Shown here in pieces: positions 1-64,000 of a stretch of 64,000 bases of DNA (position 1 is the stretch's first letter; each line of letters begins with the position of its first letter). Under the pieces are notes generated by a model. The model saw only the letters and a program-made list of their open reading frames with translations. It had not been told where the DNA came from and did not search any database. A program made the translations under genes and the position numbers. The DNA lies in contig OY294049.1 of assembly GCA_958510825.1 (NCBI GenBank), positions 1,364,001 through 1,428,000 of the forward strand, in the 5' to 3' direction. This DNA is from Brachypterus glaber (lineage: Eukaryota > Arthropoda > Insecta > Coleoptera > Kateretidae).

Positions 1-295
1 GGAAGAATAACATAAATAATTAGTGGAAATATAAAAATGGAAAACCGACTTTTGTTATAAAGTTGTTCTTTAGTTGGAACATTAGAATTTTTAACAACAA
101 GATTTAGGCTTTATTCCATTTTATTTTAACAAGATATCAGTAAAAAACAGGGCGTTTGTCTTTATCTACCTATCTGGTGAGAAAAAAACAACTTTTTGTA
201 ATAACAGAAGCTTTATACAAAAGACTTACTGCGATAAGACAAAACTTTGTGACATCAACGAACATTTTTCCCTGAAATGGATCGCACAAAACTAC
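1..295. other. AT-rich flank, nothing recognised
   Basis: No long reading frame, RNA gene or clear repeat is visible before the 8-bp duplication that begins at 296. Confidence 0.5.
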
Positions 296-303
296 GTTAC
301 GCT
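296..303. repeat. Left 8-bp target-site duplication GTTACGCT
   Basis: Identical to 2189-2196 and directly adjacent to the first TIR of the tandem element. Confidence 0.8.
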
Positions 304-2188
304 CAACGAACTAATAACTCTTCTCTCTAGAATAGGCATTTCATTTGTAAAATCTGAAAAAAACGTAGCCAACATATACATTTGTCTGTCTTACTCTCAC
401 AGCTTTGTTCTAACAGAGACAACAATACAAGTTACTGGTAATTGTTATTGTTCAGGTCTGAATATACCTACTATTTGTTTACAAACAAACCGAGATGTTG
501 GCGATACTTTATATTAACGGTATGCGTATTCTAGAGAGAAAAGTTGTTAGTTCGTTGCTAAAAATGCATGGTTTCGGAGATACAGCCTTTCTCCCGGTAA
601 ATTGCAAGCCACCACCAGTCTGGATTTTACAACAAACTAATAACTCTTCTCTCTAGAATAGGCATTTCATTTGTAAAATCTGAAAAAAACGTAGCCAACA
701 TATACATTTGTCTGTCTTACTCTCACAGCTTTGTTCTAACAGAGACAACAATACAAGTTACTGGTAATTGTTATTGTTCAGGTCTGAATATACCTACTAT
801 TTGTTTACAAACAAACCGAGATGTTGGCGATACTTTATATTAACGGTATGCGTATTCTAGAGAGAAAAGTTGTTAGTTCGTTGCTAAAAATGCATGGTTT
901 CGGAGATACAGCCTTTCTCCCGGTAAATTGCAAGCCACCACCAGTCTGGATTTTACAACAAACTAATAACTCTTCTCTCTAGAATAGGCATTTCATTTGT
1001 AAAATCTGAAAAAAACGTAGCCAACATATACATTTGTCTGTCTTACTCTCACAGCTTTGTTCTAACAGAGACAACAATACAAGTTACTGGTAATTGTTAT
1101 TGTTCAGGTCTGAATATACCTACTATTTGTTTACAAACAAACCGAGATGTTGGCGATACTTTATATTAACGGTATGCGTATTCTAGAGAGAAAAGTTGTT
1201 AGTTCGTTGCTAAAAATGCATGGTTTCGGAGATACAGCCTTTCTCCCGGTAAATTGCAAGCCACCACCAGTCTGGATTTTACAACAAACTAATAACTCTT
1301 CTCTCTAGAATAGGCATTTCATTTGTAAAATCTGAAAAAAAACGTAGCCAACATATACATTTGTCTGTCTTACTCTCACAGCTTTGTTCTAACAGAGACA
1401 ACAATACAAGTTACTGGTAATTGTTATTGTTCAGGTCTGAATATACCTACTATTTGTTTACAAACAAACCGAGATGTTGGCGATACTTTATATTAACGGT
1501 ATGCGTATTCTAGAGAGAAAAGTTGTTAGTTCGTTGCTAAAAATGCATGGTTTCGGAGATACAGCCTTTCTCCCGGTAAATTGCAAGCCACCACCAGTCT
1601 GGATTTTACAACGAACTAATAACTCTTCTCTCTAGAATAGGCATTTCATTTGTAAAAACTGAAAAAAACGTAGCCAACATATACATTTGTCTGTCTTACT
1701 CGCACAGCTTTGTTCTAACAGAGAAAACAATACAAGTTACTGGTAATTGTTATTGTTCAGGTCTGAATATACCTACTATTTGTTTACAAACAAACCGAGA
1801 TGTTGGCGATACTTTATATTAACGGTATGCGTATTCTAGAGAGAAAAGTTGTTAGTTCGTTGCTAAAAATGCATGGTTTCGGAGATACAGCCTTTCTCCC
1901 GGTAAATTGCAAGCCACCACCAGTCTGGATTTTACAACGAACTAATAACTCTTCTCTCTAGAATAGGCATTTCATTTGTAAAAACTGAAAAAAACGTAGC
2001 CAACATATACATTTGTCTGTCTTACTCTCACAGCTTTGTTCTAACAGAGACAACAATACAAGTTACTGGTAATTGTTATTGTTCAGGTCTGAATATACCT
2101 ACTATTTGTTTACAAACAAACCGAGATGTTGGCGATACTTTATATTAACGGTATGCGTATTCTAGAGAGAACAGTTGTTAGTTCGTTG
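304..2188. mobile_element. Composite TIR element arranged as a tandem satellite (6 cores, 5 spacers)
   Basis: A 326-bp period repeats from 304 to 2188. Each unit is a core of about 254 bp bounded by inverted repeats of about 30 bp (left end CAACGAACTAATAACTCTTC; right end reads GTTGTTAGTTCGTTG) plus a 72-bp spacer. Cores start at 304, 630, 956, 1282, 1609 and 1935. The array begins exactly with a left TIR and ends exactly with a right TIR, and GTTACGCT flanks the whole block on both sides. Copies are nearly identical; the fourth has one extra A, and the fifth and sixth share the variant ACGAAC at the TIR. No coding capacity is seen. An 8-bp duplication fits hAT or P-like transposition, but the superfamily is not assigned. 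Confidence 0.85.
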
Positions 2189-2196
2189 GTTACGCT
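2189..2196. repeat. Right 8-bp target-site duplication GTTACGCT
   Basis: Identical to 296-303 and directly adjacent to the last TIR of the tandem element. Confidence 0.8.
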
Positions 2197-2652
2197 ATAG
2201 CGTAACTATAGTTACGGTTTGGCTAAAGCTGACTTTTTCATTTTCTTCAAAAAAGCTAATGGAGAGCATGCTATTCGTGTAATTTTTACTTAAGACTTTT
2301 ATAGTAATTTTAATTTATTATTGTTACTTTAAAAATACATGTTTCTAATAGTGATCGACACTAACAAGGTGACAATTTATGAACCCGCATATCATTAATA
2401 CAATTTAAACGATTCTTTACTTGTGCATAAATAAAATAGATAAAAAACTATTCGACAATAATGATTTAACTAGGTATTTATAAATAATAATAGTATCTAA
2501 TTTAAATATAATAGCTTTAACAGTTATTTTATTTTTATTTTATTCGTATACTCTTAATATATCTAACTTAAGTAACTTATAATATAATTTAGGTAGGTTT
2601 TTACTTCATTTTACCAATTTCAAAAAAGTTGATTTAATTTCTCTTGGACTAT
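2197..2652. other. AT-rich DNA, nothing recognised
   Basis: Contains a short palindrome around GCTATAGCGTAACTATAG just after the duplication, then low-complexity A/T sequence without reading frames. Confidence 0.4.
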
Positions 2653-3312
2653 TACATCGGCACTTAGTGCTACTAAGAGTGCCGATGTATTGAAATCTTC
2701 GCCGAAAAGTTAAATCTTTGACCACGTATTTTTACATTTCTCGACGTTTTAGACCATTCTGAGTCGAAATCAGTAAAAAAAATTTTTGCGTCCGTCTGTC
2801 TGTCTGTCTGTCTGTCTGTCTGGGTGTAAACTCTCTAACTCCATTTCTACATGAGATATCGACTTGCGTTTTTTTGCATATTGTTTCTTATCGTATTCCG
2901 AAGAGCTGATTAGATTTTGGGGGGTAAAGGATTGGGGGTAAGGGGGTAAAAATAGGGTAAAACTCCTATTTTTAGCGTTTTTTGTTTATAATTAAGGCAA
3001 TTATTATTGGATTTGGTTAATTTAACGCTTATATAAAAGATAATTTTAAATTGGTCAAAAAATGTTATAAACAACGTTTTCCTAAAACGCGTTGTTTTCG
3101 AGATATTGGCGTTTAAAGCAGTAAAAGGTTTTTTTAGCATATCTCACATATTTATAACCCGATTTCAAAAAATTATATTTTAAATAAAAGCTCTTTTTAA
3201 GCCCTATAAAAAATGTTATATACAGTTTTTTGCTAGAATATAAAGTTTTAAAGATACAGAATTTAAAATCAAACAAAATACCTAGTTTGAAATTTGCAAA
3301 CTAGATGACTAG
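2653..3312 (-). mobile_element. Helentron/DINE-1-like non-autonomous element, copy A
   Basis: One end carries a strong hairpin at 2653-2689 (arms TACATCGGCACT and AGTGCCGATGTA). Next to it is a (GTCT)n microsatellite at 2793-2821 and then a long AT-rich body. A near-identical copy lies in opposite orientation at 45969-46638. GTCY microsatellites plus a terminal hairpin are typical of DINE-1/Helentron-associated elements. That family call is inference, since no terminal inverted repeats or Rep/helicase gene are present. A 64-codon frame is identical in both copies but looks like repeat sequence rather than a gene. Confidence 0.55.
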
Positions 3313-3779
3313 TTTATTAGTTAATTTACTCGGGCGAAATATGGTAATGTAGTAATACTTGGTATTATTAGTCTGAACTTGTTTAGTTACACACTTTTTT
3401 CCGCTAAAGGTCCTGAAACAATGAAAGTGTATATTGTAACAACAATTTTGTTTTCTCATTTTAGCTTAAAGTAAAGGCTCGGATGGCAATAGATGCAACG
3501 CCATCTTTGCCAGTTCATCTCTAAAGCTTTCGAAACACATAGTCAGAAATAAATAAATTGAAACCTGATAATAAATATTCTAAGATACTACCATTATTCG
3601 ACGTTGCCAGGTTTTGTACATTAGATAACTTGACTCATATTGCCCTACGGGCCATATTTGACTTATGTACCATACTACTTTTTATTATTTATTTACTTTT
3701 AAGTATAAAAATCAACAATAGCAAGGTAAATTAATATAAAATCCAGCAACGGTGTAAGTATATATGAAAAGCAAAGTTA

Positions 3780-4005
3780 CACAGCCACTCATTGTATTTT
3801 GTCAAAATAGCACCTTATCCGGTAAATTTTGGACATAACATTAAAAAACGTTATTTTCGAGTTATGAAAATAACGTTTTTTAAGATTATGTCCAAAATTA
3901 ATGGGATGAGGTGCTATTTTGACCTCAAATTCGGATTTAGCGCCTTAAGTTACAAATGAATACAATGGTATTTAAAAGTTCTTGAGCTTATTTTGTGTGG
4001 CTGTG
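3780..4005. mobile_element. CACTA-like MITE with TTA duplication
   Basis: A 226-bp element begins CACAGCCAC and ends GTGGCTGTG, flanked by TTA at 3777-3779 and 4006-4008. Inside is a large palindrome (3801-3923) whose arms include GTCAAAATAGCACC and AAAAAACGTTATTTTC. The motif reading CTCAAATTCGGATTTAGCGCC recurs in modified form at 44180-44215, next to the assembly gap. CAC termini with 3-bp duplications fit EnSpm/CACTA; Harbinger also makes 3-bp duplications. Confidence 0.6.
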
Positions 4006-4008
4006 TTA

Positions 4009-5685
4009 TTAATATTTTAATTAATATTTTTTTTTCGACATATTTACCTTATATTAGATAAATCATAAATTTTATGTTAAAATAAGGGATAAGAAAACTG
4101 GGGACCCAAGTTTCCTTATTCCTTATTCCCAGTGTGGGGTAAGGAAATATATAATGACCCCCTAGAGTCCCCCAAGTAACGCGCTTAGATTTTACAGCTT
4201 AAATTGGCTGTATCGCGCATTTTTAACCAGCATTTAGCTTTATTTCGGTAACTTAATTTGCTATATTTAGGTTTTTTATTAAGCTGTTTTCAACACTTTA
4301 CATCCACTAGAAAAACCGCTCATCGCTAGCGGCGTTAGCTAAAGCCGCCGCTAGATAGAGTGGCCGTATTTTGGAAAAATGATGTTCCATCCAGGGGCGG
4401 ATTTATTTCATTTTAAGAGGGGCGGGGGCATCCATAAGGAAAAAATTGCGCTTTTACCAAAATTATAATTTTTAATGCTAATATATCTCACTAAAAAATA
4501 TATATATTATTTTTTTCTGGATACCGCGTATATCAAATGAAAAAAAATATAGTGGTTTTTATGAGGGGCCTGTTGGGCTACACGCACAATATTTTAAGAC
4601 AATGAAAACAAAATATTTGTGCCTGTTATTACGCCTAAAATGGAGCAATGTAGTGCATTTTTGAACTTAAAAGGACACAGCTCCGCCATTTTGAAAGAAA
4701 ACATTCTGATTTTTTTTTGAGGTAATCCATTTACTATCCCTTTATACCGTTCCGTGTTAAAAAGATTTAAATATTAAATCCTTCGGACTTAAAAAAACTA
4801 AAAAAGCTAAAGATACATATCTTTTTAAAAAAAATCGCTGTGAGCGACCTCTAGATTTTTTTCAAAAATTCTGAAAAAATTCAGAGACGATACTCTTACC
4901 CCAATAAACAAATTTAAGGGGTATAACCTCCAAAATTTTCAATATTAAATTTTGGTGGGTCACCCTAGTGGGTCACCCTACATGCCGCGTTCCTCTTTAG
5001 GAGGACAGTATACATAATTGGGTTCATTAAATGTTTTTAACATTTGGTATCATTATGTCTACAAAAAAGTTACGTAAGTTACGTAAATTATACGACGAAA
5101 AATACTTTAAAAAATTAATTCTAAAATATACTAAAAAAATATATAATTATTCAAGAAACAAATTTTAATTCATTTACATAGCACATGTGAAATTGAATTT
5201 TAGACTGATAGCAACTCATTTTTTTTATAATTTTAATTGGTTTAAGTAGATATCGATGTTTTACAAATTATATAAGGCTATTAAAGTTTTTGATGCGTTA
5301 ATGTGTAAATTTATGGGATTTTTAATCATTTAAATTTTGTGTTTTATTAATTAATCAAAAGCTATAATTAAAAAACCATAAAAAGTAAACGGAAACATAG
5401 TGGGTAAAATTAAATAACTATTTTTATTTAGATGTTCAGAAAGAATCTAGGAACATGAATCAGAAGAATACTAGGTTATCTCCCGAGAAAGTCGTGGTCT
5501 TAGATAATAACTTCGAAACGGCTTTAGAAAAATATAAACAAAAAATAACGAGTGTTTTTAGAACTCGCTAGAACTTGACTTGAAAGTTTCTGCCAGTGTT
5601 TTATTTATTTTTTTATAGAATAGGGATAAGTTATTGATCTTAATCTTGCTTTTAAGAACACAGTGAAAAAACTCAAAATTATAGA
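4009..5685. other. AT-rich DNA with a hAT-like end at 4392
   Basis: CAGGGGCGGATTTA at 4392 resembles a hAT terminal inverted repeat, but I found no matching right end. At 4107-4178 a short GGGGACCC/GGGGTAAGG-rich block is seen, and 4960-4981 holds a direct repeat of GGGTCACCCTA. The rest is low complexity. Confidence 0.35.
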
Positions 5686-5725
5686 GCCAACGTTTCGCCC
5701 CTTATTGTTGGGGCTTCTTCAGGGC
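5686..5725 (-). ncRNA. Hammerhead ribozyme-like motif of Penelope-element type
   Basis: Read on the minus strand: GCC, then CTGAAGA, one extra A, stem II GCCCC/GGGGC with an 8-nt loop AACAATAA, GAAACGUU, then GGC. GCC/GGC would form a short stem I, AC/GU a 2-bp loop-less stem III, and GUU is an allowed cleavage triplet. Minimal hammerheads with such a short stem III are known from Penelope-like retroelements and act mainly as dimers. No Penelope reverse transcriptase was found nearby. The extra A after the core may weaken activity. Confidence 0.5.
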
Positions 5726-6479
5726 AAATTTATAAAAAAAATATAATAATTAAATATAAAAACTAGTGTAAATGGTAAAAAAATATAATAAAATTAATTT
5801 ACATTAAAATTTTTTAAAAAATTATAACAGAAAGATTAAAATGAATATATAATAAATAAAGAACAAGAAAAATAATTTAAATATTTAATCAGCCTAAAAT
5901 GGCAGATTTTAGATCATTAAACTCGTCACATGAAATACTAAATCATGTTTTAAAGTGAAACATTGCTCAAAAAGCACTTGTAGGATTCTTTAAATAAATA
6001 ATAAATAAAGTTTATAGAAACACAAAAAACAATCACCCCTGTAGTATAAAAATTGAATCAGGGTATCACGTTTTCCATTATTATCATATCTCGCAATAAA
6101 AATTAATTAAATAAAAGCTTATCAAAGCATCATCTAAATATCTGCAAATCCACTCAGTATCATAATAAACACCGTTTTATTTGCTCGAACAACCCCTATC
6201 AAAGTTTATCCCGGCTAATATAATTCTGTTCCCTCCCTTCTCATTCAATTCACCCTCTATTGTATCTGTGGCCAGAATCCCCTGTTTTGTATCAAATCAA
6301 CTCCATGTTCTAACCATTATTTGCAATGTTATTTGCAAGTTCCTTAAACCAGTGCCGTACCACAAATCTTACCCTAAATAGTTTTGTAATAAACGGTTTA
6401 AGTACAGTAAATCACATTACAGGAAAATTTGGAAATATCTTGAATATTTGATGCTCTTTATATGATTTCGAAATATATA
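5726..6479. other. AT-rich DNA, nothing recognised
   Basis: This stretch follows the hammerhead-like motif and could be its host element, but no reverse transcriptase or GIY-YIG residues are visible. The 66-codon frame at 6181-6381 has no recognisable features. Confidence 0.35.
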
Positions 6480-7320
6480 CTCCATATAATAATAAATAAT
6501 AAACTTTATTTGTTCCAATCGATCAATTTACATTGATATAGGACAAGTCAAAAACAAAAGAAAAAAAATTAACAAATTAGAAATTGTATGACAAAAACTT
6601 CTCAACCGAGTAAAATGAATTTAAAATCAAAATATTTTTAATAGTTTTCATATACAAATTATATCTCAATTCTCTTATCTGCCTAGGCAGTTTATTGTAT
6701 AAAACCGCGCCAAAATAGTAGGGATTTTAATTTTTTTGTAATTCCAGTCTATGAATGGGATATTCAATATTAGTACCATGACGTGTTTCATAACCATGAG
6801 AATTATTTAATAATTTCAATATATTTAGATTTAATTTAACAAATTTTAACATTTCCAAAATATAGAAACTTGGGAAAGTTAATAAGCGTTTGTATTATAA
6901 ATGTATGATATCATTGCAATATAATAAAAATAAAAGAGGTCCTAGAACATTCCCTTGAGGCACTCCTATCTTAATATCCAGTTCATCCGAACAAACGCCA
7001 AAAAAACATACAAACTTTTATTCGAAAGGTATGACTTCAGTATGTCAAGACATTTGCCGTGTAAACCATAAGTCTCTAATTTTTTTAATAGAACCTCATG
7101 ATCCACACAATCAAATGCCTTGGATAAGTAGATAAACAAAGCAATTAATTTATTTTTATCGCTAATATTGTTATAAATATATTAAATATTTCACATAAAG
7201 CAGTTAGGGTTGACCTATGTTCCCGAAAACCATGTTGTTTAGCATTTAAAACATTATTTATATTTAAAAAATGTATAATTCTTTTAAAAATTACTTTTTC
7301 TAAAATTTATAATGAGAGAA
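6480..7320 (-). pseudogene. Decayed non-LTR retrotransposon reverse transcriptase fragment
   Basis: Translating the minus strand piecewise gives classic reverse transcriptase signatures in the right order. QHGFREHRSTLTALCEIF lies near 7200-7250. LSKAFDCVDHEVLL, which contains the motif A aspartate, lies near 7088-7130. GVPQGNVLGPLLF is near 6935-6966, and YNKLPRQIRELR, the usual C-terminal signature, near 6660-6710. The pieces are separated by frameshifts and stops, and the region of the catalytic YADD box is deleted. The lower-coordinate end has (AATAA)-like repeats at 6488-6505, consistent with the 3' tail. The style is Jockey/CR1-like. It is non-functional. Confidence 0.8.
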
Positions 7321-7325
7321 TACCA

Positions 7326-8320
7326 CTCTGACGTCACAGCGCTTAAACTAAATAGCACTCTATAGGGTAATTGGCATTTATTTCTTTAGACTTAATAAAT
7401 GACTTTTTTTTAGATATACATGTTCTACAGTGCGTGCATTAAGTCTGGAATCACCCGAATAACTTTTTAGTTACAAGTAAAATACAAAAATCCTCAGACA
7501 GGTCGATTTATATTTTTAATTCTGCAAATTTTGGTCTAAAAAAAGTTATCAAAATTGGCACCCCCTTGCACCCTCACCCCCCAACTTTTTTTTTCAAATA
7601 GCAACCTACCCCTTGTGATACATCATTGGAAAGGTAATTTAATAAGCTTTCCAACAGTGTATGATAAAGCCTAATTTGTTAAAGGGTCTATGAAAAAACG
7701 CATGTTTTATTTAAACATTGTTTGTGTGAAATATTACGCATAATATGGTAATTGTTGCCCTTCCTGAGAATCTAAATAAGGTTGTTTTAAACTTCTTGTA
7801 ATATTTTATACCCTGTTGAAAAATGCAATTTTTTTTCTTTTTATTGACCAATTTTATGTTTACTATTTAATCGATTTTAATCCCGTTTTTTTTACTCTCC
7901 ACTGTCAAAGAGCTGAAGGACATCAATTTGAACATTTATAGTGAACTAAAGTTATACTTTACATGTCTTTATAATAAACTAAATTGTGCATTTTATCATT
8001 AGCCCTTTACCAAATTAGGCTTTATTATACACAGTTGGAAAGCTTATTAAATTACCTTTCCAACGAAGTGTCACAAGGGGTAGGTTGCTATTTGAAAAAA
8101 AAAAGTTGGGGGGTGAGGGTGCAAGGGGGTGCAAATTTTAATAACTTTTATTACACCATAATTTGCAAAATTAAAAATAAAAATCGACCTATCCGAGGGT
8201 TTTTGTGTTTTACTTGTAACTAAAAAGTTAATCGGGTGATTCCAGACTTAATGCACGCACTGTATATAAAAATGCCAATTACCCTATATTACATTTAGTT
8301 TACGCGCTGTGACGTCAGAG
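7326..8320. mobile_element. Outer inverted-repeat element with TGACGTCA ends
   Basis: Left end CTCTGACGTCACAGCGC (7326) is mirrored at 8304-8320. The arms continue with TAAACTAAAT and TATAGGGTAATTGGCATTT-like sequence for about 50 bp. The element is interrupted by a second inverted-repeat element at 7428-8262. No transposase is present. Confidence 0.65.
7428..8262. mobile_element. Nested Tc1/mariner-like MITE with TA duplication
   Basis: Begins CAGTGCGTGCATTAAGTCTG and ends with the inverse, flanked by TA at 7426-7427 and 8263-8264. The arms extend for roughly 250 bp, including a GGGGGTGCAA-type segment, so the transcript could fold back almost completely. The TA target and CAGTG-type TIR fit Tc1/mariner. 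The 79-codon frame at 7984-8223 is made of arm sequence and is not a gene. Confidence 0.65.
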
Positions 8321-9100
8321 ATGTTTTCTTTCAATAAATGGATTATAATACGTAGAGGTTTTCATATTTAAAATGAGGCATTGCGTATTATTACGGCGAT
8401 GTCTTTTAATCATAGTTATTCTTTAAAGTTGTAATTATTTAATTACTATCTATGCTTATTAAATAAAGCGCAGCATTTTAATTAGCATAAAGGATAATTA
8501 CACAAAAGTTAATTATAATTAATATAATTATGTATGGTTAGTGAAAAAGGTTTAGATAGATAATAGTTATCATTACCATTATAATAATAGTAAAAAATAT
8601 TAGGTGACTATACAAACCCACTCGATACAAAGAATATTTTTAAAGAGGCAATGCGTGTGAATATGCCCAAAATAAAAGTCTGTATTTAAGTCAGTTATTA
8701 AAATAAATATTAAATCAAATGCTTTCGTGAAGTCTAAAATAAATTAAGAACATTTATGAGCAATAAACTTTTCCTCTATATGATACACCTTGATTAGATC
8801 TATATAAATATGTAACTTTAAACAAAATTGAATTAATGGGATACTAGCTATTTATGAGAATAGTGAGTAAAGTGTAATATTTCTTATGTGGAAATTACTT
8901 CACGAAAAAGCGAGTACCGGTAAGCCCCACGTGTGGGTTATGGATGGTTTAAATTTCCTAATTTGAAATTAATCAACTAATTCCTAATACATTACATAAA
9001 AAATTAAAATTTCGTCATTAATTGTATTTCTTTGGGAACCATAAAAACTATATGAGCCGGCCAGAAAAACAGTCAGTTTATATCTTATTGATGATAATTA
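8321..9100. other. AT-rich DNA, nothing recognised
   Basis: Low-complexity A/T sequence without reading frames, RNA motifs or visible inverted repeats. Confidence 0.4.
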
Positions 9101-10210
9101 ACGTTTTGTTGTTTTGTTGGGTAGGAATACTTTGTGCTGTCTGTGAAGGCAAAATGTGGTGCCACTGACTTATTTAAATTCTAAATAATACACTGCCCAA
9201 GTATAACGAATCTGGACCTTTTCGTAATATATTGACTTCTGGGCAATTTGGATAATTTCTTGAGTTGGCGCGGTGCTTGTTAGGAACAAGTACGGGTGTG
9301 GAAATCCCGGGGTACCCCAGCCCCCAAGTCAAGGTAAGCTCGAGCTCAAGGCTGCGTGTCACTAGGGATGTAGTGTCTAATTCGATTTTTGGCGATCTCC
9401 CAAAGTAATAAGCCTTACAACGAGTTCTGCTGTAGGTACTAGATTAGGCTCTGGCAAGCTTTTATTTATTTAGGGACGTGCAGGAATTGGTATTTCGATT
9501 CCTTTATGTAGCTAGCTTAGTCGGGTTTGCCGACGACATCGATGTGCTCGAAAAATGACTGCTGGGACTACTTATTTTTAATGGGACCAGAAAACTGGTC
9601 AAAAAGTGACAGGGACTGCATAGGGCGTGAGGGCTTAGCTGCTACTTACCAGATTCTTTGGTCTTAAGAAAATAATCTGGTCAAAATCGATAGTGCCGAC
9701 TACATCGGACGTGGCTCAGTTAGCTTTTTATGGCAAGGACGAATATCTGTCACGAGGACCTACCAGACTCGGATGTATCAGGCCTATTTGTAGAAAATGA
9801 GTCGTAAACGAAAGTACAATTCTTTATTTAACGTCAAGTGTCACCCAATGGAAACATTAAGATTTAAATGTTTTTGGTATGCAATACGTTTTGCCCAAAG
9901 AACTCATCCAGCTTCCACTAAATTCGTCTTTTGACTTTTGCCAAAAGCATTATATCTGCTGGAACTATAACGGCTTTTACTCTTACATGATGTTTACGCG
10001 GAAATACAATGGACCAGCAGATCTAAATGTATAGCAAATACTTTGAATTTCCGATCCGCTACTGATTATGATGACTTGGCGCGCGCTACTGTATTTCTGA
10101 TCGGCTCATGTTTTTGCACAGCACTGAAATCCAGTGACAGGATGAAACAATTATGATTTATTACAAAGGACACACAACAGAATCACTTCTGGTGTTAAAT
10201 GCTGCCCTGT
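9101..10210. other. Higher-GC island, possible fossil coding DNA
   Basis: This segment is noticeably richer in G and C than its surroundings but has no long frame. Near 9518-9545 the plus strand reads GFADDIDVL, resembling the FADD catalytic box of a reverse transcriptase. No other domain motif supports it, so it may be chance or a strongly decayed retroelement. Confidence 0.3.
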
Positions 10211-11056
10211 ATTGTGTATTCACAAAACGCGTATTGAAAAAAAAAACAATAGATATGTCGTATGGTATGGACGTCGTTTAGGGCAACAGGGGCAGGTTAA
10301 TATAACTAGCAATTTTTCTAAAGATTTTTTTTTTAAATCGAAAATTACTATAATTTTAAAAATTAGCAATTTTTCTATAGATTTTGATTACCAAAATTAT
10401 ACTATAGATAATAATTATTAATTCTAATTCCATTTATATTAAAAATGTGCCTTATTATAATGTAATAGCCAGGAAGGGACTATGTATTACAATTAAGTAA
10501 AATCAGATGACACAAGAAATATATATTTACAATTTACAACGTTAGATACAGGCATCAAAAGTGTCTAGGGATAGATTTCACATTAGTTAAAATAAATTAC
10601 TGACGACTTTTCTTATTGTATTTCTATTGTAAAATGATGCGTAGGCTTCGAAGAGATCGCGCTGAGATATTTGTTACTACCTACTTTAGCTATTTTACTT
10701 GTATTTATTCTGAAGAGACATTAGTTTTGCTATTTAGACATGTGATTAAAATTATGGTAATGACTACATTCCAATTTTAAATTCGCAAAGTACTTCCAGC
10801 ATCCTGTTCAAATTTTTCGACTATAAGTTGCGGTAGTGGTTTTAGAGATATTATCTACCTTAAATGTATAAATAATGATTTATTTATATATTAAAACATT
10901 TTATAGCGTTTTAAATACCACCTACAACGTAGGACATATACGTAGGTACCGTGTACCTACTGAAACACTAAAAAATGCTGAATGCTAAAAAATAGCTTGC
11001 TGTTGTTCCCAAAGCTTCATTTGATGGGAATTAAGATTTCCACAATATTTTATTAC
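10211..11056. other. AT-rich DNA, nothing recognised
   Basis: A short direct repeat of AGCAATTTTTCTA occurs at 10310 and 10365; otherwise low complexity. Confidence 0.35.
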
Positions 11057-11825
11057 CATAGTGGGCTGAAAAAAAAAAGATGGACGAAAATCTAAATTTT
11101 TGCATACGACTATTTTTTATGCCGCCGAATATGATAGCTAAAAAGCTGAAAAAATTTTATCCGCGCCACTGGGGTGGTTCATTTTTTTATTCTTTTTTTC
11201 GATTTTGTTCAAATTTGGTATACAGGCTCTTTTTAGGGATATTAACGTAGACTAATGGTTAAAACACCAAAATGGCGGAGCCAATATGGCGTATCGGTTT
11301 TTAGAATGTTGTCATAATTGGACTACTTTATAGCCTTAATTTCGCGTTGGTCATCGATTTTAAGGAAACTACTAAACTTAAAACAGTTAATATGACAAAG
11401 CTTATATGGAAGTTAAAAATACTGTTTATATCCATTTTAGTTAAAATATTCATTTTTAAGAATTCCGTGAATTGAATTTTATTGTCCAGGTATAGGAAAT
11501 GTCTTATATTAGCCCTAGTGATTTCTTAAATTAAAACGAATTAAAGATACGCTATAAAAATCATGTAAATGGTCAAATTTTATTAAATAAATAATTAACT
11601 TGGTTTTTGGTGTGTTAACCATTGGTCTACGTTAATATCCCTAAAAAGAGCCTGTATACCAAATTTGAACAAAATCGAAAAGAAATTAAAAAAAAATGAA
11701 CCACCCTAGTGGTGCGGATTTTTTTTTTCAGCTTTTTCTCTTTATATTCGAAATCAGCGGTATCAAAAATACTCGTATGCAAAAATTTAGATTTTGGTCC
11801 ATCTTTTTTTTCTCAGCCCACAGTG
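11057..11825. mobile_element. Foldback element with about 210-bp arms
   Basis: Ends are CATAGTGGGCTGA at the left and the inverse of CACTGTGGGCTGA at the right. The arms share AAATCTAAATTTTTGCATACG, a CGC..CACT.GGGTGGTTCAT block, and ATATCCCTAAAAAGAGCCTG with its mirror. The unique centre is about 340 bp. Target duplication is unclear. No transposase gene. Confidence 0.65.
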
Positions 11826-12655
11826 CATAGGTCTGTTTTATCGATGTTGCCAGCATGCAATACAGAACGATTGTACTTGATGCTATGTCAAAATAACTAA
11901 CTAAATAGGTTAACTTGGCTTACAAGCAAATTCGATCTCGATGCCGAATATAAGGGTTTTTTAAGGTTGTTGAAAATGAATCTGATAATACAATTTTTTT
12001 AATTAATTATTATTATTATTTTTTAAGTTTTTAATATTTTCGTCAAAAATGGTATATAGGGGCTTTTAAGGTGGACGAAATGTAATCGGATAGTAACATT
12101 TATTTAACTCCACCCCCGGAGTGGGGGTAATTATTTTAAAATGTTACAATATTTTCGTTAAAATTGGTATAAAGGAATTTTTAAGGTCGCTGAAACGGAA
12201 TCTGATAATCAAAATTTTCTGTCTCCATCCTTTCAACCTAAAATTAATCGAACCTGGGGAAACCGAGAATGAAAAATTAAATAGACCGCAAAGGGTTAAT
12301 CAAATAGAATTTTAAAATATTAAATTGTTTATAATTGTATTTAAGAGCACTTTGTACTAGAATCTTAAATGGTGTTATTGAAATATCTTATTTTACTAAA
12401 CATTACCAAATTAGGTCTCTATTACTTGATAATTATTGTTAATTAAGTTTTTCAAAGAATTTTTTAATAAACATTCATTATCCAAAACATACAGAGTGGT
12501 TCATTTATTGTTCATATATGAACTATAGTTTCTTTTTAGGTTAAAAAATCTAAAGTACTTGCAGGTACTTATAGGTAAATATGTGTATTTTAATTGTTTT
12601 ATTTTTATTAAAAACAAATAATATTTAAGTGCATAAAGATTTTACAAAACTGAGC
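11826..12655. other. AT-rich DNA with a weak duplicated segment
   Basis: GGTTGTTGAAAATGAATCTGATAAT near 11965 and GGTCGCTGAAACGGAATCTGATAAT near 12184 are diverged copies of one repeat. No gene is visible. Confidence 0.4.
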
Positions 12656-12663
12656 ATTCGAAG

Positions 12664-13419
12664 CAGAGCCGTAACTAGAGCTGTTTGCACCTGTGGCATT
12701 TTATCAATTTGCCCCCTATCTAATATAAAAACAACTGAATTTTTTTATTAAGTTAACGAGGAAAAAAGTAACAAAAATAAAAACGCCGTCTCATTTGACT
12801 CCGATGTGGCGTTCCGTCTGACAAAAAGTAAAATTTAAATTTCTTAAGTTTTTGGTTAAGCTTTATGTATAGTTCAGCGCCGCGGAAAACTTTAAATCTG
12901 TATAAAATTTAACATTTCACAAAAATTGAAGAAAGCTATAGCACCGCAAGCGATTTTTTTATGAATTTCAAGCTAGTTTTACAATCTTAAATTAAAAAAA
13001 AAAAACACCTAAAAAAGCTCTAGCAAAAATTTTTATAAATAATATTTGTATATTGTATATTATGATAATCTGTTTTAATTTTAAAACAACATAATTACAA
13101 ATTTGCCAAAATGCAGGAAAGGTCTTAACGCCGCAGGCAAAATTTTTTACGAATTTCACGCTAATGTTTTACACCTCTAAATAAAAAAAGTCCTAGCAGT
13201 GCAGGTGAAAAATTTAACAAATTTGATGGACTATTTTAATTTTAAAACCGTTTTAAAATTTCTTTAAAACCAAAGCAATATCAAGCGCTGCAGGCGATTT
13301 TTTTTTTCTTAATTTCATGTAAAATTTTTTAAATTCTTCAATTTTCTTGTTTTTGGAGCGCCTCTTAAGTGTTGCGCCCGTGGGAGATGCACCTTCGCCA
13401 CGCCCTAGTTACGGCTCTC
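12664..13419. mobile_element. Non-autonomous hAT-like element
   Basis: A 756-bp element starts CAGAGCCGTAACTAG and ends CTAGTTACGGCTCTC, an inverted repeat with one terminal mismatch. It is flanked by perfect 8-bp duplications ATTCGAAG at 12656-12663 and 13420-13427, the size hAT transposases make. The interior holds three or four degenerate subrepeats around GCCGCAGGCGA followed by T-runs. There is no transposase frame. Confidence 0.85.
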
Positions 13420-13427
13420 ATTCGAAG

Positions 13428-14222
13428 AATATGTTCCTTAAATAAAAGTATCACTCTGTAAACTTAGTCAAGTCTATTACTTATACTTTTTAATTATATC
13501 TTAGGCATGAACTTTGTAAGCAAACGACAATATTATTCCATATATGGATTTTTTGTACCGTTCGACATATCTAATGTGTGAATAATAATCATTGCATTCA
13601 TTTGCCATAAAAAGTTTAATTGAAAGGTCATTTTAGGTGTGAAGAATAAATATTTTACTTTTTCTATATTTAATTTAAATAACAAAATCAAATTAAAATA
13701 TTGCTGCCAACAGTGCAAAAAATAAATAAATAGATGAACATTGTTGTTGTCTATTGCACAATGCGAAACTGTCAGTAATTTGCGGCGTAATAAAAGTTTT
13801 TCTTTTTTTTTATAGTTCATTTTTACTTCAAAAACTCTGATTACAAAAACAAGCCGACTGAATATCTCCCATTTAAAATAGTAATATATCCTGGCGAGTT
13901 AATGGGATTTAATTGTTAAAATTTTAATTAATTACTTTAGATTAATGGCGTCATTAAGTTTTCTTTTGCATTCTTTAGGGGAGTGCCCTTTCAACTTGAT
14001 TCAATGCCCTATTATTGGATACCAACTATATGCAATGGAATATAGTCTATAATAAATTGTATAGGTCATCAATATACAGGGTTATTCAGAAATAAGTTCA
14101 AGAAGAGGTAATTCTACATTAAAAATTATGAAAAAAAGTTCCTATAAAGGTTGGTCCGGAAATGAGCCCTAAGGGAGCTACGACGCTCCTAAGGGTACAC
14201 TGTAAAAAAGTCCAAACCAAAT
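13428..14222. other. AT-rich DNA with the edge of a dispersed repeat
   Basis: From about 14080 the sequence ACAGGGTTATTCAGAAATAA, then GGTCCGGAAATGAGCCCTAAGG at 14152-14175, belongs to a dispersed family seen again near 34190, 42285 and 60810. Nothing else is recognised; the 95-codon frame at 13533-13820 lacks any coding signature. Confidence 0.4.
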
Positions 14223-14357
14223 GTGTAAATTTACATGCTAAATCAGAGGTAATATGTTGCCAAGCAGGTGCACGTAAAATTTAGCAGATTTAACTTGTAA
14301 TTTTACTTGCACCTCCTTGACAACATATTACCTCTGATTTGGCATGTAAATTTACAC
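14223..14357. repeat. Imperfect 135-bp palindrome
   Basis: Arms run from GTGTAAATTTACATG at the left to CATGTAAATTTACAC at the right and include TCAGAGGTAATATGTTG with its mirror CAACATATTACCTCTGA. A short centre of about 17 bp separates them. Probably a MITE; no clear target duplication. Confidence 0.65.
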
Positions 14358-17138
14358 TTTCTTTTTTTTTTGAAAATTAGTTTTTAATTAATATCTCTGG
14401 AACCTATGAATAACAGCAAAGAATTATCGCACATACCTGATAAAGGCTATCATTTTATGTAGTTTTTATTAGGTTATTTTAACCAGGCACGTGCAAAATG
14501 GTGGGTCGATATCACTTTTTTGTTTCAAACTTTTTTATCTGTAATTTTTTTTGCACTTTTTCAATAAAATATTATCCTCTAGTTAAAAATACATCAAAAA
14601 GGTACTTTTTATGTAATACCGTAGATTCAACGGTTCTCAAAATAATTCAGGCTAAAGAGAAAATTTCACGTTTTGAGCATCAAAAATAGGAACTAAAAAA
14701 TGCACGGATCCTATATTAAATTTCATTTACTGTAGTTTTGACGCTTGAAATCAATTTTTGGGTGTTTTCTGATGGAATATTATAGGACTACATTCAATAT
14801 CCTCATATCATATATTATTTTAATTTTAATAAGTTAATGCTACTTTGAAAATATCTCAAAACCAAACAAAAATGTAATAATTTAAAATGTGACATGTGAC
14901 ATCCTAGAAAGGTAAACAGAAAAAAATCCTGCAAGTAGTTTTAGATTGAACCTATTTCCAATCATGATTGTTTTGTATTTGCACCAGCATTTTTTGTTTG
15001 ATTGGTTTACAATGTTACACTTAAGTATTTATTAGTGGTTATTTCAATCTAGTAGCCACGTGTACAAAATGCCTTTCAGAGAATCTAGATTGTGATTTCC
15101 GAAAGTAATAAAGATTTCCTATTTGGGATTTTCATCAATTTTTTTTTGTTTTGTTTATCGAACAATGAATGCAAAACGGTATCTGGTTTTGCAGACATTC
15201 GCCTTTTTAAATCATTTTCCAGCTTAAAAATGCCATAATCTACTGAATCAATGGGCAATACCTTCCCTTTGTTGGCATTTTATAGTTACACGATGAAAGT
15301 TGCAAACATGCCGTAAACTTACTTAAATGCTTCATATCTCATGGTATACTACTCCAAGTAACGTTGATAGGTTATCAGTGATAGCTTAAAAACCGGTATT
15401 CAAAAAACTTCTTAATTCTAGCGCTTTGTTTCTCTTTAGTAGAAATTAACGAATTATTACCTTATTATTGAAGAGACAAGTGAATAAAGGTGTAAAACTT
15501 TCAATAAATGAACCAGGTATGAGACCCTTTAATACTAATTTCAAAATTTAAAAAAAATATTACATAACACCTTCATCCATTTTCCGCTTCAATTCCTGTT
15601 TTCATGGTATATGATATTAAACTTTGAAGAGATATATGCTAACCAAACTATGGATGGAGAAAAAGAACGTTGCTAGTTCATAAATAATGAAATAAAAAAG
15701 TGACTAACAAAGGGAGCACAACAGAGAAAGTGTGAGACCGCAAATGGATGCAAATTGCTTATGAGAGGGAAAAATGGAAAAAGCAAGGGGAGGCTATATC
15801 TAATAATATTGTACTAATATTAGATATAACTAATTAGGTTAAATATAGAATATTAGAAAGGACTTTTTAATTTGTTCAGGTTTAGCTTGATGTTTCTTTA
15901 AAACTTTTAATGATTTTGGATTAAAATCAGATGCAATATTATCATAAACGGTATGATTCGCGAAGAGTTTTAAAGTATTAGCTAGAAATTGCATTTAATT
16001 GAAAAAAATACTAATTGATGTTTCCTTTAACACAATCAATTATAACTCGTGGAACGCGAGCTTCTTCACAATATTCGGCCTCTCAGGCCTTTGCTAATAT
16101 GGCCGGGCACGTCGCGTTGTACACCTTGTATATAAGGTGATGTACTGCTGTAGGTAGCACGTGTTCTACAAAAACGATTGGACATATTTCGTTTTGGAGA
16201 AGGAAGATCAAAGGATGCCACGTAACTGCGATGTTAAGTTATGTGAAAAGGAACCATTTTGTGGAATTTACTTAAAAGGTGCTAACTGAAAGTTGCATAG
16301 CTTTAGGATTAAAACTTCCTATAATATAATTATTATTATAATAGTAAGCCAAACAAATAGTGTTAGGGCCAGCATCCCTAAGCTATTGCAGGAAGGTACC
16401 TAGCTTAACTTTTGCTTCTTAATTTGAAAAACTACCACTGTAGTCAGTACCACTGCAGTGTAGTGGTATACACGAATATAGGGAGTGTAGAAAAAAGGAA
16501 ACTCAAACTAGAAAACCGAGATAAAAGGGACCATTTATTGGGAGATATCACTACACGACATTTTAAATTCAATTTAAATCTGTTTTTTTTTTCGAGTACG
16601 GCTGGCATCGACTTTCAAAGAGCACTTGATCCGTTTTAGATTGCAAATTAAAATAGATAGAAAAGATCTATATGTCATGTCCCGGATGATTCCTATAAGG
16701 TGTAATAGTCATAAAAATAAACTAATTATAGTTTTATTTTAAATTTAACTTAGTTTATTTTACTATACCTACAGGGTTTTATTCAATTCAAGGAGATGTA
16801 TGTTTTGAAATTTTCTACTATTTTATATTTTCATAAAATAAAATATTACGTTGAAAAAGATTTATTCAGTTTAAAGATCAGTTAGGTATTGAATTGGCAG
16901 ATATATTTTAATGAAAAAAGAAGAAGGGGAATTACCCTTTATTTTGTAACTTCTATTTCAAAGTGACGAAAACGCTACCAATGTTTATCAAAACCCTGAA
17001 AATCTATCAAGTTGATGGGATATTTCTTACAATTTGCTACTTTATTGATGGGATTTTCGTGACTTCATCACCGTTTACGTAAGATTTGATTGGACTTTTT
17101 TACAGGGAAGATTCTAATGACAATAAACTTTTACTATG
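14358..17138. other. AT-rich DNA, small higher-GC patch at 16040-16300
   Basis: No gene, RNA or clear element. The patch from 16040 to 16300 contains GGCCTCTCAGGCC and has more CpG than its surroundings, but gives no reading frame. Frames at 14498-14689 and 16412-16639 look like chance. Confidence 0.35.
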
Positions 17139-17146
17139 GCGATATA

Positions 17147-17345
17147 CAGTGTCGGACTGGACAGGTGAGATAGTGAGAAAAATCTTACGGGGCCCCCGCT
17201 TTTTGAGCCCCCCGAGAGCTTTTGTATAAAGCAAGTAAACGGTTTTAGAGGTGAGGACCTTTTTTTTTAGTCATCAAAATTTGTGTGAGGGGTAAAAAAA
17301 ATTGGAGGTGGTGATGACCTTTTTTTTGTGCCCAGTCCGACAGTG
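17147..17345. mobile_element. Short hAT-like MITE
   Basis: A 199-bp element begins CAGTGTCGGACTGG and ends CCAGTCCGACAGTG (one mismatch in the inverted repeat). Flanking 8-mers GCGATATA (17139-17146) and GCGATTAA (17346-17353) match at 6 of 8 bases, consistent with an aged hAT duplication. The interior contains GAGGACCTTTTTTTTTAGTC, a motif seen again near 29548. Confidence 0.65.
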
Positions 17346-17353
17346 GCGATTAA

Positions 17354-18899
17354 TAGAATTTCTATCAATAGATCTTATATAATGTTTAAAAAAAGTTATA
17401 ATACCAGTATACTATTTTTGTTATATGTATATACCTCTTTATTGTTTCAATTTATAGTAATTCAGGAACTTTTTATATGTAGTCTATTCTGTAATTCTAA
17501 TGTGTTAATGCCTATGATAATTACATACAACAAAACTCAAAATTATTACCCTTATAACATATGTGTTTATACACCTGTCCAATGGCAGTGTCTATATTAA
17601 TGACTTGACCTATAATTTTTTGTTAAAAGCTTGGCAAACACTTAGTGATTTTACCCTTTATTTAGAAAATGAAAAGTTTTAACTTCTATTTGATATTTTT
17701 GACTTTAATCCCCGAAATTTAAAATTTTGGCGAAGGCGCGTTTGCAAATTTCGTCAATGAGGTAAATTTTAAATGCATGATTTTTTAGAATTAAAAATAA
17801 AATGTGAAATTATTTGTAAAATGACCTGGAAAAGAGTTAAGTAAATCCTAAGTAAATATTCTTGAATTATGAACAGACATGAACATGAACAATGTTTTTA
17901 TGACGTACAAATTAATCGTAATTTTTACATAGGATATAAGACTTAAAAATTGGTTTTTAATCTTAATCCATAAAAACGCACTTCTTTTAATTTAAAATTT
18001 TATTTAAAATAAAGCATCAGTTTGGAACAAGATATTTTAAAACTGGGCTTAATTCTTTAAAATTATTTTTAATAACTTATACCGGGTCTCTAAGTTAAAT
18101 ATTATGACACTACCGTCTTTGTATATCTATAACCTTATACAGGGTTATTCACGGAAGTGGCCTATTAAAAATCCAAACCTATAACTTTAAGAATCTGATA
18201 TTTTGCACTTTGGGGTTTTTGAATATGGCCAATCGATTAAAAATATTTTCATGCTTGTGTCACTTCCGGTTGTACCGGAAGTGGCACTCAACTTTGATTT
18301 TTTAAATTTAACACCTCATATATTTTTGAAATCTGCATTAAATTTACTTTATTTTGTTGCTCTAGTAGTTTTTGAGTTATTCAAGTTTTTAGCGAAAAAT
18401 TATCAAATTGAAGCACCCCTAAAAAAATAATTTTTCCTTGAATTTTTAAATAGGAGGAAAGTTTTTTTTGTGGTTTACTCATAAATACTTAACCAAATTA
18501 TTCTAAGCCGAAAAAGAACCTAAAATTTATACAGGGTGTCTCAGAAAGCGGGTCAAATCTAACAAATTTAAAATAGCCATAACTCATTTTTTTTTTCTTT
18601 TTAAGAATCAGTCAAATCCATTAAGTGGTTTTTAAAATATTTGAATTTAAAAAAATGGAAATTTTTTAGGTGGATCGATTCTTTTGCTCTCAAGTGTATG
18701 TTACTATTGTAAGTCACATTCAAAGGCAATAAAACTTACCAATGTAATTTTTAAGGGCCCAGAAATTTGCAATTATGGCGAAGGCGCCATAGTGCGCTTG
18801 GAGTAAAATGTCAAACCTTAAAAGGTTACAAATTTTAGGCACTAGGTAGTACCACTATTTATTTTTTAGATCTTACCTATATTTTATTTATATGAAAGA
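17354..18899. other. AT-rich DNA with dispersed-repeat ends and a GGAAGTG palindrome
   Basis: Repeat ends ACAGGGTTATTCACGG (18138) and ACAGGGTGTCTCAG (18530) resemble Tc1/IS630-type termini without partners. CACTTCCGG-TTGTA-CCGGAAGTG at 18261-18283 is a perfect inverted pair of ETS-type sites. No gene is supported; frames at 17328-17600 and 18203-18430 are AT-driven. Confidence 0.4.
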
Positions 18900-19610
18900 A
18901 TTTATATTCCAAATAGGTACTTGCCTGAATATCAACCCATCCAAAAAAATTACAACCATGTTAAATACCAAGCTATTGTCATATACAAAAACCTAACGTG
19001 GGATCAGCACGTTAAAAACACCTTACAAACAGCCAATAGCCGTCTCTCCAAACTTTACCCCCTAATAGATAGAAAAAGAACCCTTTACATCAAAAATAAA
19101 CATCTCTACAACCAAGGACTAAAGCCAGTACCTACTCCTTTAAGGAGCCCCAGCCTGGAATAAAATCACCTTAACAAAACGCTGTCATCCCAACTTCAGG
19201 CCTTTTAAAACAAGGTACTCAGAACCCGTGGTTTATGAGAAATACCCAAATCCACAGATATCTCGATATGCCCCTCCTAAAAACGGAAATCATCCGTTAC
19301 AGCAAGTCTTATCGAAGACAACTTAGATCACCTAAACCCCCTCTTATTAAATTTTCTATTTTACCATCACGAATATCTCACCACTCACAAAAATATCAAA
19401 AATGTTCTCAACCAGTAATGGTGCCCACAAATTCCTGACCTATGCATCCCTAGTATCAGCGAGCTAGTCTCGCCCCCCACCCACGACATTTCATGACCGA
19501 TGCAACTCCAGTATCAGTGAGCTAGATTCGCTCCCACCACTAAATCACCATTCAAACTAAATCCTATTAAGATAAATGAGCTATAGGCAGTGAGCCCTTC
19601 TCTTAAATAT
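18900..19610 (+). pseudogene. Jockey-like LINE 3' fragment
   Basis: Frames on the plus strand between 18921 and 19440 read, with interruptions, like the C-terminal part of a Jockey-type reverse transcriptase: NLTWDQHVKNTLQTANSRLS, then KLYPLIDRKRTLYIKNKHLY and a decayed continuation resembling the conserved region after the catalytic palm. Stops and frameshifts break it. Sequence after 19440 with repeated AGTATCAG(C/T)GAGCTAG at 19453 and 19510 is probably the 3' untranslated region. 5'-truncated and non-functional. Confidence 0.7.
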
Positions 19611-20155
19611 ACTAAACAAACTAATTACAGATGATTATGATACCGAAATATAAGTAACTAAACATTTACGATAACGTACGTCATCGTCCTTCGAGCCATT
19701 TTTAGGTTTAAAGAATCTGGAGAATTTTTGTACTTCAAATATAATTTTTTTATTAATTATATTTTAATTATGTTTTAAATTTAAATTAAGGCTGTATAAA
19801 AAAAATTACCCAAAATTGTGTATGTTAAACATATAATTAAAATTATATATTAATTATACATATGTATACGTTCGAAAACCGTAATTGTACATCAATCAAA
19901 ATCTATTAAACAAACTGTTGTGATTATTGATTTACATGGTTCGCAAAACCAGTTTCGAAGATTACTGTAATTAAGAAACGTGATTGAAAATTGACTTATT
20001 AATTTACTTTCTTGACAATATCTTCTTAAATTGTACCTAAACCGATAATGCTTTATACAGGATGATCCTAAAAAAGGTTACGTTACATGTGGAAGCACAT
20101 TATATTTTTTTAAATATGTAAATCAGTTTCATGCAGTGATGTCAATAACAACTTT
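19611..20155. other. AT-rich DNA, nothing recognised
   Basis: Low-complexity sequence; ACAGGATGATCCTAAAAAAGG near 20058 is another dispersed-repeat end without a visible partner. Confidence 0.35.
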
Positions 20156-20291
<136 letters not shown>

Positions 20292-20336
20292 AGCGAATTT
20301 ACGGTCTAGAGGATATGTTTATATCGATGGTCTAGC

Positions 20337-20350
20337 GTACAAAGGTGCTA
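20337..20350. repeat. 14-bp target-site duplication at LINE 3' end
   Basis: GTACAAAGGTGCTA, identical to 26304-26317. Confidence 0.9.
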
Positions 20351-20365
20351 GTAGTAGTAGTAGTA
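20351..20365 (-). repeat. TAC-repeat 3' tail of the LINE
   Basis: Five GTA units on the plus strand directly abut the target duplication. Microsatellite tails instead of poly(A) are common in the I superfamily. Confidence 0.8.
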
Positions 20366-20443
20366 AGGGTGGGGAGGCTACAAGCCAGGCAACTAGGCCA
20401 TTATGGCCCTTTTTGCCAGCCCCGAGCTGTCCCAGCCACACAT

Positions 20444-23400
20444 CTACCCTACTCCCTGCCTAAACCTGCCGGACCTCCTTATAAAGGTCGCGATATCTGT
20501 CCAGGCAAGGGTACGCAACTCCTCTCTTCGGAGAGTTGCCACTCCGAAGATCTCCTGTCGTATTCTGCCGAACCGATCGCATTGTCCTAGGAAATGGAAG
20601 GACGATTCTTCGTCTATCCCGCAACCCGAACAGACGGGGTCGTTACCAACCTTCATCTTGAACAGGTGCCTTCCTAGTCCACAGTGACCCGTGAGGATCC
20701 CTGTGAGTTGGCTGATCGTGGCTCGGCTTCTTCCTAGTAGCCACGCGGTTTTTGACTTGCTTGGACCGGAAAGGAAGTCCTTTGCCTGTCTGCAGTTCGT
20801 GACCGTTGACCAGCTTTCCCTTAGTTTTTCTCCAGCCCACGTGTTGAGGGCTGATGTGACTTGTTTCCTTGTAATACCAAGCATGGGTTCGGGTCCCATG
20901 CACGGAGTTTCGGCTCCGAGCCTGGCAAGTTCGTCTGCCTTCTCGTTGCCTGGTATCCCGCTGTGTCCAGGGACCCATACAAGGTGGACTCTTTTGTTCC
21001 TCGCTAGCTCCTCCAGGGCTTCTATGCATTCCTGCACAAGACTGGATCTTGTGCTGGGTGCACTGAGAGCCTTCAGGGCTGCTTGGCTGTCGGAGCAGAT
21101 GTATACATCTGATCCGTTGCTCCCTAGAACCTCTTCGCATCTTGCCGCTTCCTGTATCGCAAAGACTTCCGCTTGGAATACCGTGGGGTACCTGCCGAGC
21201 GAATAGCTCTTTTGAACCCCCGTGTCTTGTACAAAGAAGCCTGCGCCCGAGCTTTGCGTGCTTTCCATCCGGGAGCCGTCTGTATAGCACACTGTTGCGT
21301 TTTGGGCAAAATTAACTTCCTTGTTCTCCCACTCGTGTTTTGTTGGTATAGTGAGAGAGAATGCTCTGTCAAACCTTAATCGGTCTTCCGCCTCTATCAC
21401 CTTGATGCTGCTGATAGGTAACTCTACTCTGGCAACATCGGCGATTTTTGTATGTCCGTAGACTGCCCCTTCACCCAGCCAGCATCCAACATCTCTCATT
21501 CTAAGGTAGCTAGCCATTGCCTCCCTCCTTATCCAGGACGGAAGCGTTGGCAGCCCCAGTAGAACTTCCAGTGCTGATGTGGGGGTCGTCCTGATTGCGC
21601 CGGTGATCCCGAGACACGCTAGTCTTTGGATCTTACTCAGACTCCGAGCTACTGTGGTTTTGCTGACGCTTGGCCACCATACCACCGAGCCATATTGGAC
21701 TCTGGGTCTAATGACGGCGGTATAGATCCATAATAGAATCTGTGGGGTCATGCCCCAGCTTTTTCCCACTGCCCGACGCAAGTGCCAGAAGGTCGCAATC
21801 GACTTGTCAATGACTTTGTCTACATGCGCCTTCCAGTTGAGTTTACTGTCTAGGGTTACTCCCAAGTACTTGACCTCTTGTGAGAGCACAAGCGGTTTTC
21901 CGTACATTTGGGGGGCCCTAAAGTTCTCTATCTTTCTCCTATTGGTAAAGAGGATAAGCTCAGTCTTTGTTGGGTTGACTGATAAGCCTTTTTCCTCACA
22001 CCACTCTTCTATTATCCTGCAGGCTGTCTGGATTCTTTCACAGACCGTGCCCAAGAACCTTCCAGTGACTAGGACCGTGCCATCATCTGCAAATGCTTGT
22101 GCGTATAGCCCAGCGGCCGTCAGCCTCTCTAGGAGACTGTCCATAACTAGACACCATAAGTGAGGTGAAAGACAACTGCCCTGTGGACATCCACCCCTCA
22201 CCCCGATGTCCAGACGACAGTCCCCCAGAGAGGCCATGACATTCCTTTCTACCAGCGCAGATCTTACCCAACTAACCAGCGCTGGCGGGGTGCCCCTCGC
22301 TAATAGCGCACCGCAGATGGTTGACGTTCTTGCCCTGTCGAATGCTCCCTCTACGTCAAAGAATATGGCCAACGCCCATTCTTTGTGGTGTAACGCCTTT
22401 TCGACTCTTCGCACTATAGCGTGGAGGGCCGAGTCTGTCGACCTGCCTCGCCTATATGCATGTTGTCCTCTATGGAAAGGATGCCTGCTAAGCACTCCTT
22501 CCATCAGGTACCGGTCCACTATCTTTTCCAGCGTTTTCAGCAGGAAAGATGTAAGGCTTATTGGTCTGAAGGATTTGGCGGTTGTGTAATCCTTCCTACC
22601 CGGTTTGGGGATGAAGACCACTCTCGCCCTCCTCCATTCCTTTGGAACATATCCCAGCGCCAGGCTGGCCTTAAAGATCCTCTTCACGCTGGGAAGAACG
22701 ATCTCTATGCCCGCCTGGAGTAGCGCTGGGAATATGCCATCCGGTCCTGCTGCCTTGTATGGGTCGAACTCTTTCACCGCCCATTTGATCGCGCCGTCTT
22801 TGATAACCTCCTCGGCCAGTTGCCGGTCCCCTCCTGGGAGGGGACCCTGCTCTACCTCGGGGTTATCTTGTTCGACGCTTTCACCGGGAAAGTGAGTCTC
22901 CAGCAGTAGTCTTAAGGACTCTTCGCTGGAGGTGGTCCAACTCCCATCTTGTCTCTGTAGCGAGCCTACCGATTTATTAGACGTGCCGCTAAGAATTTTC
23001 ATCAGCCTTGCAGAATCCGACAGTGACTCCATGTCTCCGCAGTATTTCCTCCAGCTTTGTTTCTTGCTTCGTCTAAGCTCCTTTTTGAAATCCCTTCTCA
23101 CCCCTCTATACCTATCCCATGAGGACTCTGTGTCTTCCCTAAAGGCTTGGTTGAATGCCCGCCTACACTCCTTGCGCAGGGTGTCCAGCGTGCCATTCCA
23201 CCATGGGACCTTTCGGTCCTTGGCCTCCCTGAGTGGACAAGCCTCCTCATAAGCTGAGATTATGGTATTATTTAGAGTGGTGACCTCTTTGTCTAATTGT
23301 TCCTCTGTGAGTATCTCACTGTCTGAATCCCAGTTATGACTTTTGAGCTGGGAGAGGTAATTCTCCCAGTCCGTTGCCCTTGGGTTTCTTTTCATGATTG

Positions 23401-24088
23401 GATCGGGTTTGTCCGACCTTAACTCAAATCTTACCATTCGATGGTCCGACATGGTTATGTCCGACGACACCCTCCAATTCAAAATGTTCTCTGATAGAGT
23501 GATAGATACCAGCGTTATATCAATCACCTCCTTTCGGACTCGATTGACAAATGTTGGCTCCTTCCCTCTATTCATTATCTCTAAATTGGTCGATGCTAGG
23601 TACCCCAACAAGGTTTCCCCCCTAGGGTTTATACCCGTGCTTCCCCACACCACGTGGTGTGCGTTCGCGTCGCAACCGATAATTACTGGTAGGCGCTGTT
23701 CATTCGCGAATTCCACCAGGCTCACTAACTCCCTCGAGGGAAGTACGCCTTCGTACGGCAAATATAAGCTACCCACCACCACCTTATGACTAATGCCTCT
23801 TACCTTGTGCTCCAGAATAGCTGCCGTTACATCCTTGGTGCCCAGCTGGGTCAATGGAACCACGTTCAGCTCCTTAGATGCCAGGATACATGTTCTGATG
23901 TGTTCGTCCTCTTTGCCAACTATAATTTTATAGCCGGCTGCACCTAACCCCCTTACGTTGTTCCTGTAAACATAAGGTTCCTGTACCAATACGATCTCGC
24001 CTACCTTGTTAGCAAGAGCGCTCACCAGTTCCCCAGTTGCACTCTTGCTATGCTGTAGGTTGATCTGGCTTACCTTTAACGCCGCCAT
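20444..24088 (-). CDS. LINE ORF2: endonuclease, reverse transcriptase, RNase H
   Basis: The protein has about 1214 residues and copies the element RNA into the genome. Numbering here starts at the ATG at 24088. The N-terminal apurinic-type endonuclease shows N10, QEP with E37, CDAN with D140 and SDH at 214-216. The reverse transcriptase has FFDVEGAFD (motif A, D578), GGCPQGS (motif B) and FADDG (motif C, D668-D669). The RNase H has YTDGS (D937), AEVFAI (E974), SDSQAA (D1000) and EKADE (D1052). A C-terminal CxxC-H-C motif lies at 1153-1170. All expected catalytic residues are present. The frame is open up to a GTG at 24100, but that GTG directly follows an in-frame TGA, so ATG at 24088 is the likely start. 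Translation probably depends on reinitiation after ORF1, whose stop is 35 bp upstream. Confidence 0.95.
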   Translation of the reverse strand: MAALKVSQINLQHSKSATGELVSALANKVGEIVLVQEPYVYRNNVRGLGAAGYKIIVGKEDEHIRTCILASKELNVVPLTQLGTKDVTAAILEHKVRGISHKVVVGSLYLPYEGVLPSRELVSLVEFANEQRLPVIIGCDANAHHVVWGSTGINPRGETLLGYLASTNLEIMNRGKEPTFVNRVRKEVIDITLVSITLSENILNWRVSSDITMSDHRMVRFELRSDKPDPIMKRNPRATDWENYLSQLKSHNWDSDSEILTEEQLDKEVTTLNNTIISAYEEACPLREAKDRKVPWWNGTLDTLRKECRRAFNQAFREDTESSWDRYRGVRRDFKKELRRSKKQSWRKYCGDMESLSDSARLMKILSGTSNKSVGSLQRQDGSWTTSSEESLRLLLETHFPGESVEQDNPEVEQGPLPGGDRQLAEEVIKDGAIKWAVKEFDPYKAAGPDGIFPALLQAGIEIVLPSVKRIFKASLALGYVPKEWRRARVVFIPKPGRKDYTTAKSFRPISLTSFLLKTLEKIVDRYLMEGVLSRHPFHRGQHAYRRGRSTDSALHAIVRRVEKALHHKEWALAIFFDVEGAFDRARTSTICGALLARGTPPALVSWVRSALVERNVMASLGDCRLDIGVRGGCPQGSCLSPHLWCLVMDSLLERLTAAGLYAQAFADDGTVLVTGRFLGTVCERIQTACRIIEEWCEEKGLSVNPTKTELILFTNRRKIENFRAPQMYGKPLVLSQEVKYLGVTLDSKLNWKAHVDKVIDKSIATFWHLRRAVGKSWGMTPQILLWIYTAVIRPRVQYGSVVWWPSVSKTTVARSLSKIQRLACLGITGAIRTTPTSALEVLLGLPTLPSWIRREAMASYLRMRDVGCWLGEGAVYGHTKIADVARVELPISSIKVIEAEDRLRFDRAFSLTIPTKHEWENKEVNFAQNATVCYTDGSRMESTQSSGAGFFVQDTGVQKSYSLGRYPTVFQAEVFAIQEAARCEEVLGSNGSDVYICSDSQAALKALSAPSTRSSLVQECIEALEELARNKRVHLVWVPGHSGIPGNEKADELARLGAETPCMGPEPMLGITRKQVTSALNTWAGEKLRESWSTVTNCRQAKDFLSGPSKSKTAWLLGRSRATISQLTGILTGHCGLGRHLFKMKVGNDPVCSGCGIDEESSFHFLGQCDRFGRIRQEIFGVATLRREELRTLAWTDIATFIRRSGRFRQGVG

Positions 24089-24123
24089 TGATGGGGTCAC
24101 TCATGGGGCGTGGTTGGCAAAAC

Positions 24124-25599
24124 TTATGTGGTCCGCTGGGGGCCGCTCGCGCCCGAGGGGCCGCGGCTGACAACTCCGCTCCAAGATGTGACCTTCCTTA
24201 CGGAAATAGTCATCAGCTCGAAGCACAGCTGCCAGCTCGCCCCCTCTAGGCGCCTGACGGCGTCCCTTTCTACCACAAAAGTGAGGAACCAGTCTCCTGC
24301 CTCTCCCGTCGTCTGGATGTGACGCCATCCCTCGATGTTGAGCGAGGGATTCTGGAAAGCCATCAGCCTCTTCACCTTGCCTAGGTCCAGCTCTTTCTTC
24401 CTTAGCCAGAAGCCTACCTTCTCCGGCCATGGAGCATCGGCTGCCGCCACCTTGGTGAAGGCAACCCCCTCCAGGGTCGGAGTTGGCCAGGTTTCCAGCA
24501 GCCAGCGCTTTGTTGGCAGGGTCATGGTCGTTATCAGGAACCAGCCGGGAAATACCACGCCTGAGTTCCTGAATCTGAGGGGACCCACAGGGGGAGTTGC
24601 CTCTATAGCCCTGAACATCTCCTCCACCATGCTCGCCCTCAAGCGCTCTGCCTCTTCGGGCGTAACCTTACCGTCCTCCCTATCCGACCTTATTACCACC
24701 TGCAGCTCCTTCTTCGAAGGGTCCTCGGTGGTTTCAGGATCGGACATTTGCGTCGGCGCGTTACCCTCTCCCCTCTCCAGGGAGGAGACCTGATGGCGTG
24801 TGCCACCCTCCCCTCTATGGAGAGGCGAGACGTGCTTGCGCTTTCCGCCGTTGGGAGGGGTGCGGTAGTGGTTAGGCCTTTTCCTTGAGCTACCTGGAGG
24901 TGTTTCTTTGTCTGTCCTCAGTCTCTTTTTGCTCGCCTCTGGCTTAGAACTGGAGGTTCCTTGGAGCCTCCTTTCCTCGCCTCGGGCGGACGCCGGAGCC
25001 GTTGGCAGCGCAAAGAGCTTCTTGGCCACTCTCCTTTCGTTCCTGGCTGATGGACCTCTCCCTTGAGTTTGGCTAGGTTTCTGAGGGACCGGTTGCCTTA
25101 CCGCTTCCTGTATGCCCTCATGTGAGCAGCCAGGTCGCGGTACTGGCGTCGGTCTCCTAAACCCTCCGTCCGGTTTTTGGGGGTCGCCGCACCCTCCAAC
25201 AGGCTTACTTCCCCCAGTGGGGATATCCGCCTGTGGAGCGCCTTCGGCTTGCCCAGTCCCCGTCGCAAGGCTGGAGCTAGAGGCGGCAGCGTTACTTTGC
25301 TGCTCTCCTTCTCCCTCCTTGGCCATCCTCTTCTTCTCCTTCCTTCTTTGGAACTTCCTCCTCTGCTTCTCTCTTTGGTTCTCCTTCTTCCGAAGTGCCG
25401 CCGCTTCAGCTGCTTCCCCGGCCGCCCCATCGAGGTTGGTGTCTTCGGACGTCTTCCTCGGTGACCCAGCTGGGGAGTTAAGGAGTTTTTCCTCCTCTAC
25501 CGCGTCTATCTCGTGTCCGTCGGACGTCTCCATAGAGTTGAGGAACTCTGTTTCCTCTTTTTGTGGCACTATCTTTTCCATATTTTCGTTTTGATTCAT
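24124..25599 (-). CDS. LINE ORF1: Gag-like RNA-binding protein
   Basis: The protein has 491 residues from the ATG at 25599 (MNQNENMEK). ORF1 proteins of this group coat element RNA and bring it to the nucleus. The N-terminal third is acidic, followed by a very basic Lys/Arg/Glu segment (about residues 60-105) that could form a coiled coil, then a proline-, serine- and arginine-rich linker. The C-terminal 200 residues, from about ELQVVIRSD to the end, look folded and resemble the DUF4780-type domain of insect LINE ORF1 proteins; this match is from memory. No CCHC zinc knuckle is visible, which is unusual for Jockey/R1 Gag. The frame stays open upstream to a GTG at 25953, but the ATG gives the more protein-like start. 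Confidence 0.85.
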   Translation of the reverse strand: MNQNENMEKIVPQKEETEFLNSMETSDGHEIDAVEEEKLLNSPAGSPRKTSEDTNLDGAAGEAAEAAALRKKENQREKQRRKFQRRKEKKRMAKEGEGEQQSNAAASSSSLATGTGQAEGAPQADIPTGGSKPVGGCGDPQKPDGGFRRPTPVPRPGCSHEGIQEAVRQPVPQKPSQTQGRGPSARNERRVAKKLFALPTAPASARGEERRLQGTSSSKPEASKKRLRTDKETPPGSSRKRPNHYRTPPNGGKRKHVSPLHRGEGGTRHQVSSLERGEGNAPTQMSDPETTEDPSKKELQVVIRSDREDGKVTPEEAERLRASMVEEMFRAIEATPPVGPLRFRNSGVVFPGWFLITTMTLPTKRWLLETWPTPTLEGVAFTKVAAADAPWPEKVGFWLRKKELDLGKVKRLMAFQNPSLNIEGWRHIQTTGEAGDWFLTFVVERDAVRRLEGASWQLCFELMTISVRKVTSWSGVVSRGPSGASGPQRTT

Positions 25600-26303
25600 G
25601 GCTAGAACAAAGTTGTGTGCTAGTATTTGTGTAGTGTGTAAGTGTGGGCATTCGATAGGGCGTGGATCCCCCCCTTTCCATCGAATGACTCGCGGGCGCT
25701 CATCCTTAGTGAGAAGTCTGGCGGCCGCTTTTCCCCTGGTGAAGCCCCCCGGAAGTGTGCAGCGGGTCCTCAACCAGGCGCTACCTGGAGCCGCTGCACA
25801 CCCCAAGATTATACACCGACTTATAGGGCGGCCCCCTACGCTAGCTAGGCAAGGGTGGGCCCCTTTCATCGGCGGCACAGGCGTGCCTGACCTGCTTATT
25901 TCACCGCTACCATTCCATCGTGACTTCCCTCTAAAGTAGCCTCCACGAGCCACCCTACGGGGGTGGAGTAATCCCTACCCTCCCGACCCACGTGTGTGTG
26001 TGTGTGTGTGTGTGTCAGTGTGCGTGTGTAGTGCTTGTAAGATATGTGTGTGTTTTTTACGGGAATTTGATCCCCAACCAGTTTTGGTCCGCCTCGGGCC
26101 CTAGTTCACCCCGCGGCCTCAAATCATTGATGAGAGCTGGCTGGGGCTTCCTCCGGGATAGCCGTGGACCCCAGCCATCTCAAACCAACAACCGAATAGC
26201 CCGTTGTGCAGTGCCCGACTCTCGCCAAGTATTGTCTGACGAGCCGATCCCCTATCCGCCACCTGGGGAGGCGCCCGATGGAGGACTGGAAGCCCCACAC
26301 GGG
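25600..26303 (-). promoter_or_regulatory. 5' untranslated region and probable internal promoter of the LINE
   Basis: This 704-bp GC-rich stretch starts with a short hairpin (CCCC-GTGT-GGGG) at the 5' terminus and contains a (GT)n run on the plus strand at 25991-26014. Full-length LINEs carry an internal promoter at the 5' end; its presence here is inferred from position. Confidence 0.5.
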
Positions 26304-26317
26304 GTACAAAGGTGCTA
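26304..26317. repeat. 14-bp target-site duplication at LINE 5' end
   Basis: GTACAAAGGTGCTA, identical to 20337-20350. Confidence 0.9.
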
Positions 26318-26389
26318 AGTATATAGGGAAACCTTATGTATTTATATAAAACATTTTACTATTCCTTAAAACGACTTTTGTTTGATTAA

Positions 26390-26474
26390 CGCAGTCGTCC
26401 CTCCGAAGTGACTGATCGATTTCGTGCTTTTTAGCACTCTTCAGAGCCACATATCGGTAGTAGGGACAACTACG
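26390..26474 (-). ncRNA. Type I hammerhead ribozyme, copy 1
   Basis: Read 5' to 3' on the minus strand: outer stem I CGTAGTTGTCCCT, bulge ACTA, CCGA, internal loop TAT, GTGGCT, core CTGAAGA (26438-26444), stem II GTGCT-AAAA-AGCAC, GAAA (26420-26423), minimal stem III with UCGA, cleavage triplet AUC, then AGTCAC, T, TCGG, AGGGACGACTGCG. The last blocks pair with the first ones (6, 4 and 13 bp, including G-U pairs). Every conserved core base is present. Predicted cleavage lies between 26414 and 26413. Confidence 0.9.
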
Positions 26475-26825
26475 AAAATCAAATCCTTTCCATATATCTC
26501 TATATAGAGTTTAAAAATCGTTGTAAGGAAAAGCAAAAACAGCTAGCGACATCTACTGCTAAAAGCAGAGACTGGATAAACCTATCGACAGTCCAAAAAA
26601 GGAAGCAGTTATTGGTTTCAATAACCTATTGCACGCTGTCGATAGGGGGCAGATTAATCAATGCCACGGTGGACATTGCTGCCAATTAAATCCTAAACGC
26701 TAGGAGGTCACCCTTTACAGTGGTATCTGAATTAATAAACTAAATTAAATTGTTTGATATTTACAAATTTAAAAAATCTATATAAAACATTTTACTATTC
26801 CTTAAAACGACTTTTGTTTGATTAA

Positions 26826-26910
26826 CGCAGTCGTCCCTTCGAAGTGACTGATCGATTTCGTGCTTTTTAGCACTCTTCAGAGCCACATATCGGTAGTAGG
26901 GACAACTACG
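26826..26910 (-). ncRNA. Type I hammerhead ribozyme, copy 2 (stem I variant)
   Basis: As copy 1, except that the plus strand reads CCCTTCGAAG instead of CCCTCCGAAG. This changes TCGG to TCGA in the ribozyme and breaks the outermost pair of the 4-bp middle segment of stem I. The catalytic core is unchanged. Confidence 0.88.
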
Positions 26911-27261
26911 AAAATCAAATCCTTTCCATATATCTCTATATAGAGTTTAAAAATCGTTGTAAGGAAAAGCAAAAACAGCTAGCGACATCTACTGCTAAAA
27001 GCAGAGACTGGATAAACCTATCGACAGTCCAAAAAAGGAAGCAGTTATTGGTTTCAATAACCTATTGCACGCTGTCGATAGGGGGCAGATTAATCAATGC
27101 CACGGTGGACATTGCTGCCAATTGAATCCTAAACGCTAGGAGGTCACCTTTTACAGTGGTATCTGAATTAATAAACTAAATTAAATTGTTTGATATTTAC
27201 AAATTTAAAAAATCTATATAAAACATTTTACTATTCCTTAAAACGACTTTTGTTTGATTAA

Positions 27262-27346
27262 CGCAGTCGTCCCTCCGAAGTGACTGATCGATTTCGTGCT
27301 TTTTAGCACTCTTCAGAGCCACATATCGGTAGTAGGGACAACTACG
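27262..27346 (-). ncRNA. Type I hammerhead ribozyme, copy 3
   Basis: Same core, stems and cleavage triplet as copy 1; predicted cleavage at 27285/27286. Confidence 0.9.
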
Positions 27347-27697
27347 AAAATCAAATCCTTTCCATATATCTGTATATAGAGTTTAAAAATCGTTGTAAGG
27401 AAAAGCAAAAACAGCTAGCGACATCTACTGCTAAAAGCAGAGACTGGATAAACCTATCGACAGTCCAAAAAAGGAAGCAGTTATTGGTTTCAATAACCTA
27501 TTGCACGCTGTCGATAGGGGTCAGATTAATCAATGCCACGGTGGACATTGCTGCCAATTGAATCCTAAACGCTAGGAGGTCACCCTTTACAGTGGTATCT
27601 GAATTAATAAACTAAATTAAATTGTTTGATATTTACAAATTTAAAAAATCTATATAAAACATTTTACTATTCCTTAAAACGACTTTTGTTTGATTAA

Positions 27698-27782
27698 CGC
27701 AGTCGTCCCTCCGAAGTGACTGATCGATTTCGTGCTTTTTAGCACTCTTCAGAGCCACATATCGGTAGTAGGGACAACTACG
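27698..27782 (-). ncRNA. Type I hammerhead ribozyme, copy 4
   Basis: Same core, stems and cleavage triplet as copy 1; predicted cleavage at 27721/27722. Confidence 0.9.
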
Positions 27783-28133
27783 AAAATCAAATCCTTTCCA
27801 TATATCTCTATATAGAGTTTAAAAATCGTTGTAAGGAAAAGCAAAAACAGCTAGCGACATCTACTGCTAAAAGCAGAGACTGGATAAACCTATCGACAGT
27901 CCAAAAAAGGAAGCAGTTATTGGTTTCAATAACCTATTGCACGCTGTCGATAGGGGGCAGATTAATCAATGCCACGGTGGACATTGCTGCCAATTGAATC
28001 CTAAACGCTAGGAGGTCACCTTTTACAGTGGTATCTGAATTAATAAACTAAATTAAATTGTTTGATATTTACAAATTTAAAAAATCTATATAAAACATTT
28101 TACTATTCCTTAAAACGACTTTTGTTTGATTAA

Positions 28134-28218
28134 CGCAGTCGTCCCTCCGAAGTGACTGATCGATTTCGTGCTTTTTAGCACTCTTCAGAGCCACATATCG
28201 GTAGTAGGGACAACTACG
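28134..28218 (-). ncRNA. Type I hammerhead ribozyme, copy 5
   Basis: Same core, stems and cleavage triplet as copy 1. This is the first copy met by minus-strand transcription; predicted cleavage at 28157/28158. Confidence 0.9.
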
Positions 28219-28427
28219 AAAATCAAATCCTTTCCATATATCTCTATATAGAGTTTAAAAATCGTTGTAAGGAAAAGCAAAAACAGCTAGCGACATCTAC
28301 TGCTAAAAGCAGAGACTGGATAAACCTATCGACAGTCCAAAAAAGGAAGCAGTTATTGGTTTCAATAACCTATTGCACGCTGTCGATAGGGGGCAGATTA
28401 ATCAATGCCACGGTGGACATTGCTGTC

Positions 28428-28929
28428 AATAATACCTCAACAACTTTCATTAGTTTTTGCTAATCCTAAAGGATAGTAATTAAAAATCACTGCTGCCAGA
28501 AAAAAAATCATTTTGCCTATAATTTAATTTAATTAAAACCACAAAAAACCTAAATTTTCAAAAAAAAATATACAAAAAAATATTTAAAGAAATACAAGAT
28601 AAGCATGTATTAATTTTTGTAGCCCATTTCTAAATAAACCTGTATCATAATTATAATATTCTGTTTAACATTTTACAAATAATTCTATCTTAGATATCTA
28701 TAAATAATTTATTTATTTCGAGTACGTTTGATCTAAGCTTTTATTCGTTAATCGTAATTATTATATATTATTTAAATTATATGTAATTATATCTAAAGTA
28801 ATTCATTATTATTTACTTATTTTCAATTATCCTTAAGTATTGTATCTAGTAACTTTATGATACAAAATTATATGCTATTATTATTGAATATAGAATGTAG
28901 ACGATTCCAAGGAAATGTCAGTAAGTTGC
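28428..28929. other. AT-rich DNA upstream of the ribozyme array
   Basis: Minus-strand transcription of the array would enter from here. No TATA box or pol III A/B boxes stand out in the A/T background. Confidence 0.35.
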
Positions 28930-29505
28930 ATATCGTCGCCTAAGAGGTAAATTTACCTATTTTGATATTTAAAAAAATTCAGAAAACGAAAAAAACGATT
29001 TTAAAATTTATGTTGGTGATTAAAACTTACTATAAATATTTTTTTGGTACCTTAAAGAACACTTAATTCGTTAATGTATTTAAATCATTTTATTCTTAAC
29101 TATTTTATTTTAAATTCAACAAAAATCGGTATAGGTACTTGACGATTTTAAAATGACGCTCATTTTAGAGGTAAATTTACCTAAACCTAAGGCCATACAT
29201 AAGGGAATATGGAATCTAGTTTTAAATTATGATATTTATAAAGATTTTTGTATATTTAATTTTATTGTGTACTTATGTTTTTATATTCCCAAGTGCTTTT
29301 CTATTATATCTATTATCTTTATTAGATAAATTTCTGTACAAAACTATTATGTTTTAATTGAAAAGTATCCCTATAATATTACTGCGTGATGTCAATGATG
29401 AATAATGTCATCTAAAAGTCTAGCTAAAACACTTGAGTCCAGTGTAAAAATACAGATTTTGCAACAAAATAGGTTTAGGTAAAATTACCTCTTAGCCGAC
29501 GATAT
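28930..29505. mobile_element. MITE with ATATCGTCG inverted ends
   Basis: Left end ATATCGTCGCCTAAGAGG is mirrored at the right (CCTCTTAGCCGACGATAT, one mismatch). The arms continue with GTAAATTTACCT, which also occurs internally at 29171-29182. About 576 bp, no reading frame. Confidence 0.6.
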
Positions 29506-29569
29506 TTCAGGGATTCAAAATGCAAAAGTTGCATATTTCACGAAAGGGTGGGGACCTTTTTTTTAGTCA

Positions 29570-30165
29570 TTAACTTTTTTGTCGAAGAAAAAAGTTGCAT
29601 ATTTCAGGGATTCAAAATTCAAATGTTGCATATTTTAGGGATTTAAAACACAAAAGTTGTTCAATATTTTTTTTTTAGTTCTTAACTTTTTTGTCGAAGA
29701 AAAAAGTTGCATATTTCAGGGATTCAAAATTCAAATGTTGCATATTTTAGGGATTTAAAACACAAAAGTTGTTCAATATTTTTTTTTTAGTTCTTAACTT
29801 TTTTGTCGAAGAAAAAAGTTGCATATTTCAGGGATTCAAAATTCAAATGTTGCATATTTTAGGGATTTAAAACACAAAAGTTGTTCAATATTTTTTTTTT
29901 AGTTCTTAACTTTTTTGTCGAAGAAAAAAGTTGCATATTTCAGGGATTCAAAATTCAAATGTTGCATATTTTAGGGATTTAAAACACAAAAGTTGTTCAA
30001 TATTTTTTTTTTAGTTCTTAACTTTTTTGTCGAAGAAAAAAGTTGCATATTTCAGGGATTCAAAATTCAAATGTTGCATATTTTAGGGATTTAAAACACA
30101 AAAGTTGTTCAATATTTTTTTTTTAGTTCTTAACTTTTTGTCGAAGATAAAAGTTGCATTTTTAG
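29570..30165. repeat. 112-bp tandem array, about five copies
   Basis: Units with GTCGAAGAAAAAAGTTGC recur at 29581, 29693, 29805, 29917, 30029 and 30140, spaced 112, 112, 112, 112 and 111 bp. Each unit includes TTGCATATTTCAGGG and TTGCATATTTTAGGG, so it is itself an internal duplication. The flanks (GGGGACCTTTTTTTTAGTC at 29549; CTACGGCCCTG at 30213) resemble hAT-type ends, so the array may be the expanded interior of one such element. Confidence 0.8.
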
Positions 30166-30225
30166 GCTAAAAAAAGTTGACCTTCTCCCCCCCCTCACGA
30201 AGTCTTCTTCGCTACGGCCCTGGTT

Positions 30226-33200
30226 ACAGTAGCTTTCCATTTTATTAAAATTAAAATATCAGAAGTCCGAACTTCTGACTTAGAAGTAATAAAATTCATA
30301 ATAATTTTATATTATACATATTTATATATTATATTTTACTTGTTTATTTTTATTAATGTATCCAATAAATTTAGCTCGCCAACGAAAATATTATGTTCGA
30401 TAATTTAGTTTGACAGGTTTATTGATTTTTATTATTTTGATATACTTTCTCTTAGGAAACATAAAAGTTTTAAAACAAGAATAAATAGCTATTATTGATA
30501 TTTATGTAAGTGGGCGTGTTTATCTATTAATTATTAATTTATGTTTGAATTTGAAAATATACAGAGTAAGTCAAGAAACAAAGACAAGAATTCATTTTCA
30601 TTACGACTTTTTTCAAAAGGGGACTGCGGTCAGATTGCCTTAAAGTGACACAATGACGCTTGATGACGTCATGATTCTTTCTGTCAAGAAGTTTTTGTTG
30701 TACTCATCCAGGGTCTCTATTCTTGATCATTCGGAAAAATATTTCGCATACACTGATAGAAAAATCTAAAAATAGTACAACCAAACGTTGTTGTAACAAG
30801 TTTGAGGTATATAATAACATTTTTACGATTATTCTATAACGTTATGTTAAATAAACTATTAAAATTGTAGATTCATATTATTTAATAATACAACAACGTT
30901 GTTGTCACTATAATAGTTTTTTGAGGAAGGATGATTAATTAAGATGGCGACAATCAGCTGATTCTAGTAAATATTTTACCAAAATATTGAAAGTGGACAT
31001 TTTGGGTTAACATTTTTATATGCATAAGTAGATATACCCAACGATAAGCATGTACATGTTACATGTGATATATAGTTTCTATGTACACATAAATGAATTT
31101 AAAATAGAGCAGAACACCCACATAACAGCTCGTCAAATGTAGGAAGAGACGTGAGTTTTTAAATATAGATACACGCCCTAAACCACACGGCTGAATTTAC
31201 CAGTTGTTAGAGATACGCGTACCGCCTATCTTTCTTCCTCTGAATACTTTTTCTTTCCTGTACGCAGTCCGTCAAATTTCCACGTCTCGTCCTACCAGGC
31301 TCTGCGCGACAAAGAAAAAACCTGATCGGTTAACAGTTTGTTGTTGTAAATCAAACAGCTGCACTCGTTTGTAAATACCGAACTCGTTAACTTTTTTAGG
31401 AAAAACTAAAAAGTTATGAGGTGTTAAACTTAAAAAAAAAATAAAAAATCATTTTAATTTTTGTTGCAACTTATTTCGTTTTTCGCAAAAAGAAAATTAA
31501 AATAATTTCAAAAAATTTTCTTTTTGATTTTTTTTTTAATTTTTACGTTTTGCGCAAAAAGAAAATAAAAAAAATAAAAATTATGAAATAAAAAAAATAA
31601 AATTGTATTTTTCGTTTTCAAAAAAAGATCTTTTTTTTTAAAAAAAGTGTATTTTTATTTTTTTTTGAAAATTATTTATTATTTATTTTTATTTATATAA
31701 TGGAATGCGTAGCATAACATATTTTCACGGCTTCTTTTAATTATTTTCTGATTATTATTTGATAAATGATTGCTATTAGAGACACTTTTGTCATTAATTT
31801 AATACAAGTTATCAGTCAATTTAAAATTTAATCGTAAATTAATTGCAATACTGTTGTTTTTAATTACCTACATGGTTAATTACATAACAAGATTCATCAT
31901 CATCACCATCATCATCACCATCATCATCAATCCTAGATAACTTTTTCGCTTCCCTAATATTTCTATACATGGTTTATTATTTATAATCAGTATTCCATTT
32001 TAGGCCAAATTTCTTTAGGTAAGGTCTCATGTCTTGGTATGTGACCCACCATGATCATGACCATGGCCATTGGTCTCTTCTTCTATTCTATTTGATACAC
32101 TTTGCATTTCTCTCCGAAACGCTCTCGTTTCTGTAGCACTACATTTCAAAAGACTCGTTTGTTTTTCTAGCTGCTAGCCCTACTACTTTAAAATAGCTCT
32201 AAGGGAGCTAGGGCCCTTTAAAATTGTAATAAAATAAAGTTTTTAATTAATAACTCTGGTACCCTTTAAGCTAGAGCGACAAGCTTTTGCATGTATTAAT
32301 AATAATATTAATAAGGGCAATAAGTTCACGTTAATTTATTTTTTGAATTTATCCAGAGGCGTGCTTAGACTAACAGAATTTTAAGGCTTAACACATTTTT
32401 TTGTAAAAAATTCCTTAAGTAAAAATACATTTAAAATGTCATATATTGTAACACTGTAGCGGCTACTGTTTTCAAAAAACAAAAATGCAATTAAGAGGAA
32501 GTAACATGTTGTGCCACCAAAAACGCTACTTTTTAAAAGGCTTACTCCTTTAATATTAAATTTAGGTGTTTGGGTGAAAAATACTTTTTTGCTCAGTTTC
32601 AAATGAAGCATCACCCTTCAGTATTAAAATTTTATTGATGATTTTTATACGACTTTGAAATCGTCTGAATGTGTTTTAATACGTTTCAGTACTACATTTT
32701 ATATAGGGTACACAATGGTGGAATAGATATAATTGTGAATAAAATAGTATACATACCTCGGCGGAACTTTTAATTTTTGCTTTGGGAATTACCAGATCGC
32801 GGGGCTACGCCCCTCGGTCTGCTAACTTTCCCTCAGGAAATTAAATATTTTCCACCTCGGTATGTAATATACTATAAAAATAGCCCAGGGAGTAGTTAAT
32901 TGTAAAAGTTGTCCAAAATTTCTTAATTTACGCGAAAACAAAAAATATATACATAAACAGTAAAGTTTGGCACAATAAATAAGTTAAATTTCATTGTAAG
33001 ATTCGAAAATTTACGACTAAAACTAAATGGATTACCATAAGAAAATCTTTACATTTATTATTGGTATTTTAATATTAGTTTTTTATTCTCTTTCTGCTTT
33101 AAAAAAAGGAACACAAACATTAGTTTAGAGGAAGTCGGTATCTCATTCAGTGAATAATAAATAAAAGTCAATAAAAGTAACAAAAAGGATAAAATTAATT

Positions 33201-33639
33201 CACCCCTTTATGAATTCTGTAGAAGAAAAGCAATAACATTAAATCTGTGATTGGTATAAAATCGTAAATCTCAAGACCACCAACATAAGTTGGTAAATAA
33301 AACTGGGATTAAGTTAACTAAACGCTTTATATTATTTTGTGACAAGTAAACGTCTCATTAAAGTCGGCGATACGTGATTGTACAATAAGCAATCCATATG
33401 AGAGTGTTTTTAAAAAAGAAATCAACTAAGAGTTCTCAATGAAACATTTATAAACCAGATTAGTGGCCCACCCACCTTCAGCAAACAAATTTTAACACCT
33501 TTTTACTATTCCCATATAGTACGTAACATAATGTTGCAAAATCCAGCGGCGAGACTTATTATTCTAATAACCGTATAATTAATCAATTTTTGGCATGAAG
33601 AATTTAATAAAGCTTTAAGGGGATATTTAGATACATAAT
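30226..33639. other. AT-rich DNA with small repeats
   Basis: Contents: an isolated TGACGTCA at 30664-30671; the inverted AACGTTGTTGT motifs near 30785 and 30893; A/T-only runs at 31420-31690; a CAT/CAC microsatellite at 31892-31929; and a dispersed-repeat fragment (AAGGGAGCTAGGGCCCTTTA) near 32201. No gene is recognised. Confidence 0.4.
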
Positions 33640-33925
33640 GGGAGGATTGGTGTAATGGTCTACCGCTTATGTACACGACAAGTCTACTAGCCAACTAGCG
33701 TGAGTTCGATTCTCACTGGTGCCGATTTGCCTTTTTCAGTTAATTATTAATTGAAATTTGGCGAAGGCGTAAGTGAAGCGGACACTCCCTATAAAAACTG
33801 GTTTGAGATTCAGTATAAGCCGGTGCTTCCCTCTACTACTAGCCCACACAAGTCCTGGACTTAGGGGATGCTTAATTAAGTAGAATAGTACGAGGTTAAA
33901 CAAACATGTAATGTAATGTAATAAA
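33640..33925 (+). mobile_element. tRNA-derived SINE, copy 1
   Basis: The 5' part is tRNA-like, with an A-box-like segment TGGTGTAATGGTCTACC and a B box GAGTTCGATTCTCAC, as used by RNA polymerase III. A non-tRNA body follows (GGCGAAGGCGTAAGTGAAGC, then CTACTACTAGCCCACACAAG), and the tail is a short (ATGTA)n repeat at 33905-33921. A second copy lies inverted at 40444-40720, confirming a dispersed family. It has no coding capacity and would move with LINE enzymes. Confidence 0.8.
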
Positions 33926-35139
33926 TGTATTCTTTTTTTACAATTTTTTTTGGAAACAACATTGTTTTTTTTTGAAAAAACATTTTGTTTTTGAACTAAA
34001 AACAAAAAAATATATAATTTTTAAGGCTTAAGGTTTTTTTGTTATATTAAAATAACTGTAAGGTTTATCCTTTTGCAGTAGAAATAAATTACTAATTAAG
34101 ATTTTTGATTGGAAATTTTTGACAAAATAATATGGTGTATTTGAAATAGGGTCCGAAATGTGATTCTATATCATAAAATATGACAAAAAGTTCCTATATA
34201 TGTCTGAAAATGCGTCGTAAGGGAGCTCAGCTCCTTTGAAAGTGGCTAAAAAAATCGGTTTTTATTTAATAACTTCAAGTCTTTAAAGCCCTTTGAGAAT
34301 AAGCAACGAGGTTTTGCACGTGAAACAATCTTACTAAGACCCATCTTCGTATGTTATTTTCATGTACTTATTTCAACCAGGGGTGTGCCAAACGGGGGAA
34401 CCTTATCAGTTTTTTTCCCAAACTTTTTTCTTTCTTTGTAACTTTTGTCTAATTTTATTTTTGGAATATGATTTCTCAGGTCAAAATACATAAAAAAATT
34501 ACTCTTGTATACTGTAGGATCAACCGTTTTCAAGAAAAATAGATTTGAAGGTGAAATTTCACGGTTCGACGACGAAAAATGAAGTACTAGAATGTTAAAA
34601 ACCAAAATTTTAATAATGCAAGGTTATTCTATTTCACAAACTAAGCAAAAAAGTTTCTATACATGTTCGAAAAATCGCTTTTAAAGCTACCATAGCCCTT
34701 TAAAAATGGTGCATTTTTAGGAGACCATAGCTCCCTTAGGATTTTTTTTTGGAAGTACCTGTATATGAGTTTTTTTTTAGTTTTTGATGTATATTCACCG
34801 GCATCATTAAAATTTCAGTTTTCAACATTTTAGTAATTAATTTTTCGTCCTCGAACCTTGAAATCAATTTTTCTCGAAAACGGTTAATCCTACAGTATTA
34901 CAACAAGTACCTTTTTGATGTATTTTGACTTGAGGAATCATATTCAAAAAATAAAATTAAAAAAATGTTACACTGAACAAAGTTTGGGATAAAAAATACA
35001 CCGTGTATGGTGATTTAAAGAATTCAGAGAATTTAATATACTGAAATATATAAGTTGAATGTTTATTTTTCATTTATTAATTAAGGATTTCTTCATAATT
35101 AATTTTACTCAGTATTCTTGGTATTTTCCGGTTCTTCTG
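33926..35139. other. AT-rich DNA with diverged copies of a dispersed repeat
   Basis: Segments around 34190-34600 and 34640-34990 are related to each other and to the repeats near 14150, 42285 and 60810 (AAGGGAGCT, GGTCCGAAA, and CAAAATACATMAAAAA motifs). Probably two decayed copies of one unknown element. Confidence 0.45.
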
Positions 35140-35142
35140 TTA

Positions 35143-35689
35143 CACTGGGACACAAAAAAAAATAAATCTTGAGTGCGGCAGACCAGTCCAATATGACGGA
35201 TTAAATTTTCCGAGAAACTTAAAAAAAACTAATCCGCCATATTGCAATCGCCATTTTGAGTTTTGGAAAACTGGCACCAGATTCTTAATAAGCGACCTCA
35301 AAAACCCCCTGGTACCATTCTTTAAAACTCTAATCCGCCATATTGGATTCACCATTTTGAACTTTGGGAAACTGCCACCAGATTATAAATCAGCTACCCC
35401 AAAAACCCCCGAGTATCAAGTTTCAAACAAATCCGAGCAGCTTTAAAAAATCTAATCCGTCATATTGAATCCGCCATTTTCAATTTTGGAAAACTGGCAC
35501 CAGATTCTTATTCAGCCACCCCAAAAACCCCCGAGTACCAAGTCTTAAGCAAGTCCGAGCAACTTTAAAAAATCTAATCCGCCATATTGGATCCGCCATT
35601 TTGAAAGCTAAGTTTTAAAACCCAAAATACGTAAGAATTGATTATTCTGGTCTGCCGCACTCGAGATTTATTTTTTTTGTGTGCCGGTG
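35143..35689. mobile_element. CACTA-like MITE with TTA duplication and internal subrepeats
   Basis: Starts CACTGGGACACAAAAAA and ends TTTTTTGTGTGCCGGTG; the inverted repeat continues through GAGTGCGGCAGACCAG for about 43 bp. TTA flanks both sides (35140-35142, 35690-35692). The interior holds three or four diverged subrepeats of about 120 bp with AATCCGCCATATTG and AACTGGCACCAGATTCT. CACTG ends with a 3-bp duplication fit EnSpm/CACTA. Confidence 0.75.
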
Positions 35690-35692
35690 TTA

Positions 35693-37200
35693 TTCAACCT
35701 CATGGGAGTTTTCGAACAGGTCTAATAGTTCGACTAATGGCTTTATTTGTGTACTGCCGCTAAAAAGAACCCTTATGGAGTCAGACTAATACACGGTGTT
35801 TGCAGCCTTTTGAAGGGAATAATTCTGCATCACAAAACATGAAAAACCAGCATACGAACATAGGTCCGGAAACGAACCTTTAAAATTGTACTAAAAATAA
35901 GGTTTTTAATTATACCTATACTAATATAGTATTAATAACTTGGTTCCCTTTAACCCATTTTGGGCCACCAGACCCATAGGCACATCAGTTATATAGAAAC
36001 TACATCTATCCAGAGGTGTTTCTACACTGATAGAAATTTTGTTGTAATATAGGCGCCAACCATTTTTTTTTAATATCTTATAACATAAATATGTTATACG
36101 ATACAACAACCAGTTGTAGAATTAAGAGGTAAACAACATAAAATTGTAACTGGTAACAAGTGTTATTGTATGTCATAGTTAGTATCATGCTATAGTACAA
36201 TTTGTGGTTGGCACATATATAACACTATGTTTTTGTATTAATAACACTATTATCAGTGTAGGCGGACAAAATGTGTAAAGCTTAACAAGTTTACGTATAT
36301 TTTTTTGGATTTTTTTTGCCACCAAAATTGTTACGTTTTGAAAGGATATTATTCCTGACCAAACTTTATATAAACCTTTGTTATGTTTTTGGATGAAGAA
36401 TCACCTCTTAAATTTTGGCATGCCAGTTATTGATCACCCTGTGATATATAATTATAAAAATTAAAAAAAAATTAAAAGAAGCGACAAAATAGGCACTTTC
36501 TGGCGGGAGTCCACGTTTTTGCTTTAATTACTTTGTTTAGCGCTTAATTGCCCTCAATCTCCTGTTCGCGATTGGGACCGCACACCTCTATAATATTTAT
36601 AGCATCTTCAAACTAAAATAGACACGAACATTATTACACGTTTCAAAATTAAAAAAAAGAACAGTGTAACAAATTAGATCGTTGACAAATATGTAGATTA
36701 TGTTATCTTGATTTTGACAATCTTGTTTCATAACTAACTCTTAAATTATAATAATATTAAATATTACATTGTTGAACATATTATGTTTAATAATGTAACT
36801 TTTTAATTTATGTATCTTTTTGTATACAGGATGTTATAAAACTAGTATATCTAATTAATCGGAAATAAATTCTTCTGTTCTCGGTATTTTTTTTCCGAAT
36901 CAGCCATCCTATATAGTCCGGGTTCTAGTGACACTTTCGTGACCATTTTTGTGTGGGTAAATTTTTAAATTTAAGAAAAAAGCAAAAAAAAAGTTAAGTA
37001 AAGTAACAAACAACTTATATACAAATAGGTATATAATACGATACAAAAAATAAAAACAGAAAAACGTGAAGAATAAAAAAATATGTATATGTTCCAAATT
37101 AAGCAACCCACATTACCACGGTGTGAACTTTTACTTCAGCTTTAGTAAAGCAGTTTTTTTGTTTCATAAACATTTTATTTTTGCAAATAATTGCTTCTGT
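35693..37200. other. AT-rich DNA with a nested TA-flanked MITE
   Basis: CACTGATA at 36030 and its inverse TATCAGTG at 36253-36260 are each flanked by TA. They bound a MITE of about 230 bp with further inverted CCAACCA/TGGTTGG motifs. It interrupts a dispersed repeat related to 32350 and 34375. From 36430 onward nothing is recognised. Confidence 0.45.
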
Positions 37201-37310
37201 TTTGACTTGAGCACCCCCTGTGGGGTGCTTAGAGCTTATTTCGCCAGGGGGTGCTCAAAATCATGTCAGGGTGTGCTGAGCACCCCCTTAGTTACGGGCC
37301 TGCTTCTGAA
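37201..37310. repeat. Clustered AGCACCCC repeats next to a hAT-like end
   Basis: GAGCACCCC and its inverse GGGGTGCT occur several times between 37208 and 37290. TTAGTTACGGGCCTG at 37288-37302 resembles a hAT terminus. No matching left end was found. Confidence 0.45.
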
Positions 37311-37579
37311 CAAAGAAAGATAGGAGCTACGTTTATATGAAAATTTTTTCTTGAAATTAAATCTACTTTTTATTTTTAAAGTTTGTAAAGAGGCTAATAA
37401 ATTACCCTGTATAGGATGGACAATTTGAAAACCTTTTTTTACCCAGAACATAATAATTTATTTCCAGTATACCGTCGCCAGCACGAAAAATAAAAAACAA
37501 TTGGTTTTAACCAAGGTTATGTAAAAATTTAAAATACACTGCCCAGTAAAAGAGCTTTCCCATTTTTCACCTTCGCCCA

Positions 37580-38170
37580 TAAAATGGATTTTTTATTATC
37601 AGATTCACTTTCAGCAACCATAAAAACCTTAATATACCAATTTTCACGAAAACTACCCCCCACTCCTCAGGGGGTGGATTTCAGAAAAATTTTATTATCA
37701 GATTCACTTTCAGCAACCTCAAAAACCCCAATACACCGGTTTTCACGAAAACTATCCCCACCCCTCAGGGGGTGAAATTAGAAAAAAAGTATTATCAGAT
37801 TCATATTCGTCGACCACAAAAACCCCTACATACTAATTTTGAAGAAAATATTAATAATATTAAAAAATATTTACCCACTCACCCCCTCGGGGGTGGAATT
37901 AGAAAAGTTTTTTTTTATCAGATTCAATTTCAGCAACCTCAAAAACCCATATATAGCAATTTTTCAAATTTTTCTAAAAAACATGTATTTTTCCCCATTA
38001 GCCCCCTTGCCGCACCCCAATGTTTACCAAAAACAATCCCGAGCGAGAACTTTTGGTAACATACCTGTATGCCAAATTTCAAGTCTCTAGCTTAAAGCGT
38101 TCTTAAGTTATCGTGCCCACAAGATTTCCCGGACAGACCGATCGACCGACCGAGCGACAATTTTTTTTTT
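37580..38170. mobile_element. Repeat with four internal subunits and a GACCGACC microsatellite
   Basis: Four diverged subrepeats with TTATCAGATTCA, CAGCAACC and CCCCTCAGGGGGTGGA lie at about 37590, 37685, 37790 and 37915. They are followed by GCCAAATTTCAAGTCTCTAG and a GACAGACCGATCGACCGACC run at 38133-38152. GTCY-type microsatellites after such a block are typical of Helentron/DINE-1-like repeats. Frames through it are spurious. Confidence 0.5.
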
Positions 38171-39378
38171 GTTCGAAATTGATTTATATCGACATAAAAC
38201 GTCATAAAACGCTAAAATACACAAAAAAAAATTGAAAATTTTTGCACGAATACAAGGCTTTCCGAAATTTTGAAAATTTTTAAAATGGGAAACCAAAATA
38301 GCTTGAATTACAAGTAGGTGAATTTTATCATAAGCCTGTAAACATTTTGTGTTTAATATTAGGTACACGTTAAAGGTTAAAGTTAACTGCTATTAATATA
38401 TTTTATAGTATTTTCAATAATGTTAAGTTTTATAGTCGCTACTATTTTGCATAGGCAATACCTATTAGGCATTATTATAGTTAAAAATCATTTAAGTATT
38501 TTTTTTGTCTTATAATTTATGAACTATCAAACAAGACATAATTTATGGAACTTTAAATATAATCATGTAAATAAATCTCAAGTTTATTAAATTTAACTAA
38601 TCAATTTTATTAGATACTTATTACTCGCTTATTACTCTTTGTTGCATTAGCTAGAAGATAATTATACCGTAGCGTGGGTGGAGCAAAAATTTCACAACTA
38701 CAAAAAACATTTGATGACTAAAAAGGTCCTCACCCTTAAAAAAAAAACTTTGTTCCTGACGGTCTCTAACTCTCTAACAAATCAAAACTTGGCGCCCCCC
38801 CCAAAAAAAAAAAGAAATACCCTAATGGTTCCCCTGCAAAACTTGGTGCCCCTACTAAAATAAATTGGCGCTCAAAAAAATCCCTCTAGAAAAAAGCTCA
38901 AAACATACCCTCAAAAAAATAAAAAAAAATAAAACTTTGTCCCTGACGGTTTGTTTCTACTAAAACTTGGCGCCCTACCACAAAAAAAAAGCGCCAACTC
39001 CACTCCCTAAAATTCCCAACTTTTATTTACTTTGAAAAAATATACAAAATATACAACTTATGACTCCAATTTTCCCAACTTTCTACCAATTTACTCCAAA
39101 AATTACCACTAAATTTCCGATATTTACCATTCATTTTTTCAACTGGACAGTAGATTTTCCCAACTCCAGAATATTGGGGGGGGGGTGCCAATCGCGGGCG
39201 AAAAAAAAAACAAATTACATACATTGTAAATATACAGCACTGCTACACTACTATATGTATAGCTATAGCAGCAAGTTTTCTTGAAAGTGTTTTCTTTTTT
39301 AACATTTATATGTTTAAGACCAGGGCCCTGCAGAGGTAGAGGGCTGAAACTGTTACGAAAAAAACCGTTACGAAAAAG
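38171..39378. other. AT-rich DNA with repeat debris
   Basis: From 38668 to 39190 is a hAT-like region with repeated CTTGGCGCCCC and TTTGTTCCTGACGGT motifs and a run of ten G at 39176-39185. CCAGGGCCCTGCAG at 39320 may be an element end. No gene is visible. Confidence 0.35.
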
Positions 39379-39651
39379 TGTCCTAAAATATGTGACGCTC
39401 GCATTGAGTTCTCGTCTGGGATCATTGTTGATCGTAAGCGTCACATAAATTTAAAGTTCTCGGCTGGGATCATTGAGCTCGGATTGGATCATTGTTAAAT
39501 ACGTTCTACTGTACAAGTAAATCAAAACCGTGATAACATTAATATGTGACGCTATCAAAAAAGTTCTCTGCTGGGATCATCAAGTGATCAAGTGTCCCAA
39601 AATTATGTGACGATCCCATCCGAGAACTTTAAATTTATGTGACGCTTACGA
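39379..39651. repeat. Inverted repeat with ATGTGACGCT arms
   Basis: GTAAGCGTCACATAAATTTA at 39432 is mirrored at 39631-39650. GTTCTCGGCTGGGATCA occurs in direct and inverted copies across the segment. Probably a rearranged MITE. Confidence 0.5.
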
Positions 39652-39839
39652 TATTAAGAAATATGCTAGTAAATAAAACCGTGTCTCATAACTGGAGGCT
39701 TAAAACATATTAATGGTATCCCGGTTTTTATTAATGATGCTCGCCAAAATCTTACTAAAAAAATAGATGCTTACGTTAGTTTTATTTAAATTAACAATTA
39801 AATAAAAACCGTAGTAACATTGATCCTGGACAAGTTTAT

Positions 39840-40260
39840 TGGCCAGAGTACTCAACAAAGTTCTTTGTAAAGAATTGGGCAATTCTTAAGCAAGAGAATT
39901 AATCAAGATTCTGTATCCAGACTTGGGCAAGACATTAGCAAGATTCTGGGAGCAGAGCGTTTAGCAATACTTTGTCAAGTCTGTTCGTCAAGTCTGTAGC
40001 AAGAATTTGACAAGATTCTTGGTCAAGAATATTGACCTACTCTTGCGCGGAAAACGCTAGAGTCCATGAGCGCGCACCTCTCCCTTGTCAATTTTACTTG
40101 CTACATTCTTGAATCTTCACGAAGTATCTTTGACAATCCTTGAACAAGAATCTGTCGACAGTATCTTGCGCCAGAATTGTCAAAATCTTGATACAGTTAC
40201 TTGATCAAGAATCTTGAGCCAGACTTGCTCAAGACTTGACAAAAATTGTTACTAGAGAAA
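39840..40260. repeat. Dense CAAGATTCT/AGAATCTTG word cluster
   Basis: Across about 420 bp, variants of CAAGATTCT, CAAGAATCT and TCTTG recur every 10-25 bp. CAAGA-type words dominate the left half and TCTTG-type words the right half. The centre near 40050-40080 (TTGCGCGGAAAACGC, GAGCGCGCACC) is GC-rich. It could fold back as a long imperfect hairpin. Origin unknown. Confidence 0.55.
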
Positions 40261-40316
40261 CTGTCAATATCGTATTTCTCTAAATGTTGGCAATAGTGGT
40301 CTACTTACATCAATAT

Positions 40317-40346
40317 ACTACTACTACTACTATTATTACTACTACT
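40317..40346. repeat. (TAC)n microsatellite
   Basis: CTACTACTACTATTATTACT-type repeats. Confidence 0.7.
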
Positions 40347-40443
40347 AGTTGTAGTTGTACTTTTCAGTACTTATTTTGGTTATGTTTAAACGCTCAGGAT
40401 TTAATTGATATTAACAAATACCGTATTTATTTACCGTGTAAAT

Positions 40444-40720
40444 TTACATTACATTTTTGTTTAACCTCGTACTATTCTACTTAATTAAGCATCTCCTAAG
40501 TCCAGGACTTGTGTGGGCTAGTAGTAGAGGGAACCACCGGCTTTAATTGACTTTCTAACCAATTTATAGGGAGTGTCCGCTTCACTTACGCCTTCGCCAA
40601 ATTTCAATTATTAATTAACTAAAAAAGTCAAATCGGCGCCGGTGAGAATCGAACTTAAGCTATTTTGGGTAGTAAACTCGTCAAGTACGACGCGGTAGTC
40701 CACTACACCAATCCTCCCAT
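40444..40720 (-). mobile_element. tRNA-derived SINE, copy 2
   Basis: Inverted relative of the copy at 33640. The tRNA-like head lies at the high-coordinate end (GGAGGATTGGTGTAGTGGAC on the minus strand), with a B box region GTTCGATTCTCACC, the same body and an (ATGTA)-type tail. GTGTAAAT at 40436-40443 and 40722-40729 is a probable 8-bp target duplication. Confidence 0.78.
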
Positions 40721-40729
40721 TGTGTAAAT

Positions 40730-42186
40730 GAAGTCAATAATACAATGTATTGTTAATAAATATTTATTTTTAAACATTCGCTTTGATGTTGACAACAAAA
40801 ATTCAGAGTTTAACAAGGAAGAGTATACTATGTCATCCGAAGCATTATAAATACATCTTGTTTATAAATATCAAAGTCATTGGTAGTTTGATTTATTTGA
40901 AAGAAACAATCAAAACAGAGGCGGCTATTTATTTTAACATCGAGTACACAATTTAAAAGTAAATTGAACTTATAACAACCAAAAACAGCTGGTTAAATGA
41001 ATGTGGGTACGCAAACAGCTTAAAGATTAAAATGGTTTTAAAACAATACTGACTTAAGTCAGTAGCAAAGAACAATATCGTTTTAATAGGTAATTTAGGG
41101 CTAAATGACGAAATAGTTATTTTTGTATTAAAAGCGCAAAATGACTGATGATTTATGCTTGAGCGTTGCAGCATAAAGCAGAGCAGAAATCACATTTTTT
41201 TACGATATAAAATAAATAAATAAATAAATTTCAGACAAGGTACTTGAGTAAAATTTTCTGCAAAGCTGTTGGTGTAAAAGTAAAATCCTCATCACAGTAA
41301 CTCTCCATAATTCCTTCGTAACAACAAATATATAGCACACAAATATTTAGCACACGAAATTGAGATTTGATTCAAAATAAATAATAATTTCATATTAAAA
41401 AAATGGCGGATCAACTCTCGTCGCATATAACTGACAGCTGTATCACGATTGACATGCCGGTTGCCTACACTGTGCGCGCGAAAAAAATCACTTTTCTGCT
41501 TGCTGTCATGGTAACGAGCAGTAAAGTAAAATACTAAGAAATAGGTTATTTTGAAGTCTGAAAACTTCATTTGTTTTTGTAGAAATGTTAACTTTTTTAT
41601 TAGATCGTAGAAAAATATATTTTAAATACATAAATAAATCAAAATTCGCCAAAACCCATTTTGGTAACAACTCAACACACGCTATTATTAGCGCGGTTTT
41701 TAAATTGACCAATAAGGGTTAATCTTTCTCTCTTACTCGCGATATTGCCGTATCTTGCATTTCTCTATGTTAGAAATCGCAGTAAAACAATTAAAAACGT
41801 ATGTTCCGGGCTATTTAAAAATGTGGGAAAAAAATAAGTATTTTTTGTTTAATTGTTTTTTACTATTTTCGTTTAATTTTAAAAGAAAAATCAAATCCAA
41901 TAATAAAATAACGGACGTAAAAATTAATAATTTATTGGTAAATTTCATGTTTTAGTAGTTACAACATAAAATTACTCACATTATATAAATGACTCGATAA
42001 CATCTGCAAATAATACCCAGTTAAGTATAATTCATTGTTATTTATTTGCCTTCAATTATTGTATTATACGGGATTACTTTTGTAAAAACATTTATTGGTA
42101 AAACCTTTAAAACCATGGTGGTTTGAATCATTTTATGTCTAGTGTATTTGTTCAATTCAAAATAATACCACCATAGTAGCCTAATA
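40730..42186. other. AT-rich DNA, nothing recognised
   Basis: The segment 41400-41760 has more CpG (GTGCGCGCG at 41472) but no credible exon. Frames at 41292-41570 and 41506-41712 overlap each other and look random. Confidence 0.35.
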
Positions 42187-42501
42187 TACAGGGTGTTTTA
42201 TAAGTAGAGGTAATTAGTTTAAAAAGGCGATTCTCCATCCAAAAATATAAAAAAAATCCGAGAAAAAATATTATAAAGGTTGGTCAGAAAATGAGCCCTA
42301 AAGTGTCGATAAAATATGGGATTGTATTTGTCAATGCTATGACATGCGCAAAATATTATTGCTATAGCTCTTAGGGTTACAGAAATATATAATTCTATTT
42401 TGGACGGACCTTTACGGATTATTTCCAGACCAGTTTTAACATATTTTTGGGTATAGAATCACCGCATTAATTTAGTACTCTTATTTTTGAAACACCCTGT
42501 A
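42187..42501. mobile_element. Tc1/IS630-like MITE with TACAGGGTGTTT ends
   Basis: TACAGGGTGTTT at 42187 is mirrored by AAACACCCTGTA at 42490-42501; the terminal TA probably is the target duplication. The interior shares GGTTGGTCAGAAAATGAGCC with the dispersed repeats near 14150 and 60810. Confidence 0.65.
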
Positions 42502-43977
42502 TATGATAAACGTAAATAAATTCGAAAAATTTAAAAATATTTATAGATATATATTTTAATTGGGGTAAAATTTATATATCAACTCGCCATGAACTTTTTA
42601 AAATATACCAATTTTTTTAAATAAATAAATAAATACCTTCCTATACTTTTTTAATAAATCTACAAAAAGGAGAGAAACCCATTCCCTTCACTGACTAACA
42701 CACGTGTTTACTTGCGAATTATTTATTAAAAAAAATGCATAAAACGTATAAAAATAAATAAATAAAAAAATAAAACGTAACACAATTATTAACTGTAACC
42801 TGTAATTTTATCAAATCTTTTAATAAAAATTAAGATATAATAACACATTATTTTCTAAATAATATAATAATTATTGGCATTAGTGTATTAAACACTTTTT
42901 TTCATAAAATAAGATAAATATCCAGAAATTATATTTTAGCACACAAATATTTTTAATGTTCTTTCGGTCGTTGGACCTAAATAACTACTTTTTTATATAT
43001 TTTTTTGAAAGTTAATGTAATGATAATTGTAAACACCAAAGCAGACATAATAAAAAAAAACTATAGTTGTTTTTAATAATTTGCACATAATGTATAATTT
43101 CATTTTAAAATGACTCATATAATAATTCTTGGAAAAATATTTTAAAACCTTCATCAAAAGTCCATAGAAATTTTAATTTTCCACATCCTGCGACAGAAAA
43201 TTAACAGTATGTATTATTTATGTTAAATCAAGAGTACCTACATAAAACAATATTTCTTTATTCTTCTTTTACATCATTAATTCCGTTTTTGGACATGTCT
43301 CTTCTACTAAATTCCTGCCATTTTTTTTTCTATTTCTGGCTTTTAGCATCCAGTTTAAACCAGCAATGAGTTTAAGATCGTTAATCCACCTTATTTCCGT
43401 ATCTGCCTCTGCCTCCTGCAAAATTTTGCTTTTTTTATTAAGTTTGCTCAAAAAATATTTTTTATTATTTTATTTATTTATTTATTAAGTTACACCTAGG
43501 TACTTTTCAACAGCCAGTGTCGAATTATACATACATGGTAGAAAATATAGCGAAATTATACAGCTAATTAATTAATAGTCTTGTGTAGGTATGCCCCACA
43601 CAAAACGACAATTAAAGTTATTTACTAGGAATATCTGACATTAAACCTGGAATTCTTCCTAGGTAACAATCTGCTGTTCTGTTTTCAAGTATATGTAAAT
43701 TTTACCTTTAGAAATTATTATTGATTTTTTATTGTTTATTTTAATTGGTTAATTTATGTCAAATACATTCATGAAGCGCCTCATATACTCGTGTAAGAGG
43801 CTCTTTATTGTTTAATAAATACAAAATACAAAAATTTTACTGTCTTAAGACAAGATCTTCTCAGTTATGTTTTCATATTAATATATTGTCACAGCATTAC
43901 CATTAGAATGTACCTGCAGTAGTGCTGTAAATTTTTATTTTAAAAGTGCACCCGAGTGCACCATTAAAGTTAAATAA
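42502..43977. other. AT-rich DNA, nothing recognised
   Basis: Low-complexity A/T sequence. The 60-codon frame at 43269-43451 on the minus strand has no recognisable feature. Confidence 0.35.
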
Positions 43978-44425
43978 CACAGACACACAAAAATAAAAAA
44001 GTCTGGTATACCAAAAGTCAAAAGTATACTTTTGACGAAACATATGTATTCGTATTTATTTTGAGTCGCTGAATCAAATAACTAATCGTATGATTAGTTT
44101 TCGAGATAACCTAAAAAAACGTTATTTTGAAAATAACGTTTTTTGAGGTTATCTCCAAAACTAATCGGACGAGATGCTGTTTTGACTTCAAATTCGGGTT
44201 CAGCGCCTCAAAATACATATGAACATAATGGTTACCAAAAAATTTTTTGACCTTGTAGCCACAAAAAAAAATGTTCAAGATTTTTTTTGAGACCATTGGG
44301 TTCCTATGTATTTTGAGGCGCTAAACCCGAAGTTGAGATCAAAACAGCACCTCATCCAATTAGTTTTGGATAAAAAATGCAGGCGGATTCAAACGCTTTC
44401 GAACTGATTTTAAAGAAGTTCTCTG
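43978..44425. mobile_element. CACTA-like element cut by the assembly gap
   Basis: Starts CACAGACACACAAAAATAA after TAA, like the left end of the 47377 element. It contains the palindrome AACGTTATTTTGAAAATAACG at 44120-44140 and inverted copies of GGCGCTRAACCCGAA (44190s and 44320s). The right end is lost in the gap. Confidence 0.55.
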
Positions 44426-44625
44426 NNNNNNNNNNNNNNNNNNNNNNNNNNNNNNNNNNNNNNNNNNNNNNNNNNNNNNNNNNNNNNNNNNNNNNNNNNN
44501 NNNNNNNNNNNNNNNNNNNNNNNNNNNNNNNNNNNNNNNNNNNNNNNNNNNNNNNNNNNNNNNNNNNNNNNNNNNNNNNNNNNNNNNNNNNNNNNNNNNN
44601 NNNNNNNNNNNNNNNNNNNNNNNNN
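44426..44625. other. Assembly gap of 200 N
   Basis: A run of exactly 200 N, a placeholder length; true size is unknown. Confidence 1.
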
Positions 44626-45968
44626 ATTATAGAAATCGGATAATTGAATCCTTGATGTAAATGGTATTTGTTTCAATGTATGCATAACACAATAGCTTTG
44701 CCAGTGAATTATACGACGTATTTATACTTTAAATGAGTTTAATTTGTTACCTATTATTGAATAATAATAATAATTAGAAATACCTACACTCAGAAAAGCT
44801 TACAAAAGCAGTATTTATAGCTGTAAATTACCAGTAACAATTTCTTCACTTTTTAACGGAATATCCGATTAAATTTTAATTTTAATTTTAAAAAATGATT
44901 CACCACACTAGTTCAGGACCTTTTTATTAAATAAGCTTCAAAGCTTGGGATATTTTTTAATTTAAAAATATTTGTTTTATACTTAACTACCCACTTTATT
45001 TTAACATATAACCTTAAAACTTTAAACCAGCAGTTATAAACATGAAAAATATCATGCCCAAGATAACTTTATAGTCATTTTGATCATGTCAAACAAAATT
45101 TGCAAATGTGTTCCGCAAGGTTCTGCTGGTAGTCCACCTAGAAACGATTTTATTATAGATAATCTGTGTCGTTAGTAGCGATTCGCTACACAGTTTTGGC
45201 TAAACAAAATATTTATTTATGGTCAACTGATCAAAGCCACTTAACAGTCAATTTTTCATTGCTTAATAACAGTAATCTATGAAAAAATACACAGAATAAT
45301 TGATTATGACCACAAATATTAAATTATAACTATTTTTCTTCAACAGTTCAGAACCGATACGGTTCTAATAGACAAAATTATTTATCTATGCGTGTGTTCC
45401 GGACAAAATACTTTCGACTATTATAATTATGTTTTTGAATAAAACAATTTGGTAGTTTATTCTGACGGTAGAACAAATTGGGCAATAAAAATAGTGGGTT
45501 TATTCAATTATTCCAAATTGATATTAAATTATTATAAGAGAAAAACGTTATTTTATTATAATATTTTCGCCTGAGCAATCGAAGGGAGCTAGTCATTGTT
45601 TTTCGACAGAAATGTCATAAGTCAGTTGTTATGGTCATTCCATAAACTGCTGAGTTTATTGACAATGTGCATAAAACTAGACACGCATAATTTATTAAAG
45701 GAACTGTCAAAACATCGGCACTATTGGGAAAACTAATAACATGCTATTAGAACATGGTAGCATAACATAATTACAATTTTACTACTACTCCTCACTGCAC
45801 AAACTAACTTGTATAATATTTATATTAAACTTTAGCTTTTCTTGTATACTTAATATATAATTAAAATTAATAATAAAAATATGTTTTTACTTGGATGCAA
45901 GTTGAACTTATTAATTACAATTTTTGATTGATTTTAAAAACAAATGAATGGAAGCTTAAAATTTGTAC
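44626..45968. other. AT-rich DNA, nothing recognised
   Basis: No reading frames, RNA motifs or clear repeats seen. Confidence 0.35.
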
Positions 45969-46461
45969 ACTAGAGCCATCTAGCAAATTTCAAACTAGGT
46001 GTTTTGTTTGATTTTAAATTCTGTATCTTTAAAACATTATATTCTAGCAAAAAACTGTATATAACATTTTTTATAGGGCTTAAAAAGAGCTTTTATTTAA
46101 AATATAATTTTTTGAAATCGGGTTATAAATATGTGAGATATGCTAAAAAAACCTTTTACTGCTTTAAACGCCAATATCTCGAAAACAATGCGTTTTAGGA
46201 AAACGTTGTTTTTAACATTTTTTGACCAATTTAATTAAAATTATCTTTTATATAAGTGCTAAATTAACCAAATACAATAAAAATTGCCTTAATTATAAAC
46301 AAAAAATGCTTAAAATAGGAGTTTTACCCTATTTTTACCCCCTTACCCCCAATCGTTTACCCTCAAAATCTAATCAGCTCTTCGGAATACGATAAGAAAC
46401 AATATGCAAAAAACCGCAAGTCAATATCTCATGTAGAAATGAATTTAGAGAGTTTACACCC

Positions 46462-46497
<36 letters not shown>

Positions 46498-46638
46498 GGA
46501 CGCTAATTTTTTTTTCTGATTTCGACTCAGAATGGTCTAAAACGTCGAGAAATGTGAACAAAACGTGGTCAAAGATTTTGACTTTTCGGCGAAGATTTCA
46601 ATACATCGGCACTCTTAGTAGCACTAAGTGCCGATGTA
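45969..46638 (+). mobile_element. Helentron/DINE-1-like non-autonomous element, copy B
   Basis: Inverted near-copy of 2653-3312: same AT-rich body, a (CAGA)n microsatellite at 46461-46498 and the same terminal hairpin at 46602-46638. A few indels separate the two copies; their shared 64-codon frame is identical at the protein level. Confidence 0.55.
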
Positions 46639-47376
46639 AAAAGACCTTGATTGCAAACTGCAATTTGCAGTGATGGTTTTTAATGTTTTATCATTCTGTT
46701 GTTTTTTTTTTAATCTTTATTTTTGTGACAAACACTTACGGATTTGAAAAGTTCTCTATTTATAAAGTCAGGTCTTTTTATAAAAGTAATATGCTTCGAG
46801 GTTCACGATAAATTGGCAACAAATTTTGGATTTAAGGACATAATGTTCCTTTATGCACGAAATAAATGTACGATAATGTGGCTTTATGGTTTTATAATAC
46901 TATTATTTATACTAGCAAGTAAATTTTTAAGAACATATCTTAATAAAAGTGAACATTAATGGCTTTCATATATCTCTGCAGGTGCATTACCCAAAAGCCT
47001 TTTTACACTCTTCTTAGCGCACAGGCGCTAGACGAACATAAAACGGTAGTTTCTAATTTTCCGAAATCGACAAAAAAACGTCACAAATGAATAAATAAGT
47101 AACTTTGAAAATATTCGTCTTCCCTAGTGTCCGTCCGTCCGCCTGATATCACTTTTATTTGTAAACACGATAGATCAAGGACAAATTATCCGATCTGTTT
47201 AATATTTTTGGTTAGTTCTATCATAGTTACACTAGAATCCCTATTATTTTTAAAGTTAAGTCTCTAAGAAAAAGAAAAAGGCAAAGTTAAACTTTTAAAT
47301 CAATCGAAAAAACTTGGAGCCGGATCCGTTCCGATCCGGCCGGATTATCAAATTAACTTTATTTAAACTGTAATAA
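46639..47376. other. AT-rich DNA with a GTCC run and a GGATCC cluster
   Basis: GTCCGTCCGTCC at 47129 followed by TGATATCACTTTTATTTGTA resembles the GTCY block of Helentron-like repeats. GAGCCGGATCCGTTCCGATC at 47316 belongs with the cluster at 48976-49075. Confidence 0.4.
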
Positions 47377-48228
47377 CACAGGCCCACAAAATAAAAAAAG
47401 TGGTCTTTGCTGGGGTTGAGACCCACCTACTCTTATGTATTTTGGGATGCTGAACACGAATCTGTCATAAAAAAAGGCACTTCATGAGCTCATTTCTTTG
47501 CTACACTGAAAAAACTGTCTAAAATAGTAAAAATCTCATATTATTTCAGTGTAACAAAAAAATGAGCCATTAATGTGCATTTTTTATGACAGATTCTTGT
47601 TCACCATCTCAAAATACATAAGAATAGGTGGGTCTAAACCCCAGCACAGACCACTCTTTTTTTTGTGGCCCCAGACAGTTTTTCCAGTGTAGAAACAAAA
47701 ATGAGCTTATGAAGTGCCTTTTTTATGACAGATTTGTGTTCAGCATCCCAAAATACATAAGAATAGGTGGGTCTCAACCCCGGCACAGACGACTATTTTT
47801 TTTTTGTGGGCTCATAATGTTTTTTCAGTGTAGAAAAAAAATGAGCCGATGAAGTGCCTTTTTTATGACAGATTCGCGTTCAGCATCCCAAAATACATAA
47901 GAATAAGTGGATCTCAACCCCAGCACAGACCACTTTTTTTTTTGGGCCCAGACAGTTTTTTCAGTGTAGATACAAAATAAGCCCATGAAGTGCTTTTTTT
48001 ATGGCAGATTCGTGTTCAGCATCCCAAAATACAAAAGAATTCGTGGGTCTTAACCACAGCACAGACCACTTTTTTTTGTGGGTCCAGACAGTTTTTTCAG
48101 TGTAGAAATAAAATAAGCCCACGAAGTGCCTTTTTTTATGACAGATTTGTATTCAGCATCCCAAAATACATAAGAATAGTTAGGTCTCAACCCCAGCACA
48201 GCCCACTTTTTTCTTTTGTGGGCCTGTG
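47377..48228. mobile_element. CACTA-like element with internal tandem repeats
   Basis: Starts CACAGGCCCACAAAA and ends TTTTGTGGGCCTGTG, flanked by TAA at 47374-47376 and 48229-48231. Behind the left end is one inverted copy of a repeat (to about 47520). About five direct copies follow at 136-141 bp spacing, each with TTTTTCAGTGTAGA, TTTTTATGACAGATTC and CAGCATCCCAAAATACATAA. Reading frames through the array are by-products. Same TIR family as 3780-4005 and 43978. Confidence 0.75.
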
Positions 48229-48275
48229 TAATCAACAAACAGTCACGAATTAACAATCAAAATCTAGTAGTTATA

Positions 48276-48700
48276 CACGGAAAAAAAAAATTATAGCTAG
48301 GAGCGCTATAACACACATACCAAGCAAATTATAATCGCTTATTATATAAATACAAGGCTTTCTCTTACAATTATGGCAGTCAGTGTAAAAATTTATATGA
48401 AATACTTTAATTGTTTAGTGAATAATAAAATATAACAAATAGTATGGCATTTATAGCTTAAATAGATTTAATTATTGTCCGTGCTAATAATTTTTATAAT
48501 ATAATAAAATTTCTGTAAATTTATAATAGTGCCTGTAATAAATATAATCGTGTCTGTAATATATATAATCGTTTCCAATTTATTTTTAACATTATTAGTT
48601 ATTGTGTCCCTTATAATCTATAGCTTAAATCACTATAATTTGCCACTGTTACCAAATATCTTATAATGTATAGCGCAGAACCCACTAATTTCTTTCCGTG
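48276..48700. mobile_element. TA-flanked MITE with CACGGAAA ends
   Basis: CACGGAAAAAAA at 48276 is mirrored by TTTCTTTCCGTG ending at 48700, with TA on both sides. About 425 bp of A/T-rich interior containing repeated TATAATCG and TATAAT motifs. No gene. Confidence 0.55.
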
Positions 48701-49463
48701 TAGTGTTACTAGTTTATCAAAGAGAACAGAAAAAAAGTTTAAAAATTTACTTTAAGAAAAAAATAAAAAACGATTAAGTGCTTTAAAAAAATATTTAAAT
48801 AACTTATATTAAGGGAAAATAAATAAATTTCGATTAAAACAAACAGAAATTTATTAAAATTCATAAAATACTCTACTTTGTTAATATATACCCATTTTTT
48901 TAATTTTTTACAAAAATATGTTTTAAATAGAAATTAGAAAACTTATTATTATTTTTAATATTTAATATTATTATCCGGTGATCGGATCCGGAAAGCTCAT
49001 GCCGGATCCGGTAGACGTTTAATAATTCCGGATCCGCCGGATTACCGGAACTGGTTTTCCGGATTGCAAACCTTAATTCTAACCCTTAAACGCGTTTTCT
49101 GTCTAAAATAGGTCTCGAGTTCGAATCCCAGCCAGGGAAGCTACCACTTTTTTTATTTTTTGTTTTACTTTTTTATTTATTTTGCGTTTTAAATAGTTTT
49201 AACTTGGAAAATGCACTGTGAAGAGTAGACATTGGAATGCGTAGCATTTTATATCTTTACAGCTTGTTTAATTAATTAAGTAATTAATTTTATGATCTGA
49301 TGATTAATTTTACAATGGTATAATACTTGAAAATTCACTACCTATGTGTGTGGCGAAAAATAATTGAAATTTTTAATTTTATGTTAGGAAAATATGAATT
49401 ATTTAAAAAAAAATCCAATTATTACAGTGTAAAATATATTTCCTGCAATTTGATTAACGGGCG
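48701..49463. other. AT-rich DNA with GGATCCGG cluster and an isolated B-box-like motif
   Basis: 48976-49075 contains many CCGGATC/GATCCGG words, e.g. ATGCCGGATCCGGTAGAC. At 49117-49130, GAGTTCGAATCCCA matches a tRNA B box and is followed by T-runs, but no complete tRNA fold is apparent; it may be a SINE remnant. Confidence 0.4.
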
Positions 49464-50150
49464 ACAGGTAAAAAATCCAAAAAAAAAAACGGAAAAAATT
49501 CATGAAGCGTCGAATGTTGAATATTTATAAATCTTATAGTGTCCTCTAAATGATTTCAATACAATTTTTTGAAAATGTTTGCTACCTTGCGTAAAAAATC
49601 AAATTTAAGTGGCACACTACATACCGGGTGGGTCATTTAAACTATGGATATCTCAGAAATCGTAACAGGTAGCTTTTTTAAATTTGGTACTAAGCTTCAG
49701 TATTAAGGGGGACAAATTTTTATCACAGCAATTTTTTTTCATCACCATCTTTAGGCGGGAGAGGGGGTAACTTAAAAAAATTAAATGGAATGGGGGTGTT
49801 TTTTATTCAGATTCAAATGCAGTATAAGAAGTTACATAATTGACCAAAAAAGTTTTTTTTTTCAACTGTCAAATTAGGCTGTTAAAAAAATAAAGTTATG
49901 CCTAATTTCTCCAAAAATGAAGTGACCTTTGAGTAGTTTTCTATTCTACCTTTTTATGGTTTGATACCCCATATTTGTACTATGTTTTAAAATTTGAAAA
50001 ATACAGCCCTGAAGAAAATTAAGTGTAAGATATAGTATATTCAATGTGCCACTTAGATTTAATTTAGAGGACACTATAAGGTTTATAAATATTCAACATT
50101 CGGCGCTTCATGAATTTTTTCCATTTTTTTTTTTGAGATTTTTTACCTGT
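49464..50150. mobile_element. Foldback element with about 150-bp arms
   Basis: Left arm from ACAGGTAAAAAATCC through ATTCATGAAGCGTCGAATGT and TATAGTGTCCTCTAAAT; right arm is the inverse, ending at ACCTGT (50145-50150). The unique centre includes ACCGGGTGGGTCATTTAAAC. Confidence 0.6.
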
Positions 50151-51484
50151 GTGTCGGTACCAAAATTTTAAGAAAATTGTATAATTTGGCCGTAATTTTA
50201 AAATAATATTCTAATATTACTCTGAAGGACAAGGACTCCTTGTATTACCCTGAAAATGCAATAAAAAAAGAATATAATCAAATTTGCGTACACTAAAAAA
50301 AACTATAATTGTTGCCCCAACCTTGAACTTTACAACTGAGTATTAATTTTTAGTTGATACATTCATTAGGTTTGACATAGGTACAGAAATCTGGTTAATA
50401 AATCCAAAACTTTTGTTGTTCCAAACACTTATCTACACTGTAAAAAGTAAACTGAATATTCAGTTACAAATGGATAGGAAAGTTATTATCCTATATAATT
50501 GTAATTTAATTTTTGTTAAAAAACGCAACATTTAATGTCCGTCCTTAAATAATAAAGTACGTGACTTTAGAACTAACTTTAGTGTTTTTAACAGATTGAT
50601 TGCCAGATCCTTAAAATGCAAGTTTGGTTTCTGTTAACCACTACCAGATGTGTTTTCCTTACCAGACATCTGGTTGCAGAAACCAGAAAAATAGTTGGTC
50701 CGTATTTAAAAATATTAATCTGGTTTCCTTAACCAATTTTTTTTTTCAAAAGATGTAATTTTTGCAATTATTTACTTTAGTAAAATTCAAAAAGAAACAA
50801 AAATGAAAACAATAAAATTACGCGTTATTATCAAGGCCTATTATGCCATATTTTGCATTTTTTTCTCAGGATCGTTGACCTCTTTAAATTTCAATAAACC
50901 TTTTAAAAAAGGACGGCTTTTAGTTTGTATTCGAAAATTAAGCCATCATTTTCTGATAGAACGGTGGCCCGAGGTCATAAATCTAAAAGATGGGTCTCTT
51001 TTTTGTCTGGTGCCTCATGAGTCACAAGAAATGCATGTTGTAGAATTCCATGTGGTAGGTTGAGATAGTCAACATCCCACAAGAAATTGTCCCTTTTGTT
51101 TGATATGACAGTTTGCACTGTAAAAATATCTGTCTAATTTCCAATTATACAAAATAGGACCAAAAGCAATATACAAAAAAAAACAAAATTTAACCAAAAA
51201 GCTGTAAAAAATACTCAATATGTAAATTTTACATTGTAATAAGGGTTAATCGGAAGCCAGGTTTGCGAACCCTTCGTAAATATTACAAATATAAACACCG
51301 TTCATTGAAAAGTTGTAAAAAGAAAATAAATACAAATTAAAGTAAAAAAATGAAATACGAATAGCAGAATAGAATATGTGTAGAATGATGCATATTCGGT
51401 CATGAGTGAGGTATAGCCATTTTATACGTGTTGCAAACTATACTTTTACTACGACTGAAGTTTTATACATTGATATTGTTACAC
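50151..51484. other. AT-rich DNA; one unsupported frame
   Basis: An 86-codon plus-strand frame at 50803-51063 has a hydrophobic start but no recognisable domain and an A/T-rich surround. The repeated ATCTGGTTTCYTTAACCA-like motif at 50630-50735 is a small local repeat. Confidence 0.3.
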
Positions 51485-51720
51485 ACAGAAAAATACTATC
51501 TTAAATCAAAAATATGGTGATTTTTATATAATGAAGAGAATATATTCTTCTTTTATGCATACCATAATTTTATCCTTTCATATTTGAGAATATGCTCTTC
51601 TTTCAAGCATACCATATTCTTATCCTTTCATATTTAAAGCACAATTTTGCTTTAAAGAAGAATTTTCTTCGTTATATCAAAATCACACATTCTTGATTTA
51701 AGACAATATTTTTTTCTGTA
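51485..51720. mobile_element. Inverted-repeat MITE with ACAGAAAAATA ends
   Basis: ACAGAAAAATACTATCTTAA at the left is mirrored by TTAAGACAATATTTTTTTCTGT at the right. The interior contains two direct copies of CATACCATA(A/T)T(T/C)TTATCC. Confidence 0.55.
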
Positions 51721-51812
51721 CACGCATAAAAATTATATAATAACCAAAAGTTTTAATAAAAACAATAATTAGATTTAATAATTTAATTTTCATCTAATAA
51801 TTTAATATGTTA

Positions 51813-52051
51813 GGGAACGTTCAAGTATTACGTAATGCAAAATGTACCAAAATTCATACACTTCATACCTCGGTTCTCGCGTTATTCAAGGCTGTAGAGA
51901 TTTCATATTTTGGCCAACCCCCCCTAACACACCCCCTATTAGGGGGGGTAGCCAAAATATAAAATCTCTATAATCTATAATAACGCGAGAACCGGGGTAT
52001 GAAGTGTATGAATTTTGGTACAACTTGCGTTACGTAATACTTGAACGTTTC
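51813..52051. mobile_element. TTACGTAA palindromic element, copy 1
   Basis: Near-perfect palindrome of about 239 bp. Arms read GGGAACGTTCAAGTATTACG, TACCAAAATTCATACACTTC and GGTTCTCGCGTTATT; the centre is a small C-run/G-run hairpin (CCCCCTATTAGGGGGGG). No coding sequence. Confidence 0.8.
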
Positions 52052-52730
52052 GTTATAGTAAATTGTGAATTATTGCGTTGATTTTGCTTAAAATAAAACC
52101 CTTACGGTATGTCATATACCGTCATCCACTTACGGAATGTAACGTCTCGAGTTTTTTGTGCGATTGACTAACATTCTAAGAGAGTCGTGGAAAAAAATTA
52201 TAGAAATAAATGATTTTAGTTTTACGCATAACCTTGGTCACGATTCTTGTTAAACATATTCTAAACTAAAAAAATTAAAAGGTAAACATTTTTTACAAAA
52301 AAAAAAAAAAATCTCAAATAAAGTATTATGTAAAATGCTATGATTTACAATGTTTATTTGAAGAAACTTTATTCTTTCCCAAAGAAGAAGAAATGAAAAT
52401 AGGGTAACATTACAGTTATCTACAAGTAAATAATCCCTTTATTTTTAGACTACCTCTACAGAACAGCTTTGCCTGATATCTAGCTCAATGGAATGCATCA
52501 GGTGGGTCCTGTTTATGGAATTGACTCCATGTAGTCGATATTTTAGGGTACCTATGGGATGGGATTGTATAATAGACAGTTTTAAATCTTTTAAATGAGT
52601 TATTAAAACTGGTGGCACCCCTTAATTGAAAAGAAAAAGAAATAAGCCAAGAAAGAAATTAAAAAAACTATAAATTTATAATATATGCATGTATAATGTT
52701 TACTTTTTTAAAGTTTTTATTACATACCTA

Positions 52731-52953
52731 AGGGGCTGTCCATATATTACGTAACGCAAACTGTACCAAAATTCATACACTTAATACCCTGGTTCTCGCG
52801 TTATTAAAGGCTGTAGAGATGTAGCTACCCCCCATAACACCCCCCTATTTGGAGAGTTAGCCAAAACATGAAATATGCAGCCTTTAAGAACGCGAGAATC
52901 GGGGTATGAAGTGTATGAATTTTGGTACAATTTGCGTTACAGATATTGTCCAC
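52731..52953. mobile_element. TTACGTAA palindromic element, copy 2 (different ends)
   Basis: The interior matches copy 1 (TACCAAAATTCATACACTT, GGTTCTCGCGTTATT), but the outer ends are GGGGCTGTCCATATATTACG and its decayed mirror, as in the element at 56720. Confidence 0.75.
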
Positions 52954-54250
52954 CGAGCCTCGGAGAGTGAGGTTAGCATTTTTTTTTTTGCTTTATTAAT
53001 ACTTTTTTATAAACATTTATGTTACCTATAGGTAATTTATTTAGATACTAAAATTATAATGTAATTTATAATTTATATAATTTATAATTTTATTTATAAT
53101 ATATGTCTGTATGTTTTTTAAGAATAAAATTTATTTTAGTGCATACTTGTACTAAATAACAACATCCAGGTGTGTCCAAATTATATGTTTTCTTTTTAAT
53201 ACTGTAATATAAATGTAACCTTATCATTTTATTGTAATTTATTGCCCCTTTTTAATTAATAAAAATAATAGTTTTATATCGTCTTGCCTTTTTAGTACTA
53301 TAACATAGGATTTAAAAGGTATGATTCAGTTTAAATAAAATAACATTAAAGTAAGTTTATGTAATAAGAATTATATATAAGGACAGAAATTTTAAATTTT
53401 AAACAAAATTATAAAAATATTAATTTATTATTCCATCAATCTATTTTCCCAAGACCAAGAGTCAACTGTGCACACTGATTAAGAAAACGTTTTTAGAATT
53501 TATTCGCAAAAGGAATATACACACACACACACACAAGTCTTCAACTTGCTACCATTCAAAGTCTCCAGACTAGGAGAGGTACGAGTAGTTGTCTACATCT
53601 AGCAATAGATGGCGCACAAGTCTACATCAATCTAATGACTATATTTTCTGCCAGGGGACTGAAAAAATATTTTATGCTGCAATAAAAGAAGAAAACTTAC
53701 AAAAAAGAAGAGCAAATAGTGAGCGGTTAAGGTATCATCGCATTTAAACTGACTAGTAACAATTTGTTACTAGCAAATAAAAGAAAAAGTACCAATAAAA
53801 AAATAAACGGGACAAAGAAAGCTTGTGAAATACTTGAATCCAAGACATCAAGAAAGAAATAAAAAAATCTTATCACTTATTACAAAATTGTAATATAATC
53901 AAAAATAAAAAATTGCGGCCCTTTACAGAATTGATCATTTATTTTCTTTGTTTGAAGAAAAAAAGTCTTCGGAAACTTTTGCTATCCCTTAACCGAGAAA
54001 TACTCATACCTATATTTAATATTTCTAGCTCTTAAAATGTTGGCAGGGGGACATGGGCGTGTGATACATAATAATTTAAAGCTTATAAAGTTCTCTATTT
54101 GACAATTTATTATTTAATTTTTTTAGAATTTTTTTTTTGAGGTTTAAAATAGGGTTGAAAGTGCGTATTTTCGTCAAAAGTTATTTAAAAAATCGAACAA
54201 CATTCTAAAAGTGAATAAATTCATGTTGCAAAAACGTAAGTAATACTTTT
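52954..54250. other. AT-rich DNA with an (AC)n microsatellite
   Basis: (AC)n at 53517-53535. Nothing else recognised. Confidence 0.4.
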
Positions 54251-54290
54251 AGGAAACGTTCAAGTATTACGTAACGCAAATTTTGATCAT
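54251..54290. repeat. Single arm of the TTACGTAA family
   Basis: AGGAAACGTTCAAGTATTAC followed by GTAACGCAAATTTT; no right arm is visible, so this is a truncated copy. Confidence 0.6.
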
Positions 54291-56719
54291 TTTGAACCCT
54301 CCCCCCCCCTCATGTAGCGCTATTTTCCTATACCATTAACATGGGCGTAACACTCCAAAATGACGGAAAGAAGAGAGCGCGAATGATTCCTCCCCCTTTC
54401 ATCGGAGACTTTCTTTCATGCGGAGAACTATATCTCAATTCGTTTAAAATTTAATAGGGGGAGTGAGTTTCTGAGAGAAACTGGAAAATTATTAATTTAA
54501 TAACACTTTTTCTAGTGTTCCGATTTCTTTACCCCTTAATAAACTTAAAATTAGGCTGTTTAATTGAATGGATATGATCATGTTTGCCTTCTTTCTTTAT
54601 TTTTTAGTTCATTTGTTCATAAAAAAATTGAGATATCTGTCAAACCTCAACATTTAAAATTAAACAAATTAAACTTGTATTTTAGTTGTAGAAAAAGTAA
54701 AATATGCAACTCTTGTGGAACGCACATATTATATTCAGCGTCATATCCTCACTTGCTGTACAATATACGATTTATGCATAGAATGCCCAAATATATAATA
54801 CTGAATAATTTTATAGCGTTTATTTTTTTGTATTTATTATAATTTCCATGGAGGACGGTACCATTTAAAGAGAAAAACAGTCGAGCGACAGTATTTATAT
54901 GTCAATAATTTATATGTATTTCCAATAAAACTGCAATTTGTGGAATAAACTCACTATATTGACTTTTGCATTTAAATAATTTATTAATATGATTAAAAAT
55001 AAATTTTTGGTTCAGGACAATTCCAATATTTTTTAATATTTAGGTCAAAAGGCATAACCTCAAATGATTTTTTCAATACTATAAACTATTTTCTATATGC
55101 CTTTTTTTTAAGTAACAAAATGTCGGAGATTGTACCAAAATAAATGTAGGTGCACCGAGCTCGGTCACGTTTCAAAATATATTGGAATCGCCCTATTCGC
55201 TTACTTGACAATTCATTTACCTTCATATATATTATTTATTGAAATATTTCTGAAATTAGTTTACATGCAAACTTGTAATTATCTCAGTTTACTTATTTAC
55301 AAAAAATAACGTCATGTTTCAGCCATTTCATCTTTCATTATGTCTAGTTTTTATATGCAATAAACCTAAAGCTTGTAAAACTGGACATGTGTGTAGCAAA
55401 CATGCAAAAACGGATAAATCCATTTTTCCAATTTTGAGATATAAGCAGAGAACTTGTACAGCGTAATCCCAAAAATTTTTAAAAAATCCTAAAACTGGCG
55501 AAAACTGTTCATGGGTTATATAATTAACGGCGTTTGCGTTTATATGAAGCGCTAAATCAAGAAAGCACTAAAATTAGTAAGAATCGATACTTGGGTACCG
55601 GATTTATTGGTTTTTGCATGTTTGCTCCACATGTGTTCGATAATCGCATAAATTAGTGATAATTTTATCCTCTCACAAACTCTCCAATGAGAAAGTTTCT
55701 GAGCACAATCCGGCTCGAAAGACCAAAACAACGCAAGTACTTAAATGATATTTAATTAATGTCATTAAATATTATTTAAGATATGTACTGTATTTAACTA
55801 TTAATATATAAAATAATTTGCTCGGTAATTTGTATAGTTTTTAACTTTCTGTTTTAATATTCTTTATAATTTAAAAATGATGGACTACCGTCACGATATA
55901 ATTAATACATTTGTTTTAATTAACAGTTATTCCTAATTAAAAAGCAAAACATATTATATTGTGGAATATATTATAAATATTTATAGTAGGTAGGTTTATT
56001 CTACTATGATCCTAAAATAGATGTAACATTGATATATCATATTTAATTATTCACATTAATAAATAATGACCACACACGTACAAAAAGAATTTAAACAGTT
56101 GCTTTATATTTCTTAATAGTATTAATTAAAGGCTATGCACCTGGTGAACAAAAAATTCTCTGTTTAGATGACGTTCGAATTTCAAAGTCATTATTCTTCT
56201 CTATGCGATTAGATTTCACTTCTTACAAACAACAATTATTATAATGACAACAAATCAAGTTAATGTTGATGTCATACAATTTTAACGTTTTAATATAAAA
56301 AAATTAAAATAAGCCAGCCTCAGAACAGAAGTTAATATATGGCTCAGCTATTATAGCTATAATAGCTATATTTTGTACACTAAAAAAATAGCCTGTATAA
56401 ATTAGGATTATTGTACCAAAATAGCTCCTCACCCAAGTTGACCAAAATAGAAAAGTGATCGGTTTAACGTCGTTCAAAATAAGTTTTTGGCGCTCTTCGA
56501 TTTTTTAGGGAGGAGCCTATATGCAGGAGCGGTTATGCCGCGCTGTGCGCTGACCGTTTTTCAATATATTATTTTAAATAAAAAACAATTTTTTACAAAA
56601 AAAAAAACACAAAACAGACCCCAAACCAACGTTAACGTAAACCAAGGCCCTCCATTAAAAAAAAAACACCAAACAACAAAAAAAAAACAAAACAAACTCC
56701 GGCACGGCGAGCTGCAATT
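54291..56719. other. AT-rich DNA, nothing recognised
   Basis: No gene, RNA or clear repeat. The 92-codon frame at 54564-54842 is A/T-driven. Runs of A with CAAACAA near 56580-56700 are low complexity. Confidence 0.35.
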
Positions 56720-57375
56720 AGGGGCTGTCCATATATTACGTAACGCGCCTAGGGGGGGGGGGGGGGGGCAGAGAAATTGTCACAGTTTGTGATGTATTAT
56801 TATTTCAACATAAATTACTATTTAGTGGCCCATAATTCCCTTTTTCACACAAAAATTGACGAAACTATGCATATTTAAATAATATTGTAATCGGTAAAAC
56901 AACTGTTGACATTGATATTAAAAAAAAATCTTACAGCAATATTCTTGCGTGATCTTGCCGATAAATCATGCGATGATACATTTTCGCGCGGAATGTGTAC
57001 TCACAGAACACCAATGTGTGTACTATTTTGTGTACCTGTGCATAAACAATATACGTGTTATATGACACTCAGTGTAAAAAGAGGTACCTAGTATTTTTTC
57101 CCTGTGTGATATTGATTATAAATATTTTTTTAAAGTTTGAGTGATTTTTTCGTGTAATTTTTTTTAAGATTATGTTATACTATATTTTAGGTTCATGTTT
57201 GTTTTGTCGAGAAAAACGAATCAATAGTGAGAATACAGTTAAATTTATTGCGAAACAAAATTTTTATATTGTTACGCGTTACACAGGGGGGGTGTTCGTA
57301 AATGTGAAAGTTTGTTACACAGGGGGGGGAGGGGATTATTTTTTTTGAAAAATTGCTTTACGTAGATATGGACAG
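56720..57375. mobile_element. Long TTACGTAA-family element with GGGGCTGTCCATA ends
   Basis: Left end GGGGCTGTCCATATATTACG, right end TTTACGTAGATATGGACAG. A run of 17 G at 56752-56768 near the left end has G-runs as counterpart at 57287-57293 and 57321-57328. About 656 bp without convincing reading frame. Confidence 0.6.
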
Positions 57376-59651
57376 TATATTACAGGTCGACTCGAAAAAG
57401 TACCATTTTCCTGGAGACCTGTATACTATTTTATTCGCAACTGTTTTTATTTAATAAAAAGTACCAATTATTTTGAAACGTAGATGTTTGAAATCAAATG
57501 AAGAAAATAATACTATATATAATACTTAGTTTTTTAGTTCTTTTCATATTTACCACAAATATTTTTTTCTGCATTTTACAAGAAAAGCACAATAATATAA
57601 AACTGAAGTTCCACATACGCGTAACCCAAATAAACAACCACAAAAAACATTTGGACTTTTGGACATTTGGACACCGTTTATAACATTCATTATCCTTCTC
57701 AGTCTCAATAGTAAAAAAACGTTGACTAAAAATGTACATTTAAGTTTTTTAAACGAAATATATAATAGTTATTTATGGTACTAGTGGGTAAAGTAAGACA
57801 TTTCCCATAAGAAAATTAACCTGCGAGGCGTCAGCCAAGCAGGTTAATTTTCGAGAGGGCAATATCGGTTTACCCATGAGTGCCATACAAGGTTTTATCC
57901 AATAAATAGCTTAGGTATTCGTATTTTTATTAAAAATTTTAATGACATTTACAAGAAAATAATTTGTGTGACAGTTGAGTGGGTAAAATAAATAATTATT
58001 CACTCAGTAAAGTAAAAGCCACGCGGGGGTTATTATTGAGTTTATCTATTTAAAATAAAGTTGGTAATTGTCTCATTATCTGTATGTATTGGATAAAATT
58101 ATATTCGTGTTTATCATGACAAAAGCAGTTCAGCCATCTTGCTTTAAGCATTAATAATGATATTTTAATCAGTGGCGCCATCTAGCGGAAATTAATGATT
58201 TAAATTGCAGACCAGTAATCATTAGTTTACTGGTCTCTATTTTTTGTTACAGGTCAGGTTCAGGCGTAGAAAACAGTATGTATTTTTTTTTATCGTAAAC
58301 GATCAGCCCGATAGATTTTTTTTTTTAAATTTGGTAAAAATGTAACAATGCTAGAAAATAAAATTTGGGTTATTCGAAAGTCAAACTAAATCTTCCTTCC
58401 CGGGCACCGTGGGTAAATCACCTCGTTAATTATTCTCATTAATGGTAAAGTTAAATTCCAATCATTAAAACCATTGTTCTTGGTGTATACTTCCACTATT
58501 TTTAATATATACATTTACACAACCAAACTTAGTTCGCATAGTCGCGACTCTAAAGGACTGCATGCTTAAAAAAATAAATAGATAATTATATACAGGATAA
58601 TTATATTGTATACTTTGTATAATACTTTGTAAATACTATAATCTTTGGCTATTAAAATGCACAGAGCTTCACTTAAAGTAAAGCTTTGCCATAAAATTCA
58701 AAATAAAGTTCTCATAATATCTGACGATAACTATTTTAATTTTTAAGATTGATTAGTTCGTAAAAATATGTATGTATTAATTATTTTAATTTTATGGTTT
58801 AAAGAATTAGCTACTCATATAATTTAAGACACTAATTTAAGGTATAACTATATAACAATACCTTTATGTTTGCTTTATTACAGAATTTTGTAAGTTGGCG
58901 AAATTATTATTATTATTATTAAATTGCGAATTCCTGTTAAAATGTTTACTTAAACAGAGCCGTAATAAAACCCCCTTCATTCTAAAAGTATATACAATTT
59001 TACACTAGGTTATGAGTCTTAGTCTAAGACAGAGCCCTATTTCAAATGATTGGTTCATATTTTAAATAAATTATTGCATTTATAACAAAGAACTTCTACC
59101 TCAAGAAGTTATTTCAGACCAATGTTTATGAAGGTGTCATCTTTTTGTTTGTTTGTTTACATAAACGTACGCGATACTGCTTCTGGTGTAAACATAAGTA
59201 TCGCTAGTTTTGACCTTCTGGTGACCAGAGCGATGTTGCGTAATTTTCACTTTATCATTATGATAAATCTTTATACCTATATTAAAATTTTAAAAAACTA
59301 CTATACTACGACACTAAAATTATGTTTGATAATGTAATATAATTAAATTTATTAAAATTAAACTACTAGTTCATATAAAACTCAAATATAACTAATATTT
59401 CTTAAAATTTACAATAAAATACCTAAAGTAGGTGTTGCAACCGGCAACACTGTATTGTACAAAGTTTACGACATTAGACTGTTTAGAGTTTACACATTCT
59501 TTCTCTCTCTTTACGCGTACTAAGTGTAAACAAAAGTCACTCCCCACCAGCCCTTCACCGTAGTTGGTTCACGCTTCAAACAAAGCATACGGTAGATTTC
59601 ATCATATTCATTCTTGAGGTAAAAGTTCTTTGAATCTCTGAAGTACACTTA
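57376..59651. other. AT-rich DNA with short repeat motifs
   Basis: AAAATTAACCTGC and its inverse GCAGGTTAATTTT (57812-57852) flank a small hairpin, between GGGTAAA-type motifs. GTGGCGCCATCTAGCGG at 58173 is a short repeat-like motif. No gene. Confidence 0.35.
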
Positions 59652-59870
59652 AGGGAACGTTCAAGTATTATGTAACGCAAATTGTACCAAAATTCATACA
59701 TTTCATACCCCGGTTCTCGCTTTATTATAGATTATAGAGATTTCATATTTCGGCTACCCCCACTAATAGGGGGTATGTTAGGGGGTAGCCAAAATATGAA
59801 TTTTCTACAGCCCTGAATAACGCAATGAATTTTGGTACATTTTGCGTCACGTAATACTTGAAGGTTCCCT
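59652..59870. mobile_element. TTACGTAA palindromic element, copy 3
   Basis: AGGGAACGTTCAAGTATT at the left is mirrored by AATACTTGAAGGTTCCCT at the right; interior as copy 1 with a truncated right arm. Its bZIP-like octamers are mutated (TTATGTAA, TCACGTAA). Confidence 0.75.
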
Positions 59871-60277
59871 AATCAGACCTAGTAGATCTTATTCTTTTTC
59901 AATAATAGGTAGGTATATCGATCACAGAAAACCAAAAAGTGTAGACGGAAGTCTACTATTAAAACTATTATTGCAATTTTTTAGCTTTTTATTTTATTTG
60001 TTTTATTAGTTTTCTTAGCTTCCTTAATACTTTTAATAATAGCAATTTAAAAAAAGGTAATTATTTAACAATAACGCTTTTAATACTATAATTATTAAAA
60101 TGTCTTACGACCTGCTGTAGTGCATGTGGTTTATGCATTAAAACTTTTAATTATTTTTTTTATACATATAAGGAAATTATTTTCCACTTAAAAGTTTAAA
60201 GGAGTCATCCCTAAATTATGTCTGAAATATAAAGTTTCAATTAATCTAGGAGCAAATCAAACAAAAATGGGGACATA
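59871..60277. other. AT-rich DNA, nothing recognised
   Basis: No visible features. Confidence 0.35.
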
Positions 60278-60446
60278 CCGCGTTTTTGAGATTATACTGA
60301 ACGGAGAAAACAAAGATAAAACGATCAGATCAAGGCTGACTTGATTTTAGGGGGGAGAAGGCCCGTCCGATCTGTGTTTCATTAAAAAAAAATCACGTCA
60401 GCCTTGATCTTTGTTTTCTCCGTTTTTTACAATCTCAAACCCGCGG
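60278..60446. mobile_element. Palindromic MITE with CCGCGTTTTTGAGATT arms
   Basis: Left arm CCGCGTTTTTGAGATT, ACGGAGAAAACAAAG, GATCAAGGCTGAC; right arm is the inverse, ending CCGCGG at 60446. A partial copy (ACGGAGAAAACAAATATAAA) lies at 62639-62695. Confidence 0.6.
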
Positions 60447-60719
60447 TAGAGAACCATGGCGTCATTTATGGTTAGCCTCTAAATGAGTTCTCCGTTTTTA
60501 AATTATACCACTTTTGCCAAAATGCACACTAAATACCATAATGACATTCTTAGACTAGTTGAATGGCCTTTAATGGTACATCATTATTAATAAACAATGT
60601 AGATTAATGTTGAGTTCGAAACCAAATTTAATAAAAACGGGAACCTGTGGTCAAGCAAGAAAGTATATTGTAAAAGGCCTTAATTTAAAGCATTCAATCT
60701 TTTCATGAAGATTTTGAAT

Positions 60720-60912
60720 GAATACAGGATGATCAGTAACTGGCATGTCAAAATTTAAGAGGTGATTCTTTATCCAAAATATGAAAGAAAGTTTGTATAA
60801 AGGTTAGTCCGGGGCCCTAAGGGAGCTACGGCCCTTCGAATTTCGACATATTGAATGGGGAACAAAAAAAGCACCAATAAAATTTTAATGCTGCAGGGCG
60901 ATTCTTCATTTA
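60720..60912. repeat. Dispersed repeat with AAGGGAGCTACGGCCC
   Basis: Begins ACAGGATGATCAGTAACTGG and includes AGGTGATTCTTTATCC and GGTTAGTCCGGGGCCCTAAG. Related to segments near 14150, 34190, 36400 and 42285. Confidence 0.5.
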
Positions 60913-60913
60913 A

Positions 60914-60966
60914 AACGAACTAATAACTCTTCTCTCGGGAATAGGCATTTTATTCGTAAAAACTGA
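60914..60966. repeat. Single TIR fragment of the 326-bp satellite element
   Basis: AACGAACTAATAACTCTTCT followed by CTCGGGAATAGGCATTTTAT matches the left TIR and first 50 bp of each core at 304-2188 with a few substitutions. No right TIR follows. Confidence 0.7.
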
Positions 60967-60976
60967 TGAAAGATGA

Positions 60977-61260
60977 TAAATTTTAAGTTATGTATAGATT
61001 GTTATAACAATGTTATTTTTAAAGGTTTTCTTTGTTAAAATCAAATAAACTGGGTTGAATCGCTAATTTATTACAAAACATTACCAAACCTAATTTTTGA
61101 ACCAGCAAAGTACATAGTAAGTATATTTTAATATTATCAAGGTTGCCGTTATTTTTATTCCTTTGGGAGAAAAACGGCAAGTTTAGTCCCGAAAATTAAA
61201 GCGTAAAATTAGGTTTTAGTCTTGGTCGTGCAAAATAGTTATTTATATACCGAGGGACTA
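60977..61260. repeat. Direct repeat, copy 1 (about 280 bp)
   Basis: GATAAATTTTAAGTTAT through GGTTTTAGTCTTGGTCGTGC is repeated at 61587-61852 with scattered substitutions. Between the copies lies a patch with GAGCGAGCGTAGCGAGCGAG (61282-61301) and inverted AAGTTTAGTCC motifs. Confidence 0.75.
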
Positions 61261-61586
61261 AACTGGCTGTTTTAGGCCTGAGCGAGCGTAGCGAGCGAGG
61301 GAAACAGAAATGCAAGGGACTAAAACCGCCAAGTTTAGTCCTGAGGTATATACACTATTTTTTGCAGGACTTTTTATATATTATATACACTATTTTTTGC
61401 AGGACGAAACATAATTTAGGTAGGTAGATAAAATTAAAATTAAAAACCACGCGTCTAAAATCGGTTGTTTTATTTTCGTAATTTAATCAAGATGACTGTA
61501 AATTGCGAAAGGTAGTTTCATGGCTATCGCGATTTTAATTGTTTTTTAATATGGTTGACACAAACGTCAAAAAAATGGACGAAGTT

Positions 61587-61852
61587 GATAAATTTTAAGT
61601 TATCTATAAATTGTTATAACAATGTTATTTTTAAAGATTTTCTTTTTTAAAATCAAATAAATTGGTTTGAATCGCTAATTTATTACAAAACACCACCAAA
61701 CCTAATTTTCGAACCAGCAAAGCACATAGTAAGTATAATATTTTAATATTATCAAAGTTCCGTGATTTTTATTCCCTAGGGAGAAAAACGGCAAGTTTAG
61801 TCCCGAAAATGAAAGCGTAAAATTAGGTTTTAGTCTTGGTCGTGCAAAAAAT
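61587..61852. repeat. Direct repeat, copy 2
   Basis: Second copy of 60977-61260, clearly diverged (for example TTCTTTTTTAAAATC versus TTCTTTGTTAAAATC). Confidence 0.75.
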
Positions 61853-61859
61853 ATATTAT

Positions 61860-62087
61860 ACCTCTTTTTATAATTAAACTCATTTCGTTTTTGTTTTTCC
61901 CATCTTTAACAATAAGTTGACTTGCAATTTCCACTTTCCCTATACTTTCCTTTTGCGGAGAATAAAGTCCACACCATTTGCAATAAAATGTAGCAGCTAG
62001 GTGACACATAAGCATTTTTGTAAACATTGCTATACCTTCTGGCAATGCAATCATTTTTCTAGTACAAGAATCATTCTGTAAATTAAT
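61860..62087 (-). CDS. Possible internal exon, unknown protein
   Basis: The minus strand is open from an acceptor-like TTAATTTACAG (62088-62098) to a donor-like AAAGAG|GTATAA near 61860. It encodes about 75 residues including IALPEGIAMFTKMLMCHLAA and a CKWC pair. The reading style is more protein-like than the background. However, its phase does not match the nearest upstream donor, so it is either part of a pseudogene or the splice sites are wrong. No family is recognised. Confidence 0.3.
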
Positions 62088-62264
62088 AAATTCCTAAAAG
62101 TACATCAGTGGTACTCACTCACTTAACTGCTGTATTTTATAGCAACTGTTCGCGTGTCCCCGAATGACCAATAAAATCTCCCTTGTCTTCGATGGTATAA
62201 AATATCTGATAATATAGGTGACTGGATAGAAAAGATAGTTAAATTAATAAAAATTCAGACTCAC

Positions 62265-62550
62265 GAATAGTTTTCATATGGTACGGACCTGATATCTTCA
62301 GCGGGACAGCTAAATCAACAGCATGGTCTTCGGGTTCGGTAGTATATCGCGTGCCGGGTGACCACACACGTGGAAAGTTGTTAAATAAAACATAAAGCAC
62401 GTTAACAGTTTGTCCTTTATTTGCTCGTTGTTGGAAGTTTTTGCGCGACAAGGATGAAAATCTCCACATATCTTTAAGCAAGTATGACTTGTAGATAGAC
62501 GGTTTCACGTTCGATACAATTGCAGAACAGATAACGTCATACAAAAACAA
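62265..62550 (-). CDS. Possible exon, unknown protein
   Basis: A minus-strand frame of about 95 codons is richer in GC than its surroundings. It reads KPSIYKSYLLKDMWRFSSLS and then NNFPRVWSPGTRYTTEPEDH. It ends at a strong donor-like ATTC|GTGAGT (62265/62264), followed after 43 bp by a good acceptor TTTTCTATCCAG and another open segment down to about 62125 ending at GTGAGTGAG. Very short introns of this kind occur in insects. No start codon is certain (the frame begins at TTG after a TAG), and no domain is recognised. Confidence 0.35.
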
Positions 62551-62636
62551 CTACCGTTAAATTTAACTTTTTATTTCGGAGTTTTGCTGGAATACTTTCC
62601 GTTAGTGTTTTTATACATTTTGTTAAAGAATATACA

Positions 62637-62695
62637 ATACGGAGAAAACAAATATAAAACGATTAGATCAATACTGACGTGATTGTATAATTTCT
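62637..62695. repeat. Fragment of the 60278 MITE
   Basis: ACGGAGAAAACAAATATAAA then GATTAGATCAATACTGACGT matches one arm of the palindromic element at 60278-60446. Confidence 0.55.
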
Positions 62696-62801
62696 ATCAA
62701 TCTGTATACTATGCCACTGTTGTTTTTGTGACTAAATTTAGTTTCCATATATGGCAGATAACTTAATAATTTACTGAATACTAATAAAAATATATTTAGT
62801 T

Positions 62802-62880
62802 TGGGTTCGAACCAGAGACCGATCTCTGGTAAAGGCATTTAGGCTGTAGACTAGCTGTCATTCTAACCATCTACTCTTCT
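62802..62880 (-). repeat. tRNA-like sequence, possible SINE head
   Basis: On the minus strand GGTTCGAACCC is a perfect B box, preceded by a region starting TGGTTAGAATGACAG that could be an A box. The T stem pairs only partly and an inverted AGAGA-CCGA-TCTCT hairpin occupies the variable-arm position, so it is not a clean tRNA gene. Confidence 0.35.
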
Positions 62881-64000
62881 CTACTCATCAACTCAACTAG
62901 ACTGCACGAATTTAAAAATGCACCCAAGAGAGGAAAATTTCGACAAAAAGTCAGCAGACAAAAAAGAAACTGTCATCTGATTCACCCGGTTAAAATCAGC
63001 AGCATTAAATATAAAATTGCCATTCTTAAAACTCGTTAAAATTCTAACTTATAAATTAATTTAAAAAGAAATTAACAAAAAAATGTATTTACAAGAATGA
63101 TGAAAATGGCATTACGCAGAAATCATCTCATTATTATTGATATATTTTCCTTCCTTTTTTTATGTTGTTAAGTTACTTAGTTAAATTTATTTACACAATT
63201 TCATTTTAATGAGAACTAGGAGTGATAAAAAATTAAACTTGATTTATAAACAGCATGTCTTCTTTATGTTAAACTTAAGCAAATAAATAACTTTAAATGA
63301 TTCAATTACGTTTAAATTAATTAATTTATCAACATCTAAAGGAAAGTAGTACACACAGATCTAAATTCCCCTTTATTAAAATCAATTACACAAAAAAAAA
63401 ACCCTATTTCCAGATACCAAGTTTGGCAAATCAAAATATGGTTGTCAACTATGTAAGTATTTGGACGTTTTTTTCCAAAATTAGTGGATAACCCATAGCA
63501 CAAGTTTTGTAACTTATTTGGGGCTCTCCATGATTCTGCGTATCTATTTAAATAAATAAATAAAATTATAATCTTAATATAATATAAAACCGAATACTAA
63601 ATAAAACAAATTATTCTTTTATACCGTGTACAGGTATAAAAAGGGGTTCCACAAGGATCACTTCGAGGACCACTTCTTTTGAGTTAATTTTAGGATGACT
63701 TTGTGCAATGTTTATATTAACGAAATTTGATATTTCAAGTGTGGATTTAAATGACACCTAACACTCATTGATAAACAAAAACCCGAAATTCAATTCAAAA
63801 TCTTTTGAAAAGGTTTGTGGGTGGTTTATTTCATATCTACCTAATTCCAAACTTTGATCTTTGTCATTCTGGTTATTGTATTTATTAATAGTTGTCAATA
63901 CGTTATACACATTAATCTAAAAGTTTTTCTATAAACACTTATAATAATAGACCCATTTAAAATTCTTGGGCAACCAAGTGACAAATACTCTTCCATTAAA
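62881..64000. other. AT-rich DNA, nothing recognised
   Basis: GGGGTTCCACAAGGATCACTTCGAGGACC near 63643 resembles a decayed GVPQGSLRGP reverse transcriptase motif on the plus strand (only this motif is visible). Otherwise low complexity. Confidence 0.35.

Follow-up and report, generated by a model that had tools for sequence, protein, structure and literature searches.

The closest described relatives of the element reported here are animal non-LTR retrozymes, which carry type I hammerhead ribozymes, give RNAs of about 170–400 nt and form repeats of 150–450 bp (Cervera and de la Pena 2020, PMC7229834, in the sections drawn on here). The same sections leave open which enzyme mobilises them, LINEs or Penelope-like elements (PLEs), and call PLEs "a strong candidate". 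What Penelope insertion looks like has been described in a rotifer and in the test tube. In Adineta vaga, the typical Penelope (Pen) insert is a run of direct pLTRs with an adjacent inverted pLTR, most frequently placed head to head and with an optional 31-bp tail on one of the two; target duplications measure 8–10 bp, and one family, Pen1, has mostly direct pLTRs only (PMC3846280, in the portions cited). A purified Penelope protein from Anolis, PAc, cleaves and extends both strands of its target, with a preference for AT-rich DNA; its reverse transcription begins at two neighbouring sites inside the RNA, and the stretch between them is the 30–40-bp tail. Its hammerhead cut falls 26 nt and its main start 111–118 nt into the ORF, which places the two about 85–92 nt apart (PMC11167929).

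Our locus lies in a window (the whole stretch of DNA analysed, 64,000 nucleotides) from the genome of the beetle Brachypterus glaber. Tandem Repeats Finder, run on this 64-kb window, reports a 436-bp period at 26343–28430, with 4.8 copies and 99% matches. The array and the hammerhead motifs inside it are these:

26343..28430, minus strand: retrozyme array; minus-strand 5' end near 28430, A-type 3' end (defined below) at 26343
28130..28217, minus strand: hammerhead 1, its stem I extended; cleavage predicted just after C28158; bounds by analogy to the folded copy
27694..27781, minus strand: hammerhead 2; cleavage predicted just after C27722; bounds by analogy to the folded copy
27258..27345, minus strand: hammerhead 3; cleavage predicted just after C27286; the folded copy
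26822..26909, minus strand: hammerhead 4, with a single substitution in stem I; cleavage predicted just after C26850; folded
26386..26473, minus strand: hammerhead 5; cleavage predicted just after C26414; bounds by analogy to the folded copy

The array holds four full units, counted from cut to cut, and partial ends of 273 and 71 nt. It is non-coding, with no ORF of at least 120 aa, and encodes neither a reverse transcriptase nor a GIY-YIG endonuclease; it is not itself a Penelope-like element. Unit G+C is 36%. Folded as a circle, in a frame offset one base from the cut site, the whole unit reaches −135.3 kcal/mol with 69% of its bases paired, against −87.8 ± 5.1 kcal/mol in 60 dinucleotide shuffles (z −9.2). 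In each of these respects it resembles the animal retrozymes, as the cited sections of PMC7229834 describe them: tandem non-coding units of a few hundred base pairs with a type I hammerhead, G+C under 45% and strongly self-paired RNA. At 436 nt, the unit sits at the upper edge of the range given there.

The initial annotation had claimed five minus-strand copies of a full hammerhead core, and the claim holds. A strict scan for type I core and stems gave five matches in the window, all inside the array, all on the minus strand and exactly 436 nt apart; the same scan on 30 Markov-1 sequences of window length gave none. Because the units are near-identical, the five hammerheads count as one motif copied, not as five independent motifs. 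The covariance-model check that had been proposed came out on both sides. Across the 64-kb window nothing in Rfam passed its gathering cut-off; the best model for the motif, Hammerhead_HH9 (RF02275, cut-off 52 bits), matches all five copies below that cut-off, four at 28.4 bits (E 2e-4 in a 2.2-kb search, 0.006 in the window) and the remaining one at 25.3 bits (E 0.002 and 0.06). On the minus strand the 88-nt motif folds to −39.3 kcal/mol (z −6.7), a value equalled by none of 200 shuffles; the plus strand gives z −3.05, and the motif of the variant unit z −5.45. Stems I and II are present in the predicted fold, in which three other pairs replace the unpaired core and stem III. An interrupted stem I of 23 bp (6+4+13) had also been described: the interruptions are there, and the predicted count is 6+4+12.

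Core position N7 is A, and stem III, judged by eye, is a single A–U pair closed by a palindromic UCGA loop. This is a type I hammerhead with its open end at stem I, and self-cleavage is predicted from its sequence. By description it is like HHR_Amex1 of the axolotl and newt satellites, which has the one-pair stem III and the palindromic tetraloop in common with it and a unit of about 330 bp (PMC7229834, cited sections). One axolotl family with a one-pair stem III is reported to be weak as a monomer and efficient as a dimer (same sections of PMC7229834); because of this resemblance, efficient cleavage by the monomer in the window should not be assumed. The hammerhead pattern had no match among viral contigs.

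The family to which the array belongs is spread through the host genome, which we searched as 648 Mb in 842 contigs. A search with the unit gave 888 candidate places, of which 40 were scored. We classified 41 loci: the window and 40 fetched stretches (L044–L083). Eleven of the latter came from a search with the 5' end of a neighbouring LINE, described below, whose query held the retrozyme's A-end, so that an A-end was guaranteed at those loci. The other 29 (L055–L083) came from the unit search and, with the window, make up 30 of its 40 scored places, ten being left out. At 37 of the 41 loci the element is inverted, with two arms whose 5' ends face each other, head to head, and whose 3' ends point outward. 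There are two kinds of outer end. End A, ...AAAATGTTTTATA, falls at unit positions about 435 to 2, some 68–71 nt past the ribozyme cut; end B, ...CAATTTAATTTAGTTTA, falls at about 42–45, some 43 nt beyond A and 111–114 nt past the cut. Every inverted locus with both ends resolved has one of each (34/34), where about half would be expected to if the ends were independent and equally likely, and 27 of these loci come from the unit-search list, free of the A-end bias. Another three inverted loci (L046, L048 and L054) run beyond the fetched sequence at one end; they were left out of the 34, as they were of the 38 loci testable for duplications. Four loci are single-armed (the window, L052, L063 and L082), all with an A end.

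Arms are often longer than one unit (34 of 75) and reach 2.6 kb. Where the arms meet, 21 of 36 junctions show an overlap of 1–11 nt, three are blunt and 12 carry extra bases; pieces below 94% identity were left out of this analysis, so that some joints look longer than they are and some of the extra bases are only apparent. Arm ends are weakly enriched at the 3' base of hammerhead stem I (6 of 72 against 2.5 expected, P 0.04). Counting the five in the window, 105 of 111 hammerhead copies have an intact core, and we call the family young for that reason. Head-to-head A/B arms drew no mention for retrozymes in the titles and abstract openings of the open-licence papers listed by our searches, and arms with two fixed ends were not found described in the cited sections of PMC7229834.

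These elements insert with target duplications. Exact duplications of 11–18 bp flank 33 of the 38 testable loci, single-armed L052 among them: 11 bp in two, 12 in 13, 13 in 12, 14 in three, 15 in two and 18 in one, lengths possibly inflated by a few bases from the element's own A/T-rich ends. The five loci without one are the window, L063, L082, L070 and L083, in the last two of which the duplication boundaries were misplaced (a stray piece; 304 nt between arms). Of the 66 edges, 26 have GTT immediately outside the duplication; for rough comparison, 5.8% of 5-base stretches of locus sequence contain a GTT at any place. Dispersed non-autonomous insertion with duplications longer than 4 bp and no LTR is again what the cited sections of PMC7229834 describe for animal retrozymes. 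The initial annotation had spoken of a tandem 436-bp satellite. The tandem array stands; the word satellite does not, since the loci are mostly dispersed two-armed insertions (37 of 41). Its further description, a retrozyme-like non-autonomous element, fits well: the element is non-coding, dispersed, young and mostly target-duplicated, with units of about retrozyme size and a type I hammerhead. The evidence supports the 436-bp array being one copy of a young, dispersed family of hammerhead retrozymes.

Sequence variation within loci bears on the template. Two SNPs, at unit positions 159 and 101, separate subfamilies. Position 159 is uniform in all 26 loci with two or more copies covering it, including all 11 where both arms do; position 101 is uniform in 20 of 21 such loci and in six of seven two-arm loci, the exception being L049, whose two arms carry different alleles. 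Across 12 polymorphic sites (unit positions 52–430, pieces of at least 96% identity, a scope outside which the L049 mismatch at 101 falls), locus-sites with the minor allele were homogeneous in 14 cases and mixed in 15, against shuffle means of 1.3 and 51; the most homogeneous cases in any of 500 shuffles was seven. Where both arms could be compared at a minor allele, seven locus-sites agreed and seven did not. All seven discordant ones involve alleles found in only two or three loci, one of them being an alignment gap, and may reflect mutations that came later. Most simply, each insertion was copied from a single template sequence, for which a circle is the easiest candidate, though multimers are compatible too. 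Mixed units do occur, in L074, in L083 and at unit position 68 of the window's array (two of four), in a table that covers every locus but L056; with L049, they are loci at which multi-unit arms could also stem from uncut multimers.

The copy in the window is atypical of its family. These other features surround it:

20351..26303, minus strand: LOA-type LINE, intact, on the same strand as the array and 39 nt downstream of it; a later insertion into the MITE
24124–25599, minus strand: LINE ORF1 (DUF4780)
about 20444–24100, minus strand: LINE ORF2, with endonuclease, reverse transcriptase and RNase H domains
26304..26317, no strand assigned: LINE target duplication, 5' copy; 14 bp, TAGCACCTTTGTAC as read on the minus strand
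20337..20350, no strand assigned: LINE target duplication, 3' copy; its first two bases possibly belong to the LINE's CTA tail
26304..26342, minus strand: piece of a dispersed palindromic MITE, directly abutted by the retrozyme A-end
20323..20350, minus strand: second piece of that MITE copy, beyond the LINE
28439..28451, no strand assigned: right copy of a 13-bp direct repeat, AACAACTTTCATT, flanking the whole nest
20147..20159, no strand assigned: left copy of the same 13-bp direct repeat, AACAACTTTCATT, flanking the whole nest

We label the LINE LOA-type because its named relatives include a Lian-type protein, Lian belonging to a clade that we take to be LOA. The LINE family has been active recently, with 14 of the 19 copies read, the window's included, at least 99% identical in the 5' region. 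Of 402 candidates from the 5'-end search, 40 were scored; 18 other copies among these reach the 5' end, all of them starting within window positions 26300–26310 (12 at 26303) and none with the array upstream. At the 3' end, where the window's LINE finishes in a CTA-type stretch, all 39 other scored matches (40 scored of 1358 candidates) stop at window positions 20340–20349, in or just past that stretch. With the LINE's flanks joined as a query, all 39 other scored places (40 scored of 249 candidates) run uninterrupted through the LINE insertion point. Five MITE copies were read, and three clearly extend upstream into the half of the MITE that is absent from the window. The flanks form one MITE copy interrupted by the LINE: the retrozyme ended up in the MITE, and the LINE later inserted 39 nt away in the same MITE copy. 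A template-jump chimera of LINE and retrozyme need not be invoked, the intervening 39 nt being MITE and the LINE having its own duplication. The LINE is a bystander, unrelated to the ribozyme.

The ribozymes of R2 and other LINEs are of the HDV-like type. The likeness to such elements is a small self-cleaving ribozyme in the RNA of a retroelement (PMC7761336, as cited in part), but the type of ribozyme differs, and the LINE adjacent here is unrelated to the hammerhead. No relative of the LOA-type LINE was found in viral contigs, nor in prokaryote genomes with a single LINE protein as query; an alignment as query gave, among prokaryote genomes, one LOA-type LINE (L001) and four weak reverse transcriptase matches. 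A loose scan found no hammerhead core at those five loci, L001 having only 1676 bases before the match.

The window copy is an aberrant, one-armed insertion: an A arm alone, with no target duplication of its own and, beside it, a MITE that lacks its left half. Its A-end adjoins an 11-nt stretch followed by GTT, as if the usual kind of target site had been used and the other side lost. The outer 13-bp repeat may be a duplication, or may mark the (TAA)n(GAA)n end of an older insertion; among 39,871 random pairs of 30-nt stretches from the window, 15 had at least 13 nt in common (histogram sum).

How does such an element move? We put the probability at about three in four that an endonuclease-containing Penelope-type enzyme mobilises the family in trans, by priming on both strands of the target. 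We infer this from the insertion scars: arm inversion, a tail present on one of the arms and duplication of the target are all published features of endonuclease-containing Penelope elements. Multimeric transcripts would be cut by their hammerheads, and the units probably closed into 436-nt circles, as is reported for other animal retrozymes. The enzyme would take this RNA in trans and nick AT-rich DNA on both strands, at points about 12 bp apart that often lie at GTT. From one of the nicked strands, cDNA would be primed at site A of the RNA, and from the other at site B, about 43 nt away; each cDNA would be extended backwards round the RNA, often through more than a full turn, and the ends of the two would be joined head to head. 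The product would read target duplication, B-ending arm, A-ending arm, target duplication. For the window's copy, the A arm alone would have been made, next to the MITE piece, with the LOA-type LINE inserting later into the same MITE. A more specific version has a Penelope-type dimer with both reverse transcriptases rolling on one circular ribozyme RNA, A and B assigned one to each strand and the cDNA ends then joined. We hold this version tentatively, at somewhat short of even odds; if it is true, the strict rule of one A and one B makes insertion a coordinated two-strand reaction on one RNA, and so supplies a mechanism by which animal retrozymes move.

The comparison with Penelope has two sides. 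Head-to-head copies, a tail on one arm, duplications and AT-rich targets are common to both (PMC3846280, in the portions cited; PMC11167929), and in PAc as in the retrozyme the hammerhead is followed by the start site, 85–92 nt past the cut in PAc and 68–71 and 111–114 nt past it in the retrozyme. The retrozyme, unlike Penelope, encodes no protein. Its duplications, mostly 12–13 bp, exceed the 8–10 bp of rotifer Penelope, and this counts against a Penelope enzyme, as do two features of the rotifer elements: inserts that in Pen1 are mostly of direct pLTRs only, and some copies that lack a duplication (PMC3846280, in the portions cited). The edge motif is GTT where PAc prefers ATT. For PAc in vitro, the start site is reported not to differ from one strand to the other, and the strictness of A/B pairing in the retrozyme counts against the likeness; so does the A-to-B stretch, which has no significant hairpin (z −0.3), unlike the stem-loop at the start site of PAc (PMC11167929).

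Among the other explanations, the strongest keeps two-strand priming just as proposed and replaces the circles with uncut, multimeric linear transcripts. The mixed-unit loci (the window at unit position 68, L074 and L083) and the arms of up to 2.6 kb would follow readily from such templates, and hammerhead cleavage is unnecessary for Penelope insertion in vitro (PMC11167929). Against this stands the uniformity of the two subfamily SNPs within nearly all loci, and across both arms where testable, with which multimers transcribed from uniform arrays would still be compatible. We consider uncut templates rather unlikely, and a serious competitor all the same.

An APE-type LINE, of the LOA type or another, might instead mobilise the retrozyme without any Penelope enzyme, through twin priming of the L1 kind. 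L1 does prime in this way, the LOA-type LINE has been active recently (the 14 of 19 copies above), and its 14-bp duplication in the window is close to the retrozyme's 12–13 bp. What makes this improbable is the shape of the products. LINE copies end in or just past the CTA-type stretch, whereas no such tail is present at the retrozyme's ends, A and B; and inversion, which in L1 affects a minority of insertions and has a variable second priming site, is seen in the retrozyme at 37 of 41 loci, with the same two start sites at 34 of 34.

Less probable again is self-priming, which has been discussed for Penelope (PMC3846280, in the portions cited) and in which a single cDNA folds back and copies itself into an inverted repeat. 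At four of the 36 junctions the two arms do start no more than 3 nt apart on the unit, which is what folding back would produce. The other 32 join different unit positions, with the caveat that a few junctions, such as those of L051, L064, L079 and L081, are complex, and where they fall changes with the choice of weak pieces retained. Nor would folding back put the second outer end at the other fixed start site, as is seen in all 34 resolved loci.

We give scarcely any weight to an ordinary satellite grown by unequal crossing-over, with the ribozyme incidental: tandem, homogenised units would suit it, but the insertions are dispersed, with fixed ends and 105 of 111 cores intact, and their exact target duplications refute it as a full account. 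Weakest of all is the array as tandem 5' UTR, or promoter monomers, of the adjacent LINE, suggested by the shared strand, the spacing of 39 nt and the 13-bp direct repeat outside both, and refuted by the 18 other LINE 5' ends, none of which carries the array, as well as by the LINE's own duplication, the MITE origin of the 39 nt and the independent insertion of the retrozyme at other loci.

To return to mobilisation in trans by a Penelope-type enzyme, the strict A/B pairing speaks against self-priming as the origin of inverted repeats and is a constraint for models of Penelope insertion. The family offers in vivo footprints for a reaction with two start sites and two strands that has been described in vitro for one Penelope protein (PMC11167929). 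With Penelope-style scars on a family that is young, intact and duplicated at its targets, the question of what mobilises retrozymes, as posed in the cited sections of PMC7229834, becomes testable.

The palindromic MITE in the window has been struck twice, once by the retrozyme and once by a LINE. The pieces of this nest, and the other tandem arrays in the window, are as follows.

20147-20159 and 28439-28451: 13-bp direct repeat enclosing the whole nest
20323-20350 and 26304-26342: dispersed palindromic MITE, about 80 bp long, with further genomic copies at L092-L096
20351-26303, minus strand: intact LOA-type LINE, its ORF1 carrying DUF4780, with further genomic copies at L015-L032
304-2188: tandem array, 326 bp x 5.8, units 99% alike
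29557-30163: short tandem array, 112 bp x 5.4
47544-48218: short tandem array, 136 bp x 4.9

The extent of the MITE, with its inner part ..TAAGTACATAAGGTTTCCCTATATACTTAGCACC.., was taken from two of the other genomic copies, L093 and L094. A (TAA)n(GAA)n tract lies at one end of the nest enclosed by the direct repeat, and the repeat itself is perhaps the duplication left by an older insertion, the body of which has since been mostly replaced.

Within the window's retrozyme array, two alleles at unit position 68 alternate across the four full units, each present in two of them, which is the pattern that a dimeric template would give. At another retrozyme locus, L083, the two arms are separated by 304 nt of non-retrozyme sequence (L083:3372-3675), possibly captured, possibly inserted later.

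Our scan of the window for the hammerhead core found none in the 326-bp, 112-bp or 136-bp arrays. The units of the 326-bp array, judged by eye, are bounded by imperfect inverted repeats (CAACAAACTAATAACT.. / ..GTTGTTAGTTCGTTG), and related sequence lies in the flank of L049, another retrozyme insertion.

The natural 5' end of the LINE is CCCGTGTGGGG. A LOA-type LINE ORF is also encoded on L001 (JAAERX010000049.1), a contig assigned to a gammaproteobacterial MAG, and matches residues 1-1209 of our LINE query, the best segment at 43% identity; the contig is likely animal contamination of that bin. Among the matches listed, 13 of the 18 other copies of the LINE that were read are at least 99% identical to the window copy in the 5' region and, because of this sequence identity, the LINE must have been active recently.
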